A DNA stretch of 64,000 bases from Branchiostoma floridae (taxonomy: Eukaryota; Chordata; Leptocardii; Amphioxiformes; Branchiostomatidae): contig NC_049994.1 of the NCBI RefSeq assembly GCF_000003815.2, forward strand, positions 3,151,464-3,215,463. Reading direction: 5' to 3'. The notes beneath the pieces were generated by a model. The model ran no database searches, was not told where the DNA came from, and was given only the letters and a program-made list of their open reading frames with translations. This document shows positions 1-64,000 of the stretch, piece after piece; position 1 is the stretch's first letter; every line of letters starts with the position of its first letter. The position numbers were made by a program, and so were the translations under genes.

Positions 1-891
1 AAAAAAAAGAAACAATCTGAGGAATTTACCACTGCTTTCAACCCATTTCATACAAACATGGAAATGTACATAATTTGGAAGAAAATTCTATGTGTGGCTT
101 AACTAATTCCAAACCCTTTTTCTCAGTGTAAAGCATGATTAATTGCATTTCCTCTTTTTCATAAACTTTAAAACACCCTAAAGCACCAGACCTGTTGACC
201 TAAAACACAGTGTTTCAAGTCGCCATTCTGGAGGATAGGAACACAACACTCAAGTGTCACAGAGCACCTCTTAAGAGCCTGTTGTTTGTACAGCCACTGA
301 ACACCAGAGCCAACTCCCATTCCCATTGAGTCTTAATTGCCATTGTGTGAAGAGCTTCACTTCCCAGACATTACGTCACCCGTTTTGGCTTCCACCCTTT
401 TGATAGTTTAATTTGTCAAAAAATCTTGAGCTGAAGGAAAAGTTACTTTTAAGCAAATGAAAGGACAGGCAGTGCATTTTGTAGTGTTAAATACATCCTG
501 TTTTAATCTGTAGTAATGGATTACTCTTGGACCTATATTTTAGGTTTAATAGCCTAAGGTTAGAATGGATACCAGGCTAGCATTTTGACCATGAGAGAGA
601 GAGAGAGAGAGAGAGAACTGGTTAATTCAAACACACACAATGTAATTAGTACAAGATGGTAGTCCATTTTATAAACTCGCACACAGATCATAATATTATG
701 GTCTAGTAGTCTTAAGAACAATTGCCACTTATAATATGATCATAAAAGCATATTTTAACATTTCATTTATAATGTAGTCATATCTCAAATATCCCCAAAT
801 TGACTAAGAATCTTGTTAACTTTATTCTTCTACACCATTGATGATAGCCACAATGCACGCTGACAAAATGTCAAACTTTTTTCTACTCCAG
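1..891 (+). other. Intron upstream of the SPAG16-like last exon
   Basis: No coding exon is recognisable here. The segment ends in a pyrimidine-rich tract and a CAG acceptor at 889-891, so it is most simply the last intron of the WD40 gene. It contains one (GA)n microsatellite at 593-616 and otherwise AT-rich unique-looking sequence. Confidence 0.6.
593..616. repeat. (GA)12 microsatellite
   Basis: Uninterrupted GA dinucleotide run seen directly, inside the presumed intron. Confidence 0.95.
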
Positions 892-1002
892 GTCAGCTCT
901 CTAACCGGACATGAAGACGCAGTGCAGGCGGTTGTGTTCGACAGGAAAGGAGAGTACCTGGTGTCAGGCGGCTCAGACGGGACTGTTCGCATCTGGTCGT
1001 AA
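892..1002 (+). CDS. SPAG16: Last coding exon of a WD40-repeat protein, probably SPAG16/PF20
   Basis: The exon follows a good acceptor (ttctactccag) and reads 36 codons and a TAA stop at 1000-1002 with no phase offset. It encodes one WD40 blade: a GH dipeptide (LTGHEDA) near the start, and SGGSDGTVRIWS directly before the stop. SPAG16, the central-apparatus protein of motile cilia (PF20 in Chlamydomonas), also ends on a WD40 blade with a near-identical SGGSDGTVR-W-S tail, from memory of the family. Only the C-terminal blade is in the window; earlier exons lie to the left. Another WD40 protein ending flush with a blade cannot be excluded, because one blade is little evidence. A possible polyadenylation signal follows at 1722-1727. 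Confidence 0.6.
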   Translation, partial: VSSLTGHEDAVQAVVFDRKGEYLVSGGSDGTVRIWS

Positions 1003-1740
1003 TCTGAACACCAGGAGTTGCGCTGAAAACCTTGTATACATTTGAAAGATTTAAAACTACTGTTGTCATGCAGTCATATTACAGTGTGTGATAATTTTGA
1101 AAACCTTTATTTGCATACTATAGCATTATGTTAATTTGCGCTCTCAATTATGGCACTTAGATGGTGACTTCTGTTGAACACCTTGATGTGGTATAGTGTG
1201 AAAACATAGAAATGCAAACTAAAAACAAAGATGTAGATATTTCACAGACATGCAGCCATTCTCTTATTGGTTGAACAACTGATTGACATGCTATCAAACC
1301 AGGTTTTGCTTTTGTTGGCTATAAATATTGCACACTTGGCTCAGATAGATGTTTAATGATGGCTTACAGATTGCGGATTTGTGTGTACTTTTCTATTGCT
1401 TCTGTATATTTACAGATACCAGCATGAAAGTTATAATTCAGACTTTTCCAATATTATAATGTATCACTGAACATTCATAGTACATAAATTTTCAGAACAT
1501 TCATAGTACATAAATATTCAATAACACTCTTGAAGAACCTAATAATTTTACACATGTACATACATTTGTACTGGTCCTCCCAATTCTGTGTTTTGAACAT
1601 TCAATAGGCAATTTACATGTACATGTTATTTCTATTTACTAATTGAATTCTGATGTTTGCTGAAATATTTAGGTGTCATGAGCTGTATGGCTGGGGTTAT
1701 CTTTAAAATCTGTATGTTTTGAATAAAAATATATATGTAT
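1003..1740 (+). other. Probable 3' UTR of the WD40 gene with AATAAA signal
   Basis: AT-rich non-coding sequence after the stop. AATAAA is at 1722-1727, a plausible cleavage signal giving a 3' UTR of about 0.7 kb. A short tandem duplication (gaacattcatagtacataaa) occurs around 1470-1520. Confidence 0.4.
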
Positions 1741-2060
1741 TGCACATTTCAAAATGCCTCTGTCGATGATTGCGAGTACTAATGAGATGAAGAATTATGC
1801 TTCCCCAAGTTTTCATTTCCAAATTTTTAAAGATAACATTTTCAACTCTTGTCTGTAAAAAATTCCATGGAAGTACGGTATCCAAGAAACTAATTGTGAT
1901 TTGCTGGATGTAACATTACAAGGGTGATGGAAAGCAATGCGATTGGTTTTATCACAAACTTATTCTTTTTATCGAATGAGTTAAGAATTTGGCACAGATA
2001 TAAGGCATATATTCCTCTAAAAATTAAAATATTTTTAACACACCCAAAAAATAACCTTTA

Positions 2061-2425
2061 GGCCACACCAATTTAATTTCTTGGTTCACGGATTTGCTCG
2101 CTCCTATTTTTTGGGAAAAAAAATAAAAATAAAAATTACCACTCAGCAAATTTTCACCATTAATGGAACCATTCACCAGCTTTCTGGTGTAGCAAATTGG
2201 CCTTTATATTATAAGCTCCTTAAAGTGTGGGTACAGGTGCTGTTACTGTGTAATAATAGTGTTTTTGTACTTTTTTCAAGCTGAAAACTTTTTTTTTCTT
2301 TATGTTTTGGATTAGCCGTTACCTTTACCCCAACCATTTTACAATTTTTATTTTTATTTCGCCCTCTCGCTCCATATTTTTCATGAAAAAATCCGTGAAC
2401 CAAGAATTATTAAATTGGTGTGGCC
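2061..2425. mobile_element. PIF/Harbinger-type MITE, family 1, copy 1
   Basis: A 365-bp foldback element. The ends are perfect inverted repeats beginning GGCCACACCAATTTAATT, and they continue through a ttggttcacggat block. It is flanked by the 3-bp direct repeat TTA (2058-2060 and 2426-2428). GGCC-type ends with a TWA duplication are typical of PIF/Harbinger elements. It has no transposase, and the ORFs on both strands are shadows of the palindrome. A second copy is at 7821-8178. Confidence 0.85.
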
Positions 2426-2703
2426 TTAGTTTACTCCAGAACTTAAATCCATCACACAACAGCTTCCCAACCCTTTAAAAAAACCTTTTTACACATTTAT
2501 TTAGGATTGGGCAAAAAACACCATTCTTGTACTAGGAGAAGCCTTCTCTTTAAAATCATGAATCAAACAAAACATTTATCATTGACTAGGAACACAGTTT
2601 ATTATAGAAATACAAGGTGGATCATAAGTCATTAAATTAAAAATAAAAAAGAGAAAAAAAGACTGTTGCTCTGGTTTTTCTTACTGAGACCCAATTCACA
2701 TAT

Positions 2704-2783
2704 CTATTGCGACCAGCCCCTCCAGATCTGTCCTGCCACTTGCTACATGCTGTAATTGAATACCACTGGGTGTTTGCTACTTA
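2704..2783 (-). repeat. Dispersed repeat (family R1), partial copy
   Basis: On the minus strand it reads agtagcaaacaccc...tgtagcaagtggcaggacag...ggctggtc. Related copies occur at 17826-17928 (-), 20580-20680 (+) and 47110-47215 (+). It is cut at the left end of the family 2 MITE, which inserted next to or into it. Class unknown. Confidence 0.65.
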
Positions 2784-3252
2784 GGCCACAGCAAGTAATT
2801 TTTTTTCTTCTGCAGGGATGGTCAACCTGACGATAAAGTACCAAAATGAGCAAGTACATTGTGTTGCAGCCTAATAATTGCACTTGTAGAAGTGACACTT
2901 GCGAGGAACCAAGGACTGTAGTTGTAGAAATTAAACTTATTGGATAGTTGTAAAAGTGACACAAATGTGGAAGCCGTGAGTGTGGTTACCAACTTTGTTG
3001 GTGATGACTTTTACCACACCAGTAACGTTACATGTCTTGAATACAGGAATGAATGCCTTGTAGGCTCTGATACCATGTTTTGTCCCTCTTATTCTTTTTA
3101 CAACAGTCATAACAACTTTATGGTGCATATTTTTGAAAATGTAGCTATCTTGTTTTTTTCACCCATCTTGTTTTTTTTTGTTTTTTTCGCCCTATCGCAC
3201 TATTTTTGCAGTCTACAGAGGATGCCATCCATAAAATTTACTTGCTGTGGCC
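2784..3252. mobile_element. PIF/Harbinger-type MITE, family 2, copy 1
   Basis: A 469-bp element with inverted termini GGCCACAGCAAGTAA, flanked by TTA on both sides (2781-2783, 3253-3255). A second copy with the same ends and a TAA duplication is at 58992-59517. It is non-autonomous, with no transposase domain seen. Confidence 0.8.
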
Positions 3253-3639
3253 TTAGCTCTGGTAATATCTGCCTGGGCCAGGTCATTGAGGAAATGTAGG
3301 AATATCCAATTATTTGTAGGTTTTGCTACATCACAATTCGTAGCACCTCCTGGTTATTTTCTTATTGATTAGTAGATTTCAGCGCCTTCAAAAATTTGAT
3401 AAAGCTGTTTAATAATAGACCCTCCAATTTTCACTACCCACCTGTGAATTCTATGAACCTGTCGACAGCTGTTCAATCTACCCAGCACCCCCCTAAATTT
3501 GCGACTTATTTTTTTATACAAATGAAAATTTTGAATTAAAAACATAATTAATACTATACATAATAATCCTAATAGTAATAGATTATATTTCTGGCAACTT
3601 CTATCTTTGTTTTCATGAATGTGTAATGAAATTGTGTAA

Positions 3640-3762
3640 TACTTCACACTGAGTGGGGAGGTTAGAGCATCAGTGGAACAGCGCATGTATAGCTATCCAA
3701 GATGGCGGCTGTAATGGCGAGTTTAGCAACTTGAAGACACAAAATCATCTTTCTTATCCTTC
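3640..3762 (+). promoter_or_regulatory. Possible promoter and 5' exon (YY1-type AAGATGGCGGC)
   Basis: The word AAGATGGCGGC at about 3700 matches the YY1 consensus, which often overlaps transcription or translation starts. A strong donor-like sequence (cttcag followed by gtaaga) is at 3762/3763. The ATG in the YY1 site opens only ten codons. This could be a non-coding first exon of the galactosyltransferase gene, whose next acceptor is at 11501. That link is an inference without transcript evidence. Confidence 0.3.
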
Positions 3763-4674
3763 AGGTAAGAATTAGACCACAAATTAATCTTTCCAACATT
3801 CAATAAGAATATCTAGAATATTCTGAGCTAACTGCGACGTGTGGGTTCGATGTATATCTTGATTTTGAGGAGCTGTTTTGGCTTAATTGTTTTGCCATAA
3901 TTTTTAGTTCCCTAAATTTTTAGTTCCCAAACGTGGCCGAACCAAACATGCGAAATATTGTTTTTTATGAATAATAAGAACATGAAGTTATTTCAAGGGA
4001 ACTTAGCACCATCATAACTATATGAATAGATTGCTATAATGTTTCTGTGTTCCTCCAATTATAGATATAACGTTTAAATATGTATAAGTTATAGCTGATA
4101 CTCGTTTTAGGAACAAGGAAATTATGAACCTTTCAGCTATGGTAAGGAAGTAAATTTTAATACATGCATGACATATTAAAACAGTGTGTTGAATTTAACA
4201 TCATTTTTAGCGAAATAATAGACGTTAAACATGGACAACAACAACTGCTAGTACTGTAAGTGTAACGATGGAGATGTGGCAAATTGACATATGTTATTAA
4301 TATTATGATTCACAAATACATGTAAGGTCAAATGCAACACAGGTTTTAAAAATTACCATTGAATAATGGAGAACTTAAAATGATTTTATTTATTTACATC
4401 AATTTGTTCTGTCTATGGCCCATCCTAATGCAAAATTTGGTACCTGTCATTGTCAAAAAAGACTAATTTATGACAAGCAATATGCTGACCTAATTATCTA
4501 TTTCTACCTATTGTATTAGTATTACTAGCTGGAGATGTCAGTCAGGGCTGAGGATAGTGCAGGTTAAAATGGAGCTGTGCAGGTATATTTTTTGTAAATT
4601 TTGGTGTCTATGTAGGTCTGCACCTAACATACAAGTTGGTCCATGTATTGGGTTTTATACACAATGTCCTGTAA

Positions 4675-5068
4675 GGCCTAGAAAAAAAAAATATTGTGTT
4701 TCCTGTTTCAGTCCTGAAAAAATTAGGGTCGGTAGGTAGGGATTATCTTTCTTTTTTTTTTGTAATTTATTTTAGGCTATCCAAAAATCTAGTGATACAT
4801 ATTACAATACAGTTGAACAAAGGAAACTGAAATGCATGAAGACACTTGTCTTTCAATGTCAAACTTTGATTTTGTGCACAATAGATACATTAATCCTTCA
4901 TTAGATAGGACAAGCAGACTGTTTTTACTTCAATAGGAAGCAGGCTGAATAAAAATTCTAACTGGAAGCCATGTGACTTCACTGCCCACCCAAAAAAAAG
5001 TCTAGGGTCGGCAGGTTTTTCTAGGGAAGGTAGGGAAACAGGAAACACAACATTTTTTTTCCTAGGCC
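4675..5068. mobile_element. PIF/Harbinger-type MITE, family 3, nested
   Basis: A 394-bp foldback with inverted ends GGCCTAGAAAAAAA, followed on both sides by a tgtgtttcctgtttc block. It is flanked by TAA (4672-4674 and 5069-5071). The end and duplication rules match families 1 and 2, but the internal sequence differs. It is inserted in the CAGGG element. Confidence 0.75.
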
Positions 5069-5373
5069 TAATGCAAGGTAGGGCGGAGGGTGTAAGACCT
5101 AGGGGACGTCCATGACGGACTTGGACTTAAGTGACCTGAAAAAATGGTTGGGACAAACAGTACATCAGCTAGAAACCTTGGTCGAAGATAGACGAAGATG
5201 GAAAACTTATGAGTTACGTTGATGGCATTGCTGCCCCTACGGCCAGTGAGGCTATGGGACCGGTGAGGTGAATGTAGGTGTACATGTAGATTGATGTTAT
5301 TAGCTGCATTGACTGGTACCACCTATTAAGAAAAAATAGCAATGGTTCCTGAACAATTTTAGTATGATCCATA

Positions 5374-5866
5374 CAGTCAAACCTGTCTATAGCGGTCGTT
5401 CAAGGGGCTGGAGAAATATGGCCACTATAGACAGGTGGCCACTATAGAGAAAATGTTGATTGACCATGAGCAAGCTACACATGATTTCAGTTCCCACTAA
5501 TCTTTCTCACCAAGTAACATTGTCTCGAACGGTAAATTCACCGACAAAGACTTGCACTTTAAAGTTTAATGCTCAAGGCATGCATACCTTCTGCTACCGC
5601 TAAAATGACCCTGTCAGGAACTCTAAATCCTCGCAAACTATAATTTCAAACTCGAAGCAGGGTAACATACGGCTGCAGTATGGTTGCAACAGGCAGTGTT
5701 TCTGTATCAACGGGACCGAAAATCGTGTGGCCGTGGCCGCATTGAACAGGTGGCCGCTAAGCCTATTTCTTAATCATTACGAATCCAAGGGACCGAGAAT
5801 AGTGGCCACTATGGCCAGGTGGCTGCTATGCAAAGGTGGCCGCTAATACATGTACAGGTTTGACTT
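5374..5866. mobile_element. Tc1/mariner-like MITE, nested
   Basis: Ends CAGTCAAACCTGT and ACAGGTTTGACTT form inverted repeats flanked by TA. The interior repeats the word gtggccactatag and variants (agcggtc, ggccgctaa) several times in both orientations. No transposase. Assignment to Tc1/mariner rests only on the TA duplication. Confidence 0.6.
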
Positions 5867-5968
5867 TACTTCCAAAATTCATAATGGTGCAGGTAAAATT
5901 TGTCAGGTGCAGGTAATTTTCAATGTAGAAAAAATTGCAGAAAAAATTTTTTCGAGCCCTGCCAGTGC

Positions 5969-7005
5969 CATTGCATGACGCATGTTCTTCATTCCCCATG
6001 GACAGTATTTTTTAAATATTGATTGTGAACAGTTTTTTAAAAAATGGCTTTCAACAAATGGACGTCTCCTCGGTGTGTAATTTCCTAGTATAAGTATATT
6101 TAATCAATTTTGAATGGATTAAATGTATTTTAAGGTTGCAGTCAAGACAATAGTATAGAGCAAAAACAAAAGAATAACCACAAAAATTGAACCAACGCAA
6201 ATATTTAAAAATTTACAGTACAACAGCAAGACCCCTAAAGACAGCTTTGAGATTGTCTAATGAAAAGTTCACATTACCATATATATGAAAGGTACCCGAT
6301 CCGAGTATGGTTAAACTTTACCCATAGTGACAATGTGTACACGTTTCAAGGACGCCATGCTCAAGCTTGTAATAATTTTAAGCACATACAGGTAGGGATT
6401 ATCATTGTTACAGGTAAAGGATATTTGCATTATAACCAAATAGAAAGGTGATATACCCTATTGCTAGATGCTACCTGCTGCTGTACTAGTATTTCATTGT
6501 CAAGCTTAAAATGTGTGTGGTGGTCTTAATTTCATGTTTTTTTTTAATGATTTGTGATAAAATGCAAATAAGTACTACATTGTGCCGTCATGTTTAATGC
6601 AAACTTCTACAAAAAGCTTCCCCTTTTTTTTCTCCTTTGATTACAATAGTCCCCCAGGTAATTTTTACCCAACAGAAAAGAGACATATGTGACAATAGAT
6701 GTGGCAAATACCAATGTACTTGTTTCTTGCCAATTTTTTTGTTTATCATGCATGTATTCCATAACAGCTGTCATAAATGCTTCACCTCATACAGTAAATT
6801 CAGTTCAGGTTACAAGAAGAGGCATGAAAAGAGGCTTTTTTGTTTGTCTTAGTTTAGCGTCGGAAACCATTCTGGAGTACAGTTGTTAATTCACCGGGCG
6901 CGCATATTCACACCTACACTTCTGCTTTAGAGAGGTCATGACAAATGCGGTAAAAATAAAAGTTTAAAACCACTGCAGACATTTGGATATTTACAGTACT
7001 AAGTA
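5969..7005. other. Non-coding, nothing recognised
   Basis: AT-rich sequence without a convincing exon. ORFs of 60-70 codons at 6260, 6637 and 6689 have no recognisable domain and lie in low-complexity context. Confidence 0.5.
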
Positions 7006-7013
7006 GTACCAAC

Positions 7014-7186
7014 TAATCTCCAAGCAGACCCTACGATGGCATAAGATAGTACTAAACTGGCCAGGGAGTGTAGTCAGCCAAGAGGTGTACATTTGCCCGG
7101 TAGTGAAACACACTCCTAAGCCGGCTTCCCTCCTCTACCAGCTTTTGATACTATCTTATGCTGCCGTAGGATCTGCTTGGAGATTA
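7014..7186. mobile_element. hAT-type MITE with 8-bp target duplication, copy 1
   Basis: A 173-bp foldback. Inverted ends TAATCTCCAAGCAGAYCCTA extend into gcataagatagta. It is flanked by an exact 8-bp duplication GTACCAAC (7006-7013 and 7187-7194), as expected for the hAT superfamily. Copy 2 is at 21502-21630, and a degenerate relative is at 22740-22880. Confidence 0.88.
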
Positions 7187-7820
7187 GTACCAACTTGAGT
7201 TGTTTTTCATGCCCTTTCCTGTGCGCTGGAGGAATTTGAATTTTATACATTCAACTTTGAAGCCAGCATGTTTGCTTTGCTCTCAAATAACCTCTGAACT
7301 GCCTGAGCACCATACTGTAAATGTATGTTCATCAATCATCCTGTCTTACTCAGTCACCTTTAGCTAATGCCCTGCAATGAGTGAGGAATCATGTTTTTGT
7401 AACATAGAAAATTGGAAACATGTTGAACGTAGTGCCTACATGTATATATAGAACCTTCAGCCAGTTCAGGGTTAAGATATCGTGCTTTTTTTTTTTTTTT
7501 AAAGTAAAAGGAAAATTAATGATTTTTGGACCAGCCCTGGTACCGTAGATCATTAAATTGCAGTGGTACACCAATGAAAACCCCCTTTTCCCTCCGCCTA
7601 TAATATATTAAGTTGAACCTGCTGAAAGTATTTAGTCTACACTACAGGACATATCTTTAATCTCTCTGATAAAATACACAAGTCGGAAGTGATTTGTGCC
7701 TACGATAACTGGCTTATGGCAACCCAGGGGGCTTGTCTAACCCATTGTGTCTCTCAGCTGCATTGTCTGTCTGAAAACAAGTTTATCTAGTGGTAGGTGT
7801 ACCCAGACATAATATAATAA

Positions 7821-8178
7821 GGCCACACCAATTTAATTTCTTGGTTCACGGATTTTTTCATAAAAAATATGGAGCGAGAGGGCGAAAAAAAAAAAAATGT
7901 AAAATGGTTGGGGTAAAGGTAACGGCTAATCCAAAACATAAAGAAAAAAAGTTTTCAGCTTGAAAAAAGTACAAAAACACTATTTTTGTACATTAACAGC
8001 ACCTGTACCCATAGTTTAAGGAGCTTATAATATAAAGGCCAATTTGCTACACCAGAAAGTTGGTGAATGGTTTCATTAATGGTGAAAATTTGCTGAGTAG
8101 TAATTTTTATTTTTATTTTTTTTTCCAAAAAATGGGAGCGAGCGAATCCGTGAACCAAGAAATTAAATCGGTGTGGCC
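7821..8178. mobile_element. PIF/Harbinger-type MITE, family 1, copy 2
   Basis: A 358-bp copy of the 2061-2425 element in the opposite orientation, with GGCCACACCAATTTAATT ends and a TAA duplication (7818-7820, 8179-8181). A poly-A run inside differs in length from copy 1. Confidence 0.85.
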
Positions 8179-8568
8179 TAAGGTCATGAGGTCATGTGAA
8201 AAACTTTTTGACCTGGGCTGTCTAAGTGGTTAAACTTCAAGTATTTTCCATTGCACTCTTTGTGTATGGAGACCATATTGTCGATAAAAATTCATTTGTA
8301 CTTTTCAGCTTACAAAAATACATTTTTAAAATCAATCCCATGTTATTAAATGATGACGTTTTTCCCGAAACTACAGCCTGCATATATTTTTTATGTAGTT
8401 ACTGTAGATGCCTGTAAGTTCACAGTTATCTAATTTGTTTTTGCAATGGTAAAATTCAAGGGATTAGGTAAATTCAAGGCATTGCTATATATAGTTACTG
8501 TAACATACTGCACTGTATTGGAAACACCTTTTTTTAAGTTCTACTGGTAGCTATGTATAGGCTAATTA

Positions 8569-9730
8569 TGTGGGCGAAGCCACACATATAGTTTTCTTAC
8601 AAGTATTTCACCGGAAATCAGAAACAAATGGAAGCCTCCATGTACTCCATATTTCAAGCTTTTTGATTGGCCTAAAGTCGCACTTTCTCGGTTGTACGTC
8701 AGAGGTGAACCTATCAACGCGCAGGACACAATCGGCATCCATTTTGATAATAGCCAATCAAAACTCAGAAAAATGGAAGCTGTTAGCAAATACTCCGCGT
8801 TCCCAGCTTTTTGATTGGCCTAAATTCAGACTGTCTCGGGTGTACGTCAGAGCTGGACCTATCAACGCAGAGAACACAAAATGTCATTCGGCATCCAGTT
8901 TTATAATAGCAGCTGAGACGCGGCAGTAAATCGGCCATGCATTCAACCAAACAGGCGCTCAAGGAAGAAGTTGCCCGCCACGGAATGAACAAGATTGATA
9001 AATTTGCACAGAAAAACATTATCTTCAGAAAATGGGACCTTGGAATCTTGCAAATTAAACAGTGAACGGACGTGTTCAAGCAACGCATTGCATTTGTATA
9101 CATGTACCTGTTAAAATGCCGGCAACAACGTTACGGCAAGCTTGGCCGAATGGCTAAAGCACCAGCTGCGTTTGCGCTTTTTTCGCTAGGTCAACCCTGG
9201 TTCGATTCCGGGCGGGCACAACTTTCTTTTAGTTGTCCTTTTTTTTTCTTTTTTGATATTTACAACAATTTTATCTTGCAAACAGAGCATCGTTCAGTTT
9301 ACACGCCTTTTTATTTATTTTTTAATTGCCCTGAAAAGACGGCGTTTAAACGGTCGGACGGTCCATGTGGGGAGGGGGGCTCGTCAACGCCTCGGACCAT
9401 ACCGGCAGCCAAATACTGTGTCGTCGATGTCTGTCGCCTGCGGCGTTAAGTCAAATTTGGAATGGAGGCTACGGTACGGTACCGGACCTGATCATGAATT
9501 TCAGCTTTATAATTGCTACACAGCACAACCCGTGACGTCAGGTAAAGGCCGAGAATAGGGGTGAAACGAGAATACGGGGCACCTAATGGCAGTTACTATT
9601 GTGTGTAAGATAGTTTGACTTAAACTTCAAAAAAGGCCACGGGAAAGACTTGCTGCATTTTCGCGAAAATGTTGTCATTCTAGTTGTTTCTTTTCTTGCG
9701 ATTTTTCCTTTCTTTTCCCTTCGCCCACAT
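8569..9730. repeat. Segment bounded by TGTGGGCGAAG inverted ends, with duplicated CCAAT-box modules
   Basis: The ends tgtgggcgaag and cttcgcccaca are inverted. Inside, about 146 bp is directly repeated (about 8621-8766 and 8767-8915). Each unit carries ttttgattggcctaaa (an inverted CCAAT box), gtacgtcagag and cctatcaacgc. A 41-codon ATG ORF (8938-9063) and a tRNA-like segment (9140-9221) follow. A non-autonomous transposon that captured promoter-like DNA would fit; no convincing target duplication was found. Confidence 0.4.
9140..9221 (+). tRNA. tRNA-like sequence or pseudogene (Leu/Ser-like), not a functional tRNA
   Basis: A-box-like TGGCCGAATGGCTAAAGC and B-box GGTTCGATTCC are correctly ordered. 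The T-arm folds (CCTGG, loop TTCGATT, CCGGG). The spacing suggests a long variable arm, as in Leu or Ser tRNAs. The putative acceptor strands do not pair, so this is probably a tRNA-derived SINE head or pseudogene. Confidence 0.4.
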
Positions 9731-9957
9731 CCTGCATTTTTTCAAAAATGTTGCCTTTCTAGTGTGAAAACTGTGAACCCAAAACTCCTGTAAAAATTTC
9801 AAGAACTATAGTATTGCAATTTTCAGATAAAATTTGCTGTGCTGTAAAAGTTGTATTTCTGATATGTTGAATTCCATGATATGAGCATGCCATATATACA
9901 TTGTATTATTGCAGTTGACTTTAGTTTGTTGTTCCTTAAAACAAATCATATACATGT

Positions 9958-10327
9958 CAGGGATCAAAGTACTGTTTTGTTGCTACATGCAAAATTGCAA
10001 GTTGGCCAAAATTTTACGTGCAATTTGAAAAATTTACATGCAAAATACAACTAGGCAGCAATCGCGACAAGGGTAGCTAGCTTGGATTGGCAAAGTTTGA
10101 TTACATCGTAGTGAAGCTACCAGAGAAAGTTACCGGCAAAAACAAGAAAAAGAAAAAGACACGTCCATATGTCATTCTGTCTAAGAGTAGGGTGTCTAAT
10201 TCCTAAGTATTTTTACTATAGGACAGGTATTTCCAACATGCAAGATTCCAAGTTCAGAATATTTTTACGTGCAAATCTTGAAAATTAAGTGCAAATTGCA
10301 ACTTAAGTATGTGTATTTCGAACCCTG
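9958..10327. mobile_element. CAGGG-ended MITE, 5-bp duplication
   Basis: Starts CAGGGATCAAAG, ends TTTCGAACCCTG, and is flanked by CATGT on both sides (9953-9957 and 10328-10332). Subterminal repeats of gtgcaaatt and gcaaattgc type are present. It belongs with the elements at 4543 and 18802. Confidence 0.6.
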
Positions 10328-10639
10328 CATGTACCTTAGAAAAAGTTTTCACTTTTCAGATTAACCCAAACAGCAAGCATTTACAGAGTGTTGTGAGAGG
10401 AATTTCTATGCTGGGAAAGCCAAAGTTAAACCCTTTTTATGACATGAATGTCTTTCTGTTAGACGATAACAATAAATTATTCAGACAATTGTTTCTATCT
10501 AGCTGATGTGAAATCGATGTAGTCTTTTGTGGGGACTATCGCTGATCTGCCTGAATTTGGCATTAAGTAGAATGGTTTATGTTTGTCAGCATATCAGATA
10601 AAGATTTTTAAAGGCACAAAAACTGGTATCTTATTGGCA

Positions 10640-10757
10640 TAAGGCTGTTTGGTCTATAGCTAAGTCCTGGTTCAATCCAGTGTTTAATTTGAATCTCCTG
10701 ACTTACCACTGATGTTTTGTCCTTCGGGAAGGCACTTTTATGTCTTTCTTCACTTTA
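10640..10757 (+). mobile_element. tRNA-derived SINE fragment
   Basis: A degenerate B-box (tggttcaatcc) is followed by a tail containing ccttcgggaaggcactttta and cttcactttactca. The same tail layout (small internal hairpin, then cctcactt-actcaggtgaaa) recurs in copies near 15270, 20260, 24020, 31545 and 48566. Its 3' part was the target of the hAT MITE at 10766. Confidence 0.5.
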
Positions 10758-10765
10758 CTCAAAAT

Positions 10766-11162
10766 TAGGGCTGTGTACCTAAATACCCGTACCTGTACCG
10801 TACCTAGAAAATTGTTTAGGTATAGGTCCGTACCTAAACATCTGTGTAACTGTACCTGTACCTAAACAAACTAAATCACTATTAAACACTACTTTCTAAG
10901 ACTGCTGGACAAGTAAATCCCAAGCCAACAATGACAATGGCGATAATCTTGCAGTTGAAACTTAAGAAAACTTGCAAAGAAATTGTTATGAGATTCAAAT
11001 ATGTAATTCCCCATACAAAGATGACAAGAAAAGACAGTTAGCTACATGTTTAACATACATATACTTGGTTAAACTTTTTTTGGTACAGGTGCAGGTCCGG
11101 ACCTGTACCTTAACCCGTGTACCTGTACCTGTACCTGAAATTTGTTTAGGTACACAGCCCTA
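10766..11162. mobile_element. hAT-type MITE with GTACCTGTACC repeats, 8-bp duplication
   Basis: A 397-bp element. Ends TAGGGCTGTGTACCTAAA are inverted at the right, and the exact 8-bp duplication CTCAAAAT is at 10758-10765 and 11163-11170. Subterminal regions are arrays of gtacctgtacc in both orientations, which could be transposase-binding sites. Confidence 0.85.
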
Positions 11163-11170
11163 CTCAAAAT

Positions 11171-11501
11171 AATGTAGAAATGGGTACGGCTATGAGTATG
11201 AGAATAAAATCAGAGGGAATTATTTCAAGTTTTACATGTATTCCTGAAACTTACTCAACCTATCAACCATTTGCTTGGTTGATTTTGTCATCTTTTGTAT
11301 GTATGTAGTCTTTAAGGTCAAGGATTTAATTTACCAGAAATTTTACTTCTGATAATGATAGTAATTATTGATATCAAATTGTACATTCTAGTATTATGAT
11401 TGGTACTTAGGATAAAATCCTCGCTAGTAACCATTTTTTACAGCATATTTGATACAACATTTTACATGTAGGTGAATGTGTCTTTCTTCTATCATTTCCA
11501 G
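11171..11501. other. Non-coding sequence before the galactosyltransferase exon
   Basis: AT-rich with no exon recognised. It ends in a usable acceptor (atcatttccag, 11491-11501) directly before the 186-bp leader of the galactosyltransferase ORF. Confidence 0.4.
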
Positions 11502-11687
11502 GTGCTGTTCTAGAAAAGAAGTAACTGAGCAATGCAGACATTGGTGTTCCATCTAGGACACCTCCCTTCAACCTAAGGCTGACATTTCTACTATCAAGTC
11601 AAGTTCAAGACCTGCCACCCTTTGAAAGTTTGAAGAAGCTAGTGCAAGATCTCATTGTATAAACGAAATAAGCTGAAAGAAAACAAG
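11502..11687 (+). other. Probable 5' UTR part of the galactosyltransferase exon
   Basis: It lies between the acceptor and the first in-frame ATG. The in-frame triplets upstream (from TTG at 11655) have no ATG, so translation most likely starts at 11688. Confidence 0.45.
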
Positions 11688-13100
11688 ATGAAGACTATAG
11701 TAAAGTTTCAGGTTCTCATTGCCTTCTGTTTGGTTGGCACCGTCTTCATTTTTTCTTACCTTCATCCGGAGATTTATAACTTCAGGAGGACAAACTCCAG
11801 TCCCGCGCCCTCCAAACGTAGCCAGACCGTACAGGACGTGCTACATTCTGTACAGGGCGCAGACTTGGTTAACAACACCCGCGGCGAAGCCGCCGCGATC
11901 GTAGAAGCGAGCCAAAAGACACCGTTGGATAACCCCTACAACGAGTCCGTTCCCGTCGCGCCAGGCGAAGAAAAGGGTACGGAAGAAAACGATCCCGCGA
12001 AAAACGAGGTGTTGCAGAAGGAGGATATTGAGCCACCAGCCGAGGAAAAGAAAACTGAAACGAAAGAGCAGGAGAAAGAAGAAGACAAGAAGGAAGAAAT
12101 AAAGAAGGAAGAAGAAAAGAAAGAAGAAGAAAAAGAACAAGAAAAGCAGGAAGAGCCTCCTAAGGAAGAACCTAAAGAGGAACCAAAGGAACCTGAAGAA
12201 AAGATTGAAGAGAAGAAGCCAGATATTCCCGAACCTAAGAAATCCATAAAGTCAGAGCTAGACCTAAACACGGAGGTTGAATCTGGATCGCACAGAAACC
12301 CACACCCCTACAAGTTGACAATGAACCATCCCGACAAGTGTGCGGACCAGGACGTTTTTCTCATCGTGATCATCAGCACCATCCACAAGAACGTAGAGAA
12401 CCGGCGAGCAATCCGCGAAACGTGGGGCAGCGAGAATAGCGCTCCCGGATTTGTCGTCAAGCGCCTCTTCGCCCTCGGTAAGACCAGCGACCCCAAGATG
12501 CAAGCTTTGGTACAAAAAGAAAACGAACAGTTCGGCGACATTATACAAGAAGATTTCGTCGACACCTACCACAACTTGACGCTTAAAACCGTCATGTGCC
12601 TCCGATGGGTCTCAAACTACTGCGCCCACTCCAAATTCTTCATGAAAACCGACGACGACATGTACGTGAGCTTTGCGAACCTTGCAAAGGTGCTACAGGC
12701 CCTTCCTACTGAGAAAGCTCGCCGGATGGCCATGGGGTATGTGATATCAGGAGCACCAATCCGCAACCCCAAATCTAAGTGGTACATGCCGAAGGAAACG
12801 TATCCGGGTAACAAGTACCCGCCCTTCTGTTCGGGAACCGGATACATCGTGTCTACGGACATTTGCGGAGAGCTGTATCGGACATCCTTAGATATGCAAT
12901 ACCTTTATCTAGAAGACGTCTTTGTAGCAACGTGCTTTGAGAAAATCGGTGTGGTGCCACAGGGACATAAGGACTTCCATAACTGGAGGGTGGGGTATAA
13001 TTATTGTACATATAAGAGGATACTGACAGCACATATGGTGACGCCACCAGAGATGATTAGGATATGGAAGGATCAGAAGGCTCACAATAGGAGATGTTAG
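11688..13100 (+). CDS. B3GALT: Beta-1,3-galactosyltransferase (GT31), B3GALT1/2/5-like, single coding exon
   Basis: A 470-residue type II Golgi protein. A short cytosolic tail precedes one membrane anchor (about residues 7-25, FQVLIAFCLVGTVFIFSYL). A stem of about 95 residues extremely rich in Glu, Lys and Pro follows (about 92-186). The catalytic domain runs from about residue 215 to the end. GT31 marks are all visible: RRAIRETWG, DFVDTYHNLTLKT, the metal/UDP-binding DDD at 322-324 (KTDDDMYV), KWYMPKETYP, YPPFCSGTGYI and the acidic EDVFVATC at 409. The protein ends in Cys (NRRC), as B3GALT1 does. The family transfers galactose from UDP-Gal in a beta-1,3 linkage to GlcNAc-type acceptors; the acceptor here is unknown. 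The intronless coding region is normal for B3GALT genes, but the long E/K stem is not. A B3GNT-type activity is the main alternative. Confidence 0.93.
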   Translation: MKTIVKFQVLIAFCLVGTVFIFSYLHPEIYNFRRTNSSPAPSKRSQTVQDVLHSVQGADLVNNTRGEAAAIVEASQKTPLDNPYNESVPVAPGEEKGTEENDPAKNEVLQKEDIEPPAEEKKTETKEQEKEEDKKEEIKKEEEKKEEEKEQEKQEEPPKEEPKEEPKEPEEKIEEKKPDIPEPKKSIKSELDLNTEVESGSHRNPHPYKLTMNHPDKCADQDVFLIVIISTIHKNVENRRAIRETWGSENSAPGFVVKRLFALGKTSDPKMQALVQKENEQFGDIIQEDFVDTYHNLTLKTVMCLRWVSNYCAHSKFFMKTDDDMYVSFANLAKVLQALPTEKARRMAMGYVISGAPIRNPKSKWYMPKETYPGNKYPPFCSGTGYIVSTDICGELYRTSLDMQYLYLEDVFVATCFEKIGVVPQGHKDFHNWRVGYNYCTYKRILTAHMVTPPEMIRIWKDQKAHNRRC

Positions 13101-14422
13101 CAGCCTTTTGGTCCTTCCTTAGCTCTAGAAGAGTTGGTTTGTTCCAAGGCTTCTCTCTGTACATCCTCCTACACACGGTCTCCGACCGGCTTATCGCTTA
13201 TCTTGGAACCCTGCTACATGTATCTGTAGGCCCCCCCCTCGGTTACTGACCGCTGCTTATAAATATCCCTTTTGAAAACTGAAAGGCTATTCTCTGATTG
13301 GCTGACAGCTGGTTTGTGGCGATGCTCGAAGTAACCGGGGGTGGCCCTTCAGATAGGAGAGTCCCCACATAGGCGATTAGCTGGTTGTGGACCGTGTGTA
13401 GGAGGATGCTGTCTGTACAGTACTAAACTATTAGGTACATGTAGTAGCACTCAGTAATTGGCTATGAGGTGTAAGCCAGTTCACTGTTTGAACCCCTTAT
13501 GCCCAAGTTGAAAGGTGAGGGCCCATAATTTGTAAACAGTTCTTATCAAGACATGTATTATGTTAATACATGTCCAGAAATGTTTTACTAGACTAAGTAT
13601 GTTATATCTTAGGGGCCTTCAATTTTTACCTATTACCCACAATGCATCACACTATGCATGTGCAGTTCAAACAGTGGAATAGCTTATCATCCACTGTCCT
13701 GAGGGATCTCTCCTGTTTTAATTAACAGTGCAATCAATTTGAAAACAAAATTTGAATACAATAATTGAAAATTTAGAAATTTGCCACTCAAAGTGTTTGA
13801 AATAACATTTCAAGGGGGTATAATTTCAAAATTGTATCCCTTTTAGAAGTCATCGACCACTAGCCTTTGTCGAATTAAGTAAGCAGACAAAAATTTTGAA
13901 AAGGAGAGATCCCTGTCCGCCATATTGAATGGTTAAACCTCCTGGTAGTTGGCAGGTGAATTTGAATTTGTAAAGTGTAAGTTGTAGTCAATGTAATTAT
14001 GAACCTTAGATACTGTCTACCATGGCTTTTACGTCACATGACCTATAGTGTGTTTGCATGTCATGAACTAGCTTTTGAATGTGGTAAGCAAATTTATGGT
14101 TCAAACTGTCCTTAAAGAAATGACGTAATACTAATAATTGTGTAATTATGCAAAGATGAGACCTCTAACTTATAGTTTAAACAGATCTCCTCTAGACCAT
14201 GCTTAATGTATGTCCAGACATATTTTGTTTATGCGTCAGGGGAATTCAACTTTGACCTTTTACCCACAATACACTTTACTGCATGAGCAGTTTGAACCAT
14301 GAATACACTTATTGTAGCTACTACCATGCTCAATTACTTTATAGTAACATTGTACATGACAGCAAACACACTACTAGTAGTATATACTCATCATATATTC
14401 CAGATTGCTAAAGTGCAATAAA
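13101..14422 (+). other. Galactosyltransferase 3' flank with candidate AATAAA
   Basis: No further exon is seen. It contains the inverted-repeat element 13158-13420 and two copies of a cctattacccacaatgcatca-like word (about 13625 and 14255; another pair near 47640 and 47760). AATAAA at 14417-14422 is the first convincing polyadenylation signal noted downstream of the stop. Confidence 0.35.
13158..13420. mobile_element. Imperfect palindromic element (ACATCCTCCTACACACGGTC ends)
   Basis: Left end tgtacatcctcctacacac and right end gtgtgtaggaggatgctg are inverted. An inner pair (cccctcggttac / gtaaccgggg) is also inverted. The middle word ctgattggctgacagctgg, with a CCAAT box, recurs inverted at 63255-63300. 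No duplication identified; probably a non-autonomous DNA transposon. Confidence 0.5.
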
Positions 14423-14736
14423 GGCACAAGTATATAACCACTGAACAATGCTGAATTTTGTAAGATAATAAGAGATAATCAATTGTGCAGTACATGTAAG
14501 TGCCTATTGTTAGAATATCTACTAATTTAAAAGGCCTTGCTAATTTTATTTTTTTGGTTGGGGGGTATGTGAAAGTAACATTAAGTAGAAAAAGCCTAAG
14601 ATGAAAACAGTTTGTTTGAAAAAATGCATCTGATTATTAAAATTCTTGAAATTTTCAGTTTTTTGCAAACTTAAAAACTGTACATTTTGTGACTACAGCC
14701 CTGACACAAACTTAAGTTAAAACCACTTCAAACACT

Positions 14737-15088
14737 CAGGGTTGTAGCCAGCACCTGTCCTTCAGTCCTTTGAAGGAATTTTGCAGCTGGGGACTGAAAA
14801 AAGTTTTCCCATTCCGTCCTCTGGGACAGACAAAAATTGATATGTAAAGATATGAAAAAAACTGAAACCCATGTGTTCTTCTTCAACAAAACAGATGCAA
14901 TTGAACAGCTTAGTCTACAAGCAACATTTGCAGGAAATAGTGTTTCAGAGGGTCTTGATTTGAAAATATTCTGGGACCCAGACCCCCTAGAAATGACGCG
15001 CAACGTCACGTCATGCCTTCGGTGCTTGATGGGATTCCCATTCAAAATCAAGGGGACTGAAAATGATTTCAGGCTGGCTACAACCCTG
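14737..15088. mobile_element. hAT-type MITE (CAGGGTTGTAGCCAGC ends)
   Basis: A 352-bp element with inverted ends CAGGGTTGTAGCCAGC / GCTGGCTACAACCCTG. Flanks CAAACACT and CAAACACA match at 7 of 8 positions, consistent with an 8-bp hAT duplication. ORFs inside are incidental. Confidence 0.75.
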
Positions 15089-15224
15089 CAAACACAACAT
15101 TCCTTACCATTGAATTATAGGGTTGATGATGGGTAGACTCAAAATGATTTTGCTTTTGATTAGGTTTTCTCACTACTAGCTTAGAGAGCTGTATTGTGTA
15201 CATGTGCATGTTGTTTAATGCTCT

Positions 15225-15440
15225 ATGCAAGTGTTTTTTTCTGAAGGCTTAGCTTATCTTTCATGTCAGCTTGCAAAATGGATATGCTGGTGGACCCTAG
15301 ATTTCACAGATTTGATTCCTAGTATTCCTGGCTACACGTTGTGTCCTTGGAAAAGTCACTCGCAACACAAATCTTCTCATTTCATGCACCCAGGTGAAAG
15401 AATGGGTAATTGACTTGGGTTGGGGAGGTAAAAGGCCTGA
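15225..15440 (+). mobile_element. tRNA-derived SINE copy
   Basis: A B-box-like gatttgattccta is followed by a tail with ttggaaaagtcactc and caggtgaaagaatgg, then ggggaggtaaaaggcctg. The tail matches the copy at 48566-48766 (ggtgaggtaaaaggcgg). Confidence 0.5.
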
Positions 15441-17561
15441 AATGAGATAGAGGGATTGGCTCTGCCTTCCACGTTCACTAGACACAGTTCTTGAAATGGT
15501 TTATTTTTTTCAATGCCAAAAGAAAATGTATCATCTTCTCATATGATCACATAATATACTGTTGTTTTCAGTGAATACATTATGATTATTCAATCCATCA
15601 ACTTTCAAGCTATATTGTATGTTGGTATAACATTTTTGAAATGAGGTTATTGGTTTGGTTGTTGATTGCAAATTAAAAGAGAATGGCAGTGTCTTTACAA
15701 TTTGTAAGGATGATGACAATTTTATTGTTGAACGGCATTTTGTTTGCACTCACATAAACACACTGTACACACAGGAGAAAGTGGTAAAATGTATTGACAA
15801 GGGAACATTATATATACATAATTAGATAGCATCTTAGGGCTATATTAACAATGGGCAATTTGACTTCTATGTTGTGGATATAAGGTTATTTTACTATATT
15901 TCATTACTAATCAGAGCTGTGTAAAATAAGATGAAAATTTGGTGAACTTAATGTAAATGGTGAACTTTTTGAGGATAACAATAAAAAGTATATTATTATG
16001 CCATATGAGTTTAGTTGTATTTTTTGCCAGCAACCACCATAGCTAGCACATTCATGATCCACAGTCTAGTACATTGTAGGTTCTTTAATTCATATCAAAT
16101 TAATAAAAAATAGTTGTCGGAATTGCTCCGATTTTTCTGAAAATAAAATTCATGTTTTAAGTAATTATAAAGGCACTATTACAACTTTCCAGTACAATTA
16201 TTAAGTGCAAAATGCCTATTATAGTAACCAGTTAATCGAGTTGACAAGCTCCTCACAAAGAATACATTTATCATTATATTTGCAGTATAATTGTTTTCAT
16301 TTATATCAAGGAGCTTTTTGATAAAATCTCCTTGTTTATATCATATTGTCAACAAATTGGCAGCTTTTTTTCATGACGAAAATTTATCCTTTAGAATTTG
16401 TATAGGCCCTTATCATTACCCAAGACTTTTTGCAAATCTAAATTTTGAAAGCTCTTTAATACACATTCAGGAATTCATACAACAATTGTTTTAAACATAA
16501 ATTGTATGGTAATCTGTACCACATGAAGAATACAAAATGTAGCACTGGGCACCCCCCCCCCCCTTTGTTAAAGTGTATCAGTCCAGGGTTGAAAGGTCAC
16601 CAGACTGTTGTTGATGCAGAGTGAAAGGATGGGGTCATTGACCCCCCATTGTACTGTGATGTACATTGTACATTGGCAGCAGCACACCTTAGCTACAACA
16701 GGCAGTCATCTTCACATTCCTGGTTTGTATTATGCACATTAATTACCATTCTCATGTAAGAAAATGACATGATTATTAGGTATCCTCTTCATCTGCTTGA
16801 ATATTGGTATATTATCTGGTCTAATGTGTTTACAATTTGACAGCAATCTCTACATTTTGTTACTTCCTGGTTATACAATGTTACTGTTAGCTTTGAGCGT
16901 ACACAGTCCTGTGTTAAGATTTACATGTATCGGATTGACAAATAATTTTCTTGATGTCACTGTAATCTCGCATAATGTATAGCCTAATGATATTATTCTC
17001 TGTTAATGTTAGCAATAATGTAAATGAGAATACTCTCTAACAATTCTAAATGTTCACATTTTTTATTGTTCATAATAGATCTATCTGTATATGCTCTGTG
17101 TATAATGACACTTGACTACGCATGAAATATAACATAAGTTTTGTTCCATTACATATTTATGTTCCAATGTGATTAAGTCCACTATGAATTATTAAAGTAA
17201 CATTTTAATAGTCAAATTAGAACCACCCATATCCTTGACAAAAGGCAAACATTCAGAACATTCAACTCAAAACTTTGTTGATTATTTTCATGGTATAATC
17301 CTCCTCATATATACGCATGGTCCCCAACGGCTAGCCAACTCAGCCTATTGGGGAGTTTCGACCAACTGTGGTCCCTCTGCGTAGGAGAACGGGTAAAATG
17401 GATCATTGTAATTTGTAATTATGAATACACAGTGGACATATCACTGTTAAAAACAGCTAAAACATTCAGTATCTGCATGATGGCTGTTAGATTTGAGTCT
17501 ATGTCTCTGTGTTTTATGTCCAAGTATTTTACCAGTACGTTGACAGTGCGCACACTGACCC
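15441..17561. other. AT-rich intergenic DNA 5' of UNG
   Basis: No exon or recognised repeat apart from a poly-C run at about 16551-16562. The UNG promoter should lie in the last few hundred bases. No clear TATA or CCAAT arrangement was identified. Confidence 0.4.
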
Positions 17562-20500
17562 ATGCCTCCTAAGAAGAGAAAAGCTGTTGCGGAATCAACT
17601 TCCAAGGCTAAAGTGGCAAAGAAGAATGATTCAAAAGGAAAAGGTATGACACTACTTTGTACCTTGACTTGTTTAACCTTTAATATCTTATCATTACAAA
17701 CCTTTTTGTTTACCTTCACATCGTCTTGCCTAACAAATAAAGCCGTTAATTATTATTATTTTTTTTACATTAAATACATTTTGTATATTAGCATACATGT
17801 ACATGTACAATGTATATGCATGTATGGTGACCAGCCCCTCCATCTTTGTCCTGCCACTTGCTATACCTTAGATATTTAAATACCACAGGCTGTCTTCTAC
17901 CTTACCAGTTACTATCATGGTAACAGCTATCAAACCTTTTTTGTTTGTTTGTTTTGGAACAGAAGAAGACAAATAAACAAAGCATATTTACATGTAGATA
18001 TATGTCTGTATCATATTTTTCAGAAAAGAAAGGTGGAGCATCTTCAGCAGGTTCCTTGGATCTGTCCTCATTTCTTAAAGATGACACGTGGAAGGAAAGA
18101 CTGAAGGAAGAATTTGAGAAAGATTACTTTAAGGGCATTGAGGAATCCTTGTCTGCTGACTATGCAAAAGGAGAGGAAATTTTCCCACCAAAGGATCTTA
18201 TCTTCAATGCGTTCAACCTTACACCAATAGACAAGGTTAGGTCAAGAAGCATAATATGTCTATCTCTGTTATTCACTTAGTCTAGATCATTCATTACAGC
18301 TTAAGATAGCGTGGCAATAGCAGTTTGGCCATTGAGAGTCAGAACAAGTGCCTGAGTGTCTGTTTAAATAGTATTTCCATTTTATTTTGTTTACCAGCAG
18401 GGTATTATACAATGTATTTGACACATCTGGAGCTATTGAGGGTCTTGTGCTACTTATCAATGGAAAAATTGATTGGTTCCTTGATTATGCATTTTTCAAA
18501 TTATTCTATCAATCTAATCTTTTTCTGTCTTTCCAGTAGTATACAGTACAATCATGCATTTCAGTTTTCAATGTTTTATCAGCCAATATTTTGTGCTCCA
18601 GGTTAAGGTGGTTCTCCTTGGACAAGACCCTTACCATGATGTTGACCAGGTCAGGTCAAAATTACTGCTGTTTATAATGATGTATTGTAAATCCATCTTT
18701 CCAAACATTAAATTGAGCGGAATATACTGTTTATCAAGTTTGCCATCATAACAATTCTGTTGTACAATGCAATCATTTCTCTTGATTTTGCAATTACAGA
18801 GCAGGGCTCGAAATACTGGGTGCATGTGCACCCAATTGCGTCCAAAATTGGAACTGTGGGTGCACAGGGTGCACCCAAATATTATCTTAGGTCTATGTAT
18901 GTTAAGATATCAAGTATACTAGTATACATCATAGTCTTGACATCTAAGTGTTAGAAAGATAATAAAAATGTCTGTCATGTTACTTAACAATTTGATAGCT
19001 TGTACTAAGTTTTGCTATTAGGTTTCCTTGACATTCTACGTAAATTTAAGTGGTGCACCCAAAAATTTTTGAGTGCACCCAATTTGTTAAGCTGGGTGCA
19101 CCGGTGCACCGGTACCTAACCCCAAAAGTGAATTTCGAGCCCTGCAGAGTCAGACACACACGCAAAAAATATGCTACAACTACATGTAGTAATTTTCATG
19201 ATTAACAGAATTATTGCTCTGTACATCTTCTGTATAGGCACACGGATTGTCCTTCTCAGTCCGTCCTGGTGTGAAGATTCCTCCTTCTCTCAAAAACATC
19301 TACAAGGAGCTGAGTTCTGACATTCCAGGATTTACCGCTCCCCATCACGGCTGTCTGGAGAAGTGGGCTAAAGAAGGAGTCCTACTTCTGAACGCTACTC
19401 TAACTGTACAGTAAGTATCAACAGAACTGCAGTTTGTAGTTAATGATAAGTAGAATACAGTACTTACGCCAAAAAGTAGTTACTCAAGCAGCTGGATATA
19501 GTTTTGAAACGGTCAGACGTTTCGGATAGAATCCACTATCCTTCGTCAGTGACACTGAAGTGATCTGGAAGAAACAAGTCTTTTCTACTCTAACTATGAA
19601 TGAAGACAATTTCAGATGTCCAATAGGAAACGTTGTAAGACAATTCAGACTGAAGACAATTTGGATTCCAAAGGATAGCAAGGCTAAGACACAGTTAGTA
19701 AAACAACAGGAGCTAATTGACTCATTTGCACAAACCATATCCAGTTGCTTGAGTAACTACTTTTTGGCGTATCTTATTACCTGGATGTCTAACCTACATC
19801 GAAGAATACAGTACTTGATTATATTACTCAGTACTGTTGGGATCGCTAGAGACTGTTGCAATGGCCGAGTGAGTAGAGTGTTAGCCTTGCATTCAGTAGG
19901 TCGTGAGTTCGATCCCGGCCGAGTCATAACAAAGACTCTGAACATGGTACGTGCTGCTTTCTTTGCTTAGCACTTAGCACTAATGAGGAAGAGTATGGAA
20001 GTTAAACACACATCACTACCAGCGGACCAGCCCCCTGCTGTAGTGACTTGCACAAATGTGTGGCCCCAGGGCTTTGAAGTGGAGATGGGCGCCACCCTAA
20101 GCATCTGCATAGATGCACGGGCAACTTTTACTTTTTTTTAAACTGTTGGGATACCTGGCACGGGTAGGTGGCAGTCGGACAATCATCACAAGCAAAATTT
20201 GTCCTGCGGGTTCACCCTAGCTAGTTAGACTCCACACTTGATAATGTAATTTTAAATAACAGCAGTGTGTTTGGCCTGCCATGCAGTGGTCCTGGGTTCA
20301 AATCCATTGAAAAAGGCATTTTGCATGACTTTTCCTCACTTCACTCAGGTGAAAATGCCTAGCTTCCTCGTGTAGGACATTAAGTATAGGACACTTTGAC
20401 GCTCAAAAGAAAGTTATGAGGTTGTTCAGCCTATTAACTGCTACATGTATATGATCAGCTCCACTTATCATAAGCTATACAGATATCAAAATAGACTTTG

Positions 20501-21102
20501 ATTACTTCCAAGTACTATTTTCAAACATAATTTGGACATTTTTAGTATCTACATTCAATTTTCGGTATCAGCAACTTGATGCCAATGTCACCATGATTAC
20601 TGGTAAAGTAGCCTGTGGTGTTTGATTACATTATGTAGTAAGTGGTAGGACAAAGCTAGTGGAGCTGGTCACAATATTGTGACTTTTTCATTAAACAATT
20701 AAAAGAGCATTTTGGCTACACCATTTGAAGGAAAACATTTTCAATTGTAACTGCTTGCAAATGTTACTTTAAATTATAAATAATCTAAATTATATTTGAA
20801 ATTCCTTAATTATCTTCTCCAGGGCCCACAAGCCAAACTCCCACGCTAAGATTGGCTGGCAGAAGTTCACCGATGCTGCCATCAAGGCTGTGAGTGACCA
20901 CACCCAGGGGGTGGTGTTTCTACTGTGGGGAGGGTTTGCTCACAAGAAGGAGAAACTAGTGGACATGACCAAACACCGAGTGGTCAAGACTGCCCACCCG
21001 TCCCCACTGTCCGCCAGCAAGTTCAAGGACTGCAAGTGTTTCTCAAGGGTTAATTTGGCCTTGAAGGAACTTGGTAAAGAAGAAGTAGATTGGTCCTTAT
21101 AA
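17562..21102 (+). CDS. UNG: Uracil-DNA glycosylase, five exons, complete
   Basis: Exons: 17562-17643, 18024-18235, 18602-18649, 19238-19410 and 20823-21102. All have GT/AG borders and consistent phase, giving about 264 residues. The N-terminus MPPKKRK is a basic nuclear localisation signal, so this is a nuclear-type form; no alternative mitochondrial first exon was identified. Family-1 UDG signatures are intact: the water-activating GQDPYH (catalytic Asp107), [29 protein letters not shown] with the uracil-binding Asn166, and the HPSPLS DNA-intercalation loop with catalytic His230. It excises uracil from DNA to start base-excision repair. The third intron carries a CAGGG-ended MITE. The fourth carries a Penelope-like repeat and a SINE. 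The gene converges with WRNexo on the other strand. Confidence 0.97.
17826..17928 (-). repeat. Dispersed repeat R1 copy in UNG intron 1
   Basis: It shares gaccagcccctcca, gtcctgccacttgcta and aataccac words with 2704-2783. It lies in the first UNG intron. Confidence 0.6.
18802..19144. mobile_element. CAGGG-ended MITE in UNG intron 3, 5-bp duplication
   Basis: A 343-bp element. Inverted ends CAGGGCTCGAAAT / ATTTCGAGCCCTG are flanked by CAGAG at 18797-18801 and 19145-19149. The interior carries repeated gggtgcacc words near both ends. Confidence 0.75.
19466..19808 (-). mobile_element. Penelope-like repeat with hammerhead-like hairpin, UNG intron 4
   Basis: On the minus strand this contains CTGACGAAGGATAG, then a six-base loop, then CTATCCGAAACGTC. 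The same module is on the plus strand at 27885-27928. Flanking words shared with the other copy include tatccagttgcttgagtaac, ggcgtatcttatt and acctggatgtctaacctaca. The repeat is non-coding here. Assignment to Penelope-like retroelements rests on the CTGANGA...GAAAC motif and is tentative. Confidence 0.5.
19857..20125 (+). mobile_element. tRNA-derived SINE in UNG intron 4
   Basis: The head has an A-box (TGGCCGAGTGAGTAGAG) and a B-box (GAGTTCGATCCC) at tRNA-like spacing. The body contains ggaccagccccctgctg, and the tail reads gggcgccaccctaagcatct. Confidence 0.6.
20260..20420 (+). mobile_element. tRNA-derived SINE fragment
   Basis: B-box-like gggttcaaatcc is followed by the shared tail cctcacttcactcaggtgaa. 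It lies in UNG intron 4 downstream of the other SINE. Confidence 0.5.
20580..20680 (+). repeat. Dispersed repeat R1 copy in UNG intron 4
   Basis: Shares gtcaccatgattactggt, gaagtag/aaagtag and ttatgtagtaagtggtagga with the copy at 47110-47215. Confidence 0.65.
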
Positions 21103-22437
21103 TTTATCAAATTCAAGCGAGTTTTTGTTTACATCCGAGGTATATTTAACAACTCGTAAGCAAAGGATTATAGCAGATTGGATTAAGCATTATTATCATT
21201 GTTGTTCGAATTAGCAGATCAGATCTGTAATTGATTATATATACTAAGTGAATATTTTTAATATCTGCTTTTTGCTTTAACCGCTGTATCATCATGATCA
21301 CGTGTACCGATTAATCATTAAAATAAAAACTTTACTTCTAATTTTTTTATAGCAGACTGACTCATTGTTAATAACATTAGGAGTACATGTAACTGTTACA
21401 GAAAAATCAACAGTCTGAGAATGTTCTTGTTTAACAAAGCATGTTGTAGATATTTTCAAAACTACAGAACTTGAGCCATTCTTCAATGACAGTATAATCA
21501 ATAATCTCCAAGCAGATCCTACAGTGCCATAAGATAGTATCAAAGCTGGCCAAGGAGTGTAGCCGGCTTAGGGAGTCAAACGGGAAGTTTGATACTATAC
21601 ATTACGCACCGTGGATCTGGTTGGAGATTAATAATCAATGTATTATGGATTCTTCCTGACAGTGTATGAAACTAGCAGTTTATACTGATCAAATTGTAAA
21701 GTCATTACTGTACAAAATTGACAATATGTCATTGATGTCATGGCTAAGCCTTGTATGTGGCAGAATCAGTGATAGCAGCAGACTTTTCTGTTTATAGTTC
21801 CTTAGAAAATCATAAATAATTATGTATATATAAGAGAGGTTAAACAATTGCAGCTGCTGCAGAAATACTATAATTATTATGCATGAAATGTAACATAATA
21901 TATCATGACTGCATTTTGAAAGGGTTAAATGGCAAACTATGAATGAAAACATTTCAATATATCTTAACATGTATTCTCAATATATACATTAAATGCAAAC
22001 GTTATATGTATCATGTCAGTCGCACTCAAACTAACAAAATCATCAATTATCGTTGCCTCAATATGGCTAAATCCATTTGAAAACAGTATATTATACAATA
22101 TGTAAGTTACCCCATGAATAAAGGGGAACTTTAAGTGTTAAGTTTTAATTATATTATATTCAATGTTAGCACATATTTGTAGCCCAAGAGTAGCTGGGTA
22201 ACCTACAACGTACATTTTGTAGATCTTATACATTGCAATGTATCATGTCAAGAACAAATAAATACATAAAAAAAAACAATGCTCTGTTGTCATACTAAAA
22301 TAAAAAGGAAGTTATGGAAATCAACATCCTTTTCTTGCATTATAATCATTTCTCATTTCACTTTTACTTCCTTGCTTCATAGTTTCTTGTTATTATTTAC
22401 ACTTTTCTTTCATGTTTTGTGTCTGTAGGAAGATTTT
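21103..22437. other. Intergenic space between convergent UNG and WRNexo
   Basis: Holds the UNG 3' UTR (AATAAA candidates at 22118-22123 and 22257-22262) and the hAT MITE at 21502-21630. No obvious minus-strand AATAAA for WRNexo was found close to its stop. Confidence 0.4.
21502..21630. mobile_element. hAT-type MITE copy 2, exact 8-bp duplication
   Basis: A 129-bp element with TAATCTCCAAGCAG ends, flanked by ATAATCAA on both sides (21494-21501 and 21631-21638). It is a shorter relative of 7014-7186. Confidence 0.85.
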
Positions 22438-25400
22438 TCATTTTCTGTCCTCACCACCTTTACCTGTTGTCTGTGTCAACTTGGTATAAAGAAGAAGACC
22501 AGCCTGAAAAAAATAGCAGTGAAAATTATCCTTCTTATAGGCTAATAATAGATAAAGTTGGTGTACAACAACATACACAAAATCTTTGAGATACTTTCAA
22601 AGTTAACTTTGTGGGTAACACTGGGAAATTTCAATGAACAATATGACCAAGTTAGAATATAACAACTTACTACATGACTGTACATTGCATGGCTATAAAG
22701 CACACCAAAACAATAGTGTACTTAAACTAGTACTGTAGTGACTACTCTCCAAGCAGAGGTTAAGCTCTGGCTGTTTTTAAACGTTTTTTAGTCATTTTTA
22801 TCAGGCTTTCTTTTTTGTATTGTATCTTGTAAATGTCAAAACCTAGCCTAACCTTTGCTTAGAGGGTGGTAGTATTAGGCTCCTAAAGTATTGACCTTAC
22901 AATATTGGATGTCTGTCCATTGTCACCACAAGTTGACAGTTACACCCTGGCAACTATGAACTTCACTTCCTATTGCTGTTAACTCTAACCTTCAATTTCT
23001 GTCAGACTAAGGTGAACATTAAATTAGAGCATGTGGAAAATATGAAAATTCAGAAAAGCAGACAAACAAACAGATATGGAAAACAAAATTATACATGTGA
23101 ACTTTCATTTATGGACTTGGGGTAATAGTTTAGGATGGGAAGGTTTGGTACCTACATAAGCATCTGCTGCAGCATACTGTTGTTGTGTAGCAGTAAGTGG
23201 GTACCGTCTCCAGTCACTCTTTCTAACTCCTGGGTCCTTATCCAGTCGTTGCTTTAACTAAACAAGAATGAATTTGATTTATGAAGGGTAAATATCACAG
23301 AAAACAATATGCAATCTCTACAACATAATCAAAATTTGAATTTTTTTTCTGGATGTTTAGAGTGACATCATATTTTTCAGCATAATACTATACACTGTCA
23401 GGCAGAACGTCAAGCACATCTAACTGGAAAAAACAGTTGAGCATGTCAAAGTCACTAAGTCATTAGGATTGTATGCAAATAACACAAATTGATACTTGAT
23501 GGACATGCTGTTACTCCCTCTCATTGGTCAAACTGCAATTTGCCATTCCCTCATTGGCTGAAAATGTTTATTGCATTAAGGCATTCACAGGGTTGGTTTA
23601 TTCTTTTTGAGGCAGTATAGTAATTTTCAGCTACCCAATTTATTGCTGAATTTGACAAAAGATTTTGAACAAACATATATTCAAAAAGTATTGATGTAAA
23701 AAGTTACCACATATTTGCAGAGGTTATCGAGGCTCCAGATTTCTGCACTCCGAGTGTTCTGATTGGCCAGACTGGACAGGTCCATGCCTCCCTTCATGTT
23801 AACGTCGAAGTCACGTAGCAGTTTCCTCACATCCCTGTAGTGAACAAAACTTTTGACATTATCTCTTCAACACTTAGTGGTAGTAGTGTGGAGTAACAGC
23901 AGGGTGTTAAAGTATTGTATTTCAATACTAGTAAGTAGATGGATGGATGGATAGACGGATGGATGGACGGACGGACAGATGGAAGGTCGGATGGATGAAT
24001 GTCATAACTAAACTTAACCCCATAAGTTACCAGCGGTCCTGAGTCTGATTCCGTTGAAATGCCACCAATCTTGTGCCCTTGAGAAACTAGCACTTATCCC
24101 AACTGTCCTAACTTCACTTACTATGTCATATGTTCTTTCCTCACTTTACTCAGGTGGAAATAAGTACCTAGCCATCCTTCAGGACCATCAGAGTTATGTC
24201 TTCTCCCCTTGAGTGGGTGATTGTATCGTTTTTGAAAAACTTTTATTTAATTTACAATAATAACTACTGTAAATGCAGAAACTTTCGTGGTGGTTTAATG
24301 TTCCATGGCAGTAAGAGACTCCAGTGCCTAGTGCTACCGCGAACTTAAAACCACTGCGAAAAATGCTTTTCCAGCTACCACAAAATTATATCCCCGCGAA
24401 TTTAAATGCATTTACAGTATTTGATTGATTGATTCAATTGTAATACGACAAAGCAATGCTTTCTTACCCTTGAATGCCAACTCCAACTTTCTTGATAGAT
24501 TCAGTCTCAAGAAGCTTCTTCAGTCCCCCAGGAAAGCCTTAATGAAAACAGCATCCTTAATACTGTGGTCAATAACTGAGTAAAGCGATGGGCATGATTT
24601 ATTATATAAGGAGACTGAGTGATGAAGTCGTTTTGTATTTCATTTTTATTCACCGAAGAAATTGTTTTAATGGGAGATGTTGAGAAAATTTGGTGTCCTG
24701 GAACAAAACATTGTAACAAAAGTACTTCCAATGGTAAAATCCAAATTCGATATACAAATAATTATTGACAACAGCCCACTTTAAGTGCCTGCGAATAATT
24801 TGATTGAAGCTTGGGAAATAACAGCAGAAGCCTGTGTGATAAAGAGTTGAAAACACCTGAATAAAACGTTTTCGTGACCCACATATGACATCAAGTATGA
24901 TATACCTACCAGGCATACAGGACAGGTGAAACAGGTAACACTTATTGTGAGAGGTACAGAGTTGGAGCAGTGCTGTCTTCTCTTCTTTCCCTACTGTGTA
25001 TGTTACCGGCCACTCTATATCAAACCCTAGAACACAGCTATAGTCAGCAGTTGATGAGGTAGTCCTGCAAGGAAACAATTATAACAAATTATAACAATAT
25101 TGTGAAATGATGAGATCCTCATACTAGTAGTTGAAATAGGAATGATTAAGTAGGAGTGATAAATATAACTAAAAAGGACATGACAATTGAAAATTTAGCT
25201 ATTACAATAATTCATTATGAATTAGGTACTAGGTGGATGGATGGATGGATGTAGTTTTTTTTTTTTTTTTTTATTTTTTTTGTTTTTTTTTTATTTTTTT
25301 TTATTTTTTTTTCGTGTTTTTTTTTTTTTGTTTATTTTTTAATTTATTTATTTATATTTTTTTTATTTTTTTTTATTTGAGATTTATTTTTTTTTTTTTT

Positions 25401-27221
25401 TTTTTTTTATTTTTTCCTTTTTTTTTTTTTTTTTTTTTTTTTAATTTTTATTCTCTCTTTTTATCCTCTTTCCCTCCTTTTTTTACCCCCTCNNNNNNNN
25501 NNNNNNNNNNNNNNNNNNNNNNNNNNNNNNNNNNNNNNNNNNNNNNNNNNNNNNNNNNNNNNNNNNNNNNNNNNNNNNNNNNNNNNNNNNNNNNNNNNNN
25601 NNNNNNNNNNACAGCGGCATACAAACAACAGTCTAATAGCAGAGTATCTGACAGGGTGCTGAAATGCTTTCCGTTGTAAGGAAAATGTTCTAAAAAGGGA
25701 TATTTTTGTCACATTTTAAGTCTGACACTACTACAAGTAGTACAGACTAATAAGCTGCGTTATTTTGGTATCATGAAGATGGTTACCACATAAAAAAAAA
25801 ACCATGGCATGCATTTCAAGATATACAGTTAGTAAAATAGAGATTTGATACATACATGATGTCTTCACACATAAATGAACAGTCATCCTTCTGGTAACAA
25901 TACACAATGTTACCCGTGAACTTCAGAACAGGGAGGTCTGAAACAAGTGTTGTTTTCTGTTGATCTCTTCGTTTTTTCTTCGAGTCAGTATGATCCTGTA
26001 TAAATGGGCATTATGAAAAATATTATCAGTAAATATTACTGTATTGATGCTACACTGTCAAGGCCAATAAAAATTTCCAAAATGAATGTGTAAAAGTACA
26101 CGTACAATTAAAAATTTGTAGTTTTGCACATTGATATAACAATTTTATCACCAATGACATGGGTATAAATAAAGTTAAATGATTTATTATTGATTATGGT
26201 TCCCAAACTAATCTCAAATAGATAGCTACTATGAGTACCCTACTAGTAGTAGTAGTAGTGTAGAGTAGAGCAGAGCAGAGAGTAGCATAGAGTAGTGTAG
26301 CATAGCGTGGCGTAGAGTAGAGGAAAGTAGAGGAGAGGAGAGCAGAGCAGAGGAGAGTAGAATACAATAGAGCAAGGACGTTTTAGCGTCCTTGAGTAGA
26401 GCAGAGTTGAGTTACGAGTAGCTCGAGTATACATAGACAGAGTAGGGTAGAGTATAGTAGAGTATAGTAGAGTAGTAGAGACTAGAGTAGAGTAGAGTAG
26501 TAGAGTAGAGTAGAGTAGAGTAGAGTAGAGTAGAGTAGAGTAGAGTAGAGTAGAGTAGAGTAGAGTAGAGTAGAGTAGAGTATAGTAGAGTAGTAGAGAC
26601 TAGAGTAGAGTAGAGTAGTAGAGTAGAGTAGAGTAGAGTAGAGTAGAGTAGAGTAGAGTAGAGTAGAGTAGAGTAGAGTAGAGTAGAGTAGAGTAGAGAC
26701 TAGAGTAGAGTAGAGTAGAGTAGAGTAGTAGAGTAGAGTAGAGTATAGTAGAGTAGTAGAGACTAGAGTAGAGTAGTAGAGTAGAGTAGAGTAGAGTAGA
26801 GTAGAGTAGAGTAGAGTAGAGTAGAGTAGAGTAGAGTAGAGAAGAGTAGAGTAGAGTAGAGTTACTAAGAGTAGAGTAGAGTAGAGTAGAGTAGTAGAGT
26901 AGAGTAGAGTAGAGTAGAGTAGAGTAGAGTAGAGTAGAGTAGAGTAGAGTAGAGTAGAGTAGAGGAGACTAGACGAGAGTAGAGTAGAACTTACTAGAAC
27001 TTAGAAGAGAGTAGAGCAGCTGAGTGCAGTTGAGTACAGTACTAGTAGATTAGAGTACAATTTACAAAATGATGTACTTTCCGACTTGGAAAGGTAGGAA
27101 TCTTAACCTTGTCTAAAACGACGTTTTTCATCCATTCTGGTAACCTTCTCTTCTGCTTTGTAGCCTTTCCACAGTCCCAATTACCGCTAGTGTCGAGTTG
27201 TTTTTCGTCTGCCTCCGCCAT
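22438..27221 (-). CDS. WRNexo: Werner-type DEDDy 3'-5' exonuclease (helicase-free), seven exons
   Basis: Minus-strand exons: 27221-27108, 25995-25856, 25064-24910, 24537-24468, 23834-23708, 23257-23156 and 22503-22438. All borders are GT/AG in phase, giving about 257 residues. The N-terminus has LPEWM, as in WRN. The exonuclease fold follows: [15 protein letters not shown], Exo I FDIEW (Asp100, Glu102), [23 protein letters not shown] (Asp161), WSLDNLCKY, and Exo III YAAADAY (Tyr230, Asp234). These are the DEDDy metal ligands, so it should trim 3' DNA ends. Translation stops 21 codons into the last exon, with no RecQ helicase downstream, like fly and plant WRN-exonuclease proteins rather than vertebrate WRN. 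The ATG sits in an aaaATGGCGG YY1-type context. The first intron holds a TAGAG satellite, and the next holds the assembly gap. Confidence 0.93.
22740..22880. mobile_element. Degenerate hAT-type MITE relative
   Basis: ctactctccaagcagaggtt at the left pairs imperfectly with aacctttgcttagagggtgg at the right. It resembles the TAATCTCCAAGCAG family. No clean duplication. Confidence 0.45.
23936..23998. repeat. (GGAT)n microsatellite, imperfect
   Basis: Run of gatg/gacg tetranucleotides in a WRNexo intron (between exons 5 and 4). A second short (GGAT)n is at about 25231-25250. Confidence 0.9.
24010..24220 (+). mobile_element. tRNA-derived SINE fragment in a WRNexo intron
   Basis: Contains gtctgattccgttgaaatgc, then cttgagaaactagcactt and cctcactttactcaggtg, the tail found in the other SINE copies. 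Confidence 0.45.
25227..25492. repeat. (GGAT)n followed by T-rich low-complexity tract up to the gap
   Basis: About 240 bases of nearly pure T with scattered A, G and C run into the gap. Sequence quality here is suspect, and the Phe-rich ORF across it is an artefact. Confidence 0.85.
25493..25610. other. Assembly gap (118 Ns)
   Basis: Unknown bases in the WRNexo intron between exons 2 and 3. No exon is missing, because the phases on either side agree. Confidence 0.99.
26250..27050. repeat. TAGAG pentanucleotide satellite
   Basis: About 800 bases of (GAGTA)n with variant units (gagca, gagga, tag insertions). Larger blocks are repeated within it: a tagtagagactagagtag block recurs at about 26470, 26590 and 26755. 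It lies in the first WRNexo intron, about 60 bases from the exon 1 donor. A 22-base palindrome (CAAGGACG...CGTCCTTG) interrupts it at 26373-26394. Confidence 0.95.
26373..26394. repeat. Micro-palindrome CAAGGACG-CGTCCTTG
   Basis: A perfect 8-bp stem around a TTTTAG loop, placed inside the TAGAG satellite, where it is foreign. Similar to 44146-44176. Confidence 0.7.
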
Positions 27222-27648
27222 TTTGAAATAGCCGCTCTAGCTTGGAGTATTTCATATGGAGAAAGGGGGGTGGGGGATCTCTACTGTTTTTATTTTCAAC
27301 AGTTTGCAATGTTGTCAGAAACTGCCTATATTGAATTTCGATAGAAATAATTAAATCAACTATTTTTTTTTGTATATTATATTAAGTTTAATTAAGCAGT
27401 ATTATTGTAGGTATAATTTTTAAATTGCGCCCCTTTGAAGCTAATGAGAAACTTTTTTGACCTTACGCGGTTGGTAGAAAAAACAGTCCGTGTTATCTCC
27501 TGGCGGAAAGTTGTAGAATTGCAATCAGTGCGGTGTGTCCCCGTATGTTTATTGGCCATATGGATTGTCTGCTTACTCGTTGTTTACATAATCAAAAACC
27601 AAAACGGCAAGTTTAACCTTTGCGCTGATTGCATAGAAAAATGGTAAC

Positions 27649-28005
27649 GTAACTAAAACAACAGGAGCTAATTGACTCATTTGCATTAACTGTGTCCTAG
27701 CCTTGATATCCTTTGAAAATCCTAATTGTCTTCAGCTTGACTTTGGCTTAGCTTTGTTTTCTTTGGAATCCAAATTGTCTTCAGTCTGAATTGTCTTACA
27801 ACCTTTCCTATTGGACATCTGAAATTGTCTTCATTCATAGTTAGAGTATAAAAGACCTGTTTCTTGCAGATCACTTCAGTGTCACTGACGAAGGAAAGTG
27901 GATTCTTTCCGAAACGTCTGACCGTTTCAAAACCATATCCAGTTGCTTGAGTAACTATTTTTGGCGTATCTTATTTACCTGGATGTCTAACCTACATCGA
28001 CAAAC
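27649..28005 (+). mobile_element. Penelope-like repeat with hammerhead-like hairpin
   Basis: Plus-strand copy of the 19466-19808 repeat. It carries CTGACGAAGGAAAG, loop, CTTTCCGAAACGTC at 27885-27921, then gaccgtttcaaaaccatatcc and ggcgtatcttatttacctgg. About 240 bases upstream also match words of the other copy (ggagctaattgactcatttg). Confidence 0.5.
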
Positions 28006-28510
28006 GTTACTTATGTCATTGAGTGTCAAAGTCAGTTTCAAAGAAAACAAGAATCTGCATTATTAAAAAGGAAAAAAAATGTACTCTATTGTTAAGTATT
28101 CCATTCAGCATGTTAAGTCATTTGTTAAAAACTTCCACTGAGATTTCGTACTAATTATTATGAAGACTATTTATTTTTGACAAACTTTTTTAAGCTGTGC
28201 GTCTTATATTAATGTAATCAAATCAGCATGGCCTCATCCTGTTTTTGCTTTCACCTACTGAACTCTGGTTGAACCCTGTTCTTCAGACTGAGAACATTGT
28301 AATCTGAGTGTGTACATGTCCCGGGGTACAGATCGCGCTCCGCTCGCTGAGTGCAAGAACAAATACTCAGACTACAGCAATCCGCTGTTTATACAACGTA
28401 ATTGACATTCATTCAAAATGTCTACAACGTCGAGCAAGGTGTTGTAAGTTTAGATTGGAATAGTGATATAAATACATGTATGAGAAAAGCAGTTGGTAAG
28501 GTACCTTCCC
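28006..28510. other. Non-coding, nothing recognised
   Basis: No exon or named repeat seen between the Penelope-like repeat and the 45-bp array. Confidence 0.4.
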
Positions 28511-28516
28511 CCACGG

Positions 28517-28790
28517 CAGCCGTAATATAGCTCCCGAGTCTCTTCTCTCCTCTTTGCAATCCAGCCGTAATATGGCTCCCGAGTCTCTTCTCTCCTCTTT
28601 GCAATCCAGCCGTAATATGGCTCCCGAGTCTCTTCTCTCCTCTTTGCAATCCAGCCGTAATATAGCTCCCGAGTCTCTTCTCTCCTCTTTGCAATCCAGC
28701 CGTAATATAGCTCCCGAGTCTCTTCTCTCCTCTTTGCAATTCTAATTGCAAAGAGGAGAGAAGAGACTCGGGAGCTATATTACCGCTGGA
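28517..28790. repeat. 45-bp tandem repeat, five direct copies plus one inverted
   Basis: The unit carries cgtaatatagctcccgagtc and tcttctctcctctttgcaat. Five head-to-tail units (28517-28742) are followed at once by an inverted unit (28747-28790) that continues into LINE-like sequence. Because 45 is a multiple of three, both strands stay open and yield spurious ORFs with a 15-residue period. Confidence 0.9.
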
Positions 28791-29560
28791 TACCAGGCTA
28801 GAAGAAGTCTGGATTTGGAAATCCAGGGGAGTAGACTAAAAATATCTTGGAGAGAATGGAGAATAAAGAATTGTGAACTGCACATCGTCTCAGCATCATT
28901 CAATCGGAAAGAACCTGTAACACCTTCACTTCTCGCATGGTCCCAGATACCCAGCAATCCATCTCACAAGACTTAGACTTAACTTAATCAGTCAGTTGAA
29001 TTTCCACCTGTTCCAACATAAATGTGTAAATAGTCCTATGTGTAAATGTGGCCACCCTAACGAATCAACTAAACATTATTTTCTACACTGTCCTCTATAC
29101 AATGATGCAAGACTTGATATGTTGTCATCTTTAACCACTATGTTCATGCAGGGTATCTTACCATTTGACCCAAGACACACCACTGAAAATATTGTATGTT
29201 CAACTCTACTTAGGGGAAATGCACTCTTATCTCCCATTCAAAATTGTCTTTTATTTGATGTTGCATTCAAGTTCATCCAACAGACAGGTCGTTTTTAGGT
29301 TTTGTTGATTATATAGCCTTATTTGATTATTCCTAAGTTTGCACGTTCATTCTGTTACTTGGTTCCTTGTTTATTTTGACGTCGTTATCATTATCTTTTG
29401 ACTATGTTATTAAGTGTTCGTTATTTTGTATGTGTGTCCTTATTTTTGTCATGTTTTAGAGGAGAAGACCCAGATAAGCAACTTTGCTTTTTGTCAAATC
29501 CTCGTTAAATAAAATGTGAATAAAAATAAAGAAAATAAAAAATAAATAAAAAAATTAAAA
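28791..29560 (+). mobile_element. 3' end of a non-LTR retrotransposon (LINE)
   Basis: Codons from about 28955 to a stop at 29296-29298 give HLTRLRLNLISQLNFHLFQ, then a CCHC knuckle CKCGHPNESTKHYFLHC (CxC, x8, H, x4, C). This is the usual C-terminal module of LINE ORF2 proteins. The frame is broken further upstream (28800-28950). An A-rich tail with several aataaa words ends the element near 29560. Confidence 0.75.
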
Positions 29561-31530
29561 ACACAAGGGTTGTATAAATGTGCGACTGTTGGAATTGTTG
29601 GTTTAATTTCCCTGGTCAATTCCACAAGCACACAATAAGTGAGGTTTTATATAGAGACGGTTTGTCGATTTGACCTATGATGCTTGACCATAAGCCCTGT
29701 AAATTGACTAGTGTTACACATATACAGAGTTGTTGGTTTGTTATTGTCATGTTACATTGCTACATCGGCGCTTTAAATGTGTTTTTTTTTTAAATATGCA
29801 TTTCACTTATTGTAATAAAATACAACCCAGTCTTTTTTCTGAAGAGTGGTTTGTTTTCAATCACAACCCCCCTTCTCTCTCTCTCTCTCTCTCTCTCTAA
29901 CGTTATCTGACTGTCCCTCAGTCTCCAAACATCAAAGGAGCATAGTTTTCGAATGGTATGTATACTAATCGAAACAATATACTATAGTTACTAATCCAAT
30001 GTTTCGGTGTCTTTTAGAAACGTTGGAAGTGAGTAACGTTCGTTACGCATACTATCTCGTTTTGTCAGTGAAGAACCTTATCAATACTTAATATTTCACC
30101 ATGAGTGTTATATTATAAGCGTTTGAAAATTTCTGTCTCGGCAACTCTCGTCCCCAGAAGACTTTCGGTAAGTCCAGTTGTCTTTTTTACCGTCATAAAA
30201 AAAAAAGATCACTGAGTGAACAATGCCCACGAGAAAATGTACAAGTACAGGAGGTTTTACGGGATCCGGAGTACCAAGGTCACACTACCAAGGTCAATTG
30301 TATAGATGACCTTGACCTTAGTATTCATAACACCTACCAAGACACCAAATATCATCACAATCTCTTTTATTCTTTCATTCCTATCATCAAGACTTTATGA
30401 CTAAAGTTAATGACTACATGAACATTATGTGTGTCAGCTTTCCTTGTGTCAATGAATGTCAAATTTGTATTATGCTACCTCCCATACCACCTCTTGGCCC
30501 CTCCGCCCGTGGTGGTGTGGTCCAAATGACCAACTCCGCATTATCGCACACGCCGGATAATTGCACGAAATTCGCTGGCAAATCAGGTGTGCAATTAAGC
30601 GGCTTCCACTGTACCTATATGCAATCCGTAGCCAACTAGCATAGCCCAAATTTTCCGGAAACCCTATTCCGATAACAGTTGTCTAACCAGTGCAGTGCAC
30701 GTGCATTCAACTGTGACTGACTCGCAACGTGACGTATGGCTGGGGTCTGATTTCCTTATGTTCAAAGTTCATAGTTCAAACAGATCAGCTGTTTGGTGGT
30801 GGTCAGACTGCATGGTTAGTACGAACAACAAGAACTCGCTCCGGGTTTCAACTGTGCTGCTGAGTTTACTTGAATATTCAAGAGAAAGAGTAACATCAAG
30901 GTATGTCAAAGTACAGCGGTAGATTCTAGTTTTGCTATAAGGTCGACTAGCTTGCTCGAAGTTGTTTTGCAATTTTCAAATGAAGAAGGCCTCGGTGTAT
31001 TAGCTACGCGTAATCGTGTCATGGTCGGTTTCAAACACGTTTTCACCCACGTTGTAAATTTCATTGAATTCGGAAGAAATATTCTTATTCTTCGTCTAGT
31101 TTGCTGAGTGTTTATGACTTTAACTGAGACCACGCCTAAACCTAAAATGTTGATTATAGCTTGGTAGAAAAACCGGGTTAACGACATATTTCTGGTCTAA
31201 ATGGTATTTCTTAACGTAGCGTGTCTTGACAACAAAAGCATTGGGGGTGTATATGTGCTTTCTATCACTGTAATAATAGTGTCGTTTCTGTAGTATATAG
31301 GGCTAATAACTACTAGTAATAGCCCTGAATCTACCTAACTGCTCTTTCTTGAAGCCCTTTCTTGAAGCCCTTTCTTGAAGATTTCTCACGACTCATAATG
31401 ACATTGCGTAACTACTGCCACGCCCCCACCGAACCCCCCACTTACCTGTTGTTTTTGTCGCAGACGTTGTTTTTTGTCAATAATTAAAGGCAGAGAATGT
31501 AGGTCATAGGGAACACGAACAGTCGTGGGG
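29561..31530. other. Intergenic DNA with a (CT)n tract
   Basis: (CT)n at about 29874-29898. A short stretch near 30275-30325 has inverted aaggtca/tgacctt words, resembling nuclear-receptor half sites. No exon recognised. Confidence 0.4.
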
Positions 31531-31539
31531 TCATGTTGG

Positions 31540-31700
31540 GTAATTATAACAGCGGGGTTTTTGACCCATAGGGCCTGGGTTCAAGGACGTAGATATGCCG
31601 CTAACATTGTACTTACTTACTTACTTGGGCCCTTTGTTCCGGGCGGAACATAGGACTTAACAGGACTTTCCTCACTTTTACACAGGTGAAATTTGAGGTC
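31540..31700 (+). mobile_element. tRNA-derived SINE fragment
   Basis: cctgggttcaagga, a B-box relic, is followed by ggactttcctcacttttaca and caggtgaaat, the common SINE tail. Confidence 0.4.
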
Positions 31701-31991
31701 ACGTGTTTAGAGAGAGCCACAACTCAAACACATAAAAGAACCCACCCGTGGCACTTCTCGAAAAGAGTAGGGGTCATTCCCGTTGTGATTTGTCAATTAA
31801 ATCTGTCCGAATATGCAGCTTGTACTCGTCTATACAAGCTTGGTGTGTTACGCCTTGAGGCGGTTTACCGGATATGCAAGAAAGCACAAACAATACAGAC
31901 ACTTTTGCCCTAAGTTTTGTAACCTAACCGTGACCTTAACCCTGTAAACACGTCTCTTCTATATTGCGTTTTACTCGCAGAGAATTGGGAG

Positions 31992-32998
31992 GGTCTTTTT
32001 AGCGAATGCCCACAAACGCCCACTCTAGAGAAGTCCGCGCTGCACGAATCTAATTTTTTTTGCTTGGAATATGTCCACGTTGTGCTCCCATGTATTAATC
32101 CTGAGTTTCAAGTCAATCCATTGACCCGAAGTGACATAAATAAAAGTTTTCGATTCTCGATGGTCTTTTTAGCGAACGCCCACAAAATGTCTTTTTAGCG
32201 AATGCCCACTATATCCACAAAAATATCGGCCGTCGCGCAACGACACCTAAACCTACCGCCACAAACATGTTCAAGATGGTGTCCCATTGATGTGTACGGA
32301 GTTTCCGTGCTTTACAAGCATTTTAAGTCCCTGTTTTTGGTCAAAATGTACGCGCCGATACTACCATACATTAACAATAGCAATTCAAAATGGCGGGCAC
32401 TAGTCATGTGACCTCCTTGCGGGACTGTTCTATAAGTATCGCGGGAGGGACTGTTGTAGCATAGCTAATCATACAAACATTTTAGAGTGAATTCTGAACA
32501 TGATTTTCATTTCATAGTGCTATCATCTGACTGATATTTACATTGTGGTCCTTTTTTCTGTGCTATTATTACCCAGGTTTGAGGAACTTAGTGCAAATAT
32601 GGATATTGATTCACCTCAGTGCCCATTTAATGTACAAAAGGCTCAGACACATTAGTGTTATAAACCTGACTAGGGGCAGGTAACCAATACTAGAAAAACA
32701 TAGCTATTTATTATTAAATTAACAATACTATTTACATTATAATAATAACTCTTCACCAAACTGGACTTTTCTTATCTTTATTTATCACAGAAACATTGTT
32801 ACAATGAGGATTTGATTAGATGAGTATCTGTTACAGTGTGCACAAACTTATTAAATACAAAAATGTATTTCATTTCACTCCCTAAATATTTTTAAAGTAT
32901 TGGAAGAAGTTGACATATAAACAATATTAATTGCATTATTTGTGTGCAGTAAAATGTGACCACATGCTATCAATAGCCTAATAAAATGTTGGAACATG
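31992..32998 (+). repeat. Left terminal inverted repeat of the foldback element
   Basis: Matches 38467-39454 in reverse complement, with a few substitutions and a roughly 18-bp indel near 32865. The outermost 220 bases contain three copies of tctttttagcgaaYgccc (31993, 32163, 32190). A YY1-type aaaatggcggg word is at about 32387. Confidence 0.9.
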
Positions 32999-33059
32999 CA
33001 CAGCACGAAAACGAATATTTAAGCATACTTTCCGAGATACTTAAATGTAGCCTAAAGGT

Positions 33060-33360
33060 GGGAAAATATTTCCGCAGAGTTTACGGTATCGTAAAGACCA
33101 CGGAAACCATGGTTTAACATTTCCGTAACCTTTCCGTATTCGTTAAGGCAGATTAAATACATGTAATATCTTTACATAACCTTTAAGCATCCTTATATGT
33201 GCCGTATATGAAACGGGTATTGCTTACGTACAGAAAACATCTACAGGCTTTGAACCGACCATACGTTCACATACAATCAGTTGACCTTCGCCTTTTTTTT
33301 ATTTTCGTGGTTCTCTAAGGTGGAAATTACCAATAGGACATTTACATACTCTTATTAGTA
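33060..33360. repeat. Palindrome-rich ttccgt/acggaaa segment inside the foldback
   Basis: Words such as accacggaaaccatggtt and catttccgtaacctttccgt occur in both orientations, and similar words recur at 36460-36870. Looks like degenerate array or subterminal sequence. Confidence 0.4.
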
Positions 33361-33387
33361 TAGGTCTATGGAGACCTCCCCCTTTTA

Positions 33388-35270
33388 TGTATAGGTGCAA
33401 AAAAAGATGTCAGAATGGTAGCGTTTATTTTTAAGAAGAGGCATTGCTTTTACCAAATTAAGAGTATTTTCCGCTCAATATACCACATGCGCCGTTCACT
33501 AAAGCAGCGGCTTCAAATGAATAGCTCCTGCTGTGGTTGCGTGTTAAGTTTAACCAAGAAAAGTAAATATCCTGTGTGAAAGCTACATATAACAGATACA
33601 ATCTTTCCGGTGTCTTTCCGTTACATTTGAGCTGACTTAACATAAAAGGGGGGAGGTTTAAGCAAACCTCCCCCCTTTTATGTATAGGTGGAAAAAAGAT
33701 GTCGGAAAGGTAGCGTTAATCATTACTTGAAGAAGAGGCATTGCTTTTACCAAATTAAGAGTATTTTCCGCTCAATATACCACATGCGCCGTCCACTAAA
33801 GCAGCAGCTTCAAATGAATAGCTCTTGCTGTGTGTTAGCGTGTTGAGTTTAACAAAGAAAGGCAAATCTCGTCCTGTGTGAAAGCTACATATAAAAGATA
33901 CAATCTTTCCGATGTCTTTCCGTTACATTTGAGCTGACTTTACATAAAAGGGGGGAGGTTTAAGCAAACCTCCCCCTTTTATGTATGGGTGGAAAAAAGA
34001 TGTCGGAAAGGTAGCGTTAATCATTACTTGAAGAAGAGGCATTACTTTTACCAAATTAAGAGTATTTTCCGCTCAATATGCCACATGCGCCGTCCACTAA
34101 AGCAGCGGCTTCAAATGAATAGCTCCTGCTGTGTTTGCGTGTTAAGTTTAATCAAGAAAAGAAAATCTCGTCCTGTGTGAAAGCTACATATAACAGATAC
34201 AATCTTTCCGATGTCTTTCCGTTACATTTGAGCTGACTTTACATAAAAGGGGGGAGGTTTAAGCAAACATCCCCCCTTTTATGTATAGGTGGAAAAAAGA
34301 TGTCGGAAAGGTAGCGTTAATCATTACTTGAAGAAGAGGAATTACTTTTACCAAATTAAGAGTATTTTCCGCTCAATATGCCACATGCGCCGTCCACTAA
34401 AGCAGCGGCTTCAAATGAATAGCTCTTGCTGTGTTAGCGTGTTGAGTTTAACAAAGAAAAGAGTTTAATTAACAAAGAAAAGCAAATCTCGTCCTGTGTG
34501 AAAGCTACATATAAAAGATACAATCTTTCCGATGTCTTTCCGTTACATTTGAGCTGACTTTACATAAAGGGGGGAGGTTTAAGCAAACCTCCCCCCTTTT
34601 ATGTATAGGTGGAAAAAATATGTCGGAAAGGTAGCGTTAATCATTATTTGAAGAAGAGGTATTTTTTTCCGCTCAATATACCACATGCGCCCTCACTAAC
34701 GCAGCGGCTTCGCCTGAATAGCCCCTGCTGTGTTAACGTGTTGAGTTTAACAAAGATAAGCAACATTTACTCTTGGTTAAAACTTACATATAGCAGATAC
34801 AATTTTTGGAATGTATAGGTGCAAAAAAGATGTCGGAAAGGTAGCGTTAATTATTATTCTTAAAAAAAAAATGCTTTTACCAAATTACGAGTATTTTCCG
34901 CTCAATATACCACATGCGCCGTTCACTAAAGTAGCGACTTCGCCTGAATAACTTATTCTGTGTTAGCGTGTTTGACGAAACCAGGAAAATCAAAATACCC
35001 TCATGGGTGAAACATAAATATAACATATGGTATCTTTCCAATGTCTTTACGTTACCATTGAGCTCACTTTACACAAAATGATGCTATGTACAGGTGCAAG
35101 AAAGATGTCGGAAAGGTAGCGTTTATTTTTTCCAGTAGTATTGTATGTTACCGATATCGTTCCGTTACCTTTGCCTTTGAGCTTACTGTTCAGAAAACTC
35201 TCTGAACTTTCTTTACAGAGGTGGATATCGATAGTTACAGAAAAAGATGTTGGAGAGGTAGCGTTGAAAG
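33388..35270 (+). repeat. Tandem array of about 300-bp units, seven copies
   Basis: Units start at the word atgtataggtg near 33388, 33680, 33981, 34281, 34601, 34811 and 35094. They share gatgtcggaaaggtagcgtt, cgctcaatataccacatgcg and ctttccgatgtctttccgtt. The junctions at about 33647, 33948, 34249 and 34567 form perfect or near-perfect hairpins (GGGGGGAGGTTT / AAACCTCCCCCC). The last units are more diverged. Confidence 0.9.
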
Positions 35271-35279
35271 CGAGGAAAT

Positions 35280-36470
35280 TAAATATTTAACCTCCTTGTT
35301 GAAAGGAAACAACAGTCGCCGGGAGCACTGCGTACATGCCCCCGAAGATTGGTGGTCATAATTACGGCGTGTTCCCGTTCAGGGTAAGAGGACTAGTACT
35401 GGGCGGCCTGTCCAGTATGTCGCTCGCGGGTGGCTGTGCCTTGCAGCTTGGAATCCCGACGACATAGCGTCCTCACTACCCGGTAACGTATCATGGGAAT
35501 AAAGCGGGTTTGCTGTTTATATAATTGTACAAAAAAACTTTCTTATCATCTGGAAGAACATTTATTATCTACAAGCAATAATCACGTTCTCCCAGAAAGG
35601 CTGGTATTTTCTAGTGTGGTAACAGCTGTGTTTAGCTTAACCTTGGCTAAACAGCGTACAAAGGGGATGGTGTTTTTCAAATTCAAATGTATTCGCCGTC
35701 AACTATGAATAACGAACAACGCGGCATTGAATTTCTAATTAGCAGCTCCCAGAAGAGGCCAGTCATGTGATAGGGCGTTATCCAATGACAGACAAAGGTG
35801 GGTTTTTTAAACCTAACGAATATGCCATAATTTATAGAAGAAACCAGTTTGCAGGGCGTCTGTTTCGGGACAAGTCAAGAAGGAGCCTTGGACCCGTTTC
35901 AACACACGGATTATCGGCGTGGCTTTGCCGCAAATGGATTCCAACGGAACTACAGGACGGAACGGACATAACCATAGGACACTCACGGCTTGCAGGAAAC
36001 GGAGTACGTATGTTGGAGAGTCTTCAACGGGGCACAACTCAGGGTGAATTCAAGACTGTGTCGTCTTGACCAGCATAAGCTGGCGGAGACATGGAGAGCA
36101 CGGCCTGTTCATCACAAAACAGTACCCGTCTTCGGGAATCTGAGCGGATTTTTCCTAATGTGATGGCCAGATGGAACTATGTTGCTTGAAATGACGTCGT
36201 TCCAGGCGTATCGCCCGACACTGGACTCCAAATTGTGGACTTAAATGTAGCGGAGATTCGTGCATGGGTATTGTACACCGATTGTTCCCTCGGTCGACCA
36301 ATCCAAGTCCACAATTAGAATCACAAGATAGTTTAGACGGCGAAGCCATAGATACCGGTGTAGGTATGATTCACACCAAATAAGACACGCATACCCGATG
36401 CAAAAGTTCCAATTTAAGCCACACAAAACACATAAAGCCTACCTAAAGATGCGGAAAGGTTTAAACTTAC
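35280..36470. other. Unique cargo segment of the foldback element
   Basis: Higher GC and no repetition. Two modest open frames are seen (+, 35493-35708, 71 aa; + about 35785-36069, about 95 aa). Neither resembles a transposase or any domain I recognise. It could be captured host DNA or a decayed transposase. Confidence 0.35.
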
Positions 36471-36898
36471 ACCGCCTTTACTAAAAATAAATGACAACTA
36501 TAGTCCAAGGAAAGATCACGGAAAGCGTTCGGATAAGTACGTTTCTGCACTTCTTCACGTGCCTTTCAGGGTGTGTAAACGACACATAAACGTGGGGAAA
36601 TCGTGACGGAAATCGACCGTAAATGTGGTCAAAAGATCACGGAAAGGTCTTAAGAAACGCGTGCTTTCCGCCCGTATAGGTTACGAAAAACTGTCATTAA
36701 CGACGCCTTTAAGCGTCTAATAGTTGCGGAAAGGCACGTGAAGGAGTGCCGAAACGCACTTTTAAGTGCCAACGTAAAGGTAACATTAAAGGGAACCTTT
36801 ACGTTCACGGATAGATGTCGTTAAGTTGCGGAAAGAGTGCAGAAACGTCGCGTTTACGTTGAGTTTAAGCTTGCTTAAATATCAGATTTCGTGCTGTG

Positions 36899-38469
36899 AT
36901 GGCACAAGCGGGCTCCTCTTCTGAGTAGAGAAAGGAAATGTTTTATAACATTTACTAGTAGTTATTACGTAGAATATTTCAACTGTAAAATGTACCTTTA
37001 TTAACATTTACAAACAAATTGTCTTTTCTCTTCTTAATAAATGACAACAATACAGGTAAGTAAGGTGTGTTTCCTTTGATTACGACTAGGTAAGACACCG
37101 TACAGGTGAGTAACGTGTATTTCCTTTGAGTACAGACCAGGTAAGACACCATACAGGTGAGTAACGTGTATTTCCTTTCATTACAGACCAGGTCAGACAC
37201 CGCACAGGTGAGTAAGTTGTGTTTCCTTTGCCTATATACCATATAGGCCATTATACAGGTGAGTAAGGCGTCTTTCCTTTGCCTACAGACCAGATAGGGT
37301 ATTATGCAGGTGAGTAAAGCAACCTTCCTTTGCCTATAGACCAGATAGGGTATTACACAGGTAAGTTAGGTGTCTTTCCTTCGCCTATATACCAGATGGG
37401 GCATTATACAGGTGAGTAAGGTGTATTTCCTTTGCCTATAGACCAGATAGGCCATTATACAGGTAAGTAAGATGTCTTTCCTTTGCCTATAGACCAGATA
37501 GGGTATAATACAGGTGACTGAGATGAGTAAAGCAACTTTCCTTTGCCTATATACTACCATATAGGCCATTATACAGGTCCGGAGTAAGGCGTCTTTCCTT
37601 TGCCTATAGACCAGATAGGGTATTATGCAGGTGAGTAAAGCAACCTTCCTTTGCCTATAGACCAGATAGGGTATTACACAGGTAAGTTAGGTGTCTTTCC
37701 TTCGCCTATATACCAGATGGGGCATTATACAGGTGAGTAAGGTGTATTTCCTTTGCCTATAGACCAGATAGGCCATTATACAGGTAAGTAAGATGTCTTT
37801 CCTTTGCCTATAGACCAGATAGGGTATAATACAGGTGACTGAGATGAGTAAAGCAACTTTCCTTTGCCTATATACTACCATATAGGCCATTATACAGGTC
37901 CGGAGTAAGGCGTCTTTCCTTTGCCTATAGACCAGATAGGTATTATACAGGTGAGTAAAGCAACTTACTTACCTGTATAATGTCTTATCTGGTCTGTCAT
38001 CAAAAGAAATACACGTTACTCACCTGTACGGTGTCTTACCTGGTCTGTAGTCAAGGAAACACAACTTACTCACCTGTACGGTGTCTTACCTGGTCTGTAA
38101 TCAAAGGAAATACACGTAACTCACCTGTACGGTGTCTTACCTGGTCTGTAATGAAAGGAAATACACGTTACTCACCTGTAAGGTGTCTTACCTAGTCTGT
38201 AGTCAAGGAAACACACCTTACTCACCTGTACGGTGTCTTACCTGGTCTGCTATAAAAGGAAACACACCTTACTTACCTGTACGGCGTCTTACCTGGCCCG
38301 TTATAAAAGGAAATACACTTTACTTACCTGTATTGTTGTCATTTATTAAGAAGAGAAAAAAACAATTTGTTTGTAAATGTTAATTTTACAATTGAAATTT
38401 TCTACGTCATAACTAAATGTTATAAAACATTTCCTTTCTGTACCCAGAAGAGGAGCCCGCTTGTGCCAT
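36899..38469. repeat. Nested foldback of about 57-bp tandem repeats
   Basis: Outer arms atggcacaagcgggctcctc (36899) and its complement (ending 38469) are inverted. Between them run units with tttcctttgcctatagacca and ttatacaggtgagtaagg. They are plus-oriented up to about 37970 and inverted from there to 38340. A block of about 321 bp is duplicated exactly or nearly so (37240-37560 and 37561-37881). Confidence 0.9.
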
Positions 38470-39454
38470 GTTCCAACATTTTATTAGGCTATTGATAGCA
38501 TGTGGTCACATTTTACTGCACACAAATAATGCAATTAATATTGTTTATGTGTCAACTTCTTCCAATACTTTAAAAATATTTAGGGAGTGAAAGTATTTAA
38601 TAAGTTTGTGCACACTGTAACAGATACTCATCTAATCAAATCCTCATTGTAACAATGTTTCTGTGATAAATAAAGATAAGAAAAGTCCAGTTTGGTGAAG
38701 AGTTATTGTTATAATGTAAATAGTATTGTTAATAATAAATAGCTATGTTTTTCTAGTATTGGTTACCTGCCCCTAGTCAGGTTTATAACACTAATGTGTC
38801 TGAGCCTTTTGTACATTAATTGGGCACTGAGGTGAATCAATATCCATATTTGCACTAAGTTCCTCAAACCTGGGTAATAATAGCACAGAAAAAAGGACCA
38901 CAATGTAAATATCAGTCAGATGATAGCACTATGAAATGAAAATCATGTTCAGAATTCACTCTAAAATGTTTGTATGATTAGCTATGCTACAACAGTCCCT
39001 CCCGCGATACGTATAGAACAGTCCCGCAAGGAGGTCACATGACTAGTGCCCGCCATTTTGAATTGCTATTGTTAATGTATGGTAGTATCGGCGCGTACAT
39101 TTTGACCAAAAACAGGGACTTAAAATGCTTGTAAAGCACGGAAACTCCGTACACATCAATGGGACACCATCTTGAACATGTTTGTGACGGTAGGTTTAGG
39201 TGTCGTTGCGCGACGGCCGATATTTTTGTGGATATAGTGGGCATTCGCTAAAAAGACATTTTGTGGGCGTTCGCTAAAAAGACCATCGAGAATCGAAAAC
39301 TTTTATTTATGTCACTTCGGGTCAATGGATTGACTTGAAACTCAGGATTAATACATGGGAGCACAACGTGGACATATTCCAAGCAAAAAAAATTAGATTC
39401 GTGCAGCGCGGACTTCTCTAGAGTGGGCGTTTGTGGGCATTCGCTAAAAAGACC
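38467..39454 (-). repeat. Right terminal inverted repeat of the foldback element
   Basis: Reverse complement of 31992-32998. The three subterminal gggcRttcgctaaaaagac words are at about 39239, 39266 and 39435. Confidence 0.9.
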
Positions 39455-39469
39455 ATGCGCAGAGAATTG

Positions 39470-40435
39470 AAATTTCGGCCGCGTAGCAGCTCGTTTGCAT
39501 TTTAGCCATTGTAGCCGCAAGATAAACGAAAATGCTGTGTCATCGTGATTTTACTAATTCTTAAATAAAAGGTGGAAGGTGGGACGGCGCATATCAAACA
39601 AATCTCTAGTTAATTGTTCGATGCAACGTCTACTTTTATAAGTTTTCGCCGGTTGCTCCGAAGTGTCCAAGGGCTTTAATAGGCTGAAGAACACGAGACC
39701 AAGAGGTCACGGGTTCGATTCTAGGTTACGTAATTTAAATTTAGTTGGATGTTGTGTTTTATTGAAAAGGTACTTTTACCATGCCGTAAGCACAGTAGAT
39801 CAGTAATAATCCACTGCCCCTACGGCCTAAATTAACGTTTAAGCTTAAACTTTTACTTCAAATGTTTAGTCCAGAAACCTACATATACTAAAAGATATTG
39901 CGTCTACACGTGCGAGCGTCACCACCCCCAAACATGCCAGTATAATCTTCGTCAAGATTGTGGGCATCAACGGGAAGAAGAAGATCTTTAACATCGAGGC
40001 CATTTCATGGATATCTTGAAGACTTGGATGTGTAGAGTACGCCGTCCTCTGAGATTACTGGACGGTTAACGCCTCCACTGAGTCTCCAGTCACGGAATTT
40101 GAGTTTTCAGACGTGCCACGTTTTGCGGACTTTAAAACACTGGTTCGAAAGCTCACTGTGTGTAGTTGGGAATCTTTGAATGTTGAAATGTTTTCTGAAA
40201 ATACGATTGAAGTCTTGCGTCATGAAAACATGTTATTGTGGCTTGTTTACCTCCACGTATGTCATGCATGCCATATCTGGGGCACACCAAGAGTAGTTGT
40301 CCACGGATTACGTAATCATGTCCCAGTTTAAGCATACGTCACCGTGCCTGTATCCACATGATATCCCACGTGGGGCCATTTAATCCCCAATATGCAAAAT
40401 AGTGTTGGCCTTTTCATGACCCCTGATCTCGACCC
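39470..40435. other. Intergenic DNA with a possible SINE head
   Basis: A B-box-like cacgggttcgattcta lies at about 39707-39722, with weak tRNA-like sequence upstream of it. Otherwise nothing recognised. Confidence 0.35.
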
Positions 40436-40439
40436 TCGG

Positions 40440-40564
40440 GGTCAAAGAAAGAGAAAGATAGGGAGAGAGAGAGAGGAGGGGGGGGGGGGAGAGGGACTGA
40501 AAGATACAGAGACAGAGGGGAAGGAGGAAGGGAGGAACTGGGAGGGAGGGAAAGAGGGAGGGAG

Positions 40565-40600
<36 letters not shown>
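40440..40600. repeat. GA-rich purine tract
   Basis: Imperfect (GA)n and (GGGA)n run of about 150 bases ending in (GA)n. ORFs on both strands through it are low-complexity artefacts. Confidence 0.95.
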
Positions 40601-41360
40601 AGCAAGTTGAGCGTAAGTTTTAGTTCTTCTTGAAAATTTGAGTTCTTCTTGAAAGAAAGTTTTGAGTTCTTCTTGTCCCCAAGCGACTTTCGGTAAGTCC
40701 AATTGTCTTAAGCTTTTCCCCCGTAAAGTTTTAACCGCTGACTTGAAAACCTCCACGAACACTTCATTTTCTGGCCTAACGCGAATTTAAATCCCCGCAA
40801 TCGTTTTCCATCACAGCAACTTCGCTTTTATTCGACCTGTAGGACGCTGATCTTCGATGACGACTGTAACACGACCTTCATACCAGCCCGTAGTACAAAG
40901 GCCTTTGGCATATTTGCGTTGCTTTTTAGAGCGAATACAACACAACCTATGGCCTACATATCTTTCAGGATTCTTTCAGGGTACAGTTAACTGTATTGTC
41001 TTTTTTCTCGCATGACGTATTTTGATGAATGAGAGGTGTGTAGTGGGTGTGGCTTACTAGTCGGTAGACATGTAGATTTTAGGGACATGGGACTTGAATC
41101 CAGCAGTCTTAGAGTATATTCGTGGATTACTGCGTACGTTAGTGTAGGCTCTCTACGGGACAGATGAAGCTATCTGCCGCCGGGCTAGTTGCCTGGCACT
41201 CGGTAGGATTTCCACGCGGTAGGATTTTTGCCCAGCGAAAGTCCTGTCATGTCTACCCCACTCACCTCGCCTTCGGATATTTTGACCACCGAAAGCAGAG
41301 TTTACCACCCGCGTTCCTGTTCCGAACATCTCACAGCGACACGATGGTATTTGTACCCCT
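40601..41360. other. Intergenic DNA, short repeats only
   Basis: The word gactttcggtaagtcca at about 40685 also occurs at about 30162. A SINE-like ggcttactagtcggtagaca is at 41051. No exon recognised. Confidence 0.35.
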
Positions 41361-41363
41361 AAA

Positions 41364-41389
41364 ATGTGTGTGTGTGTGTGTGTGCGTGC

Positions 41390-41434
<45 letters not shown>
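41364..41434. repeat. (GT)n microsatellite
   Basis: About 70 bases of GT with three GC interruptions. Confidence 0.97.
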
Positions 41435-41436
<2 letters not shown>

Positions 41437-41647
41437 CGTTTGTGTGTCTGAATGTCTGTGTTAAACATTTATTAAACGGCTTTATACCAGTACCATGCCC
41501 CGAAATTTGAGCTGTGTACCTTATTTCTAGGTGAGACCACGAATACATGGATCACTACTCATAGTACATGACGAATAGACTGTAATTTTTTAGTGAAAAA
41601 CAAGGAAGAAAACCGTTGAAGAGATTCATCAGTCACGTATGTTCACA

Positions 41648-42184
41648 GTTAATAAAAGTTTTCATCGATCAGTGACTTATCAAAGGTAAGCAAACATACC
41701 TCCAAATTTTCGATGACTGTCAGTCCATCATGTTCACGGAGTAACCTAGTTCTCGCGAGAGTTGCGAGAACTAGGTCGAGACTTGCGTTGATCTTCTGCC
41801 CCTCACCCCCGCCTCCTTGCGAAGTAGAGGTAAGTAAGACTTGGGCAGCTCCCATCCATCGTTCCGGTTCAGTTTTGCTCCTTCCAATTGAATGTGTACT
41901 GCTTCTTTAACCTTCCGATGTGCATTGCGTGGTTCTTGGTCAATGATCATAATATTGTCAGAGATGGGTTTGATGGATGGGAGCTGCCCAAGTCTTACTT
42001 ACCTCTACTTCGCAAGGAGGCGGGGGTGAGGGGCAGAAGATCAACGCAAGTCTCGACCTAGTTCTCGCAACTCTCGCGAGAACTAGGTTACTCCGTGAAC
42101 ATGATGGACTGACAGTCATCGAAAATTTGGAGGTATGTTTGCTTACCTTTGATAAGTCACTGATCGATGAAAACTTTTATTAAC
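41648..42184. repeat. Perfect 213-bp inverted repeat with 111-bp spacer, upstream of BHMT
   Basis: Arms 41648-41860 and 41972-42184 are exact reverse complements wherever I compared them. Each arm holds a smaller hairpin (cctagttctcgc / gcgagaactagg) containing TCTCGCGAGA, a word known as a vertebrate promoter motif. Each also has a 68-codon open frame starting MGAAQVLLTSTSQ. In the right arm the frame runs on the plus strand to a possible donor (GAG followed by gtatgt, 42132/42133) in phase with the BHMT exon at 42511. The segment could be a promoter/first-exon region duplicated in inverted orientation, or a transposon. Confidence 0.9.
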
Positions 42185-42510
42185 AAGGAAGAAAACAGCA
42201 TACGCATTTTAACCATTGACATCTCAGGGTATTTATACAGGTGCGTCGACCCGTTGACCCAGTTTTACTGTCCACGCCTTATGCGGGTACTGTTGCCACA
42301 TATGTATACGTCGCGCGCGCTGCGTTATTGTGAACTGCATGGTTGGGTTGCATTTTGCAATTTGAACCAAAGAAGTGAAGGTATCCCTCTCTTACTCTGT
42401 GACAATGAACTCGAAGTCTACTACATTATTAGTTTTTTTCCTTTAATCAGAAAGAAGAGATTTCATCTGGAACAAGTCTAATATTCCTTTTTTTTCTTTG
42501 TTTATTCTAG
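42185..42510 (+). other. BHMT 5' flank or first intron
   Basis: Ends in tttgtttattctag immediately before the first recognised BHMT codon, so at least one upstream 5' exon probably exists. No unambiguous upstream exon was identified. Confidence 0.4.
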
Positions 42511-45500
42511 ATGGGGAAGAAAGGTTTACTGGAGAGACTGGCGGAAGGCCCCGTTATCGGTGATGGTAGTTATGTCTTCACACTGGAAAAACGTGGCTAT
42601 GTGAAGGGTGGACCGTGGACACCAGAGGCCGTCATAGAACACCCGGAAGGAGGTGAATATTTCAGTATTTATTACCTCCATAAAAATGGAGGTACTGTTT
42701 ACGGCCTGTATGTCTCTCTATCCGTACATGGTTGCGTATATTTGCTGTCAGCATAGTTGAAGAACGACTGAATGCAATGTGATGCTATTGAATATGTTGA
42801 TAGGAAATGAAAACAAATGTAAAGTTTGGGCTTCCCGGTTGCTGTCCTTGGTACTGCAGCAGAAGTTCTGTTTTTGTATCTTTTGTCCTGAACATAATGT
42901 GGTCTATCTTTGTCAAATATTTGTTTTAAGTTTGAGAAATGTTAAATTTGGTTATATATCTGGTTATCTGTAGTGGTAGTTACTATATCTTAATCCCGTT
43001 TGCAGAGGCTTTGTTTTGCTGTATTTTTTTTTCTGTGTTCAAAATCATTCTAATACGTGGCAAAAGAGAGGCAAAAGTTGAGTGGAAAGATGTAGTCACC
43101 GCAAATATCAGGCTGCCGGGGGTTAGTTTAGAGATGATAGAATGAATCGTTAATCAGGCAACCATTGCAGGCAGTCCAGGTCATGGGGTCAATGGAAGAG
43201 TCTACTAGTTAACAAGGGGTGCTGCTTTTCTTCTTTTTATTTAGTTAAACAGCTTCACAGAGAGTTCATGCGCGCAGGAGCAGACGTCCTCCAGGCCTTT
43301 ACCTTCTACTCTACCGATGACAAACTTCACCTGGCCGGAAACCTGGCGGGCGAGTCAGTTACCGTAAGTTTTGAAAGCTCCATAACCCTCAAGGCTGATT
43401 AAAAGGCTATGGGACGAACAAACGAACCGTCAGCCAAAGCAGGTGTTAGTGATCCTCCCCTTCTCTTCTTCCCAAGCCGAGCTATCTTAAGTTTCCTTTG
43501 AATCTCATAAGGGGTTATTATATTCTTCGAGAATGGCTGGTCAGATGTCCTTGCATTTATACCACACAACTTTCAGGTCGGGGGTGTCGGTCTGCAAAAC
43601 TACAGTCCTTCAAAACACCGCTAGGGGCCCCTACATCACCGTGCATGTTTCTTTGAAACCTCAATAACTACCATTCTACTATAATTCATACAAATGATGT
43701 TGAATTATGCGATATTTCTGTCAAATCAAGTAAAATAAAACATTCATTATGAACAAAATATGTATCATAACATAACATCTTTACCCTGAATAGTGTCACG
43801 ACCAAAACGAGGCAGCTTGCAAAATCGTACAGGAAGTAGCTGCGGAGGGAAAAGACGTACTGATATGTGGAGGTTGTTCGCCCACGCCGTCATACATGGA
43901 GAAAAAAGGCAAAGAAGTAGTGCAGCAGGAGTTTAAGAAACAGGTGGACGTCTTCGCACACAGGGAAGAAGTCGACTTTCTACTCTGCGAGGTAAAATCC
44001 TAAATATTGAGCCAGAAATGATGATTCGTTAACAAGACAAATTCGCTTTTCCCAGTTGACTACTGTATAACCAAGTAAACTACAATCAGATGCGTAACCG
44101 GTAAAATTGCACAATCGCATAGTTGGTGCAATTTACTAGTGCAAGCAAGGACGTTATATGAGATATAACGTCCTTGGTGCAAGAGAAGAATTCCATGGCT
44201 TTATTTACCCCGTCAAAACGTTGAAATGCAAATATCTTGACGAAAAGTAAGTCGTGCTCCCATTGGTCGAATCACTATTTGCCATGCATTCATTGGTTGA
44301 ATTGCTAATTATGATTGACAGTCAGGATCGGTGCAGTCCAATTAGATACCCGCTTTACCTACCGACGTGAAATGTTGCATTGTCGTTTTTTTTCAGTTCA
44401 TGGGTCACGTAGAGGAGTGTGAGTGGGCTATAGAAGCCATGAAAGCCGCAGGAAAACCCGTTGCATGTACGATGCGGATCGGACCAAAGGGTGACCAGAA
44501 CGGAGTTCCAACGGGAGAGTGCGCAGTCAGAATGGCAAAAGCCGGTAAGTACCGCCGGTAATAAGTTTACCTCCGACGAAGGTATTGTCTTTGGCTGTTT
44601 TCGCACCTATAGCTATCATGAAATCAAGATCATTTTGATGGATTAAAAATATGATGTAGTTATTGCAAAGAAACATGGTGATTATGGCATGTCATTTGCA
44701 ACAGTATTTTCTGGTAGTGAAAAAATATAAAAAGACACCCTCACCGTGAAATAGTATGTGATACAGGCCTTTAAAACAGCTGTGCGACACAACCTCTATT
44801 GCCTAAAATTGCCACCCAGAGGTAAGACTTCTGCTTTGGTTATTGCCTAGTTTTACAATACAACTACTACCTGGGCAAGCTTAAAAATCTAAATTGTTTT
44901 AAAAGATATTGTTTTAAGTAAAAAAAAAATCACCTTAGCCTACAAGGCAAACAAGGTCTTTATTCACGAAGGTTTGTGTCCTACGGAAGTTTGTTTCTCA
45001 ATGTTCTGACGGTCTTTCCCAGGAGCTGACGTTGTTGGGATCAACTGTCTCTACGATGTCAACACGAGTCTGAAGACTATAGAGATGATGAAGACAGCCC
45101 TGGACAAGGCGGGCCTGTCCCCGTACCTGATGATACAACCGCTAGGGTACCACTGTCCGGAGGTGGAGAACATGCTAGAGGGCTACTTCCATCTACCTGA
45201 AGCGCCATTCGGTAAGGACAAAGACAAAACTCAGCTACGGTGGCCCAGATGTACAAGATGCTATTTTTCACTTCTAGGCCACCGTAGATGAGAATTTCAT
45301 TTTTATTTTCTGTGTCCTTTTTTTTTTTAATTTTCTGTCTTTTTTTATTTTTTATTTTATTTTTTTTTTGTGTGGCCGTTTGTTTGCATTACCTGTTGAG
45401 ATTTTCAAGGGTACAGATAACTTATGGGGCAGAGAAAAAATGTCGTAGGTTTGGTCCCCCTAGCTGTTTCTTTGGATATTACAGGTCCGATTTTTTTCAC

Positions 45501-46903
45501 CATGTTTGACTTTTTTGTTTGTAATCAAACACATGTCTACATTTATTTTTTAGCTTTGGAGCCCCGTCTTCTGACCCGTTTTGACGTCCAGAAGTTCGCT
45601 CGTGCCGCCTACGAGCTGGGTGTGAGGTACCTGGGTGGGTGCTGCGGGTTCGAGCCGTATCACATACGCGCCCTAGCAGAAGAGGTGAGAACTGCAGTTC
45701 TTCGTTTAAAGCAGTATTAATCTTCTTATACTCTTGAAAGATTCGTCTGTACTTGTTTGTGTATTGATACATGAGTTGTTCCTTAGCTTTGGAAATTCTA
45801 AAAAAAATCATACTATGGCATTTGCTATGAAAGTTAACGTAAACCTTTTAAACAAAATGTGAGATATTTTAACACATGTTACATGTTTCTACACAATGCT
45901 AATGCACAATGTTACATGTCTTAATACATAGTGACATCTTTGAATTCGATGTTTCAACAAAAAGATACAAGTTTAACACAATGGTAGTCATGTTTGACAC
46001 ATTGTTACATGTGCCAATTTGCAAGTGAACGCATTTATCAAACAATACTTTAAGAACGATTTTTACCATAGTTAACCCTGTAATCAATTAATGATATACC
46101 TTCTATCGATTTGCCAAAAGTTCGTTCCTGTCGGTTACGATTACTACAGTCACTGTATAATCTTTTCCTGTTTCTCCTTGCGATTCAGTTGGCTCCTGAA
46201 AGGGGGCGCTTACCTGACGCAAGTGCCAAACATGAGCCTTGGGGTGGAGCACTGAAGGGCAGCATGTTCGCCTTCATGAGGAAAAGGTAAAGAAAGCTCA
46301 TCTGCATTCATAGCTATAGAAAAAAGCAATACCTACAGAACTAGTACATTAAATCATCGAAAGCTTTTAGGTATTCTCTACCATATATTCTCTACATATA
46401 TCTAGGACGCATCGGAAACATTTAAAAGAACTTACAACTATTTCAAATTGACTCTTGTGTTTGCCAGGTTTGGCTAAACAAATAAACTTTTGAAATACTT
46501 TTGTTTTGTTGAATAAAGAAAAAAAACAAATTAACTTGCTAATATATTTGCAAGTAGTTGTAATATAACTATTTACGTAAGGATTCAAAGTTTTTGAACA
46601 TCGGTTTTAGCAAGGTTATTCTTTACAATCAAGATATGTGCAATACAACAATAAACGTATATATGACGTTTGGGACCTCATTGTCAGCAGCGCCACCTAG
46701 CTGCAAAGTGCATTATGGTCCTTAATAGACTCTTATCATCCATTGATTTTCCAAGCCAATGAAAGTATTCCCGGTTATATGAATATTGTTACAATGTAAT
46801 AATTAATTTTTTTTCCAGGGCTGGACGCGAACATTGGGAGAATATAAAGCCAACTTTGGGACGTCCCGACCACCCCGTTCTCCAAGATCATCTCGATGAA
46901 TAG
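42511..46903 (+). CDS. BHMT: Betaine-homocysteine S-methyltransferase, eight exons, frameshift in exon 7 as given
   Basis: Exons: 42511-42652, 43245-43363, 43794-43991, 44397-44544, 45023-45211, 45554-45684, 46190-46286 and 46819-46903. Borders are GT/AG. It remethylates homocysteine to methionine with betaine (choline oxidation and the methionine cycle, cytosolic, zinc-dependent). Family marks: [71 protein letters not shown], the zinc ligands Cys211 (VGINC) and Cys295/Cys296 ([13 protein letters not shown]), and [12 protein letters not shown] at the end. In exon 7 one base is missing near 46200, so the continuous frame ends at TGA 46253-46255. With one more base it reads to TAG 46901-46903 (about 369 residues; human 406). 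A sequencing error is likely but a real null allele is possible. Start: the exon opens with ATG right after an acceptor, so an upstream coding exon is possible. Confidence 0.95.
42671..42692. repeat. Small hairpin repeat ACCTCCAT-ATGGAGGT
   Basis: tatttattacctccataaaa followed by atggaggtactgttt in BHMT intron 1 resembles tatttatctccatgaaaat at 57486. Likely the tip of a widespread short element. Confidence 0.5.
44146..44176. repeat. 31-base micro-palindrome flanked by GTGCAAG
   Basis: CAAGGACGTTATAT, loop GAG, ATATAACGTCCTTG, in BHMT intron 3. It is bounded by direct repeats GTGCAAG at 44139-44145 and 44177-44183. It looks like a very short inserted element. Confidence 0.75.
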
Positions 46904-47253
46904 CTTGCATCACATCCAACAATAACAGATTTATGTTCTAAGACATAAAAGTCTTGAATTAGTGATACGTTCTCTAAACATTAGCCTGTTATACAGGCAA
47001 CTATGTAATTTGCCAATTGTCACCAAATCAGGAATTATGTTCACGGAAGAGAAACCTTGTTTTTGCTCCGTTTTCTTCTAAGTTTTCTTCCTTTTTTTTC
47101 CCAAAAAATTGACATAGACCAGGTGGCTGTCACCATGGTTATTGGTGAAGTAGCAGACACCCTTTGGTGTTCGATTTCATTATGTAGCAAGGGGCAGGAC
47201 AGAACTCGATGGGCTGGTCATCATAAATATTAATGTGTTTGAGCTTGAATAAA
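46904..47253 (+). other. BHMT 3' UTR with AATAAA
   Basis: AATAAA at 47248-47253. The UTR includes dispersed repeat R1 (47110-47215). Confidence 0.45.
47110..47215 (+). repeat. Dispersed repeat R1, longest copy
   Basis: gtcaccatggttattggtga, ttcattatgtagcaag and ggcaggacag...ggctggtca words shared with the copies at 2704, 17826 and 20580. Confidence 0.65.
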
Positions 47254-47949
47254 CAGAGCTGTAAATTGTTAAGTTATAGATCACGTTATGTTTATTTCAT
47301 TTGAAATGTTGTCATTTTTGGCCAAGTCCCTATAATTGTCGATGGGCTGAGATAAATGTTCACGTATACGTGGTTTGTTTTCGACAAAATAAGATGGAGA
47401 ATAATACGCACAGTGAATATTAACAACATATCGTCAGAAGAGAATAACTGACTTATACTGAAACAATCTTATATATCATGGTGATGAAAAAAGTTAAGGA
47501 ATATTTTCTGTAACTTCTTTATGTGGGTGGTATTAAAATACCTTCGAAATGATTGTGACATTCGTCTTTTTTCACTTGCTATCATTTAAATGAGCTCGAG
47601 GTGCAGGATTTTAATAACGCATGCGCAGCGAAACGTATTGTGGGTAATATGAAGTACCGCCATCTTGTCAAGAGTTTATGTATGAACTTTGAACCATTGT
47701 CTCTATTTGCATAACAACGTCCAGACGCTTTTTGTATTTCTTATGGGTCTTCACCTTTGACATATTACCCACAATTCATTCCGCTGCACATGCTCAGTTT
47801 ATGTGGCGAGCCTCATTATTGTAGCTCTATGCTGAATTTGTGTTCTGAAAATGATTTTAAGAAAACGAATTGAAGCCTATATCTAATTCATCCGTATTCT
47901 AAAGAAGATATTGGATACAACAAAGTTTACCCATTTTCTATGCAATATA
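47254..47949. other. Intergenic DNA with inverted acccacaat words
   Basis: tattgtgggtaatatgaagt (about 47636) and catattacccacaattcatt (about 47759) are inverted to each other and resemble words at 13625 and 14255. A possible short foldback, with ends undefined. It includes a ccgccatcttg (YY1-type) word. Confidence 0.4.
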
Positions 47950-48537
47950 CGAGGGGCGTTCAATAAGTAATAACTCTGACTCATTTCCCATAGCAGGAGA
48001 TGAATGAAACTTGGCACAGTTATTAGTCTTTCTCTTCATAGGAACCACCCAGAGTTATGCATTTCTCACATTGTTTGATGCAGCTCTGGACACCGTTTTT
48101 GTAGGATACTCCAGGTTGGTCCTCCAACAGATGCCTCATCAATGGCAGAAGAGGAACGACCAGGTCTGGGAGCTGTTTCCACAGACTTCCAGCCATGTTT
48201 GAATTCAGGATGCCAGCGTTTTACAAGGTCATATTATGGGACATCATCACCATAAGTTTCTTTCATTTCATCAAAAGTCTCCTTTGGTGTGCGTCCTTTC
48301 AAATACAAAAACCGGATGAAAAAAACTGCGCGACACTCAACTGGCTCCATTTCACACCTTGTCCATTTCACACCTAACTCAGTTCAAACACCAGTGAATC
48401 AGAAACCACAATTTTAGAGTTTAGAGTTCTCTTTTTCAACATAAACTATAAAGATATGAATCATTACACATGCAAAATTTCATCTAGATCAAACAACTGG
48501 AAGTGGGTCAGAGTTATTACTTATTGAACGCCCCTCG
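47950..48537 (-). mobile_element. Internally deleted mariner element, copy 1
   Basis: Inverted ends CGAGGGGCGTTCAATAAGTA, flanked by TA. The minus strand carries relics of a mariner transposase, with the N-terminal helix-turn-helix part and the C-terminal tail joined by a deletion. Its frame is broken here. A second copy at 59869-60445 has the same deletion. Confidence 0.85.
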
Positions 48538-48565
48538 TATGTATAACGTTACAGTATCTGTAAAG

Positions 48566-48766
48566 TGTCGTTTTGGCGTAGCGGTTAGTGTATTTGGCCC
48601 AGAACTTGTAGGTCCTGGGTTCATACAACAAAAGCCACCAATTTCTACGTCATTTGGAAAGCCACTTTACACGACTTTCCTCACTCCACCCTTGCGTAGA
48701 AGTAGGTACCTCACTTTGGTTGGTGAGGTAAAAGGCGGTGGAAAGAGTCGGATGAACTCCGCCTTC
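48566..48766 (+). mobile_element. tRNA-derived SINE, best-preserved head
   Basis: A-box TGGCGTAGCGGTTAGTG and B-box GGTCCTGGGTTCATAC at tRNA-like spacing. The tail has gccactttacacgactttcc, cctcactccaccc and tggtgaggtaaaaggcggtg. Confidence 0.7.
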
Positions 48767-48789
48767 TAATACCCAAGATACAGTGGATA

Positions 48790-49830
48790 GCAACTCATTT
48801 TTTTTAGGATATTTAACAGGCTAAAGGACCACCTATGTGCTTTTTGAAAATTCTCAAGCGTTCATATTGTTCCAAGTCCCCTAGGTTGAGTCTTTTAACT
48901 GTTTTTAGTGAATAACCCCCGTCGGCCTTGGCAGATATTATGCCATTGATCATGAGTAGGAAGAAACGGACTCTAAGGTGCATACGACTGATTGCTACCG
49001 TCGAGAAAAGAGCCTTGGAGTATTTGTCTCCTTGAAAGTACTCAAAACAGATATTGATTAAAACAAGAGCAGTACCAGTGCACTTTACCAGGCCAGTTTG
49101 CACTTTAAGTCTTCATTATTGATAACAGTCACCTTAGGTGAACTCGTCTGCTCGAAAAGTTACTTTCTTTGTAAACTTCAGGTAAAAATGCACTGTTTAG
49201 ATACTTAACGTTTGGGGTCGCATTGTTAGCAGCGTCATCTACCTGTAGTGTGGAATTATATAGCATCGCCCTAAGGGATGTGACAAGCAGACAACGAAAT
49301 GTCGTTCATAATGTCATGTATTACCTGTAGATGAGGAACGTTGTCAGTTTCACTTCTGCCAATACTCTTTTATTTTATTTTTTATTTGTTCAGCTGTTTA
49401 CAAACAGCCAGGGCTGCCCAACTAGCCGTAGGCTATTGCTAAGGGCTAACCCTATACATGTTCGCACATGTTTACACACGACGGGTTATACCGCCCCACG
49501 GGTGAATGATGTAGATCACCATGTGGCTGATACGAGATAACGGTTCGCCAGGCCTCCATCCGGGTGATTTGAAGTGAATCACCAACTCCCGACAGGATTT
49601 GCACCAACACACCGCACCATCACACGTGTGTGGGTTCTGTAACGTGCCAATACTCTTATAGACTCCGGTGTGCTTTAAATATCTAGCAAGACACCTAGGG
49701 GTTAATGGCCCACCCTAAGGTGTATACGGTACCATAACTCATGGTCGGGTCATATATGGCCAGCAAATTAATGACCAAGCGACCGAACCCTTTTTGGCGA
49801 CGCCTCAGGGGCTAGCCTACCAGTATAGTG
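48790..49830. other. Intergenic DNA, possible repeat at 49410-49720
   Basis: The GC-rich stretch 49410-49720 (gggtgaatgatgtagatcac, cacacgtgtgtgggttctgt) has the look of a SINE or LINE 3' body but has no second copy in this window. No exon recognised. Confidence 0.3.
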
Positions 49831-49831
49831 T

Positions 49832-49980
49832 GCGTCCGTTTGACAAGAATTCACAAAATTCCGCAGGCATGTCAGGAATTTTTCCACGCCTGTGTAGTTG
49901 CATCATCCCTTTAGACCGTTTGACAAGAATTCACAAAATTCCCCAGGCATGTCAGGAATTTTTCCATCCCTTTAGAGGGG
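49832..49980 (+). repeat. Tandem duplication of about 86 bp
   Basis: gtttgacaagaattcacaaa and ggcatgtcaggaatttttcc occur at 49837 and 49918. Confidence 0.85.
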
Positions 49981-50745
49981 AATAACTCGGGAATAGGTTG
50001 ACGGATCTTCATGATATTTGGAATGTAGATAGCTTCAGAGATGCCTTACATAATCAAATGCTAATCATGCACATCAGGGGCTAATTTGCATAATTCATGA
50101 GGACAGTTTATAAGTACACTGCATTTCATGTTAGAATACTCAAAAATATGCCATATGTAACTCAAAAAGAGAGAAATATTAGGCTTACTGTTAAGCATAT
50201 ATCCGATTGGCAAATATTCCCGAAATTCCACAGCAATTCGTCCGCGCGTGCGCAATTGCAGCATCATTTTGGAAGGGAATAACTCGGGAAGGGGTTGACG
50301 GATCATTGTGACTTTTGATGTAGATAAATTCGGAGATGCCTTCCATTAATAAGGGCTATTAATGCAAACCAGGGGCTAATTTGCATGATAAATATAATTA
50401 ATGAGCACAGTTTATTAAGCCTCAGTATTTCATAATACTAGAACACTTAAACATGATAAATGTAGCTAGAAAAAAGAGAAATATCAATAGACATCAATTA
50501 TGCAAATTGTTACCTAATTTACATAATTAATGAGAAATTGTTATTACAGTGTTAAATGACGAAAATTCCATTCTTCCGAAGCCACATAATTTCATAATAC
50601 TAAATCACTTAAACATGACAACTGTAACTAGAAAAGAGAGAAATATCGATAGACATCAATTATGCAAATTGTTACCTAATTTACATAATCAATGAGAAAT
50701 TGTTATTATAGTGCTAAATGACGAAAATTCCATACTTGCGACATT
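49975..50745 (+). repeat. Two-level AT-rich repeats
   Basis: gggaataactcgggaa...gggttgacggatc occurs at 49978 and 50275, each followed by ggggctaatttgcat. Then a unit of about 175 bp (catcaattatgcaaattgtt, cctaatttacataat) occurs twice (about 50420-50590 and 50590-50750). Confidence 0.8.
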
Positions 50746-50749
50746 TGGC

Positions 50750-51940
50750 AGCAACATGTACGTTTAGTTGAACATGCATACGTAATTCATGTAAATTAGG
50801 GTCTCATTTACATTATTTATTAGAAAATTCTACAATGGCTTTCTTTGCTAAGACTTTCATACTTTGAACACATTGTTATTCTGTAAATTATTATCTGGTG
50901 CATTTGCAGCCAGTAGATACCCAATGTGTTTCGTAATGAGGCTGATTTACGAACTATTAGCTATAGCAATAATCTAATTGCTATAATTGAACCTATTTTT
51001 CACTACATGTTGTAATCATAATAGTCAGTACATATCATGTTGTACAGTTTTTCAATGTCGAAAAAGCCTGTCTTGCATTGGTAACATTGGTAAATCCCCA
51101 TAAAAGGAATGGTTCGTTCTAATCATTTTATCGTAGACTCCAATCATAACCATCACCACCTGCGTTTCATCTGACCTACCCAAACTCAAATCAGTTGAGC
51201 GAGGACAATGCCCGCAACCCGAATACGACAAACAAGCCACCAACCACAAACACAAACTCGAGTCAGGAAAACGCAGAAAACGCCCGGAAACTGAGTTATT
51301 TGTATCATGTACATGTACAGTATTTTACTTTCTCTGGACTGAAAGGCTGGGACCGCCATAGCCATGCAACCTGAGCACTTTCTCGTCCTTATTAGGTTGT
51401 CTTGCCAAGGTAAGTTTTCATGGACGTTTAGTCATAGAAATGAGATTTTGACTTCCCTTTCTTCTGCTTATTTTTTTAGAATTCCACAGTATTAAGTATA
51501 GGTAGAGTATGCCCTAAAACACTAGGGTGTTAAATCAAACAAGTGGATTTACACAACGCAGATTATCCATTTCAATTTACATAACTTTAGGTGATGTGAC
51601 AAAGGGCCGTCCATGTCATGTGGCGCCGACCATCCGCAAGCATCATTGGCGAGTGCCCTGCGATTGGTTAAATAAGCCAGTGCTTGCCTTGCATTGTATC
51701 TATTTACAAGCGTTGTGCAATGAACTTTGACTTGCCTTTTTCTAGCCCTCCGTAAGAACCACTGACTCATTCCTTTCGCTTGCTATCCGTCTTAAGCAAA
51801 CAAAAAGAATGAGTCAGCGGCAACTACAGAAGATGGTACCTATCCTAGGCATAGAAACAGAGTCCCAGGCTCATTTTCAGCTGCAGTACCGTAATGAACT
51901 GCTACCTCTGGTCGTGTGCTGCAATCAATTTCATTATCTC
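50750..51940. other. Intergenic DNA, nothing firm
   Basis: No recognised exon. A gcgattggttaaataagcc word near 51660 combines a CCAAT box and a TATA-like sequence but leads to no recognised gene. Confidence 0.35.
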
Positions 51941-51944
51941 AGAT

Positions 51945-52171
51945 AACCAATCGCATTCGTTTGACCAATGACACCGGCGGATTTTCTAGACTAGACCAAT
52001 CGTGTATAGACTAGCCCCTGTGGTTACCTGTCTGAAACCCCAAAGTGTCGCGCCGTTCGTCTGCCAGCCGTCTGATGTGACAGACATACCTCGCAACTGC
52101 CATTACAAAAGGGCATCACGGCCGCTGTGAATCCTTTGTACTTCAAGCCGTGTCTAACCCAAGACAACAGG
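51945..52171 (+). promoter_or_regulatory. Candidate promoter with three CCAAT boxes and a 5' exon
   Basis: ccaatcgca, ccaatgaca and ccaatcgtg lie within about 60 bases (51945-52005). About 160 bases further on, gacaacag is followed by gttagt, a good donor at 52171/52172. This could drive the H4-related duplicated transcription unit downstream. No transcript evidence. Confidence 0.35.
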
Positions 52172-52554
52172 TTAGTAGGGTCGTTTTTCACATAGTGCAT
52201 TTATGTGTTTTAAGCAAGTTATCAACAGTCCAATGTAATGCCAATAATCGGCAACGTTAACGTTGAATTCTTTTGTGACCGTTGGAGGACATAAAAACGC
52301 GGACCTACCGGCGCTTACATGTAAGGCCTCACTGTGCTCATGATATCAATACGAGCGATCGCTGTTGTTGTTTACATCCGGGGTATTCGACGGCTGGCGC
52401 CTACCAGAATGGCAGTAGATTGGATTAAAAATTCATATTTAAATTAGCAGATCAAATTATTGGTTAATATGTAAATCAATCTTTTGCCAAACAACTGCTT
52501 TTTGCCTACCACTGCGTCACCGTGAGCGTGATATCATCGCGATCGCTCGTATTC

Positions 52555-52872
52555 CAACAAAGCAAGAAGACTGTCTCGACCTAATTGCAATAATTTCGCT
52601 TTGTTGCTTCCAGGATCTTATTGGTGCCATCAAAACGGACCAACTGCAGCTGCAATGTTCATGTTGGGACTTATCCCGGTGAGAGGTTGTCCGATGCCAT
52701 CTCCACGGCTAGCTGTACGGTGACGTCCAGAAGATCGGTGCTCGTGTGAAAGCCCTGTCGGAGGACCCGAAACTAAGTTAAGTTCTTGTGTGTTTTATGG
52801 GGTGTGAAACGGAAACATATTGTAGAGATGGTCTGGGACTAACTTGTCGGCATGATAGGAAGTAAACAATTT
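52555..52872 (+). repeat. Direct duplication, upstream copy, exon-like core
   Basis: It matches 53445-53655 over aagaagactgtctcgaccta, tttcgctttgttgcttccag, gatcttattggtgccat, gaaactaagttaagtt and gggactaacttgtc. This copy has about 100 extra bases (52632-52760). A pyrimidine-rich acceptor before gatcttattg suggests an exon, but no protein is recognised. Confidence 0.75.
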
Positions 52873-52879
52873 GTGCGGT

Positions 52880-53440
52880 CTCTTAGTCTGTGGTAAAGTG
52901 CTCGAACACATCGTGCACAGCCACATGATGAAACATCTAGACACTCATGGCATTCTGTCCCCAGCGCAACACGGCTTCAGGAAGGGTCTGTCCTGCGAGA
53001 GCCAGCTGGTGCTTACCCTCCAAGACCTGTCCAAAAACATGGACCAGAACAAACAGGTCGATGCCGCGGTGGTTGACTTTAGCAACGCATTCGATACCGT
53101 GCCTCACGAACGTCTGCTGAGCAAACTCGAGCACTATGGCATTTCTGGCCTTCTTCAGTCTTGGCTTAGGGCCTTCCTTGCGGAGAGAACCCAGCGGGTT
53201 GTCTTTGACGGTGGAACATCTCAAGTACCAGCCAATTTTCGCCCGCACTGACACCTACACATTCTCATACTTGCCAGAACAAGCCCGAGTGGAATTCCCT
53301 GCCTGGCACGGTAGTAAGTGTTGAGTGCTTCCGTGCCAGGCAGAAGGGCTGCCCGCCCTTACCCGGGACTTCACCCCCCCCCCTACTTTGCCCCACGCGG
53401 GGTCATCCGGGGGTATCTATGATGATGATGATGATGAATT
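52880..53440 (+). mobile_element. Internally deleted LINE with reverse-transcriptase fragment and (GAT)n tail
   Basis: The plus frame gives KVLEHIVHSHMMKHLD, GILSPAQHGFRKGLSCESQL and the RT motif A region DFSNAFDTVPHERLLSKL, ending at about 53251. The YADD block is missing. The next sequence resembles the extreme C-terminal region and 3' UTR (CCCCACGCGGGGTCATCC), ending in (GAT)n at 53419-53440. CR1/jockey-type LINEs have this order. It separates the two duplicated flanks. Confidence 0.8.
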
Positions 53441-53444
53441 ACAA

Positions 53445-53655
53445 CAAAACAAGAAGACTGTCTCGACCTAATTATAATAATTTCGCTTTGTTGCTTCCAG
53501 GATCTTATTGGTGCCATAAGGCCCGGTTCAACCAGAGGACCTGAAACTAAGTTAAGTTGTTGTTTGTTTTATGGGGTGTGAAATGGAAACATATTGCAGA
53601 GATGGGCTGGGACTAACTTGTCATCTGCATGATAGGAAGTAAATAATTTTTGAGG
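53445..53655 (+). repeat. Direct duplication, downstream copy
   Basis: See 52555-52872. This copy lacks the middle part. Confidence 0.75.
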
Positions 53656-53784
53656 TTACCTTAACTGTAAAAAATCTCTTGGTTGATGGTAAGGCGCTTG
53701 AGTGTGTTTTGTTGACATCTCGAGTGATGATGCAGGTAGGGGTTTATATCAGGACATTTTGTAAATGGAAGCTCCTTTTGCACT

Positions 53785-54075
53785 CAGGTCTTCAGCCCGT
53801 TTCTGTGTTGTACAGGCCTGGTGTGTGTCGCTGATTTGGTTTCTGTGACTGTGTCGATGGCCGGGATTGTATTCGGCCAGTTACTGTAAATTCTGTTGTT
53901 GTTTTTTTAACAGGGACTTCCATGATTCACCATCTGTTGTCATTTCTGTTTTATGTCGTGGTCAGTGGTTGTCGGGAACCTAGACCATTACATAATCTGC
54001 CTTGTGTCGTTATCTTGGGTCCCGAACCAAGAGAACGACACAGGCCAGAAAGGAAAACAGGTGACTGAAGAGCCT
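53785..54075 (+). repeat. Segmental duplication D1, copy 1, with strong hairpin
   Basis: Matches 55895-56190 over gctccttttgcac, gtccgtttctgtgtt, ttctgttttatgtcgtggtc and cctagaccattacataatct. Contains the hairpin at 54000-54043. Confidence 0.9.
54000..54043 (+). ncRNA. Conserved 18-bp hairpin, candidate structured RNA, copy 1
   Basis: CCTTGTGTCGTTATCTTGG pairs with CCAAGAGAACGACACAGG, with one A/G mismatch and one bulge, around the loop GTCCCGAA. The loop and stem are kept in copy 2 at 56115-56159. Could be a pre-miRNA-like hairpin, a small transposon or a DNA-level structure. Confidence 0.35.
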
Positions 54076-54475
54076 ATTCAATATCAATAGTAAAATTTGC
54101 ACTAGACTTCTCGGCGTCGACACAGTTACAGAAACCGAATCAGCTATTCAATGGGCTTGTATAAGGCAGAAACAGACTGAAGCCATTGCTCTCAAAATTG
54201 TAACCAAAACAAACGGCAGCATTACTTGGAATTTCAGCAAAGCGCACTCTTGTGCTTTCCATCATTCAAGAGATCATGATTATTCTCGCTATTTCTATGT
54301 TAAACCAAGAACTGAAATTACAATCACAGATCAAGTTAACTAATCCTGTCATGCCTCATTCACATAGCTAAGCTTACTTTAAGTATTAATTAGGTATAGT
54401 CTTTACCATATTTCTTGGTGAAGTTTCATTTTTGTCTCGTCTTTTATACTGAGGATCGTCGTACCGTAAGAAGAA

Positions 54476-54535
54476 ATGTCTGGACGCGGAAAGGGTGGCT
54501 AGGGCTGGCGAAGGAAGGTGCCGAACGTGAACGAT
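54476..54535 (+). pseudogene. Histone H4 N-terminal fragment, copy a
   Basis: Starts ATGTCTGGACGCGGAAAGGG, the H4 start (MSGRGKGG), then a TAG in place of a Lys codon and several indels (gaaggaaggtgccgaacgtg resembles KGGAKR). Non-functional. Confidence 0.75.
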
Positions 54536-54933
54536 TCGCAGTCTTCCCACACATATGACAAGGTATCGTATCGTATTGTGTGAAAGCTGTTTTTGATTAT
54601 AGCCAGGACAACGTTCTTTGCCAATGAATAACAAGTCATTTGTGTTGGCAAGTTTAAGTTTATAGTTTCATTTTCAATGTTTGTACCCGAAAAATTAATG
54701 CTTGAATGACTCATATGAATACATTTGTATTATGGTTGGAATGTTTGTCAGGTGCATCATGGAAAAGTTGGCATACGCATTCTTCATCTGAATATCAGAT
54801 AGTCTGCATAGAGGTTTGGGGGGTCCAGTTTCTAGGTACTTGCCATTGGACAGGCCTTAATCCTTTTGTGTTTGTGGCAGCGGTGGTACGGCAGCTGATG
54901 CATATGTCTGTTTCTTCTACCGATTTGTTAGAA

Positions 54934-55050
54934 ATGACTGAACGTGGAAAGCAAGGAACGGAGTTGGATAATGGACGTGTAAAGCGTCACCGTTACTGAA
55001 AGTGTTTCGTGACAACATCCGGTGCATCATCAAGGCACGAGTCTTTCCGA
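54934..55050 (+). pseudogene. Histone H4 fragment, copy b
   Basis: ATG ACT GAA CGT GGA AAG is followed by degraded sequence, then a clear H4 core: AAGCGTCACCGT, a short insertion, AAAGTGTTTCGTGACAACAT and CCGGTGCATCATCAAGG. In H4 these encode KRHR-KVLRDNIQGITK. Stops interrupt it. Confidence 0.8.
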
Positions 55051-55187
55051 GACATAGACAAGGTATTGTACTGCATTGTGTGTCCAGTTCTTACTCGCCA
55101 ATGGACAGCCGGCGTTGAGCCATTTGTGTCTGTTGCAGCGGTAGTGAGGCAGTTCATGCATGTCTGTTTCTTTTGCCGATTTCACAG

Positions 55188-55300
55188 CAAGGCCTGCCCG
55201 GAAAATGTGGGCAAAGGAGGTGCCAGGCATCCGAGGAGACAGTGGTCCTGGCGGAAGGCGTCTTGGTGCCACTTCCCATAGTTGGATTCGTTGAAAGTCG
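55188..55300 (+). pseudogene. Histone H4-like fragment, copy c, heavily decayed
   Basis: gtgggcaaaggaggtgccag resembles the GKGGAK region. The leader before it (gttcatgcatgtctgtttct...ccgatttcacag) matches the leaders of copies b and d, which supports the assignment. Confidence 0.5.
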
Positions 55301-55768
55301 TCTTCATCAGCTTCTTGAGAAGACATTTCATAACTGGATGTTTAGAGGACAGTCCGTATGTCAATCATCTCTATAAGACCTGATGGACATCAGTCTTTCA
55401 CGGACATATGACAAGGTATGGCACTGTGTGTTGTGTAAAATTAGGAAATCGGCCTATAGCTAGGCATTTTTGTAGCATTGTATATTGTTTGCGCAGTATT
55501 GTCAGTCTATATAAACCGACAGTAGTAACAATTGTAGGACTACCCGAAACGTTCTAATTGTGTTGTACTGTATTTTGTGAAAGTAGTTTTTTTATTGTAG
55601 GACAGCAGTCTTTTTGCTTTGTGCTGGTAAATTTAAGCTTACAGTTTCAATGTCTGGGCCCGAACAGTGCTTTGGAGAGTTTTATTTCTATAATCAAAAT
55701 CAGGACTGGTTGAACAGTTTGTGTGAAGTTGCTGATGCATATATGTTTGTTCTACCGATTTGGCAGAA

Positions 55769-55900
55769 ATGCCTGGACTTGCTAAGGGCGAAGGAGCTGG
55801 GAATGGAGGCTTCAGGTGCTACCATCACTGACGGTGCTTCGTGGCAACATCCAGTTCATCACCAAGCCAAGGAGTCATTCCGTCTCTCCAAGGCTCCTTT
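55769..55900 (+). pseudogene. Histone H4 fragment, copy d
   Basis: ATG CCT GGA CTT GCT AAG GGC, then ccatcactgacggtgcttcg, tggcaacatccagttcatca and ccaagcc match H4 KRHRKVLRDNIQGITKP with several indels. attccgtctctccaaggc continues as the IRRLAR region. Its leader ends in ccgatttggcag directly before aaATG. Confidence 0.8.
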
Positions 55901-56190
55901 TGCACGCAGGGCTTCAGTCCGTTTCTGTGTTATACAGGCCCAATGTGTGACTGGTTTGGTTTCTGTGGCTGTGTCTATGGTCGGCATTGTTTTTAGCGTT
56001 ACTCTAAATTCTGTTTTTTAGAAAACAGGAACATTCCTGGTTCACCATCTGGTGTCATATCTGTTTTATGTCGTGGTCAGTGGTTGTCGGGGACCTAGAC
56101 CATTACATAATCTGCCTCTTGTCGTTATCTTGGGTCCCGAACCAAGAGAACGACACAGGCCAGAAATGAAGACAGGTGATTGAAGAGCCT
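55895..56190 (+). repeat. Segmental duplication D1, copy 2
   Basis: Counterpart of 53785-54075, about 2.1 kb downstream in the same orientation, so the H4 fragments lie between or within duplicated units. Confidence 0.9.
56115..56159 (+). ncRNA. Conserved hairpin, copy 2
   Basis: GTCGTTATCTTGG / CCAAGAGAACGAC stem with the identical loop GTCCCGAA. The base of the stem is slightly weaker than in copy 1. Confidence 0.35.
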
Positions 56191-56199
56191 ATTTGATAT

Positions 56200-57085
56200 A
56201 AGTAGTTTAGTCCTTTAGACACACTATACTTTTTGGTGTCGACACAGTCACAGAAACCGAATCATTGCAGACAGAATGCAAAGTGTACATTATTTATATC
56301 AAGATGTTAGATTCATGTAGTTAAGCTTGCCTATTCCCATATTTTTGAGTCAAGCTTCATGTTGGTCTCGTCTTGCAAAGAGGTTTGGAGATACTGAGCT
56401 GTGTAGACATGCGTCTTTTGTAAGCAGTCTTTGTTTTGAATATATCATATCATGCCATTCCAGTACAGGGTGACTGTCTTTTGTTGTCACTTAGCCTTTG
56501 TGTTGAAATGTATTTCAATTGTATTATTGTAATTCAGTAGATCGATGTTAATATTGCCCGTTTATTGATGAGCATAGGTTGTTTGTAGCCTTTTAAATCA
56601 GTCATTTGGAAAAATCCCTACCTAAGGCTTAGGCTGACACTGATACTAACACAAAGACACAGACACGCACACACACTAACAAACTAACCCTTCCAAACAC
56701 ACAATAACATACTGATGCAACATCTTTTTGTCGAACACTAATAATCAGCTCTGCCTAAGCCTTAGACTGCAAAATAACTTTCTATTCTTCGTCAATTACA
56801 AAGGCGCCAAGCTACCTCTATATCATGTACTGACCTGATTTTGGCTCTGTTGGCCACCGTGTCCTAGAGTAAGGGTAATTGTTAATCTATGTATGGAAGA
56901 TGTTAAGATTTCAGTTCGATTTTTAAAGTTTATTTTTCTCAATTCATTGTGTGTTTTTTTAGATTTGCACACATGTATTTGCATATATCTATTTTGTCAA
57001 TAATTGCTATCAAATAAACAGTTTGAAATCAAATGTGTAGTGTTTATTCTACACTAGTCGAATTGAAAGGAATGGATTGTTTCAC
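56200..57085. other. Intergenic DNA, nothing recognised
   Basis: AT-rich. aataaa words near 57012-57017 could end the duplicated unit. A cctaaggcttaggc word near 56620 and tgcctaagccttagac near 56750 are inverted to each other and may bound a small element of about 150 bp. Confidence 0.35.
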
Positions 57086-57089
57086 CCTC

Positions 57090-57420
57090 CCCACACACTC
57101 AACTAGACGCAAAATGGATAGTCATACCCCCCAATATGAAAAGATTGGGTTCCCTTCCCCAGACCCTTTACCCCACGTGAAATGGTGGGTCCCTCCTTCC
57201 CCATACCCTTTCCAAGAAACTTTAACCCCACGTGAAATGGATGGCCCTCATTCCATATCCTCAATCCCTTGTGAAATGGATGGTCCCCGTTCCTAGATCT
57301 TTAACGTCGTGTATACAGCATGCATATCAAATGGCTGGTCCCTCCCTTACCAGACCCCTAACCCCTTGTTAATGGATGGTCTCATTTTCCCCAGATCCTT
57401 AACCCCATGTGAAAAGGCAA
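57090..57420 (+). repeat. Degenerate tandem repeat of about 60 bp
   Basis: Units contain accccacgtgaaatggatgg or a close variant, then a ccctccttcccca-like tract. About five copies. Confidence 0.75.
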
Positions 57421-57469
57421 TTCATAATTGTACCCCTTCCCTTCAATCTTAACATTTCCAGTACATTCT

Positions 57470-57665
57470 GGTAGACTTGGTAAGTATTTATCTCCATGAA
57501 AATAGAAATATAGTTTTGGGTGTGTCTGTGTGTGTGTCTGTGTCTGTCTGTGTGTCCGGATCTTTGTAGTGAGCATAACTCAAGAAGCTCTGGAAGGATT
57601 AAGATGATATTTGGTATGTGGGTAGATGTTGGGAAGACGAAGGTCAAGGTCAATTTTGGGCACCC
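57470..57665 (+). repeat. Short dispersed element with (TG)n
   Basis: tatttatctccatgaaaat, a gtgtctgtgtgt tract, then cataactcaagaagctctgg and gatatttggtatgtgggtag. A common form of invertebrate repeat; its start resembles 42665-42695. Confidence 0.5.
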
Positions 57666-58157
57666 TGGTTTATATTAGCTTTTCTTAAAGTCTTGGTAAA
57701 ATTGTTCATTGCCGGCCATATCCAACATTCCAGGGGATCAACTGTTGTCTTATGTTGAGTACGTTTTGTACAGTTTTAAAGAGCTGGGGGATCCTGTAGT
57801 GGATACTGCTTGTTACTCCCCATCCTCCATTTATACCACAGAATTGATGCATTCTGGCCAAAGCACGCACTCAGAGCTGGAACCCAGTTGTATAATCAAT
57901 GAAAAAACATTTATGATAGGTCACTCGTCACAAGAGATAACCTTTCTTGTTAACAGCAATGCTCTACAAACATCCATCGCGTAAAACAATCTTCATACAT
58001 ACAGCCAGACGAAATGATAGAACACAAATACAACACACCTACAACAACAACAACAATCATTAATATTTGTAAACAATAAAACCGTCGCAATGGCAACAAT
58101 TTTTATTGCCACACTTATTCATACTGGATCTTAACACTTTTATGAACGCTACATTTA
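57666..58157. other. Intergenic DNA, nothing recognised
   Basis: One open frame at about 57709-57984 (91 aa from a non-ATG start) has no recognisable domain. Confidence 0.3.
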
Positions 58158-58610
58158 GTAGCTGCCGCGGAACTAATTTTCCGCGAACATTTCTCCTTTT
58201 ACAACGTGTGCACCTAGACCAAACACGATGTTTTGTCCCCGTTTTCGGTATGTAGCTCATAAAATGGCCATGTTTCGTAAATGTCTGCTTTAAGCCCCCT
58301 TTAATTTAGAGCTCGCTGACAACTCGGCCGAGCTAAATTCTTGATTTGTAAAGGGGGCTTTATACTGGAAGTTTTCTTTGATCTTCAGTGACCTGGACCA
58401 ACTTTAATTTCACTTTTTTTTAGCTGCCGTGAAACTGAATTCCAGCGAACATTTCCCTTCAACAATGTGTGCACTTAGACCGTAAACACCTTTCCCCCCT
58501 TTTTGTAGCTTGTAAAAATGCCATGCTTCGTAAACTTCCGCTTAATATCGGAGGTTGTCTTTGATCTTCACTGACCTGGACCAACTTTAATTTCACGTAT
58601 TCCAGCACAC
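58158..58610 (+). repeat. Tandem duplication with a MITE in one copy only
   Basis: Units begin tagctgccg at 58158 and 58423. They share gtgtgcacctagacc or a close variant, ttcgtaaa and gatcttcagtgacctggacc. Copy 1 contains a palindromic insert at about 58293-58360 (AGCCCCCTTTA ... TAAAGGGGGCT) that copy 2 lacks. Confidence 0.85.
58293..58360. mobile_element. Very small MITE with TTA-type duplication and empty site
   Basis: AGCCCCCTTTA ends are inverted, with TTTA on both sides. The paralogous empty site (gcttaatatcgg at about 58540) shows a single TTA, supporting insertion with duplication. Confidence 0.6.
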
Positions 58611-58980
58611 AAAAGCTGGTGGTCACGGGAGAAATCCTGGGTAGGCTTTAGCATGTGGTGTACCTGTTATCTTCTCTACACGTGAAGCGAATAGCAAACA
58701 CATTGATGCTTTGTTCGAATCTTTAAGAAAATGAGAGTCAGTAGAGCACAAACCTTCGTGAAATAACTGTGATGTTTGTGGTGTCGGCTAACTATAAGAT
58801 GTTTGGTAGCTTTCAACCTGTATCCACTAATGTCCAGGTACCTTTTCAATATAAACTTATAAGGACCTTGAACGCAGTGACTTAACCTCTGCTTAGAAAG
58901 TTAATTGACTCCGGCTACAAGCTACAGGCAGGTACTGTTTCAGTACCACACTACTGTCAAGTTAGGGGTGTCGTTGAATG
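58611..58980. other. Intergenic DNA, nothing recognised
   Basis: No exon or repeat identified before the family 2 MITE. Confidence 0.35.
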
Positions 58981-58991
58981 ATTCTGCATAA

Positions 58992-59517
58992 GGCCACAGC
59001 AAGTAAATTTTATGGATGACATCCTCTGCAGACTGCAAAAATAGTGCGATAGGGCGAAAAAAAAACAAGATTGGTACAAAAAAAACAAGATGGGTACATT
59101 TTCAAAATAAGCACCATGACCATTGTAACAAGAATTAAAGAGACAAAATATGGTATCACAGCCAACTGAACATTCATCTATGTATTCAAGATATGTGCTG
59201 GTGTAGTAAAAGTGACACAAGTGTGGTAGACTGGCATCACTAACAAAGCTGCTAACTACACTCATGGCTTCCGTATTGGTGTCACTTTTACAACTATTCA
59301 ACTACTTTCACTTCTACAACTTATTACAGTCCTGGGTACCTCACAATTTTCCCTGTTACAAGTAATTATTGGGCTACAATACAATATATTTGCTTATTGT
59401 GGTAATTTTTCATCATGTTGACCATCTCCAAAGAGAAAAAAAATCTTTTTTTTTCTGAAATCAGGCGAAAATTAATGAGCGCGCGGATGTCATCCATAAA
59501 ATTTACTTGCTGTGGCC
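58992..59517. mobile_element. PIF/Harbinger-type MITE, family 2, copy 2
   Basis: A 526-bp element with GGCCACAGCAAGTAAATT ends, flanked by TAA (58989-58991, 59518-59520). The interior is related to 2784-3252. Confidence 0.85.
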
Positions 59518-59520
59518 TAA

Positions 59521-59803
59521 CCTGAAAATACTGTTATGGTACCCAAAGCCCTATTACCAGAACAAAAATAACTACTGACAAGCGAAAATCTTGAGTTATA
59601 GCTGCGAACAAGCATAAACAGAAAACAACAGTAGCTTTTTCATCATTATCAATTGAAACGTGATTGCTTTTTAAACTAATCCAGCACAATCATATTGCAA
59701 TAAAGAATATTTTTTGCCTAATTTGTCAACTTTGTTATTTGTATTGTCTTTCATGTCATAGATACATTGTCATATATGCTGACCACACATATTAGAAATT
59801 ACA
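59521..59803. other. AT-rich spacer, nothing recognised
   Basis: No feature seen. Confidence 0.3.
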
Positions 59804-60485
59804 GACATTACATACCTGAAACGTCTGGACATTTCTTAAATCATATCCAGCTACTTGGGTAATTGCTACGAGGGGCGTTCAATAAGTAATGTCCCTGACC
59901 CATTTCCCATAGCAGGAGAATGATGAAATTTGGCACAGTTATTAGTCTTTCTTTTCACAGGAACCAGCCAGAGTTATGCATTTCTCCCATCGTTTGATGC
60001 AGCCCTGAACACCGTTTTTGTAGGACACCCCAGGTTTTTCCTCCAACAGATACCTCATCAATGGCAGAAGAGGGACGACCAATCTGGGAGCTGTTCCCAC
60101 AGACTGCCGGCCATCTTTGAATTCACGATGCCAGCGTTTTACAAGGTCATATATTGGGGCATCATCACCATAAGTTTCCTTCATTTCATCAAAAGCCTCC
60201 TTTGGTGTGCGTCCTTTCCAATACAAAAACCGGATCACTGCGCGACACTCAACTGGCTCTATTTCACACCTGGTCCATTTCACATCTGACTCAGTTCAAA
60301 CACCAGTAAATCAGAAACCAAAACAAGTTCAGAGCTGTTTTTTGCAACATAAACTATAGAGATATGAATCATTACACATCCAAAATTTCATATAGATCAG
60401 ACAATTGGAAGTGGGTCAGAGGCATTTTTTATTGAACGCCCCTCGTATTTGGTGTATCTTATTACTTGGATGTCTAACCTTCATT
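59804..60485 (+). mobile_element. Penelope-like repeat fragment split by a mariner
   Basis: gaaacgtctgg and atatccagctacttgggtaa (left) and gtatcttattacttggatgt (right) are the words of the 27649-28005 repeat. The mariner at 59869-60445 sits between them at a TA. Confidence 0.6.
59869..60445 (-). mobile_element. Internally deleted mariner element, copy 2, with 113-aa ORF
   Basis: Inverted ends CGAGGGGCGTTCAATAAGTA with TA on both sides. The minus ORF 60283-59942 has the mariner N-terminal helix-turn-helix region (VECRAVIRFLYWKG, VKRWHREFKDGR), then out-of-family sequence, and ends CIKRWEKCITLAGS like the C-terminus of mariner transposases. The catalytic DDD domain is absent, so it cannot cut DNA, although the DNA-binding part could persist. 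Confidence 0.88.
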
Positions 60486-60619
60486 GACGTTGTGCATGTT
60501 TATTTAAAAAGGAAAATGAGTTTTTATTCTATTAGGCACATACTTGCAACCTTTCCAAGTTCAAAATTTTGCCGTTAGCCATCGATCGCCCTTATTTCAA
60601 TAGCTCCAAATCGTGTAAA

Positions 60620-62610
60620 GCCTAGAACAGACATTACCTCCGGTAAAATGGAAAAATCGATGCGTTATGTTTTGTCTCAGTACACAATTTGGGTAGAGGC
60701 ATCTCCGGGATTACCCGCTGGAAGTTGGTATGTGAGCGATTTTCCCGGAACGACACAGCAAAAGATCAAGGAGTCATTGTCAAGGCTAGATTCGTGGGGC
60801 AGCAAGAAATGTTACGAGAATTTGTCCGTCCCTTAGAGTAATCCAAAACGTAATGAAGGAAAATATCGAACGACCAGGCAAAGGATCAAATGTCATTGTC
60901 AAGTGCACGTTGGCGGGGCAGTAAGAAATGTTACGGGAATTTGTTTGTCCCTTAGAATAATCCACAGCGTAATATCAGTTGTGTTAACGGCCTGTGAACA
61001 TTATGGTACATTTGTGATATGTGAACTAATAGCAAGAAAGACCAGGCAAAGGATTAACAGCCATTGTCAAGGCTACATTGACGGAACAGCAAGATATGCT
61101 ACGGGAATGTGTGTGTCCCTTAGTGTAATCCACAACGTAATGCAGAAAATATCAGTTGTATCAAAGGCCTGTGAATACTATAATACTTTTCTGATATGTA
61201 AGCTTTTTTGCCGGAACGACCAGGCAAAGGATCAAATGCCGGGCACCAAAAAATGTTTCAAAAATTCTCACCGTAATGCACAACGTAATATCAGTTGTAT
61301 TATTGACCTGTGAAGACTATGATACATTTCTGATATGAACTACTTACAAGAAGGATCAGGCAAACGACCATGCACCATTGTAAATGGAACATAGATGGGG
61401 CAGCAAGAAAAGTTCTGGGAATTTGTGTATCCCTTATAGTGTAATCCGCAACGTATGCATGCACGAAAATATCAGTTGTATTAACGGTATGTGACTCCTA
61501 ATGCTTATTTGATATGCGAGCTATTTGTCGGAAAGGCCATGCAAAGGATCAACAGCCACTGTCAATGCCACATTGACTGGGCAAAAAGAACTGTTATGGG
61601 AGTTTATGTATCCCTTAGTGCAATCCACGTTGTAATTCAGGAAAATATCAGTTGTATTAACGACATGTGACTTCTAATGTTAGCTATTTGTTAGAACGAC
61701 CAGGTAAAGGATCAACTGCCATCGCCAAGGCCACATCGTGGGACAGCGAGAAATGTTAAGGGAATGTGTGTATCCCTTAGTGTACTCCACAACGTAATGC
61801 AGGTTGATATCAGTTCCATTAAAGTCATGTTACAACTTACATCTTTCTGATAGGTGAGCTATTTGCACGAACGACCAGGCAAAGGATCAACAGCCATTGT
61901 CAAGTTCACATGGACAGGCCAGCAAGACATGTTACGGGAATTTGTGTATCCCTTAGTGTAATCCACAACGTTATGCAGAAAAAAAGATAAGTTCTATCAA
62001 AGTCATGTAACTACTTAATAATACCTTTCTGATATGTGAGCTATTTGCCAGTCAACGACACGGCAAAGGATCAATTGCCATTGTCAAGGCATCATTATCA
62101 GACAACAAGAAATGTTACGGGAATTTGTGTATCTCTTATCGTAATCTACGATAATACAGAAAATATAAGTTCTATCAAAGCCATATAACTACTTATAACG
62201 TGACCTTTCTGATATGTGAGCTATATGTCGGTCAACGACTAGGCAAAGGATCAACAGCCATTGTCAAAGCATCATTATCGGGCAGTAAGAAATGTTACGG
62301 GAATTTGTGTATCTCTTAGTGTTACTCTCAACGTAATGCAGAAGTTCTATCAAAGTCATGTAAGTTCTTATACTTTTCTGTTATGTGAGCAATATGCCGG
62401 CAAACGACTTGGCAAATTAGGAACAGCCATTGTCAAGGCCAAATTGACGTAACAGCAAGGAATTTCCGGGGATTTGTGTATACCTTAGTGTAATCCATAA
62501 CGTAATGCAGGGAAATATCATTTCTATCAAAGTCATGTAACTTCTTACTAGTATACCTTTCTGATATGTGAGCTATTTCCCATCGGAACACAATGGTTAT
62601 AATGGAGATA
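60620..62610 (+). repeat. Degenerate tandem satellite, about 175-190 bp period
   Basis: About ten units share aacgaccaggcaaaggatca, gccattgtcaag, agaaatgttacgggaatttg, tatcccttagtgtaatccac, aacgtaatgcag and ctttctgatatgtgagctat. Divergence is high and units vary in length. The first unit (60648) has an ATG frame that decays within 62 codons. Confidence 0.9.
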
Positions 62611-63240
62611 CTTGTCATTCAACACGTTTACACAAGTAATCTTCAAACAAGAAACACACGGATCCTTAAATCTTACCCAAGTGTCTTCTATTCGTTGTTC
62701 CACGCAAGAAATCCTCCTAACACTACCTTTAAACTAGAGGGTGAGGAACAAAATCGGTCCCTGTAGTTTTATGAAAGCCACTGGGGCCCCCAAACGTGAA
62801 TACCAATCATTAATTTTGTTCAGAGCCAACTTCTACAAGAAGAAAGACCACATCATGTCCATAACCAGGTATAAAATCTTATCGTTACGCTGCAGTTCCG
62901 TAAAAATTCATCAGGGTGCAAGTTACTAACATTGAACCTTGTTTCTTTAACTTCTACCACATACCAATTACCATAAGCATCCATCCACAACGTAATTATG
63001 ACTTATGATGGGTAGATCGAAACAGACAGAATATAGAAAGACAACGACACTGAAAACATAAGCTTCTTGGTAAATGTATTGAACCCATGTATAGTCAGGT
63101 ACATAATCCTCTACCAGGCTCCGTGGTTTGCTGGCTAAATGGCATCCTCCTTCCTACGCAGGGGCATCCAACAGCCAAATCACCTGTCTGGATGTACCCT
63201 GCTCTTTCAACCATCACTCTTAGTTCCTGTGAACGCACGC
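62611..63240. other. Intergenic DNA before the terminal LINE
   Basis: No exon recognised. Confidence 0.3.
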
Positions 63241-63302
63241 CCCCCCCCCCCAAACCAGCTGTCAGCCAATCAGAGAATAGGCCTTTCAGTTTTCATAAGG
63301 GA
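63241..63302 (-). repeat. Fragment of the 13158-13420 element
   Basis: Poly-C followed by aaaccagctgtcagccaatc and agagaatag...cctttcagttttc, the reverse complement of 13268-13314. It abuts the LINE. Confidence 0.7.
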
Positions 63303-64000
63303 TCTCGCACAAACTTTTACACTTACCTAGGAGTAGACATCACGCCATCAGGATCATTCCACCGTGCCAATAAACAACTTAGAGTAAAAGCTATGCGAGC
63401 ATCCTTTAAACTTAAATCATTGCTAGCATCAAATCATAATCCCTCAATATCTCTTGCCCTGGATTTATTCAATAGCCTAATCAAGCCGATCTTGCTCTAT
63501 TGTGGGGAAATACTTGGAACAAACGCTCAAGGCAAAGAGCTCATTCTAAAAGGAATAGAGGAATATCCGAATGAAAGTGTTAGAGATACGGTCTCAAACA
63601 TCATTTCCCCGATACTTGGACCAGGTATAGATATACTTAAGGCTACCCGTGTTGTTAAAAAATCTGATACACCATCTACCCGTCCTGTTCTTGTTCGATT
63701 TAGGAAGTATACTGACAAACTGAATATCATATATCAATCAGACGCCCTTAGAAATCAGAACGTAACACCAGAGCAGCCTATTATTTCTTACGAGATTCCC
63801 GATCTAGAACATGTACTACTTAACTACTGTAAGATATTACTTAGCGTTCCTAGAAGTTCTGTGAATGCCGCCGTACTGGGCGAACTAGGTATGTTTCCAC
63901 TTTATATAGACACCCAGACACAACTGATTAAATATTGGCTTCGATTACACAATATGTCTAATGATAGAATTGTTAAAAAAGCATACGACATTGCTGTTGT
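63303..64000 (+). mobile_element. 5'-truncated LINE reverse transcriptase with in-frame ORF1-like insert, open at window edge
   Basis: One uninterrupted frame runs from about 63303 to the window end. It starts in the RT thumb region (TYLGVDITPSGSFHRANKQL, LFNSLIKPILLYCGEILG). It resumes with NYCKILLSVPRSSVNAAVLG and ELGMFPLYIDTQTQLIKYWL, the usual LINE segment after the RT. Between them, codons at about 63537-63765 (LILKGIEEYPNESVRDTVSN, ISPILGPGIDILKATRVVKK, RPVLVRFRKYTDKL) look like the RNA-binding domain of an L1-type ORF1 protein. The 5' part is missing. Confidence 0.8.

Follow-up and report, generated by a model that had tools for sequence, protein, structure and literature searches.

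A 7.5-kb foldback element in Branchiostoma floridae, probably a non-autonomous DNA transposon, with another foldback lodged in its right arm

Within a stretch of 64,000 nucleotides of Branchiostoma floridae DNA (here called the window), two 1-kb inverted arms enclose tandem arrays, a middle domain and an inner foldback, which raises the question of what kind of element this is and whether all of its parts arrived together. The first-pass annotation had treated the locus as one composite, nested design that it could not name. The kind can in fact be named, since passages of published work (PMC4079207, PMC4168063, PMC3169594) already describe foldbacks that combine long TIRs with tandem arrays and harbour other elements. 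The locus is indeed best read as a foldback transposon flanked by a target-site duplication, but the design is better split in two, with the inner foldback as a likely secondary insertion. Overall, we regard the 7.5-kb element as a new family of a known foldback kind, and as mostly ordinary, its chief point of interest being an array of repeats that resemble splice donors.

Arms, ends and interior of the outer element

Long inverted arms are a trait of the foldback class, and here they measure 1007 and 988 bp. Global alignment of the left arm with the reverse complement of the right arm (Table 1) gave 983 matches over 988 aligned bases, with 5 substitutions and 2 indels totalling 19 nt, in agreement with their earlier description as nearly identical inverted repeats. 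The 22-mer GGTCTTTTTAGCGAAYGCCCAC, exact or with one base changed, is present three times in each arm: at the arm tip, then 170 bases inward and then 26 bases beyond (31992, 32162 and 32188 in the left arm). At up to 3 mismatches this 22-mer has 6 matches in the whole window, every one of them in the arms, as compared to an expectation of 0.00 from 100 shuffles. We infer that these motifs are candidate transposase-binding sites; a parallel is offered by Galileo, for which a passage of the Tetris paper (PMC4079207) reports transposase-binding sites in the TIR repeats.

A second trait of the class, a target-site duplication, is represented by a direct repeat of 11-12 bp that lies 3-4 bases away from the arms. 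The 12-bp sequence CGCAGAGAATTG occurs at exactly two places when both strands of the 64-kb window are considered, namely the two flanks of the element. It had been described as bounding the arms and is indeed confined to these flanks, but it does not abut them, as the bases GGAG and ATG intervene. Alternatively, the duplication can be taken as the 11-bp GCAGAGAATTG, which leaves the element with the imperfect ends GGAG and GCAT, matching at 2 of 4 bases. When random pairs of 20-nt flanks were drawn from the window, a shared run of at least 12 was found in 9 of 59,542 pairs (60,000 draws, less 458 discarded for N or for nearness). The outermost bases of the 11-12 bp repeat could match by chance.

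Table 1. Positions of the outer element, its flanking repeats and the nested foldback within the window
Feature	Position	Strand	Remarks
Direct repeat, left copy	31976..31987	+	12 bp, CGCAGAGAATTG; candidate target-site duplication
Left terminal spacer	31988..31991	+	GGAG, non-inverted; separates direct repeat from arm
Left arm	31992..32998	+	1007 bp; near-identical to right arm
Inner continuation of left arm	32999..33025	+	24/27 identical to 36872-36898; marks homology broken by nested foldback
Inner left domain	33026..33373	.	CGGAAAG-type motifs, 2 exact, both on - strand
Array of ~300-bp units	33374..34663	+	4.3 copies
Degenerate, shortened array continuation	34664..35260	+	Core AAGATGTCGGAAAGGT at 34827 and 35102; decayed at 35244
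Middle domain	35261..36430	.	Repeat-free within the window; longest stop-to-stop frame 108 aa
Inner right domain	36431..36898	.	6 exact CGGAAAG, 5 on + strand; 27-nt arm continuation (36872-36898) at its end
Nested foldback	36899..38469	.	Ends ATGGCACAAG...CTTGTGCCAT; within right arm of host element, last bases overlap arm by shared AT
Left array of 51-bp units	37050..37958	+	Contains recent duplication
Right array of 51-bp units	37964..38332	-	Orientation opposite to left array
Right arm	38467..39454	-	988 bp
Right terminal spacer	39455..39457	+	ATG, non-inverted; separates arm from direct repeat
Direct repeat, right copy	39458..39469	+	12 bp, CGCAGAGAATTG; candidate target-site duplication

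By way of repeats, the outer 1-kb arms hold only the three dispersed 22-mers each, while the 300-bp array lies in the interior on the left side only, and the nested foldback carries 51-bp arrays in both of its arms. The array of about 300-bp units recognized in the first-pass annotation is present, and degenerate core copies extend it to about 35260. Four of its units share pairwise identities of 93-98% with gaps left out, and near-perfect palindromes of about 44 nt surround an AAGC at four unit junctions (33660, 33962, 34261 and 34581), each corresponding to a near-perfect hairpin whose stem is about 20 base pairs long and whose loop is this AAGC. The interior is also rich in CGGAAAG, which on both strands occurs 22 times in 32999-36898, including 10 outside of the main array, as compared to 8 times in the 56 kb beyond 31901-39600. 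Exact copies point to the - strand in the inner left domain (2/2) and mostly to the + strand in the inner right domain (5/6).

That no transposase had been seen in the element is upheld by a Pfam scan in six frames, which yielded no credible match in 31992-38469 (stops read as X and the translations cut into pieces), neither to a P-type nor to a MULE-type transposase, nor to any other family within the middle domain; this span takes in the whole element up to 38470-39454, a stretch that mirrors the left arm. Eight weak Pfam matches (E 0.02 to 0.23) were all below cut-offs and mutually unrelated, and we ascribe them to chance. Similarly, 15 weak Rfam matches over 31500-40000 (E up to 0.5), 14 of which fall in the 300-bp array, were all under gathering scores and are rejected, and a tRNA search that used the bacterial code returned none in the window. 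In the rest of the window, an uninterrupted frame of 485 aa (11643-13100) contains a galactosyltransferase domain (Pfam PF01762, E 1.7e-54) preceded by a Glu/Lys-rich stretch, and reads as a beta-1,3-galactosyltransferase frame; an RT fragment is also present, and the two suggest an animal host.

The window holds several further repeats. A separate foldback of 537 nt (41648-42184), dissimilar to the first, consists of 213-nt arms that are 100% identical and a 111-nt loop. A MITE-like element with ends TACGAGGGGCGTTCAATAA, which we presume to be mariner-like, is present in two copies (47948-48540 and 59867-60448; 88.7%), and two pairs of MITE-like repeats with the related ends TAAGGCCACACCAATTTAA and TAAGGCCACAGCAAGTAAA lie at 2058-2428, 7818-8181, 2798-3255 and 58989-59444. 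There are also an AGTAG pentamer array of about 148 copies with strong GC skew (26248-26988) and an array of diverged units (60748-62576), whose period is about 180 in its better part (61695-62576) and whose self-matches are mostly 68-76%.

The nested foldback and the proposed order of events

The inner foldback reported in the first-pass annotation is real, although its repeat unit is 51 bp rather than about 57 bp. The outermost parts of its arms (36899-37100 against 38469-38282) are 84.8% identical (E 2.3e-64), and its left array contains a recent duplication in which 37261-37560 and 37582-37881 are identical at 299 of 300 positions. On its far side the homology to the left arm resumes, such that 32999-33025 matches 36898-36872 at 24 of 27 positions, and for this reason the inner foldback appears to have entered the right arm later. 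It thus breaks up the right arm, and the approximate empty site can be seen in the left one. The insertion's own duplication is at most 2-3 bp (AT), a reading made ambiguous by the left arm, which is one base longer than the two flanks would be if joined. This want of a clear duplication, together with the occurrence of the inner foldback nowhere else in the window, would suit the alternative that it is an integral domain of the element. We consider that unlikely, since the left-arm homology goes on beyond it and since divergence is higher between its arms than between the outer ones.

More diverged arms in the younger insertion than in its host can be accounted for in two ways, by a later homogenisation of the outer arms that reached as far as the break which the nested element makes in their pairing, or by divergence of the nested element beforehand. 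The substitutions bear on this point. Against the 5/988 of the outer arms, the tract just beyond the nested element has 3/27 (Fisher P 0.0009) and the nested arms outside of the arrays have 6/136 (Fisher P 0.0008), small counts compared by tests that were picked after the alignment was seen. This pattern agrees with outer arms that were homogenised as far as the nested insertion, but the 27-base tract is short and its 3 substitutions are few. Divergence of the nested element already at its landing would explain its own arms.

In the order of events that we propose, the nested foldback would have landed in the right arm of its host element, after which gene conversion or template switching between the outer arms may have kept them alike, a process presumably halted at the nested insertion. 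The arrays probably expanded through slippage or unequal exchange. If so, host element, nested foldback and an arm likeness that ends at the nested insertion can be read in succession from one sequence, which would provide a natural setting in which to test how the arms of foldbacks remain similar.

A splice-donor-like motif in the 51-bp array

Alignment of the 51-bp array to its consensus, blind to any motif, resolved 26 units, 24 of them full. The least variable of the 51 possible 9-column blocks is CAGGTGAGT (CAGGTRAGT), variable at no base but the third of the intron, which is G or A, and the next separate block of low variability is TTTCCTTTG. We take CAGGTRAGT to be the animal splice-donor consensus. 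This alignment used 24 of the 26 units and passes over insertions, so its 24/24 overstates the number of intact motifs; the motif is intact in 22 of the 26, of which the left half has 14 (+ strand) and the right half 8 (- strand), each pointing to the centre of the nested foldback. It replaced an earlier alignment that was biased by splitting the units on CAGGT itself, and in which a length filter removed 4 of 24 pieces and re-scoring removed 4 more duplicates, leaving 16.

Outside of the nested element CAGGTRAGT occurs once in the window, and it was found in 358 of 20,000 random 51-mers from the window, a draw that included the array itself. The looser donor AGGTRAG has 30 sites inside the nested element and 16 outside of it in the window, and for an acceptor-like pattern the corresponding counts are 23 and 67, so that patterns of both sorts are common in the window. 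All of these array statistics are to be read with the shared descent of tandem units in mind, and with a test that was chosen after the motif was noticed. Of the 24 full units, 17 have a YAG after their pyrimidine tract.

Most units would thereby pair a pyrimidine tract and YAG acceptor with a CAGGTRAGT donor, which raises the conceivable but improbable idea that the nested foldback is a splicing device. The two halves point to the centre on opposite strands, and by the same long shot RNA from either side would first come upon a series of acceptor-donor pairs. In 4 of the 26 units the donor motif is broken by insertions of 3 and 12 nt, each of which the duplication has brought to two copies, and this argues against selection on the motif; the 7 of 24 full units that lack YAG are likewise counted against selection. 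Were the idea true, a host gene could splice round the insertion in either orientation, and the element would be tolerable inside genes; a working array would make this an element carrying splice sites in both orientations. A coding reading of the array on the minus strand (128, 106 and 93 aa) was rejected on the reasoning that a repeat period which is a multiple of 3 is enough to keep frames open.

Class of the element and comparison with known systems

The 1-kb inverted arms, the 22-mer end motifs, the flanking 11-12 bp repeat, the lack of recognisable coding capacity and the tandem arrays together lead us to read the outer element as a foldback transposon. Most probably it is a non-autonomous class II element of the foldback type whose transposase is supplied in trans and is most likely Mutator-like, although for the Mutator-like mover taken on its own the chances are about even. 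In this mechanism a transposase made elsewhere would move the element in trans, pairing the arms before cutting; the element would then be joined to staggered target ends, the repair of which would yield the duplication. A TIR of more than 100 bp, typical of Mutator elements according to passages of PMC5225508, is present here, but the 11-12 bp duplication exceeds the 8-10 bp which the same source gives for MULEs. Membership in the Mutator superfamily is not established, given this long duplication and with no transposase found. It also counts against our preferred reading that the direct repeat does not abut the arms, that self-BLAST of the 64-kb window revealed no other copies outside of the element, and that no transposase relative was found. 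The element end patterns had 0 matches in viral and prokaryotic contig collections, a result that is of little weight for animal-type DNA.

The same foldback element could instead be mobilized by a transposase from a different superfamily, be it P/Galileo-like, hAT or so far undescribed, which we hold to be possible though doubtful; as the transposase is the only difference, this overlaps with the preferred reading, and so do the likelihoods assigned to the two. Foldback structure leaves the superfamily unfixed, since different transposases reside in such TIRs (passages of PMC3169594), and Galileo is foldback-like yet belongs to the P superfamily by its transposase (passages of PMC4168063). 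The duplications of Galileo, at 7-8 bp, are however further from the 11-12 bp observed here than are the 8-10 bp of MULEs. It is far less probable that the locus is no transposon but an inverted duplication or an assembly artefact with flanking microhomology. The 3-4 bases that separate the direct repeat from the arms would be in keeping with such an origin, as would the want of a second copy in the window, but 5 substitutions and two indels distinguish the two arms, which are therefore not a simple assembly copy; moreover, the end motifs are repeated within each arm, and the 12-mer is restricted to the two flanks in the window.

If the foldback transposon reading is true, the element would represent a foldback family that awaits a match among those described. 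A duplication of 11-12 bp does not appear in the passages on Tetris, Galileo and Tm1, and a literature search for the phrase '12-bp target site duplication' was empty. For the splice-donor-like array alone, the passages on Introners (PMC9860276) offer a comparison, as these are non-autonomous and can carry splice sites; unlike the nested foldback, for which there is no known gene or transcript, they form short families (median lengths 30-654 nt) in genes. Galileo of the P superfamily, as described in passages of PMC4168063, resembles the outer element in its very long TIRs, which are lengthened through tandem repeats and inserted TEs (one copy has direct repeats together with a further TE), and in copies without transposase, but differs in its 7-8 bp duplications and its known transposase. 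Tetris of Drosophila virilis (passages of PMC4079207) has TIRs of up to 1,735 bp with domains, tandem repeats of about 220 bp, a non-coding middle domain and no transposase found; its repeats are in its TIRs, whereas the 300-bp array here is one-sided, and its duplications are 8-10 bp. Tm1, a Mutator/Foldback element of root-knot nematodes that we liken by description and not by sequence (passages of PMC3169594), differs in its duplications of 8-10 bp, mostly 9, and in TIR repeats of about 14 bp, but shares foldback TIRs, non-autonomous members and, in its tables, nested insertions. Indeed, Tm1 carries short asymmetric non-inverted motifs between the TSD and the inverted repeat, the closest match to the GGAG and ATG of the element described here.
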